Assembly (NCBI GenBank): GCA_028338895.1
Contig: JAOLAV010000006.1
Coordinates: 1 to 46,710, forward strand
From: Fidelibacterota bacterium
GTDB taxonomy: Bacteria > Fidelibacterota > Marinisomatia > Marinisomatales > UBA1611
DNA: 46,710 bases
Direction of reading: 5' to 3'
The position numbers and the translations under genes were made by a program. Below are positions 1-46,710 of the stretch, piece by piece. Each line of letters opens with the position of its first letter. Positions within the stretch are counted from its first letter, which is position 1. Below the pieces are notes generated by a model. It worked only from the letters and a program-made list of their open reading frames with translations, had not been told where the DNA came from and did no database searches.

Positions 1-671
1 CCATAATTAATTGAAGCACTACCTTTAATCACCTCTATCTCATCTAGGCGCTCTGCTGGAGGATTATAATACATATTTGGATAGACGTACAATGCCGGCT
101 GGATTGGGACCCCATCTTCCAATATTAGAACTCTTGAACTTCTTCGAGGGTTTAACCCCCTGATACCAATACTAATACGAGAATTACCAATACCATCATC
201 CGAAAAGCCGTTAACACCTGGCACATATTCTAACATTTCTTGGGTACCAATAGGGCTTATCAACTTAAGAGCTTGTTTACTTAAAACAGTTGCTGCTCCA
301 GGTAAATTCTGATACTGAGATTCAGCATCGCTCAAGATTTCTAGTTTTGCCATTAGAATAGGCTGAACATCAAGTCGAATATTAATTTTAAAAGTTTTTT
401 TCAAACCGATGTCTATTTTTTGTTGATGATCTTCGAAACCTATATGGCTAACGATAAAACTGTAATCACCTTTTGGCACGGGTCCAATTGTAAAAAAACC
501 ATTACGATCCGTGGAAACGCCATATTCTTCATTTTGATTTTTTATAGTTATGTTTGCTCCTGCAAGAGAGTCTCCATTTTTACCACCTGAAACGGCCCCA
601 GAAACAATTGCTTGAGAATAGAGATTTGATAAAAAAAATATTGATAGAAGATTTAATAAGTTATTTTTCAT
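1..671 (-). CDS. TonB-dependent outer-membrane receptor, N-terminal part (runs off the window)
   Basis: Outer-membrane active-transport receptor, of which about 223 N-terminal residues are present. The frame is open to the window edge, so the barrel lies outside. The ATG at 671 gives a signal peptide (MKNNLLNLLSIFFLSNLYSQ). A CarboxypepD_reg-like beta-sandwich follows (about residues 20-95; motifs SLAGANITI, GFFTIGPVPKGDY). Next comes the start of the TonB plug domain (about 110-223), seen in LPGAATVLSKQAL, MLEYVPGV, ISIGIRGLNPRRSSRVLILE and EIEVIKGSASINYG. This layout is typical of SusC-like and other FCB receptors. The substrate cannot be told from this part. It follows a small lipoprotein gene on the same strand with a 14-bp gap, so the two are probably co-transcribed. 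Confidence 0.9.
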   Translation of the reverse strand, partial: MKNNLLNLLSIFFLSNLYSQAIVSGAVSGGKNGDSLAGANITIKNQNEEYGVSTDRNGFFTIGPVPKGDYSFIVSHIGFEDHQQKIDIGLKKTFKINIRLDVQPILMAKLEILSDAESQYQNLPGAATVLSKQALKLISPIGTQEMLEYVPGVNGFSDDGIGNSRISIGIRGLNPRRSSRVLILEDGVPIQPALYVYPNMYYNPPAERLDEIEVIKGSASINY

Positions 672-685
672 ATTTATTTTTATTG

Positions 686-871
686 TTAAAACAATTCAGG
701 ATTGCTCAGAACATCATTTGCTTCTTCATCACCGATCAGTAGTAGAAGTCCATAACTGCCAGCATCTTCAGAAGTAGTCTGAGGAGATAGCAGAGGATCA
801 TCTTCACAGCCAACAAAAAAGAGGAGACCCATTAAAGAGATAAGAATTAGCGGTAATATTTTATTTTTCAT
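686..871 (-). CDS. small lipoprotein (61 aa)
   Basis: Short exported lipoprotein of unknown function. A charged start (MKNK) is followed by a hydrophobic stretch and a lipobox-like end LLFFVGC, so the mature protein would begin at Cys22. The mature part is only about 40 residues and acidic (CEDDPLLSPQ, IGDEEANDVL). It lies immediately upstream of the TonB-dependent receptor and likely shares its transcript. A weak AAAGG precedes the ATG. It could be a surface accessory of the receptor, but nothing in the sequence proves it. Confidence 0.6.
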   Translation of the reverse strand: MKNKILPLILISLMGLLFFVGCEDDPLLSPQTTSEDAGSYGLLLLIGDEEANDVLSNPELF

Positions 872-1050
872 GATAAAAACCTTTTGGAAGGAGAAAAAAT
901 TAAAGTTAAAAGAGAGTTCACTAGCTTCATCCGTTTTTATGACACATAATTTTTCGAATAAATAAAAAAAGAGGCACTCTACTCAAAAAGTGTTTTTTAA
1001 GAACGACAGCAAATTGATTTATTATATTAATCATATTTTTTACAAAATTT

Positions 1051-1123
1051 GGGGGCTCTAAAGCTGACTTGGAAAATCACACCTTAGATTTCGGAACTAA
1101 GAATTGAAGGTCTTAGAGCCCCC
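1051..1123. other. inverted-repeat element, possible structured RNA
   Basis: An 11-bp perfect inverted repeat (GGGGGCTCTAA at 1051-1061, TTAGAGCCCCC at 1113-1123) encloses 51 bases. Inside it, CTTAG (1083-1087) can pair with CTAAG (1097-1101), closing around a TCGG tip. The same CTAAG can instead pair with CTTAG at 1112-1116, which overlaps the outer stem. The two folds are therefore mutually exclusive. The GC-rich ends contrast with the surrounding AT-rich DNA. No T-tract follows on either strand, so it is not a standard terminator. Its transcribed strand is unknown. Confidence 0.4.
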
Positions 1124-1247
1124 GGAGTACATATCTAATTTATTGGTAATGAGACTTATTCTCAATAAAAATTAAGTAATTCAATTCCCACTTGTCAACA
1201 AAGAATATAAAAGATTTTGAAATAAAAGTTATGGTTAGTAATTTTAG

Positions 1248-1261
1248 ACTGACCGGTCAGT
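1248..1261. promoter_or_regulatory. TetR-type operator palindrome
   Basis: ACTGACCGGTCAGT is a perfect 14-bp palindrome, and two further flanking base pairs also match (1245/1264, 1246/1263). It ends six bases before the ATG of the TetR-family gene. This sequence type is common for TetR-family repressors, and the placement would block the promoter or ribosome access. The simplest reading is autoregulation of the regulator and its beta-oxidation operon, relieved by an acyl-CoA. Binding is inferred, not shown. Confidence 0.75.
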
Positions 1262-1267
1262 TTAAGC

Positions 1268-1870
1268 ATGAAAGAGAACCTTAAAAACAAAAGAGAAAAA
1301 CAAATTATTCATTCGGCACTACATGTCGCTCTAAATAAAGGGTTTGAGAATAGTAGAATGGATGATATTGTTAAACACTCTAATTTGTCAAAGGGTACAA
1401 TCTATTACTACTATCGGTCAAAAAAAGATCTGTACCTTAGTCTTGTTGATCACTGGTTCATTGAATATAGTACTGGTGTTTTAGATACTATCAATAAAAA
1501 GAATACCGCTTCGAATCAACTGAAAGCACTGTTTGCCTATTTTATTGATCAATACAAAAAAAGCCCTTCTACTTTTAAAATTATGATTGAATTCTGGCGT
1601 ATGTCTAGACTAGATAAAGACTTTAATACAAAACTTCAAAAAATATATTCTCAATTTTTGGATTACATCACTGAAATTATATTATCTGGCATTGAGGATA
1701 ATGAATTTATTGATGTAAATCCTCGAATAACTGCATTATCTATTTTGATAAATATTGAAGGAATAAAATGGTTTACAATCTTTGAGAATTCGGATGTCGA
1801 AGCACACGAATATATGGATACAATTACAGATTTTATTTTGAACGGACTTAAAAAAAAGAGTAATGAATGA
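1268..1870 (+). CDS. TetR-family transcriptional regulator (FadR/YsiA-like role)
   Basis: DNA-binding repressor of 200 aa, a normal TetR length. The N-terminal helix-turn-helix is clear at about residues 10-58 (ALNKGFENSRMDDIVKHSNL, then SKGTIYYYYRSKKDLY). The rest is the variable all-helical ligand-binding and dimer domain. The gene is first in the beta-oxidation operon and its stop overlaps the start of the acyl-CoA dehydrogenase gene (ATGA at 1867-1870). A perfect palindrome sits just upstream. By analogy with Bacillus FadR it probably represses fatty-acid degradation and is released by long-chain acyl-CoA. That ligand is inference. Confidence 0.9.
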   Translation: MKENLKNKREKQIIHSALHVALNKGFENSRMDDIVKHSNLSKGTIYYYYRSKKDLYLSLVDHWFIEYSTGVLDTINKKNTASNQLKALFAYFIDQYKKSPSTFKIMIEFWRMSRLDKDFNTKLQKIYSQFLDYITEIILSGIEDNEFIDVNPRITALSILINIEGIKWFTIFENSDVEAHEYMDTITDFILNGLKKKSNE

Positions 1871-3651
1871 ATATACAAGATATTTTAAAAATGAAGACAG
1901 GTGGACGGTGGCTAATAAGCTCAAACTCAAAGGAGAAAATATTCTGCCGAGAATCATTTACCGATGAACACAAAGAAATTGAAAAAATGGTTTTTAAGTT
2001 TACGAAAGATAGAATTTACCCAAATGTTCAACAGTTAGATACTTTTGATCAAGAACTCAGCCAGACTCTTTTAAAAGAAATGGGTTCTCTAGGCTTACTA
2101 GGGATTGATACTCCTGAAAAATACGGTGGAACGGAATTAGATAAGATAACAGCAATTATTGTTGCTGAGGCTGTTGGTCACGGTGGTTCCGCTTCTTTTG
2201 GATGCACTTTTGGAGTCCAAACCGGGATTGGTACTTTAGGAATTGTTTTTTTTGGATCGGATAAACAAAAAGAAAAATATTTACCTGGACTAATAACGGG
2301 TGAAAAAATAGCAGCTTATGGATTAACAGAACCATCTGCAGGTTCTGATGCCCTTTCAGCAAAAACATCTGCAATACTATCTGAGGATGGGAAAAATTAT
2401 ATTTTAAATGGTGAAAAACAATTTATCAGCAATGGTGGATGGGCAGATACCTACACGATTTTAGCTCAAATCGATGGTAGCAAATTTTCAGGATTCATCG
2501 TTGAGCGAGATACGGAAGGTTTTACTATCGGTCCTGAGGAAAAAAAAATGGGTATGAAAGGCTCATCTACAACATCTTTAAAATTCACCAATGCGGTAAT
2601 ACCAATAGAAAACCTTTTGTCTAATATAGGAGATGGCGCTTCAATAGCATTCAGTGCATTAAATATTGGGAGATATAAGCTCGGCGCCTCATCCGTTGGC
2701 GGTTCTAAACTCGCAATTACAGAGTCAATTAAATATGCACATGAAAGAAAGCAATTCGGTCAAAATTTAGCAAAATTTGACTCTATTTCTGGTAAAATCA
2801 CTGATTCTACAATTAGGACTTATTTAGCCGATACAATGCTCTACAGAACGGTTGGAATGATTCAAGATGCCATTGATGACTTAGACCCAAATGGCGTTGA
2901 TTATTATTCCAAAATAAGTGAAGTAACCGAAAGGTTTGCTGTTGAAGCATCGATGGTAAAAGTATACGGAAGCGAGACCTCTAGCCTAATAGTAGATACT
3001 TGCTTACAAATATTTGGAGGATACGGCTTTATTGAGGATTACCCGATGGCAATGCCATATCGAGATGATAGGATTAATCAAATCTGGGAAGGAACGAACG
3101 AAATTAATAGAGCTATTATAACTGGATATATGATGAAAAAGGTTTTAATGGAAGAAATCTCCCTTCGTGAGTATCTAAAAAAGGCCACTCAAATAAAAGC
3201 CCAATCAGGTGATGATTCTGAACTACTTATGAATGAAATAAAAGCTTTAGATGCCTCTAAATTACTTTCGGCTCATATTTTTCAAGAAGCATTATGCGAA
3301 TACGGCCAAGATTTGAAGCATGAACAGCAATTAAGTGAAAAAATAGCTGACATATTTATAGAAATATTTACTATCGAATCAGCAATTTTACGCGTTAAAC
3401 AAACATTTGATTCAAGTGAGAAATCTAATATGGTCCTTATTATGGCACAAGTTGCGACCTATGAATCCATGATTAAAATTAGAAGTCTAGGTGAAGTCTG
3501 CTTACGTAAGATATTTCCAAACCCTATTCCTAAAAAAGAAAGCGAAAAGATCAATGACCTCAAAAGTATAATGTTTTTAGATACTGATATTATTTCGCTC
3601 AAACAAACTCTCGGAGAATTCATACTTAAACAACCAATCTTCCCATTTTAA
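1867..3651 (+). CDS. fadE: acyl-CoA dehydrogenase
   Basis: FAD enzyme for the first step of fatty-acid beta-oxidation (acyl-CoA to trans-2-enoyl-CoA). At 594 aa it is longer than classic 380-aa enzymes and equals the Bacillus FadE/VLCAD-like class with a C-terminal extension. Visible motifs are the FAD/substrate loop YGLTEPSAGSD (151-161), the helix motif AHERKQFG (291-298), GGYGF (384-388) and QIWEGTNEINR with the catalytic base at Glu408. The extension after about residue 430 is helical and lacks known catalytic motifs. It is translationally coupled to the TetR gene by a 4-base overlap. The electron acceptor, probably ETF, is not encoded here. Confidence 0.93.
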   Translation: MNIQDILKMKTGGRWLISSNSKEKIFCRESFTDEHKEIEKMVFKFTKDRIYPNVQQLDTFDQELSQTLLKEMGSLGLLGIDTPEKYGGTELDKITAIIVAEAVGHGGSASFGCTFGVQTGIGTLGIVFFGSDKQKEKYLPGLITGEKIAAYGLTEPSAGSDALSAKTSAILSEDGKNYILNGEKQFISNGGWADTYTILAQIDGSKFSGFIVERDTEGFTIGPEEKKMGMKGSSTTSLKFTNAVIPIENLLSNIGDGASIAFSALNIGRYKLGASSVGGSKLAITESIKYAHERKQFGQNLAKFDSISGKITDSTIRTYLADTMLYRTVGMIQDAIDDLDPNGVDYYSKISEVTERFAVEASMVKVYGSETSSLIVDTCLQIFGGYGFIEDYPMAMPYRDDRINQIWEGTNEINRAIITGYMMKKVLMEEISLREYLKKATQIKAQSGDDSELLMNEIKALDASKLLSAHIFQEALCEYGQDLKHEQQLSEKIADIFIEIFTIESAILRVKQTFDSSEKSNMVLIMAQVATYESMIKIRSLGEVCLRKIFPNPIPKKESEKINDLKSIMFLDTDIISLKQTLGEFILKQPIFPF

Positions 3652-3662
3652 AGGAAACACCA

Positions 3663-3779
3663 ATGAAAAAATATATTATCAAAAAGAAGCCTAAAAAGAA
3701 AATCAGAAAAATTCAAAATATTGATATTTCAGATTTTAATCTTGAGACTTTTCTATTCAAACCTAGTTCCCGTAAATAG
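3663..3779 (+). CDS. 38-aa basic peptide inside the beta-oxidation operon
   Basis: Unrecognised micro-protein. The ATG is preceded by AAGGA with a 7-base spacer, one of the better ribosome binding sites in this window. The frame ends in TAG nine bases before the thiolase ATG. The product starts with a very basic run (MKKYIIKKKPKKKIRK) and ends in a more neutral part (DFNLETFLFKPSSRK). It has no signal peptide or membrane segment. The basic head could bind nucleic acid or acidic partners such as acyl carriers, but that is speculation. It could also act only as a leader that spaces or couples translation. Confidence 0.55.
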   Translation: MKKYIIKKKPKKKIRKIQNIDISDFNLETFLFKPSSRK

Positions 3780-3788
3780 GAGTGTTTG

Positions 3789-4919
3789 ATGCCTAAATCT
3801 GTAATAATTGATGCTGTACGTTCTCCGATTGGCTTAAAAAATGGTCAGCTTGTAGGTCTGCGACCAGATGATTTATCGGCTCAAATTATCATTGGCCTCC
3901 TAAAGAGGACTCCTAACCTTGACCCTAAATTAATTGAGGATTTAATATTTGGTTGTGCTTTTCCGGAAGGCCCTCAAGGTATGCTCATTTCTAAAGGGAT
4001 CTCAATATTAGCAGGGCTACCAGAGACAACGGCTGGATCTGTTGTTAATCGTTTTTGTGGATCTTCAATGGATGCACTTCATCAGGTAAGTAGTAAGATT
4101 GAATGTGGTGATATAGAAGTTGGTATTGCTGGAGGTGTCGAAGATATGTTTTCAGTCCCAATGGGTGGATTCAACCCTGACTTTCATCCAGACCTAGCAG
4201 ATCAAGAATATTATATTGGTATGGGGGAGACAGCAGAAACGCTAGCGTTAGAAGGAAAAATTTCTAGACAAGAACAAGAAGATTTCGCACTAAACTCACA
4301 TGAGAAAGCACTCCATGCTCAGTCAAATGGTCATTTTGATAATGAGATTATATCTATAGATTACTATGGTGAGCATACTGTAGAAAAAGATGAAGGTCCT
4401 CGATCCCCGGACCTCGAAAAAATGAAAAATCTTAGTCCAGCTTTTATAGAACATGGAAGTATAACCGCAGCAACTTCAAGCCCCATTTCAATCGGTGCAT
4501 CTGCAACCCTTATCACAAGTGAAGATTTTGCAAAAGATCATGGATTAAAAATAAAGGCTTATATAAAAGGGCGATCTGTTGCTGGAGTTGATTGGCGTAG
4601 AATGGGTATGGGACCACTTCCTGCGACTGAGAAAGTCTTAAAAAGAACAAACTTAACAATGAAAGATATTGATATTATAGAATTGAATGAAGCTTTTGCA
4701 GCACAGGCTCTATATGTAATTAATTCAGGTTCTTGGGATAAATCAAAAATCAATAAAAATGGTGGATCCATTGCCCTTGGCCATCCTCTAGGATGCTCCG
4801 GTACTCGAATCATCACCACACTTTTAAATGTAATGGAGCAACAAGATGTTAAAACGGGATTAGCCACCATGTGCATTGGTACAGGCCAAGGAATCGCTAC
4901 CGTATTAGAGAGAGCTTAA
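3789..4919 (+). CDS. fadA: acetyl-CoA C-acyltransferase (thiolase)
   Basis: Last step of beta-oxidation: CoA-dependent cleavage of 3-ketoacyl-CoA into acetyl-CoA and a shortened acyl-CoA. The ATG at 3789 follows AGGAG with proper spacing and is preferred to the in-frame TTG one codon earlier. The product is 376 aa. The full thiolase signature is present: nucleophile Cys90 in VVNRFCGSS, the NEAFAAQ motif at 300-306, His332 in GGSIALGHPLGCSG, and Cys362 in MCIGTGQG. It is third enzyme-class gene in the operon and lies 3 bases before the fadN-like gene. Its context favours degradation over biosynthetic acetoacetyl-CoA formation. Confidence 0.95.
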   Translation: MPKSVIIDAVRSPIGLKNGQLVGLRPDDLSAQIIIGLLKRTPNLDPKLIEDLIFGCAFPEGPQGMLISKGISILAGLPETTAGSVVNRFCGSSMDALHQVSSKIECGDIEVGIAGGVEDMFSVPMGGFNPDFHPDLADQEYYIGMGETAETLALEGKISRQEQEDFALNSHEKALHAQSNGHFDNEIISIDYYGEHTVEKDEGPRSPDLEKMKNLSPAFIEHGSITAATSSPISIGASATLITSEDFAKDHGLKIKAYIKGRSVAGVDWRRMGMGPLPATEKVLKRTNLTMKDIDIIELNEAFAAQALYVINSGSWDKSKINKNGGSIALGHPLGCSGTRIITTLLNVMEQQDVKTGLATMCIGTGQGIATVLERA

Positions 4920-4922
4920 ATT

Positions 4923-7268
4923 ATGAATAATAAAATAAAAAAAGTTGCCGTTTTAGGATCAGGTGTCATGGGTGCACAAATTGCAGGACACATAAGTAAC
5001 GCTGGTATAGAAAGTTATCTTTATGACACAACTCAAGAACTAGCAAATCAAGGAAAAGAGAATCTCTTAAAATTAAAACCAGCGCCATTATACAATTCTA
5101 AGAATATCGATTTAATTACTCCATGCACATATGATAAAGATATTGAAAAAATTAAAGATGTAGATTGGATTCTAGAAGCGGTAGTGGAGAAATTAGATAT
5201 TAAAATTTCAGTTTATAATAACTTACTCCCTCACCTGAAAGAATCCGCAATTTTGACTTCAAATACCTCAGGAATTCCTCTTATTGATCTCACTGAGTCG
5301 CTTTCAAAAAATATGCAAGAACGTTTTATGATTACACATTTTTTTAATCCGCCAAGATACATGCAACTTCTAGAATTAGTCAGAAGTGAAATGACAACCG
5401 ATGAAACATACAATACAATGGTTCATTTTGGAGAAACAATTCTAGGCAAAGGTATTGTCCATGCTAAGGACACACCTAATTTTATTGGTAATAGAATAGG
5501 TGTATTTGGAATGATGACCGCAATAAATCTAGCGGTAGAAAGTAGACTAACTGTAGAAGAAGTTGATAAGCTTACGGGTCCAATCTCTGGCCGTCCAAAA
5601 AGTGCTACTTTCCGTACCGCTGATGTTGTGGGTTTAGATACCTTAAAAAATGTTTCTCTTACTACCTATGAAAAAGCTCATAATGATGAACAAAGAAATG
5701 TATTTAAAATCCCAAAAATACTCGATGCATTAATTGAGAAAAAACGATTAGGCCAAAAAACAAAAGAAGGATTTTATAAAAAAGACGAAAATGGAATACT
5801 GAACTCTATTAATTTCGAAACTGAATCTTATAAGCCGTTAAAGACTGTTCGCTTTGATTGCTTTCGTGTTGCTAAAGGACAGCAAAAAACTCCAGGAAAG
5901 CTGACATCACTTTGTTCAGGTGATGATAAGGGGAGTAAGTACTTTTGGGAGGTTATGGCCAGAACACTCATATATAGTGCAAATAGAATTCCAGAAATTT
6001 CAGATGATATAATAAATATTGATAATGCAATGAAATGGGGGTTTGGTTGGGAGTATGGCCCATTTGAAAGTTGGGATATTTTAGGAGTCAAAGAATCCTC
6101 TGAGAGGATGATTGCTGATGGTAAAAAAGTACCAGATTGGGTCTTAAGGATGCTTTCTAAAGGAAGAGAAACATTTTATGAAAGTAATGCCGGTTTTTCA
6201 ACCTACTGGTGCCCAATTAATTCCATATCAAAAACTGTTCAAACAAATGAAAAAATAATTAATCTAAAAATCCATAAAACTGGAAATAAGACTATTAAAA
6301 GAGATCTAAGTGCCAGCTTGAATGATTTAGGAGATGGTATTTTAAACGTAGAGTTCCATTCTATTTTACAACCGACTTTACATCCGATCGATAGCTCATA
6401 TATTGAGATTATAAATAATGGTCTAGACCTCATTGAGAAGGGAACTTATAAGGGAATGGTTATTGGACATCAGGGAGCTAACTTCTGTGCTGGAGCTAAT
6501 TTGAACCTTCTTTTGGAGTTAAGTATTAATGAAGAATGGGATGCTCTAAATTTTGCCGTAAAAACAATGCAAGATGTAACGCAACGAATACGATTTTCAA
6601 AAGGTCCTGTTGTGGCGGCACCTTTCCAGCTAACCCTGGGAGGTGGTGTTGAAATTATTCAACCAGCAACACATATAGTTGCAGCATCAGAGACCTACAT
6701 GGGCTTAGTTGAAGTTGGTGTGGGATTAATTCCTGGTGGAAGTGGAAACTTACGAATGGTTTTAAATGCTCTAGATGAGAATACTGGAAGGATGGGTGCA
6801 TTTCAAAAAATACAGAAGGCATTTGAAACAGTGGGATTTGCTAAAATCGCAACAAGCGCGGAAGAGGCTAAAAAACTTGGCTATTTGAAAAAAGATGATA
6901 CAATTATATTAAATAAAGATCATTTAATTCACACCGCCAAAATGAAAGCTCTTGAATTAGTCGAAGACTATAAAGTTCCTACTTATAGAAATGACTTAAG
7001 GTTACCAGGGAAAGGTGGTCGAACAGCCTTAAACATGGCACTGAAGGGCTTTAAAATGCAGGGGAAAATCTCTGCTCACGATCTAAAAATTGGAGAAAAA
7101 TTAGCTTATGTTTTAACTGGTGGAGATAAAGCCGGATTAACAAAATCGGTTGATGAACAATATATCCTTGATCTAGAGCGTGATGCATTTGTTACATTAG
7201 CCGGCGAGCCATTAACTCAAGACAGAATTAAATATATGCTTAAAAAAGGAAAACCCTTACGCAATTAG
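4923..7268 (+). CDS. fadN: 3-hydroxyacyl-CoA dehydrogenase / enoyl-CoA hydratase fusion
   Basis: Bifunctional beta-oxidation enzyme of 781 aa with the dehydrogenase first, as in Bacillus FadN (789 aa) and opposite to E. coli FadB. The Rossmann motif is LGSGVMGAQIAG (11-22). The dehydrogenase His-Glu pair is His139 (ITHFFNPP) and Glu151, with the usual 12-residue spacing. A crotonase fold occupies roughly residues 460-690. It shows the oxyanion segment GANFCAGANL and the motif LGGGVEIIQPATH, then GLVEVGVGLIPGGSG with both expected glutamates. It is the last gene of the operon. Its stop overlaps by four bases the stop of the convergent LolA-like gene. Confidence 0.93.
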   Translation: MNNKIKKVAVLGSGVMGAQIAGHISNAGIESYLYDTTQELANQGKENLLKLKPAPLYNSKNIDLITPCTYDKDIEKIKDVDWILEAVVEKLDIKISVYNNLLPHLKESAILTSNTSGIPLIDLTESLSKNMQERFMITHFFNPPRYMQLLELVRSEMTTDETYNTMVHFGETILGKGIVHAKDTPNFIGNRIGVFGMMTAINLAVESRLTVEEVDKLTGPISGRPKSATFRTADVVGLDTLKNVSLTTYEKAHNDEQRNVFKIPKILDALIEKKRLGQKTKEGFYKKDENGILNSINFETESYKPLKTVRFDCFRVAKGQQKTPGKLTSLCSGDDKGSKYFWEVMARTLIYSANRIPEISDDIINIDNAMKWGFGWEYGPFESWDILGVKESSERMIADGKKVPDWVLRMLSKGRETFYESNAGFSTYWCPINSISKTVQTNEKIINLKIHKTGNKTIKRDLSASLNDLGDGILNVEFHSILQPTLHPIDSSYIEIINNGLDLIEKGTYKGMVIGHQGANFCAGANLNLLLELSINEEWDALNFAVKTMQDVTQRIRFSKGPVVAAPFQLTLGGGVEIIQPATHIVAASETYMGLVEVGVGLIPGGSGNLRMVLNALDENTGRMGAFQKIQKAFETVGFAKIATSAEEAKKLGYLKKDDTIILNKDHLIHTAKMKALELVEDYKVPTYRNDLRLPGKGGRTALNMALKGFKMQGKISAHDLKIGEKLAYVLTGGDKAGLTKSVDEQYILDLERDAFVTLAGEPLTQDRIKYMLKKGKPLRN

Positions 7269-8017
7269 TCAAAAGGAATACGCTTTAAGTTTTTCTCTTT
7301 AAATAAGTCTTCGCCTAAATTTTGATTTAACATTATATCCGTAAACTTTATTCGAGTAGAATGATTTTTCTGGATATTTTTAACATAGACCTCTTTAATT
7401 AAATCATATTTTTTAATCTGTGTATATACAAATTCTTTCTCTTTATAAATTTTTCCCTTAAGATCGTAAGAAATTTCTTTTACAATGTTAAAGGTCTTTT
7501 TATCAACCCAGGATAAATGTTTTTCGTAAGCCGAGCTAACTTTTCTTTTGGGCGAAATTTCTATTACAAAATGATCTTTTCCGTCGAGAATTTGATCTTC
7601 TAACCTTTCATATTTATTATTATCTAAAACTCTGCTCGAAAGATCTTCATAGCTTAAATCAGATCCCATAAATGCATCATTTTTCTTCTTTGAAGTTATT
7701 CGCCTAATTTTTTTGAAAGCTGGCAGCCACATTTTCATTTCATCATCCTTTCCAATATGTTCAATTTTTAGAAAAGAGACACCTTTATCATCTTTTGGTT
7801 CTAGAAACCAAATCATCTGCTTTCTATTTCCATCAATGGATTTTGATTTCATCACATGAGATCTAATTTTGTTTTTAGTACTAATTAATTGCATGTGCAT
7901 TGTGTTTGATAAATCCTCTGGATTACTTTTCTGGTAAACCTGTCGCGCAATCTCATAACCAGTTTGGCCTACCAATAAGTAGTGTAATAAAAAAAAGAGA
8001 GTTGAGACTTTCATCAT
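7265..8017 (-). CDS. LolA-like periplasmic lipid carrier, module 1
   Basis: Exported 250-aa protein of the outer-membrane-lipoprotein-sorting (LolA-like, PF17131-type) family. These are periplasmic half-barrel carriers paired with RND/MMPL exporters. It has a signal peptide (MMKVSTLFFLLHYLLVGQTG). Family-like segments include RKQMIWFLEPKDDKGVSFL, MWLPAFKKIRRITSKKKN and DLSYEDLSSR. The start lies 2 bases after the RND stop, so it is translationally coupled; a second ATG one codon later is equally possible. It is likely to take a hydrophobic substrate from the exporter toward the outer membrane. The substrate is unknown. Confidence 0.8.
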   Translation of the reverse strand: MMKVSTLFFLLHYLLVGQTGYEIARQVYQKSNPEDLSNTMHMQLISTKNKIRSHVMKSKSIDGNRKQMIWFLEPKDDKGVSFLKIEHIGKDDEMKMWLPAFKKIRRITSKKKNDAFMGSDLSYEDLSSRVLDNNKYERLEDQILDGKDHFVIEISPKRKVSSAYEKHLSWVDKKTFNIVKEISYDLKGKIYKEKEFVYTQIKKYDLIKEVYVKNIQKNHSTRIKFTDIMLNQNLGEDLFKEKNLKRIPFD

Positions 8018-8019
8018 TA

Positions 8020-10320
8020 TTACTTTATCAAATAAAGTTTTAATATTTCCATTAAAGAAGCCAGGACAATAAGAGTTCCTAAAGCGGTTGAAATCATGGC
8101 GAAAATCATTAGTCCTCCGATATATTGTACTGGAACAAAAGAAGAAAAAATTAATGCGCCAAATCCCATATTTGAAGCCGCGTCTAAAACGATTGGATAG
8201 CCAACATCACGAATTGTTTCTTCACTTAAGTTCTCTCTATCAACGCTTTTTGAAAGTTTTTGATATTGTGAAATAAAGTGTATTGCGAAATCAATCCCAA
8301 CCCCAATAATTATAGACGAAAGAATCGCGGTAATGTGATTAAGAGTCACATTAAAATGACCCATCAAACCAAAATTTAGAATGACCGCTCCACTTAAAGG
8401 TAAAGCTGCTAGTAATCCCCAGTATATTTTTTTAAAAAAAATAGAGGCAATCATTATTACGAGAAATAGAGAAAAAATAATACTAATAGCAGACGATCTA
8501 ATAATTAAGGTAACCATATCTCGGATCACAACAATCATACCGGTAATATTTACTTTTATCGTGTCGTTAAAATGGTTTTTTATATAATCAGAAATATTAT
8601 TAACAAATAAAAATACTTCTTCAGTCGACATAACTCGACTTAAAGATGTCACAAGTCCAATGGAGTTATTATAGTTTACCATTGATGAGAAATCCTCAAC
8701 ATTTCCAGACATTGCATACATTGTAAATAAATTATTTACTTTTTCACGTTCAACCGGAATATTATCATACTTAGCACTATCATTCATAACCGTACGATGC
8801 ATTTTTTTTACCACATCAGAGATAGAGCTCGTTATTGAAATCGATTTATTCTTCTCAATAAAATATTGTAATGAATCAACTTTACGAAGAACACTAGGTT
8901 CCTTCATTTCTGCTTCCAATCTAATTCTTAGGTCCATAGTACCTGTCATTTCTTGATCCATGAAATCCATACTATTTCTTATTTCTGTTCCAGGCTTAAA
9001 AAAGCTGGCAAGATTGACGTCCACTATAACTTTGTAAATACCTGTTGAACCAAGGAGAAAAAGAACAATTCCAATAGAAAATATATATCGAGGATAAAGA
9101 ACAATAACTCGTCCAAGATACTCTACAAAGTTTTCAAAAATACTATGAGAAATGAAGGCTTTTGATGTAGGATTCCATTTTTTAAGGTTAATAATGGCAG
9201 GCAAAGTAATAGAACTTAAGAGCCAAGCCCAAGCAATTCCAATAGAGATACATATACCATAACCAACTAATGGTTCCAGAGGTGATGATGCCATTGTAAG
9301 GAATGCTGCAATTGTGGTTATACTCGTAATAAAAATTGGTAATAATAGCGATTCCATCGCTTCGTTTATAGATTCTCTACTCGTTTTACCTGAACGATAT
9401 TCTTTGAAGAATTTAGTGACTACATGCACACCATCTGAATTAGCGATTGTCAATAAAATAATGGGCATTGATGTATTCAATAACGCAAATAAAAACTTTT
9501 CAGATCCTGTTATTTTATAGAGCCACCCCATGGAACCAAGCATAGCAAGAAGAGAAAGTACAATAACCATGAAAACCATTAAGACACCAGATAGACTACG
9601 TAAGTTGAATAATAAAATACTGACCATAATCAGCATTCCAATCTGAATCAAAACCTGAACATCTTCTCTAATTAGTTGAGGTATTGAACCTGTAATGTAG
9701 GCTGTACCACTGTAGTGAGTCTCATATTTACTTAATATTTTAGAAGAAACTGATACAACTTCATTTCTGAATTTATCTAAGCCAATGATCGTTTTTGGCT
9801 GCACTATTGTTAATAAAAAAGTTTCATTTTTATTTAAGAGCTTCTTTTTAAGCTTAATATTTTTATCAAGGTATTTTTTTAAGCTTTCTATTTGATCTTG
9901 ATTTAAAAGCTGTTTTTCTTGGAGGTCTGCTATTTCCATAAAGCCATCCACATTATCAATCCGAGTAGAAGTACTAATATTTATTACACTTTCAACAGAA
10001 GGTAACTCTTTTAACTCTTTTTTTAATTCCCAAGAGTCGGATAATATTTCTTTTTGATAAATAGATTGATTCTGATTCCCAAATGCTATGAAAATAACTT
10101 CCGTACTACCAAACTCCTTTTGAACAGCATCCCATGAAACACGTGAATCTAACTTTTTAGGAAGCATTTTCATTAAATCATCATCGATGACTAAGAACTG
10201 GACTCCTGAACCAATAATTAAAGTTGTAATAATAGAAATGACAATTGATCTTTTAGAATGGTTTAATGATTGACTGATAAACCATTTTTGGATTGAAGAA
10301 CTAATAGATTTTATACTCAT
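8020..10320 (-). CDS. RND-superfamily (MMPL-type) exporter, module 1
   Basis: Inner-membrane transporter of 766 aa with the duplicated RND fold. There is one N-terminal membrane helix (about 25-45), a large periplasmic domain, and a helix bundle at about 220-370. A second half-repeat follows: helix near 415, periplasmic domain, and bundle at about 600-760. GVGIDFAIHF in the second bundle and ANSDGVHVVTKF in the first are typical helix-4 motifs with the proton-relay acidic residue. The size and the LolA-like partner match the HAE3/MMPL group that moves lipids such as hopanoids or mycolates, rather than drug pumps. No periplasmic adaptor gene is present. Confidence 0.88.
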   Translation of the reverse strand: MSIKSISSSIQKWFISQSLNHSKRSIVISIITTLIIGSGVQFLVIDDDLMKMLPKKLDSRVSWDAVQKEFGSTEVIFIAFGNQNQSIYQKEILSDSWELKKELKELPSVESVINISTSTRIDNVDGFMEIADLQEKQLLNQDQIESLKKYLDKNIKLKKKLLNKNETFLLTIVQPKTIIGLDKFRNEVVSVSSKILSKYETHYSGTAYITGSIPQLIREDVQVLIQIGMLIMVSILLFNLRSLSGVLMVFMVIVLSLLAMLGSMGWLYKITGSEKFLFALLNTSMPIILLTIANSDGVHVVTKFFKEYRSGKTSRESINEAMESLLLPIFITSITTIAAFLTMASSPLEPLVGYGICISIGIAWAWLLSSITLPAIINLKKWNPTSKAFISHSIFENFVEYLGRVIVLYPRYIFSIGIVLFLLGSTGIYKVIVDVNLASFFKPGTEIRNSMDFMDQEMTGTMDLRIRLEAEMKEPSVLRKVDSLQYFIEKNKSISITSSISDVVKKMHRTVMNDSAKYDNIPVEREKVNNLFTMYAMSGNVEDFSSMVNYNNSIGLVTSLSRVMSTEEVFLFVNNISDYIKNHFNDTIKVNITGMIVVIRDMVTLIIRSSAISIIFSLFLVIMIASIFFKKIYWGLLAALPLSGAVILNFGLMGHFNVTLNHITAILSSIIIGVGIDFAIHFISQYQKLSKSVDRENLSEETIRDVGYPIVLDAASNMGFGALIFSSFVPVQYIGGLMIFAMISTALGTLIVLASLMEILKLYLIK

Positions 10321-10395
10321 TAACTAAAATAAAAGTATTTTCTTGAGAGCATTAAAAAATATATAAAAAAAAGAATCTCATGTTATTTTAATTCA

Positions 10396-11847
10396 TTAAT
10401 TATTTAAAATGAATTGTAATAATAAAAAAACGTCAGAGATATTTACAGAACTATCCTCATTAAAATCTGCTGGAGGTGTAGGATTATAATTAAACCCGAA
10501 ACTCATATCAGAAATAAAAAGTAGATCTATAATATCTAAACTTTGATCAAAGTTAACGTCACCAATTGTAAAGTCTGGAAACCCGCCGCCTAAATAATCA
10601 AAAGTATATTTCTGAGCTCTTGCAATAAAAGACTGCCCTCCTCCATAGTCATAGCTCCAAACTACTTCATTTTCGCTTGTGACTTCAAACATGTACGCAT
10701 CATCACAGTCAGTAATAAGGGTGTTTCCATTCGGTAATCTAAACGCGCCTCCTTGCATCTGTGTATGAAAGCCTCCAGTATGAAGCCATATAGGCTCTTC
10801 TGGACCAAAAGGTTGATTCTCTGAAATAGTATAAGTCCCATTCTCATTTATTGGTGTAACAATTTCAAAAACCGCTGAATTATTATTTGTGTAATTATTA
10901 TTGAAAATTATCAGATTACCTGCTCCTGGATATCCCTCTGGAATCCAGTTCACCCCATGCTGATCTTCAAGTAAATGATTCAAATTTTCTCCTCGCCCGT
11001 AAGCCTGTGGATTTCCCCATCTGAATAAGTAGTCACCCCCCATACCGGCATTTCCACCAGTATGACCGGCAGCTTCTTCAGTTGTGGTACTATGATCAAT
11101 GATATAAATTTCATCATGCATCCTCGAAGAAAGAGCAATTTGATCAAGGTTCTCATTATAAGCGATTGCATTAAAGTGTTTCCAGTCACCATTTGGTCCA
11201 CCAGGACCTTGATTACTTCCAGCATTACCGTAATTAACGTCTTGTAACTCCGGATGATCAGCCACAACTCCATAATTAACTAGACTAGGATCAGCATCTT
11301 GGACTAAATGATCCCAGACATGCCATTCCCAAACAATATTAACATCATTTGAACCGACAATCTCTAATTCTAGGATAGCTTCAGACCAAATTTCATTCAA
11401 TGAATTATTAAGCGTTTGGCGACCTGCTAGACTAGCTTCCGTACTTGTTTTTCTCTCCCAAACAATCACCAAGATATTACCATTTGGCAGTGGTTCAACA
11501 TCATGGTGATGTTGATAAAGATCATTTGCAATCTCGTAACTCCAAAGCAAGTTTCCATCCCAGTCGTATTTTGAGATACCTCCACCGACTCCACCAGAAT
11601 TCATAGATGGATTTGAAACGCGATAGGGGTAAATAAGTGTACTATCTGGTAGTAAATAGGGCATACTTGCAGCGCCATTAGGATGGGACCATGAGTTGAT
11701 TTCATTCATATCATTATCAATTAAATATGAATTAAATGTTCCTCCGCCTCCTCCCCCAGTAGTTGGGGAATAAAGTGTCATACCATTAAATGGTTGCTGA
11801 CTAAAAAGCTGAGTGAGTGAAAAAGTAAATAAAAAGATTTTTATCAT
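10396..11847 (-). CDS. arylsulfotransferase (ASST)-like beta-propeller with C-terminal dockerin
   Basis: Secreted 483-aa protein: signal peptide to about residue 18, then an ASST-type propeller, then a dockerin pair. ASST enzymes pass sulfate from one phenolic ester to another through a histidine, without PAPS. Propeller blades show histidine-centred motifs: HHHDVEPLPNGNIL (His113-115), DWKHFNAIAY (His224), EDQHGVNWIPEG (His297) and HTQMQGGAFRLPNGN (His361). Two calcium-loop dockerin repeats are at 428-448 (GDVNFDQSLDIIDLL) and 460-482 (ADFNEDSSVNISDVFLL). It has no T9SS tail, unlike its paralog at 13638. Whether it is a true sulfotransferase or a propeller scaffold is open. Confidence 0.75.
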   Translation of the reverse strand: MIKIFLFTFSLTQLFSQQPFNGMTLYSPTTGGGGGGTFNSYLIDNDMNEINSWSHPNGAASMPYLLPDSTLIYPYRVSNPSMNSGGVGGGISKYDWDGNLLWSYEIANDLYQHHHDVEPLPNGNILVIVWERKTSTEASLAGRQTLNNSLNEIWSEAILELEIVGSNDVNIVWEWHVWDHLVQDADPSLVNYGVVADHPELQDVNYGNAGSNQGPGGPNGDWKHFNAIAYNENLDQIALSSRMHDEIYIIDHSTTTEEAAGHTGGNAGMGGDYLFRWGNPQAYGRGENLNHLLEDQHGVNWIPEGYPGAGNLIIFNNNYTNNNSAVFEIVTPINENGTYTISENQPFGPEEPIWLHTGGFHTQMQGGAFRLPNGNTLITDCDDAYMFEVTSENEVVWSYDYGGGQSFIARAQKYTFDYLGGGFPDFTIGDVNFDQSLDIIDLLFISDMSFGFNYNPTPPADFNEDSSVNISDVFLLLQFILNN

Positions 11848-11947
11848 ATGTAAATATTATATATATAATTTAAAGTTTTGTAATTTTTATTTAACAAATA
11901 GACGCTCATTGCGCTTAATCTTAATTAATTTATTCAAAAAAAACTAA
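11848..11947. promoter_or_regulatory. divergent promoter region
   Basis: A 100-bp, very AT-rich spacer between the minus-strand ASST-like gene and the plus-strand six-gene operon that starts with a sulfotransferase. It must hold both promoters. I could not identify a convincing -35/-10 pair or a palindromic operator. Confidence 0.4.
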
Positions 11948-13030
11948 ATGGTACTAAAGAGAATACTTAGGGTTTATTTAATTATTGGCAGAACATTTAA
12001 TTATTGGATAACTCCATTATTTACAGGCATTTTAATTCTAATGTTAAGATTATTTGTAGGCATAGGACGTATTCTTGATAATATGTTTTATTCGGATTTA
12101 AAGAAAGAGATAAAGAATCCAATTGTCATCGTTGGTAATCCAAGGTCAGGAACAACTTTTTTACATAGGTTTTTAATTAAACAGAATCTTGGCTCGGGCT
12201 CTCAATTATGGCAAATGATTTATCCCTCTGTACTTATTCAAAAATTAGTTAAACCCATTTTACCTCTACTTGAAGTTATTAGTCCAGCAAGGCATCACTC
12301 CACAAAAGCACATAAAACTAGTTTAACATCCATTGAGACCGATGACGTTTCATTATTATTTCGATATTTAGATGGATTCTTTTTTTACGGTTTTTTTTTA
12401 ACATTCGATAAAGAAGATTTATTCCATTGGGTTGATCCTAAAGTAAATGATAAAACGGAAAGAGATTTCAAATGGTTTGAATCAATGTGGAAGAGAAACC
12501 TCATTACAAATAAAGGGAAACGTTATATAGGAAAATTATTCAGTCTTAGTAGTAACCTTCCTCAATTTCAAAAAAAATACCCCGATGCAAAAATACTCTA
12601 TATGCTTCGTGACCCTCTTAGTGTTATCCCATCTGGATTAAGCCTAGTAACTGGAGTACTTGATAAAAAATTTAATTTTTGGTCCCTCGATGATGAAATT
12701 CAAAAACGCTTCATCCAAAGGCTCTATTCGGCTTTGGTTGAATTACTCAATAGGTTTCATGATGATTGGGTCAATAATAAAATAGATAAGGAAAAAGTCT
12801 TTATTGTTCGTTTTGATAGTATGATGTATCATTTTGATACTTTGATGGATGATATCCTTAATTTTATCGATATTGAAAAAGATAGCATCCTAGAAAAAGA
12901 GATTCAAGATACAGCCGAAAGTCAGAAAGCTTTTAAAAGTGGACATAAATATGACCTATCTAAGTTTGGATTAACAGAAGATCAAATTAAAAAAGATTGT
13001 AAAAATATTTATAAAACGTTTATAGACTAA
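11948..13030 (+). CDS. PAPS-dependent sulfotransferase-family protein
   Basis: Likely transfers sulfate from PAPS to an alcohol or amine acceptor. The 360-aa product has a 5'-phosphosulfate-binding loop IVIVGNPRSGTTFLH (59-73) and a 3'-phosphate-binding motif YMLRDPLSVIPSG (218-230), the two diagnostic sulfotransferase sites. A hydrophobic segment at about 20-40 before the catalytic domain suggests membrane association on the cytoplasmic side. It is first in an operon whose next gene starts 2 bases after its stop. The neighbours (lipid-binding START protein, ketosynthase, RND exporters) suggest a lipid or polyketide-like acceptor. That substrate is inference. Confidence 0.85.
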   Translation: MVLKRILRVYLIIGRTFNYWITPLFTGILILMLRLFVGIGRILDNMFYSDLKKEIKNPIVIVGNPRSGTTFLHRFLIKQNLGSGSQLWQMIYPSVLIQKLVKPILPLLEVISPARHHSTKAHKTSLTSIETDDVSLLFRYLDGFFFYGFFLTFDKEDLFHWVDPKVNDKTERDFKWFESMWKRNLITNKGKRYIGKLFSLSSNLPQFQKKYPDAKILYMLRDPLSVIPSGLSLVTGVLDKKFNFWSLDDEIQKRFIQRLYSALVELLNRFHDDWVNNKIDKEKVFIVRFDSMMYHFDTLMDDILNFIDIEKDSILEKEIQDTAESQKAFKSGHKYDLSKFGLTEDQIKKDCKNIYKTFID

Positions 13031-13032
13031 GC

Positions 13033-13638
13033 ATGAAGAGATTAATCATATTAATATTTATTTTATCTTTCAAAATATTTCCATTAGACCTTGATGGAGT
13101 TAGAAGCATAAAGCATTGGGAGTTATTACAAGAACACGGAGTAAAGGTTGAATGGAGCAACCATCACGAATATCCAATCAGTAAAGCTGAGGTAACTTTG
13201 GACCATAACATTAAAGATATCGCTTTGATCATAGAAAATCTTGAAAACTACCCGAAAATATTTAAACGAGTTACAGAGACTCATAGACTTGGAGAAGATA
13301 TTGTTCAAATAGTTTTAGATCTTCCTTTCCCATTTGCCGGAAGAGATTATGTTATTCAATATGTCAAACATACATTAGAAGATAATTTATGGGTGTTTTC
13401 TTTTTCATCGATAAACCATCCAAAAGAGATAAAAAAAGCAGGCCATGTTCGATTACCAAATGCTTCGGGTATTTGGATACTTAATCCACTATCGCCAAAC
13501 CGTACAAAGGTCACTTACGCGTGGAATGGTGAGCTATTAGGTAATTTCCCTGACATAGGGCTTACTCGAGCTTGGATCACTCAAGGTACTGAAGTCTTAA
13601 CCTGGCTAAATGAATCTATGTCATCAAAAGGTCAATAA
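13033..13638 (+). CDS. exported START/SRPBCC-like lipid-binding protein
   Basis: 201-aa protein with a signal peptide (MKRLIILIFILSFKIFPLD) and a START-type helix-grip fold. Typical features are the early strand AEVTLDHNIKDIALIIENLE, the turn YPKIFKRVTETHRLG, and the START-like FPFAGRDYVIQYVKH. A C-terminal helix includes WITQGTEVLTWLNESM. START domains bind sterols and other lipids in a cavity. With a signal peptide it would act in the periplasm. It lies between the sulfotransferase and an ASST-like gene with almost no spacing (its TAA overlaps the next ATG). It may carry the pathway intermediate. The ligand is unknown. Confidence 0.75.
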   Translation: MKRLIILIFILSFKIFPLDLDGVRSIKHWELLQEHGVKVEWSNHHEYPISKAEVTLDHNIKDIALIIENLENYPKIFKRVTETHRLGEDIVQIVLDLPFPFAGRDYVIQYVKHTLEDNLWVFSFSSINHPKEIKKAGHVRLPNASGIWILNPLSPNRTKVTYAWNGELLGNFPDIGLTRAWITQGTEVLTWLNESMSSKGQ

Positions 13639-15671
13639 TGAAACAATCCGTTCTCTTTATTTTATTATCATTTTCTTATGCCGGTCTAGTCTCTCCTACA
13701 GACCAAGCGATGCTTCACTATACCCACATCTTATTTGAGTGGGAACAAATACCTGAAACAAATTATTACGAAATAGAGATCGCTGAAGATTCTGAGTTTT
13801 CTAATTCTATATTTAACACAACAGACAATACACTTTGTTTCATTGAGGAAAATATAATTGAGTGGAGCCATAGCTATTTTTGGAGGGTCAGATCCATAAG
13901 TGACGCTGGTATCGCTGGTGATTGGAGTAGTCCATTTATTTTTACAACGAGTGAAAAAATATCTAGTAGTACTTCAACAATAATTAATGAATTAGAGGTA
14001 CAGACAGGAGTCACTATTTTTGGTGCTTTTTTTAATTATTTTTCAGCGGTTATAGATCAAACAGGTAGAGAAATTTGGAACTCTGGTCCTGAGGATTTTG
14101 TTTACTACAATTCAAACAATACTGGTAATGTATTTGGTTGCTATTTATCACCCGGGGCGGAAAACAATCTTCCTGGAAAAGAGATCTCATTTTCTGGTGA
14201 GACCGTATGGGAGGAACCAAATGAGGATTTTCTTCATCATGATCTTTTAAGGTTACCAAATGGGAATTACTTAGGTATTATAGAGACATCATCCTTAGGC
14301 CCAATTCCAATAGGAGAATGGACTAGTTTATTCCAAGGACTTGGCTTCCAAGCAAATGGGGTTACTATTGAATTCCCTTGGGTTGGTGACAAATTAGTCG
14401 AGTGGGACAAAGACACAAAAGAGATTGTTTGGTCTTGGAATATTTTTGATCACTTTAGTATGTCCGACTTTGATCAATTTGGGGGTACCTGGAATGAGGC
14501 ATATTTCAGTCTTCACTATGACTGGACTCATGTAAATGCTATGACTTTTGATGAAGCTGAGAGCGCATTATATATTTCGACTAGACATTTATCAAGAATT
14601 ACAAAAATTGATTATCCCTCTGGTAATATTATTTGGAACTTAGGACACCAAATGGCTTCTGGTGATGTTGAGCTCGGCAATGATATTGGATTTAGCTTCC
14701 AGCATAGTCTCCAAATTTTAGAGAATGGAAATATACTAACTTTTGATAATGGTAACTTATCATCTGAGTTTCGTAATACAGCGCAACCAATTTCACGTGC
14801 CATTGAAATTTCGACAGATGGATCAGCAGCATCCCTTGCTTGGTCCTATGAATTACCATCTGATTTATTTGGCTTTGCCTCCGGTAATGCCCAAAAATTA
14901 GCGAATGGAAATGTACTCATTACCACTGTTGGCGGTGGAGGAAGAAGTCTAGAAGTAAATCAAAATGGGAATGTAGTTTGGGAAGGTCTTTATAATTTAA
15001 GTTTGCCTGATGGTGCCGTGTACAGGGCAAATCGTATACCTGGGATTCATCCTGGAGCTTATAGCGTGATGATCAATAACTTCATGGAGAGTGATGGTGA
15101 TCAAGGGGTGTATCTATCATCATCAAATCCGGAAATTTCTTTTACCATCCATAATGAAGGTGGCTTCCCACTAAAGTTTTCTGCTCATATTACAGACTCC
15201 CAAGGTTGGTTTAATAATGATACAATTGGATTTGAAATAAGCCCTAGTGGTTCAGAAGTCATTTCTTTTGAAGGAAATATTACCGCATCTAATGATAGTA
15301 ACCCTGTGGAGCTAACCGTAATACCCATAGACCATAAAGAAAAGAGTAAAGTGGTTTCGGTTGTAGGATATACAACACCTCTAGAATTAGATGAGGAGTT
15401 ATCGATTAAAACTTTTACATTATTTAAACCTTTTCCAAATCCATTTAACCCAAAAACTATGATACATTATTCATTAGTCAATGATCAAAAATGCCTTATC
15501 CAAGTTTATGATATCCATGGAAAGTTAGTTCAAACATTATTAAATAAAACCCAACCAGCTGGAGCGCATAAAATAGCTTGGGTTGCAAATCAACAACCAT
15601 CTGGCCTATATTTTATAAAGATGACAACAGAATCTTCAACAAAGAATCAAAAAATAATGCTTCTAAAATAA
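13638..15671 (+). CDS. ASST-like secreted protein with FN3-like head and T9SS tail
   Basis: 677-aa extracellular protein. It has a signal peptide (about 1-16), then an FN3-like domain (20-105; ILFEWEQIPETNYYEIEIAE, SYFWRVRSI). An ASST-type propeller spans about 115-480, followed by a small beta domain and a T9SS type-A sorting domain (FKPFPNPFNPKTMIHYS; C-terminal QKIMLLK). Propeller histidines are seen in LHHDLLRLPNGN (200-201), DWTHVNAMTF (298) and SFQHSLQILENGN (356). The blade that carries His361 in the paralog at 10396 has no equivalent histidine (FGFASGNAQKLANGN). Export by T9SS and surface attachment are expected. Catalytic activity is less sure than for the paralog. Confidence 0.8.
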   Translation: MKQSVLFILLSFSYAGLVSPTDQAMLHYTHILFEWEQIPETNYYEIEIAEDSEFSNSIFNTTDNTLCFIEENIIEWSHSYFWRVRSISDAGIAGDWSSPFIFTTSEKISSSTSTIINELEVQTGVTIFGAFFNYFSAVIDQTGREIWNSGPEDFVYYNSNNTGNVFGCYLSPGAENNLPGKEISFSGETVWEEPNEDFLHHDLLRLPNGNYLGIIETSSLGPIPIGEWTSLFQGLGFQANGVTIEFPWVGDKLVEWDKDTKEIVWSWNIFDHFSMSDFDQFGGTWNEAYFSLHYDWTHVNAMTFDEAESALYISTRHLSRITKIDYPSGNIIWNLGHQMASGDVELGNDIGFSFQHSLQILENGNILTFDNGNLSSEFRNTAQPISRAIEISTDGSAASLAWSYELPSDLFGFASGNAQKLANGNVLITTVGGGGRSLEVNQNGNVVWEGLYNLSLPDGAVYRANRIPGIHPGAYSVMINNFMESDGDQGVYLSSSNPEISFTIHNEGGFPLKFSAHITDSQGWFNNDTIGFEISPSGSEVISFEGNITASNDSNPVELTVIPIDHKEKSKVVSVVGYTTPLELDEELSIKTFTLFKPFPNPFNPKTMIHYSLVNDQKCLIQVYDIHGKLVQTLLNKTQPAGAHKIAWVANQQPSGLYFIKMTTESSTKNQKIMLLK

Positions 15672-15672
15672 T

Positions 15673-16740
15673 ATGAGAAAAAAAATTACATGCTTCCTGC
15701 TATATCTTATACCTTGCCTCGCTTTTTCTCTATGTGATAGTTCAGCAACTTATTTTTCAAATTTACCAGATAATGTAACAATATTGGTTGGAGATACATG
15801 CCTTAGCAATAATGATCTTGAAGTCTTAGATAGTCTTATATCTCAAAATAATTTAGAGTATAGTAATGTTCTCGAACTTGGAACGCAAACATGGTTGAAT
15901 GGCCGCTTACGATTTCTAGTTGCAGGTAATTATGGTAATAGTTCTGGGGTTAACGATACAATCTATACACTCCCTGAAAATTTTGGTAATCTAACAAACC
16001 TGGCATCACTTTACCTCGAATGGAATCGGATTTCGGAGCTACCAGAATCATTTAGTTTATTAACCAGCTTGTCTTCTGTTTATCTGAATAATAATGTGAT
16101 TACATCGATAGGAGACAGTATTGGAAACTTAACAAACTTATATTTTTTAGATATTGGGTATAATGAATTATCCAATCTACCTGAATCAATATGCAACCTT
16201 GAAAATTTATCTTATTTATGGCTTTTTAATAATGAGTTAGCTTCTTTACCCGATTGTTTTTGCAATATGGGAATTGACTGGACAAATGATGATAATGGAG
16301 GTTATCCATTTTTTGCAATTGGTGCCAATAATCTTTGTGAGAATATCCCTACTTGTATTAATAACACTGAGCATTTTGAATTAAGCTTAGATCAGTTTTA
16401 TTATTCTTTTCCCGTCTATTCACCACAAAATTGTGATACCACAACAGTGGAAATAAAAGATATCATTTACCCATATCAATTTACATTATCTGCACCATAT
16501 CCCAATCCATTTAACCCTTCAGTAAGTGTCGATATCGGTGTCCCCTATGATCGTCACCTACGCATAAGTGTTCTTAATCTAAAAGGTCAGGAGGTAGACA
16601 TAATCTCAAATAAAGAAGTTTTCAGAAAAGGAAATCAGCGTGTAACATGGCATTCTGAGAATCATCCTTCTGGAGTCTATTTTTTGAAATTTGAGGACAA
16701 TAAATATTTTCGTATTCAAAAAGTAATTTTAATGAAATAA
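15673..16740 (+). CDS. leucine-rich-repeat secreted protein with T9SS tail
   Basis: 355-aa surface protein: signal peptide (about 1-18), then a cysteine-containing cap. About five LRRs follow at roughly residues 97-200 (units such as LPENFGNLTNLASLYLEWN and LPESICNLENLSYLWLFNN). The C-terminal sorting domain starts at YPNPFNPSVSV and ends FRIQKVILMK. LRRs bind proteins or glycans; no catalytic motif is present. It starts 2 bases after the ASST-like gene, so it belongs to the operon. It may have an adhesive or scaffolding role at the same surface. Confidence 0.85.
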   Translation: MRKKITCFLLYLIPCLAFSLCDSSATYFSNLPDNVTILVGDTCLSNNDLEVLDSLISQNNLEYSNVLELGTQTWLNGRLRFLVAGNYGNSSGVNDTIYTLPENFGNLTNLASLYLEWNRISELPESFSLLTSLSSVYLNNNVITSIGDSIGNLTNLYFLDIGYNELSNLPESICNLENLSYLWLFNNELASLPDCFCNMGIDWTNDDNGGYPFFAIGANNLCENIPTCINNTEHFELSLDQFYYSFPVYSPQNCDTTTVEIKDIIYPYQFTLSAPYPNPFNPSVSVDIGVPYDRHLRISVLNLKGQEVDIISNKEVFRKGNQRVTWHSENHPSGVYFLKFEDNKYFRIQKVILMK

Positions 16741-16746
16741 TTACAT

Positions 16747-18228
16747 ATGTTAATTAATAAAAAATCAGCTATGAAAAATATTTTAATAATTTTACCATTT
16801 TTTCTTTTACAAGTATTAAAAGGAGATGAGAACTCATTTTCTTTTGCTGGGTATACAAGCTTTTCCTATATCTCTAGATTATCTGATCAGACTCTCATTG
16901 ATATTCCGTATCGAATGGGATCCTTAAACTTTGAAAAGCAGCTCGAAAATGTATCTTTTAACGGAAATATTACAGTTGAATATCATGTCCGAGATGATGC
17001 ATCATTTGTGGAAACCAGTGACCCACAAGATTTCATTCTAGATATGAGAGAACTTTATTTAACCTATAGTAAAAATAATTATGAAGTTCGAGTTGGAAAA
17101 CAAATACATTCGTGGGGAAATGTAGATGAGAATAGTCCTTTGGATAATGCAAGCGCTCTTGATTATTACTATATGTTTTTTTCTGGAACCGAACGAAAAC
17201 TTGCGACTCTATCTGGATCATTAGATTATTATCTTAAGAATCTAAAAATCAGCACAGTCTTTTCGCCTTTGCATTCCACAAATCGTATTCCTCTAGGAAA
17301 GGATGATTTTCCTGTAGAATTACCTATCTATCCGGAGTCACATGAGATTTATCAGGTTGAATCGTCGCCTTATGAAGGTGGTATATATGTAAACTATTCC
17401 GGTAATTTTGGAGACCTATCCTTCTCTTCATTTTCTGGATATGATCGCATTTTTAATTTTTCAGGTGTAAATGAATATTATTATTCTTCTGTCGGTCTTT
17501 TTAAGCCTTCACCTGACCTAGTTTTTGGTTACAGAAAAACAAATATTTTAGGCCTCGGCGCAACAATCTTGAATAAATATTTCACTCTACGTTTTGATAT
17601 TGCAAACTTCAAGACAGAAGATAAAAATAAATCGATTCGAAGACCTGATCCTTCAACAAACTCAATTTATGATAGCCTTGCTTTCTCTTACCCGCTTCAA
17701 GAAAAAGCTACATATCAACAATATACCCTTCAAATAGAAACAGAGTTACCATTTGATTTCAATCTTACTATGCAGTATTTCAAACATCATTTAAAAGAAT
17801 ATAATGCAGTGGATACTCTCCCCGATGTAGATGTTGATATTCCGGGCTTTGAGTATGATCCCTCAACTATGAAACCTGAAGATTTATTTATTCCAGGCAT
17901 GGGTGTACCAATTGCAATTTTAACGAACAATGCTCTTTTAATGACATTAAAAAAGACATTTTTAGATGAACAATTAACATTTAATTTTACATCTATGATG
18001 GATATAGCAACCTATATAGGTGTGGATGGTATTGCTGGTTCTCTAAATGAATTAAAAATTGAATATTCAATTAATCAAGATTTAAACATCTTACTCGGTC
18101 TAACGAATATAATAGGTTCAGGAAAAAAGAAAGATGGTACTCATATTCATCCAGATGGTGAAGATTATCAGTTCAATAAGATGGAAAATTTCTCCCATAA
18201 TAGATTTGAACTTAAATATTATTTCTAA
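16747..18228 (+). CDS. outer-membrane beta-barrel protein, DUF1302-like
   Basis: 493 aa with a signal peptide and alternating amphipathic strands throughout, ending in an aromatic FELKYYF, as outer-membrane barrels do. The segment VRVGKQIHSWGNVDENSPLD resembles the R-GRQ-WGE motif of DUF1302 barrels. DUF1302 barrels are often encoded with LolA-like/DUF1329 proteins and RND exporters, which is the context here. It may be the outer-membrane exit or entry channel of the system. An internal ATG at 16771 (MKNILIILPFFLLQ) gives a more classical signal peptide and may be the real start. The family match is by eye. Confidence 0.7.
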   Translation: MLINKKSAMKNILIILPFFLLQVLKGDENSFSFAGYTSFSYISRLSDQTLIDIPYRMGSLNFEKQLENVSFNGNITVEYHVRDDASFVETSDPQDFILDMRELYLTYSKNNYEVRVGKQIHSWGNVDENSPLDNASALDYYYMFFSGTERKLATLSGSLDYYLKNLKISTVFSPLHSTNRIPLGKDDFPVELPIYPESHEIYQVESSPYEGGIYVNYSGNFGDLSFSSFSGYDRIFNFSGVNEYYYSSVGLFKPSPDLVFGYRKTNILGLGATILNKYFTLRFDIANFKTEDKNKSIRRPDPSTNSIYDSLAFSYPLQEKATYQQYTLQIETELPFDFNLTMQYFKHHLKEYNAVDTLPDVDVDIPGFEYDPSTMKPEDLFIPGMGVPIAILTNNALLMTLKKTFLDEQLTFNFTSMMDIATYIGVDGIAGSLNELKIEYSINQDLNILLGLTNIIGSGKKKDGTHIHPDGEDYQFNKMENFSHNRFELKYYF

Positions 18229-18241
18229 TCATATATAAACT

Positions 18242-19207
18242 TTGAAAGTTAAAATTACAGGGACAGGACTCTACCTTCCACCAATTATACAAACGTCAGA
18301 AGACCTTGCTCCATTGATTGGAAAATCAGCGGAGTGGATTATAAATAAATCTGGAGTAAAGGAAAGACGTGTTTCACAAATAGATGTTGATAAAATGGGT
18401 GCAATTGCAGGCAAAGAAGCAATTGGAAATGGAACCTTACCCGATCTAATCATAAATGCATCAGGAGTCCCAAAACAAACAATACCAGATACATCCACTT
18501 TCTACCAAAAAGCAATGGGGCTAAAAGGAATACCATCATTTAGTATTCATTGTACATGTCTCTCTTTTATAACCGCTTTTCATACTGCAAGCTCTTTTAT
18601 TCAATCAAAAGCCTATAAAAAGATTCTAATTATTTCGTCTGACCGAGGAACACGTGGAAGAAACTTTAATGAACCGGAGAGTGCATCCTTGCTCGGAGAT
18701 GGCGCGGCAGCAATTATCTTAGAGCCGACCACAACATCTGATCAGAGTGAACTTATTTATTTTAAGATGAAGACTTGGCCTGACGGTGCACACTTGACTG
18801 AAGTCAGAGGTGGTGGAACCAATAAGCATCCTCAAGACACTGAAACTTTACCCTCTGATAACTTATTCTCAATGGATGGACCTGGTATTTATAAGATAGC
18901 TCGTAAACAAGTATATCGGATTATGCTGCAGGCTTTAAAAGAAACTAAATTAGCCCGTGAAGACATCGATTGGATTATTCCTCATCAAGCATCAGGAAAA
19001 GCAGTCGAAGCTTATATTTCTACTGGTGGCTTTAAAAAAGAAAAAGTTATTAATATTGTCTCTGATTTTGGAAACTGTGTTGCTGCATCCGTGCCCATGG
19101 CTCTTACAAAAACGATTCAAAGTGGTAAAATAAAACGAGGAGAAAAAATTTTATTAATTGGTACGGGTGCAGGACTATCCGCTGCTTGTGCTTTAATACA
19201 ATACTAG
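18242..19207 (+). CDS. FabH-like (KAS III) ketosynthase
   Basis: Decarboxylating or Claisen-condensing thiolase-fold enzyme of 321 aa. The catalytic triad is complete: Cys106 (SIHCTCLSFITAF), His248 (IIPHQASGK) and Asn278 (DFGNCVAAS). LLGDGAAAIIL and the C-terminal LLIGTGAGLSAACALIQY are KAS III hallmarks. Housekeeping FabH has an AAC triplet at the nucleophile; here it is CTC, which suggests a specialised substrate (longer acyl or aryl starter). Translation must start at TTG 18242, since the conserved N-terminus begins right there and no ATG is available. It ends the plus-strand operon. It could also act in alkyl-quinolone- or OleA-type chemistry. Confidence 0.85.
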   Translation: MKVKITGTGLYLPPIIQTSEDLAPLIGKSAEWIINKSGVKERRVSQIDVDKMGAIAGKEAIGNGTLPDLIINASGVPKQTIPDTSTFYQKAMGLKGIPSFSIHCTCLSFITAFHTASSFIQSKAYKKILIISSDRGTRGRNFNEPESASLLGDGAAAIILEPTTTSDQSELIYFKMKTWPDGAHLTEVRGGGTNKHPQDTETLPSDNLFSMDGPGIYKIARKQVYRIMLQALKETKLAREDIDWIIPHQASGKAVEAYISTGGFKKEKVINIVSDFGNCVAASVPMALTKTIQSGKIKRGEKILLIGTGAGLSAACALIQY

Positions 19208-19213
19208 TATCTA

Positions 19214-19984
19214 TTATTTTGTTTTTATCAAAAAAGAATTTGAAAACATTTCATCTTTAAGACCGATATTAGCCTTAAATGATTGAATTTTCATCAGAGT
19301 TTTATTACCGTTTAACTTTCTCATTTCCATTTTACCTGGTGTTAAATAGCCATCTTTTTCAATGAAATTGGTTAAGTACAATGTTTTTTCCATGGTTGAT
19401 TCACTTGTGTAGAACTCAACTTTAATTATTTGCCAATTTTGAGTATTTACCCATATTTTTTTTGAATAATAAGAGCTCTCACCTTTTGGCCAGGACATAA
19501 TAACTTTACATTGATTACCATCTAGATATTCAGTTCCGATAATAACCAGACTATCCGAACTGTAATTCATACTCTCGAGGTCTTCATAAATAAAATCTGT
19601 ATTTAAAAAAGTTTTTGACTTTTCTTTTGTTTGGATTCGTTTTGCTTTTTTTAATTTTGGTAGAAAAAACCACTGATCGCTTTTTCCATTACGATAAACC
19701 CAGCTAAGAAGCCCAGTACCTTTTACTATTTTTGGACTTTGAAATTTAGCTAAAGATTTAGATGTAAATTTTCCGGAATTATATAACTTAGTATAGCGTA
19801 TAAACTCACGTGTCTTTACTTTTTTCTTACCACGTTTTTCCCTTGTGATCTCAAGCTTTATTTCCATAATAGAGGTTTGTGGCTTTTCCGTTTGATAGAC
19901 ATATTTCATAATGTCTAATGCTGTTAATTCATCCGACTTTGCCATAGAAAAAAGAAAAAGAGAGACGTATAAAAGTTTAATCAT
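19214..19984 (-). CDS. LolA-like periplasmic lipid carrier, module 2
   Basis: 256-aa exported protein of the same LolA-like type as the one at 7265-8017. It has a signal peptide (MIKLLYVSLFLFSMAKS). Family segments are KSDQWFFLPKLKKAKRIQTK, FLNTDFIYEDLESM and YYSKKIWVNTQNWQIIKVEF. The order of motifs equals that of module 1, so they are diverged paralogs. Its start overlaps the end of the 104-aa membrane protein gene by 8 bases, so it is coupled to the RND gene upstream. It would accept a hydrophobic substrate in the periplasm. Confidence 0.8.
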   Translation of the reverse strand: MIKLLYVSLFLFSMAKSDELTALDIMKYVYQTEKPQTSIMEIKLEITREKRGKKKVKTREFIRYTKLYNSGKFTSKSLAKFQSPKIVKGTGLLSWVYRNGKSDQWFFLPKLKKAKRIQTKEKSKTFLNTDFIYEDLESMNYSSDSLVIIGTEYLDGNQCKVIMSWPKGESSYYSKKIWVNTQNWQIIKVEFYTSESTMEKTLYLTNFIEKDGYLTPGKMEMRKLNGNKTLMKIQSFKANIGLKDEMFSNSFLIKTK

Positions 19985-20291
19985 CTTTATTCTCTGAGTT
20001 TATGACAAAAAAAATAGATAGAGGTGTAAATAGGATACTTATAATTGAGATCATTAAATAATCTTGTTTGTATTTTAGTTCAACATACCCAGCAATTTGT
20101 AAACATATAAATACATATAAAATTAAAATAAAATCTAAATAAAATTTAAAAAGATAAAAAAAGATCTCTGTAAAAGATTGATTTAATGTAGCGACAACAA
20201 AACCCGAAATACTTATCCCGTATAAAACAAGGGCTAATGTTATAACCAATAAAAAAGAGCTTATTTTTTTATCTGTTTTTGCTTGTTTCAT
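19977..20291 (-). CDS. small integral membrane protein between RND exporter and LolA-like carrier
   Basis: 104-aa protein, unrecognised. A short basic cytoplasmic N-terminus (MKQAKTDKK) is followed by three predicted membrane helices at about 11-32, 45-68 and 78-98. It overlaps the RND gene by 4 bases at its start and the LolA-like gene by 8 bases at its end. That tight packing implies it belongs to the transporter. Module 1 has no counterpart. It could be a small accessory subunit of the exporter. Confidence 0.7.
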   Translation of the reverse strand: MKQAKTDKKISSFLLVITLALVLYGISISGFVVATLNQSFTEIFFYLFKFYLDFILILYVFICLQIAGYVELKYKQDYLMISIISILFTPLSIFFVINSENKDD

Positions 20292-22576
20292 TTATATAAA
20301 AACTTAGGGTTTAATAAGCTCATTAGTGCTGGTAAAATTGCAAGGGCACCAAATAAGCAAAATGTAATTGAGCTCATCACGAGGATGCCAAAAATTTGTA
20401 CTGGAACAAAGACTGAAAATAATAATGATGAAAAACCGATAATGACCGATAAACCATTAAAGAGTATTCCTTTCCCTGATATTTTAAAAGTATTTACAAT
20501 AGCATCATCAATCCCATCTCCAGATCGAATATGGTCCCTTAAATGCCATAAAAAGTGAACTGTATAGTCGACTCCAACCCCAACTAAAATACAGGTTAAC
20601 ATGGAAGTCGTCATGTTCAATGGAATATCTAAATATCCCATAAGGCCGAACATCATTGCGACAGATACAGCCATTGGTAATGTAGATAAAACCCCACCTA
20701 GAAATGATTTAAAAACAAACGTCATGATGACAAGTATAATAATTAATGAACAAAAAAGACTCACAAGCTGACCTCTTACTATTAAACGACTCAAAACACC
20801 CATTAAGGTAGCGGCACCAGATAATTCTATCGGAGGAGAATCATAAAAGTTAGCAGCAATAAACTGTTTTGTATCCTCTACAATATCAGCGATTGCTGAT
20901 GTTTGCACTTCTTTAAGTCTTAAAAAAATTTGAGTATTTTCAGGCTCTTCAACATCATCTAGGATTAGATCAAATTCATCTCCTTCAGCTGAAAGAGAAT
21001 AGAGAAACATGTATTGGGATATAAGCTCTCGATCGTCTGGGATGATCTCTAAGAAAGGATCTCCGCCATTGAATCCTGAATTCATTTTTTTAATAACATC
21101 AACTATGGAATATGTTTTTGTAACAATTTCAAATCGATCTTTAATATGACTTGTCAAGAGTTCAATATTATTTAAAATTTTCGGATCAAAAATATCACCC
21201 TCAACTAAAATACTCATTTGAGTAGAGCCACCGAAAGCCTCACCTATTTTTGTATTGGCAATCCTTAATTTTGATGTTTCTGGAAAATAGTTATCCGGGT
21301 TTGTATCTACTTTTAGATCTTTTATTCCTAATGAAATCCAAATACCAAGTATTGTAAACGAAATAAGAACAGGAATTCTATTTTCAGAAAAAAACTTAGC
21401 CATACCGACAAGAAAGCTATTAATAAGCGTCATACTTTTATCTTTCATGATATAATGAGGCCTAGAGACTAAAACGAGTACAGATGGTATTAAAAAAATG
21501 CTCAATACAAAAGAGACAAGAATACCAAATGAAATTAATAAGCCCATCTCCCTTGCTCTAGGTAATGCATGAGTAAATAAACTTAAAAAACTGATTATTG
21601 TTGTTAGTCCAGCCAGTAATATTGGAACGCCAACTTTCCGTATTGTTTTTCTTAAAATTTGACCTCGAGTAGATAAGGTATCGGACTTTGAATATTCAAA
21701 ATAATGAGATATAATATGGATACCATAATTATTAGCAATTGCAATGAGCATCACTGGAATAAGTGTGCCAATAAAAGCCATGGACATATTTAGCCAACCC
21801 ATAATACCAAACGTCCAGATGATTGAACACACAACAACAAAAAAAGGAAGAAAAACACCCGTCCAGCTTCTGAAAGAAAGCATCAATAAGAAGATTCCAA
21901 GACCTATTGCAATAGGAGTAAAAACTCTCATATCTCTTTGCATATTATCAATGATTGTCGCCTGCGTGATAGGAAGACTTGAAACAAAGAAATCCTCAGG
22001 GTCACTAAAATCATCGACTAAGTCATAAATATTTTTTCGGAATTCAAATTCATCATATTCAAATGATGAATTAATTTGCCCGATAAAACACATTTTTTTA
22101 TAATCTGAGGAGATCAGATTATTAATAACACCAGCTCTGTTTAATTGTTCGAGAAACAGAATATATTCAGTTGAATCATTTGGTACAGAGGTTAAAAGAG
22201 GTTCAATTTTAAAACCATCTTTTGTTGGAAGAATATGTTTCTGTGTAAAGATTGATGTGACTCGGCTAATGAGGGGAATTGATTCGAGAGAGTCCTGAAA
22301 AGAGGATAACTTTTCTATGGAACGTTCATTAAAGAGACTATCCGACTCTACGGCAATAATGATTATATCACTTCCTGAAAACAGCTCATCTACTTTTTCC
22401 ATAGTCTCTACGATCGGATGGTTTCTTGGAAGCATGGACTTGAAACTCGGGTCCATTTCAAGATTGAAGATTTTCCAACCCAGGACAACAGTTATAAAAA
22501 AAACAACAGCTATTATCGTGCGAGGATACCGCGCATCAAGATTAAAAAGCCAATTTGAGATTGTTCTGAGATTCAT
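20288..22576 (-). CDS. RND-superfamily (MMPL-type) exporter, module 2
   Basis: 762-aa inner-membrane exporter with the duplicated RND layout: helix 1 at about 18-37, a periplasmic domain, a bundle at about 210-375, helix 7 near 400, a second periplasmic domain, and a bundle at about 600-755. Motifs in the helix-4 positions are AIANNYGIHIISHYFEY and GVGVDYTVHFLWHLRD. The matching site in the first half of module 1 is NSDGVHVV, so the acidic residue there is replaced by Asn-Tyr here. The neighbours (104-aa membrane protein, LolA-like carrier) form a three-gene operon. It probably moves a lipid rather than drugs. Confidence 0.88.
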   Translation of the reverse strand: MNLRTISNWLFNLDARYPRTIIAVVFFITVVLGWKIFNLEMDPSFKSMLPRNHPIVETMEKVDELFSGSDIIIIAVESDSLFNERSIEKLSSFQDSLESIPLISRVTSIFTQKHILPTKDGFKIEPLLTSVPNDSTEYILFLEQLNRAGVINNLISSDYKKMCFIGQINSSFEYDEFEFRKNIYDLVDDFSDPEDFFVSSLPITQATIIDNMQRDMRVFTPIAIGLGIFLLMLSFRSWTGVFLPFFVVVCSIIWTFGIMGWLNMSMAFIGTLIPVMLIAIANNYGIHIISHYFEYSKSDTLSTRGQILRKTIRKVGVPILLAGLTTIISFLSLFTHALPRAREMGLLISFGILVSFVLSIFLIPSVLVLVSRPHYIMKDKSMTLINSFLVGMAKFFSENRIPVLISFTILGIWISLGIKDLKVDTNPDNYFPETSKLRIANTKIGEAFGGSTQMSILVEGDIFDPKILNNIELLTSHIKDRFEIVTKTYSIVDVIKKMNSGFNGGDPFLEIIPDDRELISQYMFLYSLSAEGDEFDLILDDVEEPENTQIFLRLKEVQTSAIADIVEDTKQFIAANFYDSPPIELSGAATLMGVLSRLIVRGQLVSLFCSLIIILVIMTFVFKSFLGGVLSTLPMAVSVAMMFGLMGYLDIPLNMTTSMLTCILVGVGVDYTVHFLWHLRDHIRSGDGIDDAIVNTFKISGKGILFNGLSVIIGFSSLLFSVFVPVQIFGILVMSSITFCLFGALAILPALMSLLNPKFLYK

Positions 22577-22657
22577 AGTATTAAAGATAATAAATTTAAG
22601 GGTTTCAATTAAAGAAAAGTATCCGTTCTAAAGTTTTTTTTATTTAACCATTAAATT

Positions 22658-23287
22658 ATGTCAAAGCAAAAACCAGCGCTCAATAAATCAGTAATATTAT
22701 TTGGAAATGGAGAAGTTCCTAAACATAAAAGAGCACTAGAAATACTAGAAAGTTCATCATCATACATTTGTATAGATGGAGGAGCAGATAAATTAAAAGC
22801 TCTTGGTTTCGAACCCACTTTAATTCTTGGAGATCTTGATTCTGTATCCGAAAAACATGATTGTAAAATAATTAGATTAGAAGATGAGTCAGCATCTGAT
22901 TTAGAAAAAAGTATCTTATGGTGTTTAGATAATAATGTAGATCAGATATCTCTTTTGGGATTTTCAGGCCTTCGTGATGACCATAACCTTTTGGCGCTAC
23001 AGACTCTAAAAATATATTCTAAAGATATTAGACTAACCCTATACTCTAATTTCTCAAAAATAATATGCATAAAAGAAAAAATGGTTTTTAAGTCTACACC
23101 AGGTCAAACTGTATCTATCGTCACATCAGAAAAAGGCACCAATCTTTCTACACACGGACTTAAATATGCTTTAAAGGATAAAAAGCTAGACCATATAACT
23201 CAAGGTTTAAGCAATATAGCAATCGGTAATCAGTTTAGCGTAGAAGCCTCTAAATGGGTCTGGGTCTTCCAAAACTACACCTCTTAG
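22658..23287 (+). CDS. thiN: thiamine pyrophosphokinase
   Basis: Transfers pyrophosphate from ATP to thiamine, giving the cofactor TPP. 209 aa, normal for the family. Conserved elements are CIDGGADKLKALG (38-50), LILGDLDS (55-62), the SASDLEKSI stretch (78-86) and LLGFSGLRDDHNL (99-111), which together form the nucleotide and thiamine site. The C-terminal domain carries the usual TPK beta-sandwich (TPGQTVSIV, LSTHGLKYALKD). It lies 4 bases upstream of a sodium symporter gene. No TPP riboswitch was seen in the 81-bp upstream gap. Confidence 0.9.
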   Translation: MSKQKPALNKSVILFGNGEVPKHKRALEILESSSSYICIDGGADKLKALGFEPTLILGDLDSVSEKHDCKIIRLEDESASDLEKSILWCLDNNVDQISLLGFSGLRDDHNLLALQTLKIYSKDIRLTLYSNFSKIICIKEKMVFKSTPGQTVSIVTSEKGTNLSTHGLKYALKDKKLDHITQGLSNIAIGNQFSVEASKWVWVFQNYTS

Positions 23288-23291
23288 CTAC

Positions 23292-24677
23292 ATGCATTTG
23301 ATTGACTCCGGCATCATACTAGGCTACTTTTTATTCCTGCTTTGGGTTGGTTTTTTTCGACAAAAATCGAATCCTAAAACAACGGATAGTTTTATCCTTT
23401 CTGGAAGGAGGCTAAGTCTTATAGGCTTTGTTGCCACCTTAGTTACAACATGGTATGGAGCTATTCTTGGTATTGGAGAGAATACATATTTATACGGAAT
23501 TCAAACTTGGTTTATCTTTTCTTTTCCATATTATATCTTTGCTCTGATTTATGCTTTTTTTATTGCTCCGAACATTCGAAAAAAAGGGTTTGTTTCTATC
23601 CCGGATCATTTTCACGCACATTTTGGTGAAAAGTCTGGAATTATATCAGCTATTCTGATTATTTTCTTAGCAAGTCCAGCTCCGTACATACTTAGTATGG
23701 GAGTACTCATACAGTATTTTTTTAATATTGCTCTTGGAACCTCCTTAATTATTGCAACTCTATTCAGCATATTTTATTTATGGAATGGTGGATTTTCAGC
23801 AGTTGTTCGAACAGATCTTTTTCAATTTATCTGTATGTTTTTAAGTTTTTTTATTCTTTTTGGTTTCTTATGGGAAAAAATTGGTAGCCCTTTACAGATT
23901 ATTGAAAACTTACCTAAGAATTTCACAGATCCATTGGGAGGGAATACAGTTCAATATGTTCTCGTTTGGTTTTTTATTGCTGCTTGGACTTTTATTGATC
24001 CAGGATTTTTCCAACGATGTGCAGCAGCTAAAACTCCCGAAATAGCAAAAAAAGGGATTTTAATCGCTATTGGTTTTTGGGCTATTTTTGATACTTTAAC
24101 CCTTTTTTGTGGTTTATATGCGATCAACTATTTAAAGACAGACCAAGCTTTACTTACTTATCCTTTATTGGCCATCAATATTTTACCTGTTGGGTTTCTT
24201 GGTTTATTCATGACAGGTATCTTTGCTATAATTATGTCCACAATTGACTCACTGAGTTTTATAAGTGCGATTACATTTGGTCGAGATATTTTATGGCGCT
24301 TAAACCATAAACCCGAGCATAAAAAGAGCATCATTCCTTTCATTAAAACAGGATTAATTTTCATATCTACTATTTCACTTACTTTGGCTTATTTGATCCC
24401 ATCAGTTGTGGGTTTATTATTTACTCTTGGATCAATCATTATTCCGGCATTAATCCTACCATTCATCGTTTCATTAATTGTAAAAGACTTCAGCCTTCCT
24501 GAGAAGCTCTCTATTCAATGGATACTTATTCCACTTTTTATATCATTTCTTTGGCTATTATTATCCAAAACTCAAGGACTTATTTTTTTAAAGATCGAAC
24601 CATTTTATCCTGGAATGATTGGTTCATTCCTGTATTATTTCATCATCATAAGAGGTCATCAATGGCAATTGAAATAG
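23292..24677 (+). CDS. sodium:solute symporter family transporter
   Basis: 461-aa polytopic membrane protein of the SSS family (LeuT fold, about 12-13 helices). Family features include FILSGRRLSLIGFVATLVTT after helix 1 and GFFQRCAAAKTPEIAKKG in the middle. The sodium-site helix motif is GIFAIIMSTIDSLSFISA. The substrate cannot be read from the sequence. Because it is coupled to thiamine pyrophosphokinase, thiamine or a thiamine precursor is the best guess; SSS proteins (ThiV type) are already proposed as thiamine transporters. The downstream CYTH gene overlaps its last 16 bases. Confidence 0.85.
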   Translation: MHLIDSGIILGYFLFLLWVGFFRQKSNPKTTDSFILSGRRLSLIGFVATLVTTWYGAILGIGENTYLYGIQTWFIFSFPYYIFALIYAFFIAPNIRKKGFVSIPDHFHAHFGEKSGIISAILIIFLASPAPYILSMGVLIQYFFNIALGTSLIIATLFSIFYLWNGGFSAVVRTDLFQFICMFLSFFILFGFLWEKIGSPLQIIENLPKNFTDPLGGNTVQYVLVWFFIAAWTFIDPGFFQRCAAAKTPEIAKKGILIAIGFWAIFDTLTLFCGLYAINYLKTDQALLTYPLLAINILPVGFLGLFMTGIFAIIMSTIDSLSFISAITFGRDILWRLNHKPEHKKSIIPFIKTGLIFISTISLTLAYLIPSVVGLLFTLGSIIIPALILPFIVSLIVKDFSLPEKLSIQWILIPLFISFLWLLLSKTQGLIFLKIEPFYPGMIGSFLYYFIIIRGHQWQLK

Positions 24678-25135
24678 AAAAAAAGTTTCTTATTAAACAC
24701 ATTCCTTTCGAACGAGTACAATATTCCCACAAGATTAAACAAGGTTACATTGTCAGCGATAAAAAAAAAGTCATCCGTGTTAGGGAAAAAGGTAATGATT
24801 ATTTTATAACCATTAAAGGCAATAAAATCGGGATCTCTCGATCTGAATTTGAATATAAAATCCCAAAAAGCGATGCTTTAGAATTATTGGAAAATTTTTG
24901 CGAACTAGACTCCATAATTAAAACAAGGCATTATGTGAAACATCATGGCCATACCTGGGAGATTGACGAATTTCATGGAGAAAATGAAGGTCTAGTGGTT
25001 GCAGAGATTGAACTAGATTCAGAAGATGAACAGTTTGATATTCCAGAGTGGGTTTTAGAAGAGGTAACTCCTGACCCTCGCTATTATAATATGAACCTGA
25101 CTGTAAATCCTTTTAGTCAATGGAAAGAGAAATAA
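24662..25135 (+). CDS. CYTH-domain triphosphate tunnel metalloenzyme
   Basis: 157-aa protein whose start carries the CYTH signature ExExK (MAIEIEKKFLI; Glu4, Glu6, Lys8). Conserved charged residues line the tunnel: VIRVREKG, FITIKGNKIGISRSEFEY, WEIDEFHGENEGLVVAEIEL. CYTH enzymes hydrolyse triphosphates such as inorganic PPPi or thiamine triphosphate, or make cAMP. An upstream in-frame ATG at 24518 exists, but the family start and an AGAGG site at 24651 fix the start at 24662. The overlap with the symporter and the nearby kinase make thiamine triphosphatase an attractive guess. Confidence 0.85.
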   Translation: MAIEIEKKFLIKHIPFERVQYSHKIKQGYIVSDKKKVIRVREKGNDYFITIKGNKIGISRSEFEYKIPKSDALELLENFCELDSIIKTRHYVKHHGHTWEIDEFHGENEGLVVAEIELDSEDEQFDIPEWVLEEVTPDPRYYNMNLTVNPFSQWKEK

Positions 25136-25193
25136 TAGGTTATAGTGGAACGGATAAAGAAAAAAATAAGTACTTAAAAGAATAAATATACAC

Positions 25194-25223
25194 CAGTAGG
25201 CTAAAATTTAATCTAGCCTACTG
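25194..25223. terminator. bidirectional hairpin between convergent genes
   Basis: A perfect 10-bp inverted repeat (CAGTAGGCTA / TAGCCTACTG) with a 10-base AT loop. It lies in the 110-bp gap between the stops of the CYTH gene (plus) and the aldolase gene (minus). T-rich but imperfect tracts follow on both strands. A shared terminator is the natural reading. Confidence 0.7.
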
Positions 25224-25245
25224 TATAAATTGTATAAACTAAAAC

Positions 25246-26319
25246 CTAAGAGGCTAGTGTTTTTCCAACGGATCCAAGATCAGTGAAAGCTTCATCCAAA
25301 CGCTCAACCATAGATTCCTCTCCTGCTCGTAAATACTTTCTAGGATCATACTGTTTTTTGTAAGGTGTTCCATTTTCTGGGTCAATTTGATGTTTAAATG
25401 CTTTGTGGTTTTCTTCAACATAACTTCCAATTGCTTTGGAGTAAGCAAATTGCGTATCTGTATCAATATTCATTTTAAACACACCGTATGTTAGAGCCTC
25501 TGCAATTTTTGCTTTATCGGAACCTGAACCACCATGGAAAACTAGATCCAGTGGCTTCTCATCTGTAGTACATGTCTTTTGTACCAAATCTTGAGAATTT
25601 TTCAGAATTTCAGGACGAAGCTTTACGTTTCCAGGTTTGTAGACTCCATGCACATTACCGAATGATGCAGCTAAGCTAAAATGTCCAATAGGTGAAAGTA
25701 ATTGGTATGCCCTCAGGCAATCTTCTGGTTGCGTATACAACAATGGGTTATCGGCACCAATATCATCGTCAGATCCAACGCCATCTTCCTCCCCACCAGT
25801 CACACCTAATTCAATTTCAAGGCTAAGACCAATAGGGGCCATTCTTTTCAACAAACGCTCACACTCAGAAAGATTAAAATCAATGTCTTCAGCTGAAAGG
25901 TCTAACATGTGAGAAGAAAATAAGGGTGACCCTGTTTTTTCAAAATGTTTTTCACTATGTCCAACAAGAGCCTCTACCCATGGTATCAAACCCTTATTTG
26001 CATGGTCTGTATGTAAAACAACACAGATACCATATTTTTCGGCAAGAAGATGTACGTGCTGAGCTGCAGACACACTACCGAGAACTTTAGCTTCAAATTC
26101 ATTGGATAAACTTTTTCCAGCAAAGAACTGGCCACCGCTATTGGAGAACTGAACGATAACATCAGATTTATTTTTTGCTGCTGCTTCCATGACAGCGTTA
26201 ACAGAATTTGTTCCTACAGCGTTGACAGCAGGTAATGCATAACCACCCTCTTTTGCTGCTTTCAATAATGTTTGGTAATCCTCTCCAGTTACTACACCTG
26301 GTTTTAATGAATGCGACAT
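25246..26319 (-). CDS. fbaA: class II fructose-bisphosphate aldolase
   Basis: Zinc aldolase interconverting fructose-1,6-bisphosphate with DHAP and glyceraldehyde-3-phosphate. From the ATG at 26319 it is 357 aa, almost the E. coli FbaA length, and type A by sequence (LKPGVVTGEDYQ, ALPAVNAVGTNSVNAV). Catalytic Asp105 and zinc ligand His106 are in VVLHTDHANKG. His224 (GNVHGVYKPG) and His262 (LVFHGGSGS) complete the site. An AGGAGC ribosome site precedes 26319, so a possible in-frame extension to 26349 is rejected. It follows the phosphofructokinase gene by 16 bases in the same operon. Confidence 0.95.
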   Translation of the reverse strand: MSHSLKPGVVTGEDYQTLLKAAKEGGYALPAVNAVGTNSVNAVMEAAAKNKSDVIVQFSNSGGQFFAGKSLSNEFEAKVLGSVSAAQHVHLLAEKYGICVVLHTDHANKGLIPWVEALVGHSEKHFEKTGSPLFSSHMLDLSAEDIDFNLSECERLLKRMAPIGLSLEIELGVTGGEEDGVGSDDDIGADNPLLYTQPEDCLRAYQLLSPIGHFSLAASFGNVHGVYKPGNVKLRPEILKNSQDLVQKTCTTDEKPLDLVFHGGSGSDKAKIAEALTYGVFKMNIDTDTQFAYSKAIGSYVEENHKAFKHQIDPENGTPYKKQYDPRKYLRAGEESMVERLDEAFTDLGSVGKTLAS

Positions 26320-26335
26320 AGTGCTCCTTTTATAA

Positions 26336-27526
26336 TTATGATTGTCCAATTTCTTTTAATATGGATTGATACCAATCCACCGATACATCAAAAGGCTTCC
26401 CGCCTTTAATCTTTTTAAATTCTATAAGTCTGAGTTTGCTATCTTGACCATCATCTAATCCAGCTAAGCCACTTTTACCTTGGAGAGCTTGCTCGGCTCC
26501 AAAAAAAGCAGATTTTTTTATTAGGTCTAAATCTTTTGAATTCGCTTTCGCTGATCGTGCAAAATAACCACTTTTTTGAACGAGTGTTTTCTCTGCACCT
26601 AGCTCTTTTGCAAATTGCTCTGCGAACCACTTTCCTGGATTAATTTCATCCAATCGTACATGACCAAAGGCATCACGGGGAACCGTTTCACCTTTTGATT
26701 CAAGTTCTCTAATAATGGCTTCTTGTCCAGCACCTTCACTCAGGAAAATATTGACACCATCTTTTTTATCCATGACTTTTTTTAAGCGATGAACTTCAGA
26801 CTTAAAATCAAAATCTTGTTCTGGAATATAAATAGCGTCAACGTCCCATTTCTTTTGTTCAACCAATAATTCGGGTAAAAAAGCTCTTTTTTTCATTCGA
26901 CTTCTGTAATCAAAAGCGGTTTGCGCTGTGAGCCAACCACAATGTCGACCCATAACTTCATGAATAATTAGTTGTCTGGTACTTGTTGTATTCTCGTTAA
27001 CAATATTTTCAAAAAAAATAGCACCTTGTTCAGCTGCAGTCCATGCCCCAAGGGTCTGAGTAACTGGGAAAACATCATTATCAACAGTTTTGGGCATTCC
27101 AACAACAGTCAAATCATACCCATGCTTTTTTAAATAAAAAGATAACTGAGCAGCCATTGTATTGGTATCATCGCCACCGATTGTGTGAAGAATATTAACA
27201 CCATCTTTTGTTAGTTGATCGGCTGCAACTTTTAAAGGTTCTTCACCTTGTTTGACGAAACCTCGCTTTATACAGTCATCAACATTGGTAAGCTTAACCC
27301 TACTATTACCGATCGGAGATCCTCCAAAATCATGCAATTGGTTAAAGTTTCTTTTTACGGAGTCTGGGAATTGAATAAAGCGACCAAGTAAAAGACCTTG
27401 ATACCCATTTAGATAACCAATGAGTTCCGCATCAGGAGCGATTTCATTATATTTTTCGATAAGTGCTCCGATGGAAGAGGATAAACAAGGAGCAATACCG
27501 CCTGCTGTTAAAAAAGCAATTTTCAT
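26336..27526 (-). CDS. pfp: pyrophosphate-type phosphofructokinase
   Basis: 396-aa phosphofructokinase. Two signatures point to PPi rather than ATP as phosphoryl donor. GGDDTN (117-122) has Asp120 where ATP enzymes have Gly. MPKTVDND (144-151) has Lys146 where ATP enzymes have Gly. Substrate motifs EVMGRHCGWL and the C-terminal sugar-phosphate region are present. PPi-PFK works near equilibrium and serves glycolysis and gluconeogenesis. It is the first gene of a two-gene operon with the aldolase. The donor call rests on known residue rules and should be tested by assay. Confidence 0.9.
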   Translation of the reverse strand: MKIAFLTAGGIAPCLSSSIGALIEKYNEIAPDAELIGYLNGYQGLLLGRFIQFPDSVKRNFNQLHDFGGSPIGNSRVKLTNVDDCIKRGFVKQGEEPLKVAADQLTKDGVNILHTIGGDDTNTMAAQLSFYLKKHGYDLTVVGMPKTVDNDVFPVTQTLGAWTAAEQGAIFFENIVNENTTSTRQLIIHEVMGRHCGWLTAQTAFDYRSRMKKRAFLPELLVEQKKWDVDAIYIPEQDFDFKSEVHRLKKVMDKKDGVNIFLSEGAGQEAIIRELESKGETVPRDAFGHVRLDEINPGKWFAEQFAKELGAEKTLVQKSGYFARSAKANSKDLDLIKKSAFFGAEQALQGKSGLAGLDDGQDSKLRLIEFKKIKGGKPFDVSVDWYQSILKEIGQS

Positions 27527-27628
27527 ATATTATAACTAGATTGTTTAAAAATTAGTCCTAAAATTATAAATAGTTAATCTTAATATCATCACTAAATGAT
27601 CTTTTTTGTAATTAAATAAAAATAATAC

Positions 27629-29572
27629 ATGAAAAATATTCTTTGGCAACCATCTAAATCAAAAAAAACTCACGTCAAAAGCCTGATGGAAAAAATAAAT
27701 GTCGAAAATAATATAAATATTATAGAGTATAACCAATTATATAATTGGTCGGTATCAAATCCAGAAAAATTTTGGGAAGTAGTCTGGCAATATACTGATA
27801 TCATATACTCCAAGCCTTTTAATTCTATCGTGGATGATATAACAAAAATGCCTGGAGCAGAGTGGTTTCCTGGTGCACGTTTAAACTTTGCTGAGAATTT
27901 ACTAAAGTATAAAGACGATAGAGCTGCAATTTTTTTTAAAGGTGAGAATAAACAAACGGTAACACTTTCCTACAAAGAATTATATGGACAAGTTGAATCA
28001 CTAGCATCTTCAATGAGAAAAATAGGAATTGTAAAAGGTGACCGTGTGGTTGGTTACATCCCAAATATTCCAGAGGCGATCATTGCCATGTTAGCAACAT
28101 CTTCTATTGGCGCAATTTGGAGTTCTACATCTCCTGACTTTGGTGTAAAAGGTACCTTGGATCGTTTTACTCAAATTAAACCAAAACTTATTTTTGCTAC
28201 AAATGGATACTCTTATAATGGTAAATTTCATGATACGCTAGAAAAGCTGGATAAGATAGCCAAAAAACTGACTAGTTTAAAGAAGGTAGTTATTATAAAC
28301 CATTATCAAAAAAGCGAAAATACTTATGTAATAAAAGACTCTATTAACTATAATTATTTTATAAATAAACACCCAGAGCAACTTATATTTGAACAACTAC
28401 CATTTAACTACCCTCTTTACATTCTTTATTCATCGGGTACAACAGGTCTTCCAAAATCCATTGTTCATTCTGCTGGAGGAACATTAATTCAACACCTAAA
28501 AGAGCTCTATTTTCATTGTGATTTACATAGAGAAGACCGCATTTTTTACTTCACAACATGTGGATGGATGATGTGGAACTGGCTTGTTTCTAGTTTAGCT
28601 ATTGGGTCTAGTATTGTTTTGTATGAAGGATCTCCTTTTTATCCAAACAAGAAGATAATGTGGAATATGATAGATGAGCTTGAAATCTCTATCTTTGGTA
28701 CGAGTGCTAAATTCATTGAATCCTGTAAAGATTTTGGACTAAAGCCAAAAGACATCGCTTCTCTTCATTCATTGCGAACAATTCTATCTACTGGATCACC
28801 ATTAATTGAAGAATGCTTTGACTATGTTTATGATGAGATAAAAGAAGATGTACTTCTAGGATCTATTTCTGGTGGAACAGACATTATATCCTGTTTCGCT
28901 CTTTCAAGCCCCATACTACCGGTTATACGCGGAGAGTTACAATGCCGTGGACTAGGTATGGATGTGAAAGCTTATAATACTGATGGGCAGAGTGTTCTCG
29001 AAGAGAAAGGTGAACTTGTTTGCATAAAGGCATTCCCTTCTATGCCCATATATTTTTGGAATGACCCCAATGGTTCAAAATATAAAAAAGCCTACTTTCA
29101 AATCTTTTCAAATATTTGGTGTCATGGAGATCTTATTTCTATTTCAGAGCATGGAGGGTTAAAAATTTATGGAAGAAGCGATACAACTCTTAACCCTGGA
29201 GGTGTCCGAATTGGTACTGCTGAAATCTACAGAGTACTATCCTCTTTGAACTACATTAAAGATAGTATTGTTATTGGCCAACGATGGAATTCAGATCAAC
29301 GGATCGTTTTATTTATACAAATGAAAAAAGGAATAGTTTTAAAAGATCAACAAAGAGACGAGATTCAATCTACAATTATAACACAGTGTTCTCGTAGACA
29401 TAAGCCGGATATTATATTGCAAGTATCAGCTATACCATATACTATAAACGGTAAAAAAGTTGAACTAGCCGTAAAACAGATTATTGAAAATGAACCTATT
29501 GTAAATATTGAAGCAATTAAAGACCCTCAAGTACTAAAAGACTTTAAAGATCTACCAGAATTGAAGATCTAG
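27629..29572 (+). CDS. aacS: acetoacetyl-CoA synthetase
   Basis: Activates acetoacetate with ATP and CoA. The 647-aa product is an acyl-adenylate-forming enzyme of the AacS subfamily. Family motifs are [17 protein letters not shown] (76-92), the P-loop [15 protein letters not shown], and [19 protein letters not shown]. The adenylate motif is [17 protein letters not shown] and the C-terminal lysine site is [10 protein letters not shown]. It would feed ketone bodies or products of polyhydroxybutyrate breakdown into acetoacetyl-CoA. It is encoded alone, convergent with the GAPDH pair, and its stop overlaps theirs by four bases. Confidence 0.93.
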
Positions 29573-30570
29573 TCTAGATTGTGTAGAACACTTAGCAAAT
29601 CTGCGACTCTATTAGAGTATCCCCATTCATTATCATACCAGTTTAAAGTTTTTACGTAATTACCACCGATCACCCTTGTAAATGGAGCATCAAAAATAGA
29701 TGAATGTGGATTACCAATAATATCTGTTGAAACAACTGGAAGCGTTGAGTATTCTAGGACATTTTTTAAAGGACCCGATTCTGAAGCATTTCTCACTACT
29801 TCATTTATTTGATCAACCGTAACATCTTTTTCTAGACGAATATTAAAGTCAACAACTGATCCATCTGGCACAGGAACTCTCATCGCAATACCATCAAGTT
29901 TTCCTTCAAGCTCAGGTAAAACTTTACCAACAGCTTTTGCTGCACCTGTAGTTGTGGGAATCACATTTTCAGCGGCAGCACGACTTCGTCTCCAATCAGA
30001 ATGGGGAACATCTGCAAGGCGTTGGTCATTAGTGTAAGCATGAATTGTATTGATCACTCCAAGCTCAATACCAAACTCATCATTTAAGACTTTAGCCATA
30101 GGAGCAAGACAATTCGTCGTACAAGATGCATTTGAAACAATTTTATGCTCAGGCTTTAATCCATCATCATTCACACCTAAAACAACAGTATAATCAATTT
30201 CATCTTTTGCTGGTACCGTAAGTATAACCCTCTTTGCACCGGCTTTTAAATGACTTTCTAATTGTGATTTTAGACGAAAAATACCCGTTGATTCAATAAC
30301 AATATCAACTCCTAATTCACCCCAAGGTAAAGCCTCAGGATCTCTTTCAGCAATAAGTTTAACTTGCTGACTCTCTGTCTTCAGAATATCACCTTCTAGA
30401 GTTACTGCTTCAGGAAACCGTCCCATAACAGTATCATATTTTAGAAGGTATGTTAATGCTCCTTTATCAAAGATATCATTAATTGCAACAACATCTACAC
30501 CAGGCTTTGAGTTTAAAATACGAAAAACCGAACGGCCAATACGTCCGAAACCATTAATTGCTACTTTCAC
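29569..30570 (-). CDS. gap: glyceraldehyde-3-phosphate dehydrogenase (catalytically complete copy)
   Basis: Phosphorylating NAD-dependent GAPDH of 333 aa. The nucleotide fold starts INGFGRIGR. The active site is intact: Cys150 in SNASCTTNC and His177 in [10 protein letters not shown]. The phosphate-site segment [20 protein letters not shown] is conserved, as is the C-terminal [12 protein letters not shown]. Its ATG overlaps by four bases (ATGA) the stop of the upstream GAPDH-like gene, so both are translated from one message. It acts in glycolysis and gluconeogenesis together with the aldolase and PPi-PFK encoded nearby. Confidence 0.96.
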
Positions 30571-31583
30571 GATTTTTTCTCCAATTCTACATAAGCATTA
30601 ATTACATCTAAAATTCTTTTAGAAAAGCCCCATCCGTTATCATACCAACAGAGTGTTTTTAGAAGAGCATCTTTTGTTATCATCGTTGCCTTCTCATCGA
30701 AGACCATTGTTTCTTCACGGCCACGAACATCACTGGAGACAATTGGATCATCTGTGTATCCAACTATACCTCTTAAAGATTTTTCAGAATACTCTTTAAT
30801 CGCTTGATTGGCTTCTTCAACGGTTGGAATATTTTTTAGCTCTGTTGTAAGGTCAACACAAGAACCATTAGGCACGGGTACATTAAAAGCAATACCATCT
30901 AATTTCCCTTTAAACTTCGGCATAATTTCTTCAACAATAGAAGGTGCAAGTGTAGAATTAGGAATAATATTTTCAACAGCAGAACGACTCCTTCTCAAAT
31001 CAATACCTGCTGCATCAGCAAGTGGTTGATCTGCCGTGTACGCATGTACTGTTGTCATCATGGCTCTCTCTAGTCCAAAACATTCATCCAGCATTTTAAC
31101 CATTAACGCAAGTACTTGAGTCGTGGACGAGGTCGTAGAAATAATTTTATCGGAAAGTTTAATACTCGAGTCATTAATCCCTGGTATCACATATCTATCT
31201 ATAGTTTCTTCTGGATTTCTAGTCGTAAAAACTTTTTTTGCACCAGATTTAAGATGTAGTGCAAGATCTTCTTTCTTTAAGAAACGACCTGTTGCATCAA
31301 TTACAATATCTGCGTCATAAATATCCCACGGTATTGTACCTGGTTGCCCACCACTTATTACCCGTACTTTTTGATCTTTAACCTTTAGATAGTTACCATC
31401 TATGGTAACCTCATCCTTCATTTTACCATGGATTGAATCTCTGACGAGTAAATAATGGAGAGCTTCAAGAGACCCAAAGTCGCTTATCGCGACAAAATTA
31501 TATTTTGGATTATCATATCCGAGACGGAAAATATTCCGACCAATTCTTCCAAAACCAAATAGAGCAATATTAACTTTTTTCAT
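30567..31583 (-). CDS. GAPDH paralog lacking the catalytic cysteine
   Basis: 338-aa protein with full GAPDH fold: nucleotide motif [12 protein letters not shown], His180 in [27 protein letters not shown], and C-terminal [12 protein letters not shown]. The catalytic cysteine position is Ser153: the usual SNASCTTNC reads STTSSTTQV, encoded by TCC at 31125-31127, so no single-base sequencing error restores the whole motif. The phosphate-site TTTG is also changed to NSTL. It cannot perform normal thiohemiacetal chemistry. Possible roles are an erythrose-phosphate or non-phosphorylating variant, or a regulatory subunit of the downstream GAPDH. The gene is clearly maintained, with no frameshift. 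Confidence 0.85.
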
Positions 31584-31668
31584 ATATATTGATTTTTATT
31601 TTTATATTAATTAAGGTCTAAAATTACATTAAATATTTTTGCATGTATATTAATAATTTCTTGCACTT

Positions 31669-31761
31669 TTAAAGGTCTTCATCACGGTATCTTTCAAACC
31701 TATCTCTATTTTTTAGAAAGGCAAAAAGGAGGAGAAGAACAAAAATGATTCCAATATTCAT
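31669..31761 (-). CDS. 30-aa membrane micro-protein coupled to the gene upstream
   Basis: A tiny frame whose ATG overlaps the stop of the 117-aa gene (ATGA at 31758-31761) and is preceded by GGAAAAG. The product is one hydrophobic helix (MNIGIIFVLLLLFAFL) followed by a charged tail (KNRDRFERYRDEDL), i.e. a single-pass membrane peptide. Function unknown. Translational coupling and the classic helix-plus-charged-tail layout support it being real. Confidence 0.5.
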   Translation of the reverse strand: MNIGIIFVLLLLFAFLKNRDRFERYRDEDL

Positions 31762-32111
31762 TCTTTTCCGGACTGGCTAAAGCCCAACGATCCATATCTA
31801 TCATTTAATACGATAATACCATCCATATCTCTATTCGATCCAATATATGCAGTTGCTTGTTCATATTTATTATATGTTTGGACATACCCATTTTCTTCTT
31901 TTCCCGTCCCCAAATAGAGCGTTCTCTTTTGGTCTTGGTTATAAGCCGTAATAAACCCGCCATGACCATCATCGCGTATGGTAATAGAATTAACAATAAT
32001 ATCTCCAAGGTTACCCTCATGAATCTCTGGTTTATCCGCGCCTAGTAAAACAAACATAAGTGTTGCTCCTAAAACCCCAATAAGAAGGCTTCTTAGATCT
32101 AGTTTCTTCAT
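31758..32111 (-). CDS. exported or membrane-anchored small beta-repeat protein
   Basis: 117 aa, not assigned to a named family. An N-terminal hydrophobic segment (about 10-25, LLIGVLGATLMFVLLGA) serves as signal or anchor. The rest has short repeated beta-like units built around Gly-Asn/Asp turns: GGFITAYNQDQKRTLYLG, GYVQTYNKYEQATAYIG, GIIVLNDRYGSLGF. The regular spacing suggests a small beta-solenoid or beta-roll. It is followed by a coupled 30-aa membrane peptide. Confidence 0.7.
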   Translation of the reverse strand: MKKLDLRSLLIGVLGATLMFVLLGADKPEIHEGNLGDIIVNSITIRDDGHGGFITAYNQDQKRTLYLGTGKEENGYVQTYNKYEQATAYIGSNRDMDGIIVLNDRYGSLGFSQSGKE

Positions 32112-32161
32112 TTTAACTCCGATTTGACTAATATAATGCTTAGTTAAATACTTAAATGCTA

Positions 32162-32413
32162 TTAGTCTTTTATTTTATTTTGAAGGTCACTCATTTTTTT
32201 TATAGAACTATTTTTATCTAATTCATCACTATTAAAATCTTTATGCCATTCTTTTTTTGCATATAAAACTCTAAGTATAATAACAGTGGTATATGAAAAA
32301 AGAAATATTATATAACCTACGACGTGGAATAGATTATCTCGATCCACCATAAGGAGCAATATAAATAAAACTAAGGGCGTCCATTTTAGTATTCGATTAA
32401 AGATGTTTGCCAT
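32162..32413 (-). CDS. small membrane protein (83 aa)
   Basis: Unrecognised. Two hydrophobic helices (about 11-22 and 28-48) are followed by a charged, lysine-rich cytoplasmic tail (KKEWHKDFNSDELDKN). It starts 3 bases after the stop of the 251-aa hydrolase-like gene and so is probably co-transcribed with it. No catalytic motif is visible. Confidence 0.6.
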   Translation of the reverse strand: MANIFNRILKWTPLVLFILLLMVDRDNLFHVVGYIIFLFSYTTVIILRVLYAKKEWHKDFNSDELDKNSSIKKMSDLQNKIKD

Positions 32414-32416
32414 TAT

Positions 32417-33172
32417 TTATTCCAGTGCTTTTTCAATAAATTTTAACATTTTTTTCTGTTGAGATAAATACCCTAACCTTGTCTCTACATTGAGGTATCG
32501 CACATTTCGCCGCAATGCTTCCCAGGACAGACTTCCATCATCGCTCAATGGTAACTCATTCTGCAGTACAACATTGAAAGGACCTAATGAGAGTTTTTCA
32601 AAATCATCTTCATTTGTACAAAGAATAAAGTCTCTTGGGTTTTGTTCTTTTTTAATCGAAGTACGCTGACTCTTTGGCTCTTCATCTCTAACATTATAGC
32701 CTCTGAAATTATTATGCACAGCTATTAAAAGACCATCTTTAGATGGCATTAAAATATTTAAAAATATTTTCCTATCTTTATCAATTTGATCTAACGCTTT
32801 TTTTAAAGATCCAGGAGGCCAACCAGGCTGGAACTTTCTTAACGCATAATAAGCTCCATTTCTAGAGAAGACCCGATTGGGATCAATAATTGTATTTTCA
32901 AATGGGATTTCTCTTTCTTCATTCTGTATGAAAAAAGCTGTCCCTTGATAGTTTTTGATATGGTTTTCAAGAGCCATCTTAGCCGTTTTTTCATCACCGT
33001 GGATCCAAAGATATCGTTTAGGCGCATTACCATTTTGGACTAAGTTGAACTTTACACCAACAAAAGTAATAAAAGATTTTTGAACTGGTATCGACTCTTG
33101 TTCAAAAGCGAATAAGAAAGAAAGACCTGCTATAAAAAGAATCTTTTTATACATGGGAATCTTTTCTATCAT
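32417..33172 (-). CDS. exported M14/AstE-like zinc hydrolase candidate
   Basis: 251-aa protein with signal peptide. An internal ATG at 33154 (MYKKILFIAGLSFLFAFEQ) gives the more classical start. No family was certain at first sight, but the order of motifs fits a metallocarboxypeptidase fold. A zinc-type HxxE is in YLWIHGDEKTAK (His58, Glu61). An Arg-containing IDPNRVFSR (Arg100) resembles the DxNR substrate site. A third ligand is His153 in IAVHNNFRGYN, and a catalytic-type Glu230 is in RYLNVETRLGY. Numbering is from 33172. It may cut peptides or amide bonds of wall or metabolite origin. Confidence in the fold is moderate. Confidence 0.55.
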   Translation of the reverse strand: MIEKIPMYKKILFIAGLSFLFAFEQESIPVQKSFITFVGVKFNLVQNGNAPKRYLWIHGDEKTAKMALENHIKNYQGTAFFIQNEEREIPFENTIIDPNRVFSRNGAYYALRKFQPGWPPGSLKKALDQIDKDRKIFLNILMPSKDGLLIAVHNNFRGYNVRDEEPKSQRTSIKKEQNPRDFILCTNEDDFEKLSLGPFNVVLQNELPLSDDGSLSWEALRRNVRYLNVETRLGYLSQQKKMLKFIEKALE

Positions 33173-33214
33173 GAATTCTTAAAGGAAGTAGCATATTATT
33201 TTTTAATGAGGAGA

Positions 33215-33316
33215 TTAACCATTTTCATCTTCATACATACGATACCATAATGCTAGAATAAGTGAGCCAATAATAAAAACAACTGCTATGATGAATAGGA
33301 TTAGTTTATAATTCAT
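33215..33316 (-). CDS. 33-aa single-pass membrane micro-protein
   Basis: A short frame in a gap between larger genes: MNYKLILFIIAVVFIIGSLI continues as one hydrophobic helix and ends in LWYRMYEDENG. Only a weak AAG-type ribosome site precedes it. The layout (one helix, short charged tail ending in acidic residues) is like that of the 30-aa peptide at 31669. It resembles small respiratory or envelope accessory peptides in style only; no function can be assigned. Confidence 0.45.
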   Translation of the reverse strand: MNYKLILFIIAVVFIIGSLILALWYRMYEDENG

Positions 33317-33416
33317 TTACTTAACCATTTTTTAAATTCTAAAATTTTGAATAATTAGAGTTCATTAAAAATAACGAAAAAAATAGAACAGTACTCTACA
33401 CAAGCATGAAAATATA

Positions 33417-34433
33417 CTACTTCCAAATTAAAATTTTACTTTTTGGTAGATATTCAGACAATAACTCTTCTAGCTTTTCTAAAGATTCTGTTCTCTCTTT
33501 TTTACCAATAGAAACCACCCCATCTTTTATTTCATAATTATCATAAAATAATGTTGAAGTGGGTTCTCTTTTTTTAATTCTTTTGTAAAAATCTTTATTC
33601 ATTCTAAAAACACCCAACGTTACATCGCGAACTTTAGAAGGATTTATTTCTCGAAAGACTTCATGTAAAAATTGGCTATAAATCTCAAACCAACCATCAA
33701 ATAAAATAATGGGGTCAAAACATAATCTTACAGCCCATCCAGCCTCCACTGCTTCCTTTGCTGATTTAAGCCGACTGTTAAAGGGAGGTGCCGTGGATTC
33801 AAATTCTTCTGCAATTTTTTCTGGAGAGAGTGTCCAACTAAGCAGTACATTTTCGTGAGGAATCATTTTTTTTATCAACGAAAAAAGAGCACTTTTTGTT
33901 CGTATTTCAATGAGTAATTTTTTTTGGGTTTTTACAAAATCAATCCAACGAGATGCCATTGGAATTATATTTTCCATGGCCATGATATCAGTATTATAGG
34001 ATATAGATACAACCATAGGATCTAATGTGAGGTTTAAAGATGCCATTTTTATCTTAATTGCATCCATGAAATCAGATTCATTAACAAATACAACCATATT
34101 CCCGGAGCTATACATTCCTTGTAAAAAGCAATAATCACAATTATATAAACAATTTAGAATTGGAGTGTTATAATAAACATTTGGGGTCCCAAACTCTTGT
34201 ACCATTTCTGAAGCCGGATATAAAAAGGGTTCTGTTTTTTTTGCCAGAATCAGTTTCATAGATTTTTTTTGAACCTGAAAATCTTGCCCGGTCCTATTAA
34301 AAATATCTTTATAATGATCAACCTCAATAACTTTTGATTTTGAGAACTTTTTGAGTGCAATCTGCGACAATGGGTAGTCGAGAGCTCCTCTTTCTACATA
34401 AATATGTGAAAAATTAGGCTGAAAGTATTTCAC
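33417..34433 (-). CDS. SPL-like radical SAM protein
   Basis: 338-aa radical SAM enzyme of the spore-photoproduct-lyase family. The 4Fe-4S motif is Cys95, Cys99, Cys102 in ILNCLYNCDYCFLQG (CxxxCxxC). Flanking family segments are TPNVYYNTPILN, ISYNTDIMAMENIIP, LLIEIRTKSALF and LSWTLSPEKIAEEFE. In Bacillus SPL a cysteine about 46 residues after the cluster donates hydrogen; here that place reads SISYNTD, with no cysteine. So repair of the spore photoproduct is doubtful, and the organism does not look like a spore former. It overlaps by 20 bases a nucleosidase-like gene upstream. Confidence 0.85.
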   Translation of the reverse strand: MKYFQPNFSHIYVERGALDYPLSQIALKKFSKSKVIEVDHYKDIFNRTGQDFQVQKKSMKLILAKKTEPFLYPASEMVQEFGTPNVYYNTPILNCLYNCDYCFLQGMYSSGNMVVFVNESDFMDAIKIKMASLNLTLDPMVVSISYNTDIMAMENIIPMASRWIDFVKTQKKLLIEIRTKSALFSLIKKMIPHENVLLSWTLSPEKIAEEFESTAPPFNSRLKSAKEAVEAGWAVRLCFDPIILFDGWFEIYSQFLHEVFREINPSKVRDVTLGVFRMNKDFYKRIKKREPTSTLFYDNYEIKDGVVSIGKKERTESLEKLEELLSEYLPKSKILIWK

Positions 34434-35232
34434 AAATATTCTTAAAGTTTTTATTCCGTTCAGTTTTTGAATAAACTTTTAGTATCATATTATCTTCAAA
34501 TTTTTTATTTGGATTTTTCAGTCGATATCCTCTTGAAAAAGAAAGAAGCTGGTGGTATTGAGTTTCTGTTAAATTGAGTTCAGAACGAGCTCTACTTATC
34601 CAAACTAAATCAACATTCCCTAAAATTGAAGATTTAAATTCTTGTAAATTTTTGTATTTTTTTAGAAAAGTATCAATTTCAGGTAGCTTTTCATTAATCA
34701 AAGAATTAATCTTTTTTTTACTTATACTTGTAACATCCTCATCCATATAGTCAGAAACTATTTTAAGAAAAGATATCTGATGAACTAGTACCCTTTTTAA
34801 ACAAACTTTGTAGATTTCTGAGGCTTCCATATCTACAAGGCAATTGTAATCACCACCTCCATCAACAATAGCTTTATCTACAGTTATTGTTGAATGTTCT
34901 AGAAGATTAGAGTTAACAATTAAATCAGGGAAATAATTTTCGTTTGAATTCTCATCTTTGATTTTATTGATCAAATAAATTTCCCCTTTTTCTGAATTAT
35001 TTATTTTACCACCAGCAATTCCAATATTAATAAATTGAAGACTTCTGCTGTTATAATCATTTAAAAAAGTAAAAATTCTTTTTTCAATTTTATTTTTCCC
35101 TACTCCAATTCCAATAAGGCATAAGTCATTTTTTTTATAAAAAGGAAAAGAATATGAGTCATCTTTTTTTAACTTGAAAAAGTTTATTAAGGGATCGGAC
35201 TCTGCCTTTAAAGCAGATAAAATACATTGCAT
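34414..35232 (-). CDS. MTA/SAH nucleosidase-like (PNP superfamily) protein
   Basis: 272 aa. The N-terminal 165 residues fit the nucleoside phosphorylase/MTAN fold: Glu11 in ALKAESDPLINFF, INIGIAGGKIN (about 69-78), GEIYLINKI. The purine/ribose site is VDMEASEIYKV (Glu136) and the catalytic Asp161 is in LKIVSDYMDED. The C-terminal 100 residues are basic and helical and are not typical of the family. Such enzymes release adenine from methylthioadenosine, SAH or 5'-deoxyadenosine. The gene overlaps the radical SAM gene, whose by-product may be 5'-deoxyadenosine, so a clean-up or shared-function role is likely. Confidence 0.75.
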   Translation of the reverse strand: MQCILSALKAESDPLINFFKLKKDDSYSFPFYKKNDLCLIGIGVGKNKIEKRIFTFLNDYNSRSLQFINIGIAGGKINNSEKGEIYLINKIKDENSNENYFPDLIVNSNLLEHSTITVDKAIVDGGGDYNCLVDMEASEIYKVCLKRVLVHQISFLKIVSDYMDEDVTSISKKKINSLINEKLPEIDTFLKKYKNLQEFKSSILGNVDLVWISRARSELNLTETQYHQLLSFSRGYRLKNPNKKFEDNMILKVYSKTERNKNFKNICEILSA

Positions 35233-35241
35233 AAGAATAAT

Positions 35242-35856
35242 TTAAAAAAATGAGAACCGAATTATTTTTCTTTTTGGCTTATATTTTTTCTTCCATGGCT
35301 TTTTTCCTTCCCAAGATAGTTTAAGCTCTTTTTTCTTTCCTTCTGGTCCATACATAAACTGGCTTTGCTTTTCTTTTTTTTGCATGTCTAAACTAATCGA
35401 CTCTAAAATAAGGTTTTTTGTTGAACGATCTAATCGATCAAAATTTTCATAAACGATATCATTCCCAAATCTTCCACCCAATAGCTTTAAGAGTTTACCA
35501 AAGTAATACGTTGCAACTCCGCCACCTACTCCGAGTAGTAATTCTTGGTCCGAAAGATTCGCAGTCTCCAAATGCCCTGCAACTGCTAGAGCTGCCGTCG
35601 CTGCAAGCGTAATAGAGCCCAAATAAATGCACGGAGTTCCGATATATGAATGAGATTTTTCGGAATAACGTACTTCGACAAGGTTCTTAACTGGTACGGT
35701 CATCAGAACAAGATTATCTTCCCAGAAAACGACTTTTCTATTTTTTAATGAAAAGCGATTTGCAGAGGTAAAAATGTCATCTGTCTTCGTAAAAAGCTGT
35801 ATTCTTTGAGAAAAGCTTATCGAAATAAAAAGTTGTAATATGAGTAAAGATTTCAA
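35242..35856 (-). CDS. exported protein with glycine-rich helix and basic tail
   Basis: 204 aa, unrecognised. A signal peptide (MKSLLILQLFISISFSQ) is followed by a beta-rich region (about 18-75). Then comes a small-residue, glycine-rich hydrophobic stretch (about 80-125, ITLAATAALAVAGH, LLGVGGGVATYYFGKLL). The last 40 residues are strongly basic (EGKKPWKKKYKPKRKIIRF). The hydrophobic stretch could insert in a membrane. It lies 9 bases upstream of the nucleosidase gene on the same strand. No function proposed. Confidence 0.65.
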   Translation of the reverse strand: MKSLLILQLFISISFSQRIQLFTKTDDIFTSANRFSLKNRKVVFWEDNLVLMTVPVKNLVEVRYSEKSHSYIGTPCIYLGSITLAATAALAVAGHLETANLSDQELLLGVGGGVATYYFGKLLKLLGGRFGNDIVYENFDRLDRSTKNLILESISLDMQKKEKQSQFMYGPEGKKKELKLSWEGKKPWKKKYKPKRKIIRFSFF

Positions 35857-35882
35857 AGTTTAATAAAAATATTAAGTCAAAT

Positions 35883-37019
35883 TTAATTAATAGTTTTCAA
35901 TACACTCATTAGATAATCTATATCATTTTTGTCGTTATAGACCTGGGTAGAGACCCTAATCAGAGTTTGATTATTCCATGTAAAGATAGGTACTTCTATA
36001 CTATGTTTTTCTAATAAAACTGACTTAAAGTTTAGTGGGGTATGTTCAGGTAGAGGGTGTGCAACCATTTGCCCTATCCATGAAGATCCTATAGATAATG
36101 GTCTTGTAGTAAAGAATTCATTTAAATTTTTATATGCATAGATATTTAACTCACGACACGTTTTTTGACTCGGGTAAATATTCTTTTTAAAAAAATCTAT
36201 CGCGAATGGAATAGATAAAAATGCAGACATATCCCTTGTCCCCTGCCATTGAAAATCTTGTAAAAAGTTAGATGGTTCTGGGTCATCGCCATCTTTTCCC
36301 CAACTAAAAACAACAGGCTTCATTGTTTCTTGTTGTTCTCTTTTAACAAATAAAAAAGAAGATCCTTTGGGACCGCAAAGCCATTTATGAATAGCACCAG
36401 TATAAAAGTCGCAACCTAGTTTCTGTATATCTAGTTCAATATGACCTGGAACATGAGCACCATCGACGATTGTAATAATATTTTTTTCTTTTGCATACTT
36501 TATAATTTTTTCTATCGGAAAGATTAATCCCGTTTGACTTGTAATTTGTGAGATGAAAATAACTTTTGTTTTTTGAGATACACCTTTTAAAAATTGTTCT
36601 ACAAAAGCATCTTCGGTTTCTAATGGTATTGGGATCTCTTGTTGAATAATCTTTACATCTTTTATTTTTGCCCATTCTGACCATGCTCTAATTAAAGCTC
36701 CATATTCATGGTTTGTCATTAAGACTTCATCACCTGCTTTTAATTTTAAATTATGAATAATATTTGTTACTGCAGTCGTAGGATTTTGGAAAAAGATAAT
36801 TTCATCTTGTTCGCAACCAACTAAGTTGGCTAGAGAGATTCTTGATTCTTTTAATCCTTGATAAAGCTCATTCGTCAAAAACTTTACGGGCTGTCTCTCT
36901 AGCTTTAATTGCCACTCTTGATACTTTTTAAATACTGGTTTAGGACATGCTCCAAAAGATCCATGATTCAAATATGTAATCTCTTTATTTAACAAAAAAT
37001 CATATTTATCTACATTCAT
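35883..37019 (-). CDS. class V aminotransferase (isopenicillin-N epimerase-like)
   Basis: PLP enzyme of 378 aa. Diagnostic features are the N-terminal YLNHGSFGACPKPV (16-29), the acidic PLP partner in IVDGAHVPGH (Asp186), and the Schiff-base lysine in GAIHKWLCGPKG (Lys212). Also seen is the C-terminal WQGTRDMSAFLSIPFAI. This type includes isopenicillin-N epimerase and ergothioneine-type C-S lyases (EgtE), besides cysteine desulfurases. A small-molecule amino-acid lyase or epimerase is more likely than a Fe-S cluster desulfurase, because no SufU or IscU gene is near. The exact substrate is unknown. Confidence 0.85.
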   Translation of the reverse strand: MNVDKYDFLLNKEITYLNHGSFGACPKPVFKKYQEWQLKLERQPVKFLTNELYQGLKESRISLANLVGCEQDEIIFFQNPTTAVTNIIHNLKLKAGDEVLMTNHEYGALIRAWSEWAKIKDVKIIQQEIPIPLETEDAFVEQFLKGVSQKTKVIFISQITSQTGLIFPIEKIIKYAKEKNIITIVDGAHVPGHIELDIQKLGCDFYTGAIHKWLCGPKGSSFLFVKREQQETMKPVVFSWGKDGDDPEPSNFLQDFQWQGTRDMSAFLSIPFAIDFFKKNIYPSQKTCRELNIYAYKNLNEFFTTRPLSIGSSWIGQMVAHPLPEHTPLNFKSVLLEKHSIEVPIFTWNNQTLIRVSTQVYNDKNDIDYLMSVLKTIN

Positions 37020-37049
37020 TTATTATTTTCACCAGTTATGTTAGAGATA

Positions 37050-37742
37050 TTAATAAGGTAATGGTTTCATTCTTCTAAAAATCAAATAAAAGAGTAGAAT
37101 ATGCCCTAATCCAAGAATTTCAAAACCAAGTATATACCAAGGCCAAGATCCAATAATCATAGGGCTATTGACAATTGGCTTAGAGCATAGGAACATGTAG
37201 TTTGAACCCAATAAAAAATTTAATGATCCAATAAAAATTAATAATAATTGGCAATAAATAAAAACTCCACGCCAAGCAAATTTTTCAATTCTATACCCAT
37301 CAACTACAGCTAGATAAACTGGTACTAGAATAATTCCTCCATGACCTATGTAGTATTCAATCACTTGTGGTAATTCACCACCATGGTTTAATTGGGGGGT
37401 TAATAATGCGTGGATTGCTCCAGGTAGTCCTATGAGAGCTAAAAACTCAAAACCTTTTTGGTGTGTTTTAAAAAGCATCAATCCAGATAAAATCGCTGCT
37501 AGACCACATAGATGTAGTGGTAGAGAAGTCTCTATTTCCCAAGCTTCAATTTGAAAAATATACCAACTTTTCCAGAGCTCTCGACTAATCATAATAATAC
37601 CTAGACTTATTGACAATAACCTCCTCTTCTCCGGAGGGATACGAATTGCAAGTTGAATAATCAGAAGACCAATACAAAAAGGTATTAATATTCCGAACCA
37701 CCAGGTTATTGTTAATGGTACAATATCAATTGCTAAGTTCAT
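37050..37742 (-). CDS. YwaF/TIGR02206-type integral membrane protein
   Basis: 230 aa with six or seven membrane helices. The family pattern is clear: SLPLHLCGLAAILSGLML, GLPGAIHALLTPQL, YYIGHGGIILVPVYL, LNFLLGSNYMFLCSKP and WPWYILGFEIL. The conserved histidines lie in or near the membrane. The function of the family is not known. It is on the same strand as the large surface protein at 37751, with an 8-base gap. Confidence 0.8.
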   Translation of the reverse strand: MNLAIDIVPLTITWWFGILIPFCIGLLIIQLAIRIPPEKRRLLSISLGIIMISRELWKSWYIFQIEAWEIETSLPLHLCGLAAILSGLMLFKTHQKGFEFLALIGLPGAIHALLTPQLNHGGELPQVIEYYIGHGGIILVPVYLAVVDGYRIEKFAWRGVFIYCQLLLIFIGSLNFLLGSNYMFLCSKPIVNSPMIIGSWPWYILGFEILGLGHILLFYLIFRRMKPLPY

Positions 37743-37750
37743 CTAAAAGA

Positions 37751-40700
37751 TTATTTTAACAAAATGAGTTTTTGCGTATCAATATTATTATCATAGGAGA
37801 AATAAATAAAATATATTCCTGATGAAAACTGATTCGCTTGCCATTGAATATTATGCTCACCTGGGTACATGTAACCATTTATAAGTGTTTCTACCTGACG
37901 TCCCTGTAAATCATAAATTGCTATTGTTATAAATTTTGAAGATTCAGTTTGGGGTATATCAAAACGTATGGTGGTAATAGGATTAAAAGGGTTCGGGAAA
38001 GCTGGGTACAATGAAAATTCTGTTGGTAATGAAGGTGAGTTTAATTGAATAGTTCCTTTTTGTGTTGCAACTCTATTATAGTCTAAAAAACTATAAGAGA
38101 GCTGGATTTGTTCATTTTTATGATAGCTAACCCGAATAGTATCTATTTGATTTTTTCCTAATCTTGCAAAATCTAAGGTTGAAAAACCTTTGAGGTTAGA
38201 ATGCATATTTAGAAATAATTCTTTTTCTTTTGTTTCTCTTTTTAAAAAAGAAACTGGAGGGGCTTCAGTCTTTCCATAGCTAAACTGAATTTGCCCTGCA
38301 GAAATTTGTTTTTCGATTAATATTAATAATTCATCTCCGTTTGATATTAATTGTAAAGGAGCTCCTACTTCTTCAATACCTTCAATGATTTCTCCGTATG
38401 TATTTTGATACCAGGACCACATTCTCATAAATGCCATACCATCTTCAATATCAAATTTACTATCTGGATAAGAAAAGAAATAAGGCGCATCCCCTGTCAC
38501 CGGAGCTAGTTCATAATTAAGGTTATTGTCTTCCCAGTTCTGGATAAAGCCCCACAGATCATTGTAATTTAAAGATGTATCTAAGTCATAATCTCCAAGC
38601 ATTGGAGTTAAATAAGTAAAAGAAATATCTACAGTAGTTAGCTGACTTATGTCTTGGATTGTATCAAAATAAACAGTGATTGAATCAAAGCTTGCGAATG
38701 GTGGCTTTAATATAATCTCAATAGAGGAGTCCGTTTTTGTTGAGTCAAAAAAAACCTCCTGAGCATGTTTAGCTGTAACACTGAAATCAAGATTTGTAAT
38801 TTTTTCATTAAAACTAAAGAGAATAGGCCTTGTCCTCATTAAAACTAAAAAAGAATCAATCGAAGACGAAACATTTATAATACTAGGAGGTAAAATATCA
38901 TAAAGGCTCACTCCGTCAGCGAGACTAGTATTAATTTCCATTTGGTTTCCGGATTCATCATACATCGACGCAATTCCGCTCAATGAGACCGCAATAATCT
39001 CGTTACCTGTTGGAGATGCATTATACTCTAGATTTAGACGGATACTATCTTCACCACCAATTAAAAAGTTACTATCCGTTCTCGTAATACTGGTAATAAT
39101 AACTGTATCAACATCACTGTCATTTGGAATAAGTGAAATTATAAAGTCTTGTATTTCTATCGAGACTGTAGAGTTGATATCTCCATATAGATTATCATCA
39201 AAAAAAAGATCTATATATGAATCATCCAATGCTAATGATGATGAGTTTATTTGAGGTGGGATATAATCTTGAATTGTGAAAACGGCATTAAAGTTTAAAT
39301 CTACTTCATTTCCAGAAGCATCTTCTAATTCACCATTGAACGAATAAAAAATAGTTTCTTCACTTGGGTAAGACTCTAAAGGGTAAATAGTGTATGTATT
39401 ATTTATTGTATCTAAAACAGAAAAAAATGGAATATCAAAACCGTTATCATCGCCATAGCGCAAGGTAATTAGTTGATCTAAATCCTCTTTTGTCGCAGGC
39501 CGGGAGGGTGGTCCGGGTACATAAACAACATCATCAAACTCTATAATAAGAGGATCTCCTTGATTCACATTTATTTCGCCATCATCAATACTTGTAGAAC
39601 TTGTAATTGGTAGCTGGTCATTAAGCAATGTCGTGTCTCGCTCACCGCTAGGCATTGGTACCCCTGTCAAGCTGTATATACTATTATTACTATTCGGATA
39701 AAAAATAATTTCTTCATCCCCAGATGGTAGACTATCTAGTGTTAAATAAACCCTTATAATACTCTCACCACCCGTTAAATTTTGATTATTTATATTTTTC
39801 AAGGATGTAATAGAAATATTAGAGGTATTTCCCCCGTCCAATTCATTTTGAATAAAATCAAAACCTAAAGAAGACATGTTTAAAGGGATAGATAAATCCG
39901 AGTTACCATAAACACCTACCGAAAATTCAATATCTGCATATTCATTACTATCAGCTAAGCTAATTTGGTTAATTTTCGCAGATACGTTAAGCGTAACATT
40001 TGGAGAGGACCCTGAAAGCATTGGATTTCCGGCTAAATCAAATATTGAATTATCATTCGCTCTAGAAAAGCTAAGAGTTTCTAATCCACTTGGTGCTGAT
40101 TCAGGTACTATTAGAACTCTAATAGTTGTCTCTCCACCGATTAAAGCATTACCTTGAGGATTAGACAATCCATTTAAACTAACATTCGAGCAATCACCTC
40201 CATTCGAACTGAAAGATGAACTTAAATCTAAAAGTTCTAAAGCTCCTGATCCAGAATCCGTTGAATAGACACTTTCACTAAATGTAATAGTTACATAATC
40301 ATTAGTTAATGCGATAGCACTCTCATTCACAAATAAAGGAGGAGAGAGATCTTCTGTCCTAAATTGGATCGTATTACTAACAAAAGAGTTATCATTTAAA
40401 TCCTCAATCACCGATAAAACTTCTAAACTAATAAAAGTATATTCGGGGAAATTATCATTTGGGTTAAGGGTATAAGTGATATTGTCTGATGTTGTAATGG
40501 CAAAAGGTAATACATCATCCGTAATCATATTTTTTAATATAAAACAAGAAGAGGCATTAGCATCCGTAATATTATTATTATCAGAAGCTCTAACTACTTC
40601 TGTAAATGTAATCGTTAAACTCGAATTCTGTTCTATACCTTCTTGATCATCTTCTGGGAAACTTGAATTTATGGTAGGACTTAAGGCATCAATCAACTCA

Positions 40701-42295
40701 ATGGATATTCCATTTACATCCAATAAAGGTATACCGACACTATTAAATATGGATGAAACAGATGCTGGACCGACTGTTACTACTTCTGATCCACTGGGTG
40801 TATCTGGATAGTTAATATTTATTTTAATATTCTCTTCTCCGGGAGCTAGCAAACCTCCCGCTAAATTAGATAGGGATGTAATATCCGCTTGATCAGCAGT
40901 ACCACCATTTGAATTTATTTCTAAGCTATAGTCTTCCGGATCAAGTGCAATACCACCAGCATTATATACATCTGCATAGTCTCCCCCGTAGACTCCTTCA
41001 CTGAAATGATAATTTATCTCGCTATAGTCATCAGATGTTGTAGTAGAATCAACAATCAGTGAATACCCCATCCAAGTTTTAACACTACCAGTTCCAGGCG
41101 TACCACCACGATCATCCACCACAATGTAATAAACCCCTGCATCCCACTCAATCTTTGGTAGCATATTTGCAAAATATGGTTGGGTTACATATCCAGAAAT
41201 ACATTCAAATGAGAATAACTCATTTGTTCCATCTGGATAATAAATAGGTGAGTTCGAGTCATCTTGAAAAAATATCCAGGATGAAGAGTCACAATCTTCT
41301 GTATAAATTCCAATCTGAACATCAATATTAGTTAATTGATCGCAAGTAGTAACATAAATAACCGCTGGTTCCGACAAAGTTAGCTTGTAAGTAAAATCAG
41401 CTCCATTTGCATTATTTGGGTGGGATCCTCCTCCAGGATAAGGAAAGGTGCTTTGATTCCAATCACTATCTTCCATTGTAAGATCGGCCAAATGACTAAA
41501 AGGAAAATCTGCTTCAGTTATTTCTAAATCAAAACAATCATCACTGCCGCCAGCAAATACATCCGTAGCCCAACCTCCATTTCCATTATTATTTAATAAC
41601 CCTGCGGTACCGCCATCAACTTGACTAGAAACAGTGAATGATTGGTTATCATTAAAATTCCAATACCCAATTAAGCCTGACTGGTCTGAACTGATAACTG
41701 CATTCATTGAGTTTTGTATTTCTGATCCGAGTCTTGCAATTTCCCAAATTCGAACCTCATCAATAAAACCATGAAAAGAGGTATTGTCATCAATATATTT
41801 TCCGATAAATAGATCTGAGTTTATATTGTCCCAGACAATTGCTCCTCCAGGAGTGTTATAGCTTGACTCTTCAACACCATTTTTAAAAATTCTTGCAATT
41901 GCACCATCATAAGTGCCTGCAATATGAGTCCACGTTCCTGCTTCAATTTCAATTCCTGGCCAAGAGTCTATTTGAGAAAGGACATCTTCATCATTCTCTG
42001 CTACGACAACAAAACGCCATTTACCAGACTTGTAGAAAAATCCATATCCTGATTCTTCTGTTGGTGAAGTGAAGGTTAAATAAGAAAAAATACTACTCAT
42101 ATCATCAAGTACAGGTTCAGCATTAGGATGAACCCATGCTTCTAGAGTAATACCTGAAGTAACTTGATTTTGTGGATCTGAAACAACTTGAACATAATCC
42201 TCATTTATACCATTTGAATCAAAGTTATAACTATTATTCTGCTGTGCATTAATTGCAGTAAATAAATAGAGGCCAAATATTAAAAAATTAATCAA
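37751..42295 (-). CDS. giant T9SS-secreted surface protein with LamG, Ig-like repeats and dockerin-like region
   Basis: 1514 aa: signal peptide (MINFLIFGLYLFTAINAQ), then a LamG/concanavalin-type domain (about 25-230; ITLEAWVHPNAEP, GFIDEVRIWEIARLGSEI). A beta domain follows at about 250-415. Repeated Ig-like/SwmB-type domains span about 420-1290 (YVTITFSESVYS, LTGGESIIRVYLTLDSLPSG recur). A dockerin-like stretch comes near 1300-1370 (LGDYDLDTSLNYNDLWGFI). The T9SS tail is FPNPFNPITTIRFDI to the C-terminus. It probably binds glycans or other cells at the surface. It overlaps the upstream lipoprotein gene by eight bases. Confidence 0.88.
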   Translation of the reverse strand: MINFLIFGLYLFTAINAQQNNSYNFDSNGINEDYVQVVSDPQNQVTSGITLEAWVHPNAEPVLDDMSSIFSYLTFTSPTEESGYGFFYKSGKWRFVVVAENDEDVLSQIDSWPGIEIEAGTWTHIAGTYDGAIARIFKNGVEESSYNTPGGAIVWDNINSDLFIGKYIDDNTSFHGFIDEVRIWEIARLGSEIQNSMNAVISSDQSGLIGYWNFNDNQSFTVSSQVDGGTAGLLNNNGNGGWATDVFAGGSDDCFDLEITEADFPFSHLADLTMEDSDWNQSTFPYPGGGSHPNNANGADFTYKLTLSEPAVIYVTTCDQLTNIDVQIGIYTEDCDSSSWIFFQDDSNSPIYYPDGTNELFSFECISGYVTQPYFANMLPKIEWDAGVYYIVVDDRGGTPGTGSVKTWMGYSLIVDSTTTSDDYSEINYHFSEGVYGGDYADVYNAGGIALDPEDYSLEINSNGGTADQADITSLSNLAGGLLAPGEENIKININYPDTPSGSEVVTVGPASVSSIFNSVGIPLLDVNGISIELIDALSPTINSSFPEDDQEGIEQNSSLTITFTEVVRASDNNNITDANASSCFILKNMITDDVLPFAITTSDNITYTLNPNDNFPEYTFISLEVLSVIEDLNDNSFVSNTIQFRTEDLSPPLFVNESAIALTNDYVTITFSESVYSTDSGSGALELLDLSSSFSSNGGDCSNVSLNGLSNPQGNALIGGETTIRVLIVPESAPSGLETLSFSRANDNSIFDLAGNPMLSGSSPNVTLNVSAKINQISLADSNEYADIEFSVGVYGNSDLSIPLNMSSLGFDFIQNELDGGNTSNISITSLKNINNQNLTGGESIIRVYLTLDSLPSGDEEIIFYPNSNNSIYSLTGVPMPSGERDTTLLNDQLPITSSTSIDDGEINVNQGDPLIIEFDDVVYVPGPPSRPATKEDLDQLITLRYGDDNGFDIPFFSVLDTINNTYTIYPLESYPSEETIFYSFNGELEDASGNEVDLNFNAVFTIQDYIPPQINSSSLALDDSYIDLFFDDNLYGDINSTVSIEIQDFIISLIPNDSDVDTVIITSITRTDSNFLIGGEDSIRLNLEYNASPTGNEIIAVSLSGIASMYDESGNQMEINTSLADGVSLYDILPPSIINVSSSIDSFLVLMRTRPILFSFNEKITNLDFSVTAKHAQEVFFDSTKTDSSIEIILKPPFASFDSITVYFDTIQDISQLTTVDISFTYLTPMLGDYDLDTSLNYNDLWGFIQNWEDNNLNYELAPVTGDAPYFFSYPDSKFDIEDGMAFMRMWSWYQNTYGEIIEGIEEVGAPLQLISNGDELLILIEKQISAGQIQFSYGKTEAPPVSFLKRETKEKELFLNMHSNLKGFSTLDFARLGKNQIDTIRVSYHKNEQIQLSYSFLDYNRVATQKGTIQLNSPSLPTEFSLYPAFPNPFNPITTIRFDIPQTESSKFITIAIYDLQGRQVETLINGYMYPGEHNIQWQANQFSSGIYFIYFSYDNNIDTQKLILLK

Positions 42296-42815
42296 TGTTT
42301 ATTTTACCCATGCCAAACTCATTAATTAAAACTGGATCATTATTAGAGTCTCTCAATATTGTAATTACAGGGTCATATTCAAGGTCAGATTCACCTATCG
42401 CAATAGCTGTAAAATAAATAGAGGCTAGTGACCATGTCCCCCCTTCATTCTGACTTGATTGCATATCTGGTAAATAATATATATAGATATCTAATAAGCC
42501 CTCCTCTTGGATAATAATCTCAACGGGGTTATTAATTCCTGTAAAAAACTCATTGGGAGTGATATATTCATATTTTAATCGACCCCAGTCATATTTTACT
42601 TTTAGATGAGCTGCAGCTGCAGAGTCAAGTTCAAGACCATATAATTCGACTGAGACTACTTGCCCAAGACTGGTATTAATCTTCGGGGGATGAAAAAATA
42701 GTGCTGGAGGCACTAGATCCATATTTGCAGGATCGAATGGATTGTCAAGGTTATATTCTGCTTCCTGGCATGAGAACGACCAGAAACAAAATAAAAAAAT
42801 AAATCGTTTGAACAT
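42288..42815 (-). CDS. lipoprotein with cohesin-like domain
   Basis: From ATG 42815 the product is 175 aa with a lipoprotein signal (MFKRFIFLFCFWSFSCQ; Cys16). An upstream in-frame ATG at 42857 would overlap the preceding gene and bury the signal peptide, so it is rejected. After a linker the rest resembles a cohesin beta-sandwich: QVVSVELYGLELDSAAAAHL, KVKYDWGRLKYEYI, GTWSLASIYFTAIAIGESDL and YDPVITILRDSNNDPV. Cohesins bind dockerins. The next gene down and the ASST-like gene at 10396 carry dockerin-like repeats. The domain call is by eye and needs a profile search. Confidence 0.65.
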   Translation of the reverse strand: MFKRFIFLFCFWSFSCQEAEYNLDNPFDPANMDLVPPALFFHPPKINTSLGQVVSVELYGLELDSAAAAHLKVKYDWGRLKYEYITPNEFFTGINNPVEIIIQEEGLLDIYIYYLPDMQSSQNEGGTWSLASIYFTAIAIGESDLEYDPVITILRDSNNDPVLINEFGMGKINID

Positions 42816-42822
42816 CAAGAGC

Positions 42823-43842
42823 CTAAAAGTTAAACTTAAATTGAAATTGATTAACATCAGGCCTATACTCTAAATCAAAAAAATATTCACCATCAAAGAA
42901 ATCATCATTGGGTGCGGCTAAATAAGCATGGACCATATTGACTATCCAGATCGATGCTCCAACACTTCGAATATTTCGCATAAAAGCATTATATCTTCTA
43001 GTATCTTCTGCATATTGGATAACTCGTGGTCGAAGACTTATTAAATCATGTGGATCTGATCCATCCTGGTAGGCATCATAATTATCCTCAAAATCACCCC
43101 AGGATCTCTTGTACTGTATATAAGCAACTAAAGCAGCTGTTGCTAAAGTCGCTTCTGTCCCCATAAAACCATAGCCTGGATACTTTTTTTGTGCCCATAA
43201 CTGTCCACTTCCAGGGAGCACAGTCGACATCATTAAAGCCTTTATTTTGCTTGGAATTGGTGGAAGCTTAGACCAACTATTTTTTCGATTTAAATCCCCT
43301 GTCGTTACAACCTGACTTGTATCCGAACCTACTGAAAGAGTATCTGGTATAGGCAGCCCGCTAACATTATAAGCCATTTTCTTCATTTCCAATAAAAGGC
43401 TATCTGTGATACCACTACTATTCATAGCAAATTCATTTAGCATTGTTTCCATATCAACTGAGAACAATCTTCCATTTATTAGAAATTCGTCTCCATCTTT
43501 TTTTTGGATATTTCCAGCAATGATATAATTAACATTTAATCTTCGACCAAGATCAAGAACACACTCTTGACTCCAGCAGGCCCAATAATCTTTTTTACGA
43601 GGATAAAAGATATTGATCTCATTGGTTATTCCACGATCTTGGACTTGAAATATTTCTAATTCTCTGATTGTTGATCGAAACTCCTCTGTTAAAAAGTCAG
43701 TAAGAGGATCAGATATACCCCACCCTTCGAACCTAAGAACAGCTAAATTTTTACCTGTAGTTAAGGAAACAGTTTTCGTGACTTCTGCTGCGAAGCAAAG
43801 GCCAACAAGATTCATTATTATTAAGCCTCGGATCATTGACAC
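42823..43842 (-). CDS. exported CsgG-like/DUF5683 protein
   Basis: 339 aa with signal peptide (MSMIRGLIIMNLVGLCFAAE). Residues about 30-160 look like a CsgG/TolB-N-type domain (NLAVLRFEGWGISDPLTDFL, LDLGRRLNVNYIIAGNIQK). Residues about 200-265 form the DUF5683 region (MMSTVLPGSGQLWAQKKYPG, then two hydrophobic segments). DUF5683 proteins are common in FCB envelopes, but their function is not settled. The gene is 7 bases upstream of the cohesin-like lipoprotein, so it belongs to that envelope operon. Confidence 0.75.
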   Translation of the reverse strand: MSMIRGLIIMNLVGLCFAAEVTKTVSLTTGKNLAVLRFEGWGISDPLTDFLTEEFRSTIRELEIFQVQDRGITNEINIFYPRKKDYWACWSQECVLDLGRRLNVNYIIAGNIQKKDGDEFLINGRLFSVDMETMLNEFAMNSSGITDSLLLEMKKMAYNVSGLPIPDTLSVGSDTSQVVTTGDLNRKNSWSKLPPIPSKIKALMMSTVLPGSGQLWAQKKYPGYGFMGTEATLATAALVAYIQYKRSWGDFEDNYDAYQDGSDPHDLISLRPRVIQYAEDTRRYNAFMRNIRSVGASIWIVNMVHAYLAAPNDDFFDGEYFFDLEYRPDVNQFQFKFNF

Positions 43843-43932
43843 TTTTTTGTAGAAGGTTTGATTTTTGACCTTCCCGAAAACTTACATCAGTCTGATAGAA
43901 TCTCAAAGAAAGACATTAAAAAAGAAAATTAC

Positions 43933-44457
43933 TTAAAATTGCTTAAATGGGTTGTCTCTGTACCACTGATCCAAGAAAATAGAGACTAGTTTATTTATTG
44001 ATTTTTCTACATCTCTATATAAATTATTCGAAGATGTTTGTCCCATGATCTGATTAGAAAAAACTTTACTAGTCATTAACTTTTTTGTAATTATAGTGTC
44101 AGCCATTGATCGGTAATACATTGGCTCCGAGATGCTGTAATTATATAAACTAAATACAACGAGAAATGAAGAAGTTTTCTCCACTCTTGAGTCTACAATA
44201 TTTATATCCATTACTATTTTTGGCATTTGAGATTTTAAAACTCGAATTTCATGCTCTAGCAATCTTAATTCAATAAAACTAAAAACTCTTTTTTCCCAGA
44301 CACCATCTTCAACCCCTCTTATATTTAACTCTAGAGTAAAATCATCTAGGTCTTTGAGGTTGCCATCATACCATAGATCTTTGCTAAATGTAATCGATGA
44401 AAAAAGAACCAAAATAATGGCTATTAAAAAGAGTCTTTTACTTGTCAAAAAGATCAA
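43933..44457 (-). CDS. exported protein of unknown function (174 aa)
   Basis: A signal peptide or anchor (LFLIAIILVLFSSITFS) precedes about 145 residues of mixed alpha/beta sequence. It ends in an amphipathic helix (NLYRDVEKSINKLVSIFLDQ). No family is recognised. A 90-bp gap with a weak 6-bp hairpin (43852-43873) separates it from the DUF5683 gene downstream, so co-transcription is possible but not certain. Confidence 0.65.
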   Translation of the reverse strand: MIFLTSKRLFLIAIILVLFSSITFSKDLWYDGNLKDLDDFTLELNIRGVEDGVWEKRVFSFIELRLLEHEIRVLKSQMPKIVMDINIVDSRVEKTSSFLVVFSLYNYSISEPMYYRSMADTIITKKLMTSKVFSNQIMGQTSSNNLYRDVEKSINKLVSIFLDQWYRDNPFKQF

Positions 44458-44527
44458 ACCCTATGATAGATTTCTTGAAAAAACTTTTAAAAATTAAAAG
44501 GTCGGTCATTAGTTTAATTAGGTAAAG

Positions 44528-44971
44528 CTAATCACCTATCGAGATACCAACCCAGACATTATTCTCAATGACCTGAGTTTTAAATATTTCAATTGACGAT
44601 GGTTCCATTTCTGTCATTTCTTTCATTTTTTTACTAAAGCGAGCAATGAAGTAAGCAATTTTTTTTTGAAATGGACTCACATCTACCCATTTTTGAACAT
44701 CTCCTGTTTTATAACAAAAGCTAGTATTGTGCCATTTACATATTATAGAATCATTCTCAAGGTTTAAAGGACTTCCTTTCATAGATAAGCCAGCATGCGG
44801 GCATCTACTTTGAATCGCTTTGTATTCTTGATCTATTTTTAAGACAAGAATTTCATTTCGATTTACATTGAAAACTTGTTGTTGTTGTTTATCAAAACTC
44901 GATGCTTCTGCGATATTAGTCCACAGAATTTTGTCTTCGGTAAATTCATTTTTATTTTTATCAATTTTCAT
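44528..44971 (-). CDS. Rieske [2Fe-2S] protein, stand-alone paralog
   Basis: 147-aa soluble Rieske-type protein. Cluster ligands are Cys57/His59 (SRCPHAGLS) and Cys78/His81 (IICKWHNTSFCYKTG). It has no signal peptide or membrane helix, so it resembles dioxygenase-type ferredoxins rather than the bc1 subunit. About 100 residues align closely with the C-terminal Rieske domain of the cyclase fusion just upstream (shared QQVF, FCYKTG-V and W--VS/KIS-FQK segments). A gene or domain duplication is evident. It may be an electron donor or a competing partner for the fusion. Confidence 0.9.
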   Translation of the reverse strand: MKIDKNKNEFTEDKILWTNIAEASSFDKQQQQVFNVNRNEILVLKIDQEYKAIQSRCPHAGLSMKGSPLNLENDSIICKWHNTSFCYKTGDVQKWVDVSPFQKKIAYFIARFSKKMKEMTEMEPSSIEIFKTQVIENNVWVGISIGD

Positions 44972-45046
44972 TTTAAATCTCCTAAACCCATTATTTCTAT
45001 TCTTAATTTTTCCGGTTTATATAATTATTCATAAGTAAGGCCCTTT

Positions 45047-46384
45047 TTAATCTTTTTCTGAACCGACCCAAATAAAGCCATCTTTTTCTTTTATTTTATA
45101 AATATCAAGGGGGATTTTTTCCATTTGGTTTATTTCTTTTGCCTCTGCATTTAGACCAACTTTACCTAATAGTTTTTGAAAGTTACTTATTTTAAGCCAC
45201 TCCCGAACCTCACCTGTTTTATAGCAGAACTCACTTTTATGCCATCTGCAAGCAATTGTCTCATCTTCAATATCAATATCGCTTCCCTGCAAGCTCAGAA
45301 AAGCATGTGGACATTTATCATTTAAAGCATAAAATTTCTCGTCAATTTTAACAATAAGTATGTCTTCTCTTTTGATTTTAAAGACTTGCTGAGGCTGCTT
45401 TTCATAGGTTTCAACAGCAGAGCATTTATTCCAAACTAAATCACCATCTATAAATTCATCATCGAGGCTTTCATTATTTGAAAAATTAATATCCTCAATC
45501 TCGTATAAAGTGACTCGACCTTCTATACCAGGCAAATTAGTCCTCATGAAATCTTTTACAACCAATGAATCTTTAATCTCGCTGTGAACTGCCTCAGAAA
45601 TAAGCAGTCGTGAATCAAATTGTTTATTTGCCGATTCAACGCGACTTGCAAAGTTCATCGAGTCACCAATTGCAGTTAATCGCTTTGAGATTCCAGCGCC
45701 AATATCCCCGACAACAGCTTCGCCCCAATGAATACCTATCCCTATATCAAAATCTTGTCCATACATCGTTTTAAGATAAGGTTTCATATCATCCATTTCA
45801 TCGCACATATTGAGAGCGGCTTTCACAGCGGAATGAACCGGATTTGGTTCGTCATACAAACCAAAAAGAGCTACCATTCCATCTCCAATATAATTATCTA
45901 CTTTCCCATGGTTACTTTCGACTGACTTTACCATTCTTGTAAAATATCGGTTAAGAATAAAAACGACATCGTAAGGAGTTAATTTTTCAGAAAAAGGAGT
46001 AAAACCTCTAATATCACTAAATAAAATTGCGATTTTTTTTGTTTCGCCTAGCCTTCCAGAAACACTTCTTTCAGAGACTGATTCTATATCCTCTTTATTT
46101 AGGACTAATCTTCGGACAGTAACATCGCCAGTAATTTTTGTTTGACAAGCTAATCTAAATTCATCCGTAGTATGGATTTTTTCTTTTAATTCTTTTTCTT
46201 TTTCAGTCTCGGGTGTACAATTATCCATTCCATCTAAAACCAAGAGTCGGCAGGTCGTACACTTCCCTTCCCCTCCACATGCATTCACATGTGGCAATCC
46301 ATTTCTCATAGCCGTTTGGAGTATTGTTTCTCCGACTTCTGTTTCAAACTTTTTATTATCTGGTAAAAAATCTATATTAGGCAT
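45047..46384 (-). CDS. ferredoxin - class III adenylate/guanylate cyclase - Rieske fusion
   Basis: 445 aa, cytoplasmic. The plant-type [2Fe-2S] ferredoxin domain is at 1-95 with Cys36, Cys42, Cys45 (ACGGEGKCTTC) and Cys80. The class III cyclase domain is at about 113-298. Metal aspartates are Asp124 (LFSDIRGFT) and Asp168 (YIGDGMVALFG); transition-state Asn244 and Arg248 are in SMNFASRVES. The usual adenine-selecting lysine is Asn164 and the second selector is Thr. The C-terminal Rieske domain (about 315-445) has Cys358/His360 and Cys379/His382. It is likely a cyclic-nucleotide synthase governed by cluster redox state. Purine choice is not certain. Confidence 0.9.
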   Translation of the reverse strand: MPNIDFLPDNKKFETEVGETILQTAMRNGLPHVNACGGEGKCTTCRLLVLDGMDNCTPETEKEKELKEKIHTTDEFRLACQTKITGDVTVRRLVLNKEDIESVSERSVSGRLGETKKIAILFSDIRGFTPFSEKLTPYDVVFILNRYFTRMVKSVESNHGKVDNYIGDGMVALFGLYDEPNPVHSAVKAALNMCDEMDDMKPYLKTMYGQDFDIGIGIHWGEAVVGDIGAGISKRLTAIGDSMNFASRVESANKQFDSRLLISEAVHSEIKDSLVVKDFMRTNLPGIEGRVTLYEIEDINFSNNESLDDEFIDGDLVWNKCSAVETYEKQPQQVFKIKREDILIVKIDEKFYALNDKCPHAFLSLQGSDIDIEDETIACRWHKSEFCYKTGEVREWLKISNFQKLLGKVGLNAEAKEINQMEKIPLDIYKIKEKDGFIWVGSEKD

Positions 46385-46399
46385 AAACGTAAGTTAACA

Positions 46400-46710
46400 T
46401 TAAAAAATGTTTTTCATATTTTGAAATGACTTGAACTCTAGCATATTCCCGCTAGGATCTTCAATGAAAAAAGTTGCCTGCTCGCCAGGTTGATTTTTAA
46501 ATCTTATTTTTGGTTTTATATAGAATCTTATTTCTTTCTGCTCTAGTTTTTGACAAAGGCTGATCCATTCTTCCATTGGTAGAATTATGCCAAAATGCCT
46601 TGTAGGGATCTCATTATTATCTACCGTATTTGTTTTAAATAAGCGACAATCATCTGGTGATAAGTGCGCAACTATTTGATGACCATAAAAATTAAAATCT
46701 ATCCATTGAT
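46400..46710 (-). CDS. VOC-family (glyoxalase-fold) protein, C-terminal part
   Basis: The last 102 residues of a vicinal-oxygen-chelate fold protein, cut by the window edge. A metal-type histidine is in FYGHQIVAHLSPDD, and the family-typical end is FIEDPSGNMLEFKSF with the ligand glutamate. Residues between include TRHFGIILPMEEW, likely the second ligand histidine. It could be a glyoxalase-like isomerase, dioxygenase or resistance protein. It ends 15 bases before the cyclase fusion start, which suggests one operon. Confidence 0.8.
   Translation of the reverse strand, partial: QWIDFNFYGHQIVAHLSPDDCRLFKTNTVDNNEIPTRHFGIILPMEEWISLCQKLEQKEIRFYIKPKIRFKNQPGEQATFFIEDPSGNMLEFKSFQNMKNIF

Follow-up and report, generated by a model that had tools for sequence, protein, structure and literature searches.

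The window analysed here is an entire contig of 46,710 nucleotides from a Fidelibacterota bacterium (genome 1.18 Mb, 55% complete). It encodes what appears to be a nucleotide cyclase held between two iron-sulfur domains in a single chain, raising the question of whether such a fusion is authentic and, if so, to what the cyclase is coupled. The initial annotation placed a [2Fe-2S] ferredoxin (Fer2), a class III cyclase and a Rieske centre in one frame of 445 residues. This reading holds, as all three domains score above their Pfam cut-offs: Fer2 with E 2.6e-10 (40.5 bits against 21), Guanylate_cyc (PF00211) with E 2.6e-20 (73.2 bits against 21.9) and Rieske with E 4.4e-12 (46.2 bits against 20.3). 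The frame is unbroken on the minus strand, with its stop codon within 45047-46384, and the plus strand there is riddled with stops. The fusion protein stays below the cut-off of every NCBIfam model and is therefore covered by no named family in that collection. The features of the locus are listed in Table 1.

Table 1. Fusion gene, its parts and its immediate neighbours (positions in the window; residues numbered in the fusion protein)
Feature	Position	Strand	Evidence or remarks
Fer2-cyclase-Rieske fusion gene, 445 aa	45047..46384	-	ATG-start open frame; Fer2, Guanylate_cyc and Rieske each exceed the gathering cut-off; full-length homologues, 18 more in Fidelibacterota
[2Fe-2S] ferredoxin (Fer2) domain, residues 10-85	46130..46357	-	Pfam; ligands C36, C42, C45, C80
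Fer2-to-cyclase junction, residues 86-113	46046..46129	-	RRLxLxxxD (R91, R92, L93, L95, D99), invariant columns in alignments
Class III nucleotide cyclase domain, residues 114-295	45500..46045	-	Pfam, key residues, Foldseek
Variable linker, residues 296-317	45434..45499	-	pLDDT < 50 at 303-307; 0-41% identity over 300-316
Rieske [2Fe-2S] domain core, residues 318-396	45197..45433	-	C358-x-H360 ... C379-xx-H382; no bc1-type disulfide cysteines
Two-helix insert in Rieske domain, about residues 397-427	45104..45196	-	Model helices 401-408, 413-420; sequence comparison
Free Rieske protein, 147 aa	44528..44971	-	75 nt downstream of fusion; Pfam Rieske E 7.5e-14
Glyoxalase/VOC-superfamily gene	46400..46708	-	Cut by contig end; ends 15 nt upstream of fusion

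Domains of the fusion protein

An AlphaFold2 model of the monomer without cofactors contains three folded domains (mean pLDDT 86, pTM 0.70) and is weakest in both linkers and in the helical insert of the Rieske domain; a short helix (residues 97-104) lies within the Fer2-cyclase junction. Conservation is generally highest in the cyclase and lowest in the Rieske domain. All three domains are under purifying selection, with dN/dS of about 0-0.12 where calculable between Fidelibacterota pairs, values at very small dS being unreliable. Across an alignment of 82 proteins, the four Fer2 cysteines, D124 and D168 are conserved in all rows, N244 and R248 in all non-truncated rows, and the Rieske ligands wherever a Rieske domain is present, bar one residue masked as X.

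The four cysteines of the Fer2 domain had been taken for a plant-type cluster motif. All four are present, but the type is another. Their spacing, Cx5Cx2Cx34C, is that of adrenodoxin and ISC ferredoxins as opposed to the plant-type Cx4Cx2C, and the top ferredoxin matches of the domain are E. coli Fdx (1i7h) and TIGR02007 (fdx_isc), the latter at 47.8 bits, below its equivalog cut-off of 132.1. A plant-type ferredoxin is ruled out by this spacing and these matches. A fifth, non-ligand cysteine of the Fer2 domain, Cys56 (46217-46219), is invariant in the Rieske-bearing alignment set A2 and missing from several of the peroxidase-type and bare-core relatives described below.

The full Rieske CxH/CxxH pair (C358/H360 and C379/H382) is present as first described, in the form CPHAFL ... 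CRWH, whereas bc1-like proteins of the same phylum (L143-L145) have CTHLGC...CPCH. A high-potential Rieske domain of the bc1/b6f kind is ruled out by absence of the disulfide cysteine pair (CTHxxC ... CPCH). Dioxygenase ferredoxins (BphF, CarAc, HcaC) are nearest to the fused domain, which is presumably of the low-potential type. Its two-helix insert is common to the neighbouring free Rieske protein and was not seen in the alphaproteobacterial fusions.

By sequence, the catalytic domain is a class III nucleotide cyclase with predicted activity. Foldseek places it with 1wc3 (E 1.6e-16), 2w01 and 3r5g at target-normalised TM-scores of 0.84-0.89. The metal-binding (D124, D168) and transition-state (N244, R248) residues are intact, bearing out the earlier description of them as complete. 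The substrate positions are T237 and N164, the latter a lysine in S. platensis CyaC; the lysine that marks an ATP-specific adenylate cyclase at the adenine-selecting position is thus asparagine here. This lysine-to-asparagine change, singled out by the initial annotation, is real but has little bearing on the product, since proteins of this architecture have K, N, S or L at position 164 and even Mesorhizobium orthologues differ there. Residue 164 therefore does not fix the product, and the assignment of a guanylate cyclase from this substitution is unsupported. The asparagine might nonetheless abolish use of ATP, making the protein either a guanylate cyclase or a cyclase-like regulator devoid of catalysis. 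We consider this very improbable, as no full-length fusion has lost any metal or transition-state residue and K, N, S and L alternate at position 164 even between those Mesorhizobium orthologues. M. tuberculosis Rv1900c, an active adenylate cyclase, also has asparagine at this position, which counts against such a reading. The product is probably cAMP, possibly with a relaxed ATP/GTP preference, and the earlier advice that it be measured is sound.

Distribution and modular relatives

A sample of 61 genomes of relatives yielded 18 further full-length homologues, 17 of which were aligned and are 57-82% identical to the protein; the close homologues carry the names Candidatus Marinimicrobia or Neomarinimicrobiota (= Fidelibacterota). 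The fusion is present in 19 of 245 genomes of the phylum, nearly all of one family. Further homologues, about 38-41% identical, come from single-cell genomes, rhizobial chromosomes and a plasmid, so that the architecture spans Fidelibacterota, Rhizobiales, Rhodobacterales, SAR116, SAR324 and one Chloroflexi genome. Full-length homologues in other genomes indicate that the fusion is neither a chance product nor a mis-join. An assembly chimera or frameshift artefact is ruled out by recurrence of the same fusion in many independent assemblies, in single-cell genomes and in cultured isolates, and a single-genome oddity by its frequency within the phylum and its relatives in others.

With one genome scanned per GTDB species, 422 relatives were obtained, of which the best 80 loci were retained. 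These, less three fragments and with the window protein and two plasmid proteins added, gave 80 classified proteins. The Fer2-cyclase-Rieske order occurs in 67 of them (49 plain, 18 with N-terminal CDGSH repeats), in a sample biased by its seeds, which were two cyclase peptides, and in which some marine bins are possibly mis-assigned. A possible example of such mis-assignment is the protein of G172 (TMED198), identical to that of L058 and 98.6% identical to that of L057, an alphaproteobacterial single-cell genome. The rarity first implied for a Rieske-capped fusion was thus mistaken. Many genomes carry the combination of Fer2, Guanylate_cyc and Rieske domains for which a search had been suggested as a check, and biochemical evidence was found for no soluble member. 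In the literature on cyclases joined to Rieske, CDGSH, Fer2 or peroxidase domains, no such fusion was found beyond the 6TM-ferredoxin class, and as far as that literature shows the architecture is undescribed.

All relatives share the Fer2-cyclase unit and differ in the outer module. Besides the C-terminal Rieske type, there are proteins with two or four N-terminal CDGSH (mitoNEET) repeats and a C-terminal Rieske domain (L057, L059, L069), with two C-terminal CDGSH repeats replacing the Rieske domain (L099, L101), with a C-terminal class I haem peroxidase (L105, L107, L108, L117), and with a C-terminal reductase (NAD-binding in L111 and L113, an FAD domain being detected in L111). Bare Fer2-cyclase cores also occur (L102, L109, L110). 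The most elaborate chains, L069:7527-9290 and L059:7434-9278, join four CDGSH repeats, Fer2, cyclase and Rieske, and are predicted to hold as many as six [2Fe-2S] clusters, of three different kinds. The peroxidase in L105:8001-9638, L107, L108 (Leptospiraceae) and in L117:4296-5993 (Actinomycetota) is ascorbate-peroxidase-like. In L105 the distal Arg/His and the proximal His align with those of ascorbate peroxidase, and retention of these residues suggests a possible peroxide-to-cyclic-nucleotide sensor. Where the module is a reductase (L111:7947-9722, L113:7995-9599), the cyclase lies between Fer2 and the C-terminal reductase in an otherwise NqrF/BenC-like order, as might befit a sensor of NAD(P)H.

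In a tree of the core, for which the 6TM-Fer2-cyclase type was chosen as outgroup, the Rieske-type proteins of Fidelibacterota and Proteobacteria fall in one starred clade of 48 rows. Nested within this clade is the C-terminal-CDGSH type, a pattern suggesting that CDGSH took the place of Rieske. A second starred clade unites the peroxidase- and reductase-bearing proteins with one bare core. The deep order of the tree is uncertain because several branches are long. The fusion looks like a member of the redox-regulated Fer2 class III cyclases, in which the new element would be a constant Fer2-cyclase core with interchangeable redox modules. For a modular redox-to-second-messenger superfamily, whose core exchanges electrons with a plug-in module (Rieske, two to four CDGSH, haem peroxidase or flavin reductase), the case is in our view evenly balanced. 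If it is correct, different bacteria read the ferredoxin pool, peroxide, NAD(P)H or quinone through one shared cyclase switch, and some members hold three kinds of [2Fe-2S] cluster, up to six in all, in a single signalling chain.

Gene neighbourhood and proposed mechanism

The free Rieske protein is 37% identical to the fused Rieske domain and groups with the fused domains of Fidelibacterota. Together with the shared two-helix insert, this grouping shows that the free Rieske proteins are paralogues of the fused domain. A free Rieske gene also neighbours the fusion in nine other loci, and in the window it is likely to be on the same transcript. No free Rieske gene adjoins a paralogous group of fusions at about 62% identity (e.g. 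L047, L053, L054), which indicates that it is not an obligatory partner for all fusions. Fourteen further loci (cluster 2) have the glyoxalase-superfamily gene at the same place and in the same orientation, and a full-length copy (L049:7571-7987) matches Glyoxalase with E 2.2e-07. The recurrent order in Fidelibacterota, on one strand, is a glyoxalase-superfamily gene, the fusion, one or two free Rieske genes and then conserved secreted or unknown proteins. No gene context common to several phyla was found: only Fidelibacterota have the glyoxalase/Rieske neighbourhood, and none is shared with the alphaproteobacterial loci.

Elsewhere in the window are two tandem, non-identical glyceraldehyde-3-phosphate dehydrogenase genes (29569-31583, minus strand) and a gene of the spore-photoproduct-lyase family (33417-34433; PF20903, E 5.8e-22), in a marine genome where spores are not to be expected. 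A membrane protein of the TMEM164 family, which is named after a eukaryotic protein, is encoded at 37050-37742 (E 2.9e-42).

On a plasmid of R. etli 8C-3 (L036:80-5686 and 5989-7383), the Fer2-cyclase-Rieske gene adjoins an apparent aromatic-ring dioxygenase, its Fer2 reductase, a dehydrogenase and a transporter; downstream catabolic steps also appear in this context, all gene identities there being by reading only. The Rieske domain, and Fer2 with it, might thus be an electron carrier serving a Rieske-type oxygenase, with the cyclase reporting flux. Both this locus and the closeness of the fused domain to the dioxygenase ferredoxins would suit such a carrier. It is nevertheless an unlikely explanation, as no oxygenase was seen near the fusion in Fidelibacterota or at the remaining alphaproteobacterial loci examined. 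A role in aromatic degradation was rejected, just the one R. etli locus having such a context.

We instead favour, as rather more probable than otherwise, a soluble redox-controlled class III cyclase in which the ISC-type Fer2 domain is the switch and the Rieske domain an electron input or outlet, the clusters, partner and product being predicted. The invariance of the Fer2-cyclase unit and its short junction makes Fer2 the likely switch; the outer module, because it varies and always has an electron-transfer or redox function, is the likely input. Electron transfer from outer module to Fer2 is made plausible by the reductase type, which keeps the NqrF/BenC-like order with the cyclase inserted. 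The initial annotation had the two flanking clusters report the balance between two redox pools. Redox control of the cyclase is very likely and finds good support in the relatives. The two-pool reading fits the family less well because the Fer2-cyclase unit is constant and the Rieske domain, attached through a poorly conserved linker, is swapped elsewhere for CDGSH, peroxidase or reductase modules.

In the proposed mechanism, Fer2 would act as the redox switch, tied to the catalytic N-terminus by the short conserved junction, whose RRLxLxxxD motif is the putative transducer. The reduction state of Fer2 would alter the cyclase homodimer and hence its output. On its flexible linker, the Rieske domain would pass electrons between the Fer2 cluster and a cellular electron pool, as input or as outlet; this version would link Fer2 to a pool that free Rieske ferredoxins serve, and in the present bacterium the free Rieske protein next door is a possible electron partner. 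The cyclic-nucleotide product would be read by the cNMP-binding proteins of the cell. The genome itself encodes three such proteins; CRP-type regulators are present in relatives, and no CRP-type HTH was found in this genome at 55% completeness. Cluster occupancy, inter-domain electron transfer, direction of regulation, partner and product are what we infer for this scheme.

Assembly and destruction of one or both [2Fe-2S] clusters, as opposed to electron flow between the domains, could itself be the signal, the apo or holo state reporting iron supply, O2, NO or peroxide. ISC-type Fer2 clusters and solvent-accessible Rieske and CDGSH clusters can be labile, which counts in favour of such a cluster-integrity sensor, and the repeated extra CDGSH modules of relatives could raise its sensitivity. 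The swaps of the outer module for peroxidase or reductase, however, suit electron transfer and not cluster loss, and CyaC, the membrane relative, responds to the redox state of quinone (PMC10463352). We therefore regard sensing of cluster integrity as a minority possibility beside a redox-controlled switch.

Few systems have been shown by experiment to couple electron balance to a cyclic-nucleotide signal, and among them S. meliloti CyaC is the clear case of the ferredoxin-cyclase type. A soluble family with exchangeable redox modules, found both in ocean lineages that are uncultured and in Mesorhizobium, Ensifer, Leisingera and Stappia, which can be cultured, would allow one cyclase switch to be tested against defined inputs. 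Such a family would show whether the redox state of Fer2 alone gates a class III cyclase, and its haem-peroxidase and flavin-reductase versions would be direct converters of peroxide and NAD(P)H into cyclic nucleotide.

Comparison with known systems

By analogy, the fusion probably works like a CyaC-type enzyme. Purified CyaC is reported in a 2019 paper to contain a binuclear iron-sulfur cluster. The 6TM-Fer2-cyclase layout occurs in P0002 (R. leguminosarum), in L118 and beside the fusion in L057. The last is one of several loci, some of them alphaproteobacterial (L057, 4989-6683 and 7734-9278; L058; L059; G172 C1), in which two redox cyclases are adjacent: a 6TM-Fer2-cyclase is encoded about 1 kb upstream of, and on the same strand as, a CDGSH-Fer2-cyclase-Rieske protein. 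Thirty class IIIb cyclases have been described in which the ferredoxin follows a haem-type 6TM anchor, with four membrane histidines coordinating haem, and precedes the catalytic domain (PMC4821796, eLife 2016), and S. meliloti CyaC responds to the redox state of ubiquinone (PMC10463352). The fusion shares with S. meliloti CyaC and the '6TM-haem b-ferredoxin-cyclase' group (cluster 1 of the eLife 2016 study) a Fer2 domain directly ahead of the class III catalytic domain. This core is homologous in the two, that group serving as outgroup of the core tree, and redox-controlled output is experimental for CyaC. CyaC types have a 6TM di-haem-b anchor, whereas the fusion has no membrane part and carries a C-terminal Rieske domain instead. 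Its chain opens with Fer2 strand 1, and neither sequence nor model has room for, or sign of, a six-helix anchor with four haem histidines. For want of this membrane haem anchor, the fusion is not itself of the CyaC type.

Arthrospira (S. platensis) CyaC, Synechocystis Cya2 and P. aeruginosa CyaB (1wc3, 2w01, 3r5g) have the same class III fold with the same metal and transition-state residues, but these solved catalytic domains are without Fer2 or Rieske, and the adenine-selecting site is lysine in 1wc0 and asparagine (N164) in the fusion. ISC/adrenodoxin-type ferredoxins (E. coli Fdx, 1i7h; TIGR02007) have the same Cx5Cx2CxnC spacing; unlike them, the Fer2 domain here is part of a fusion and lies below the TIGR02007 equivalog cut-off. 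Finally, the Rieske ferredoxins of aromatic dioxygenases (BphF, 2e4p/1fqt; CarAc, 1vck) share the CxH...CxxH motif and likewise have no disulfide pair, whereas the fused Rieske domain is joined to a cyclase and bears a two-helix insert near its C-terminus.
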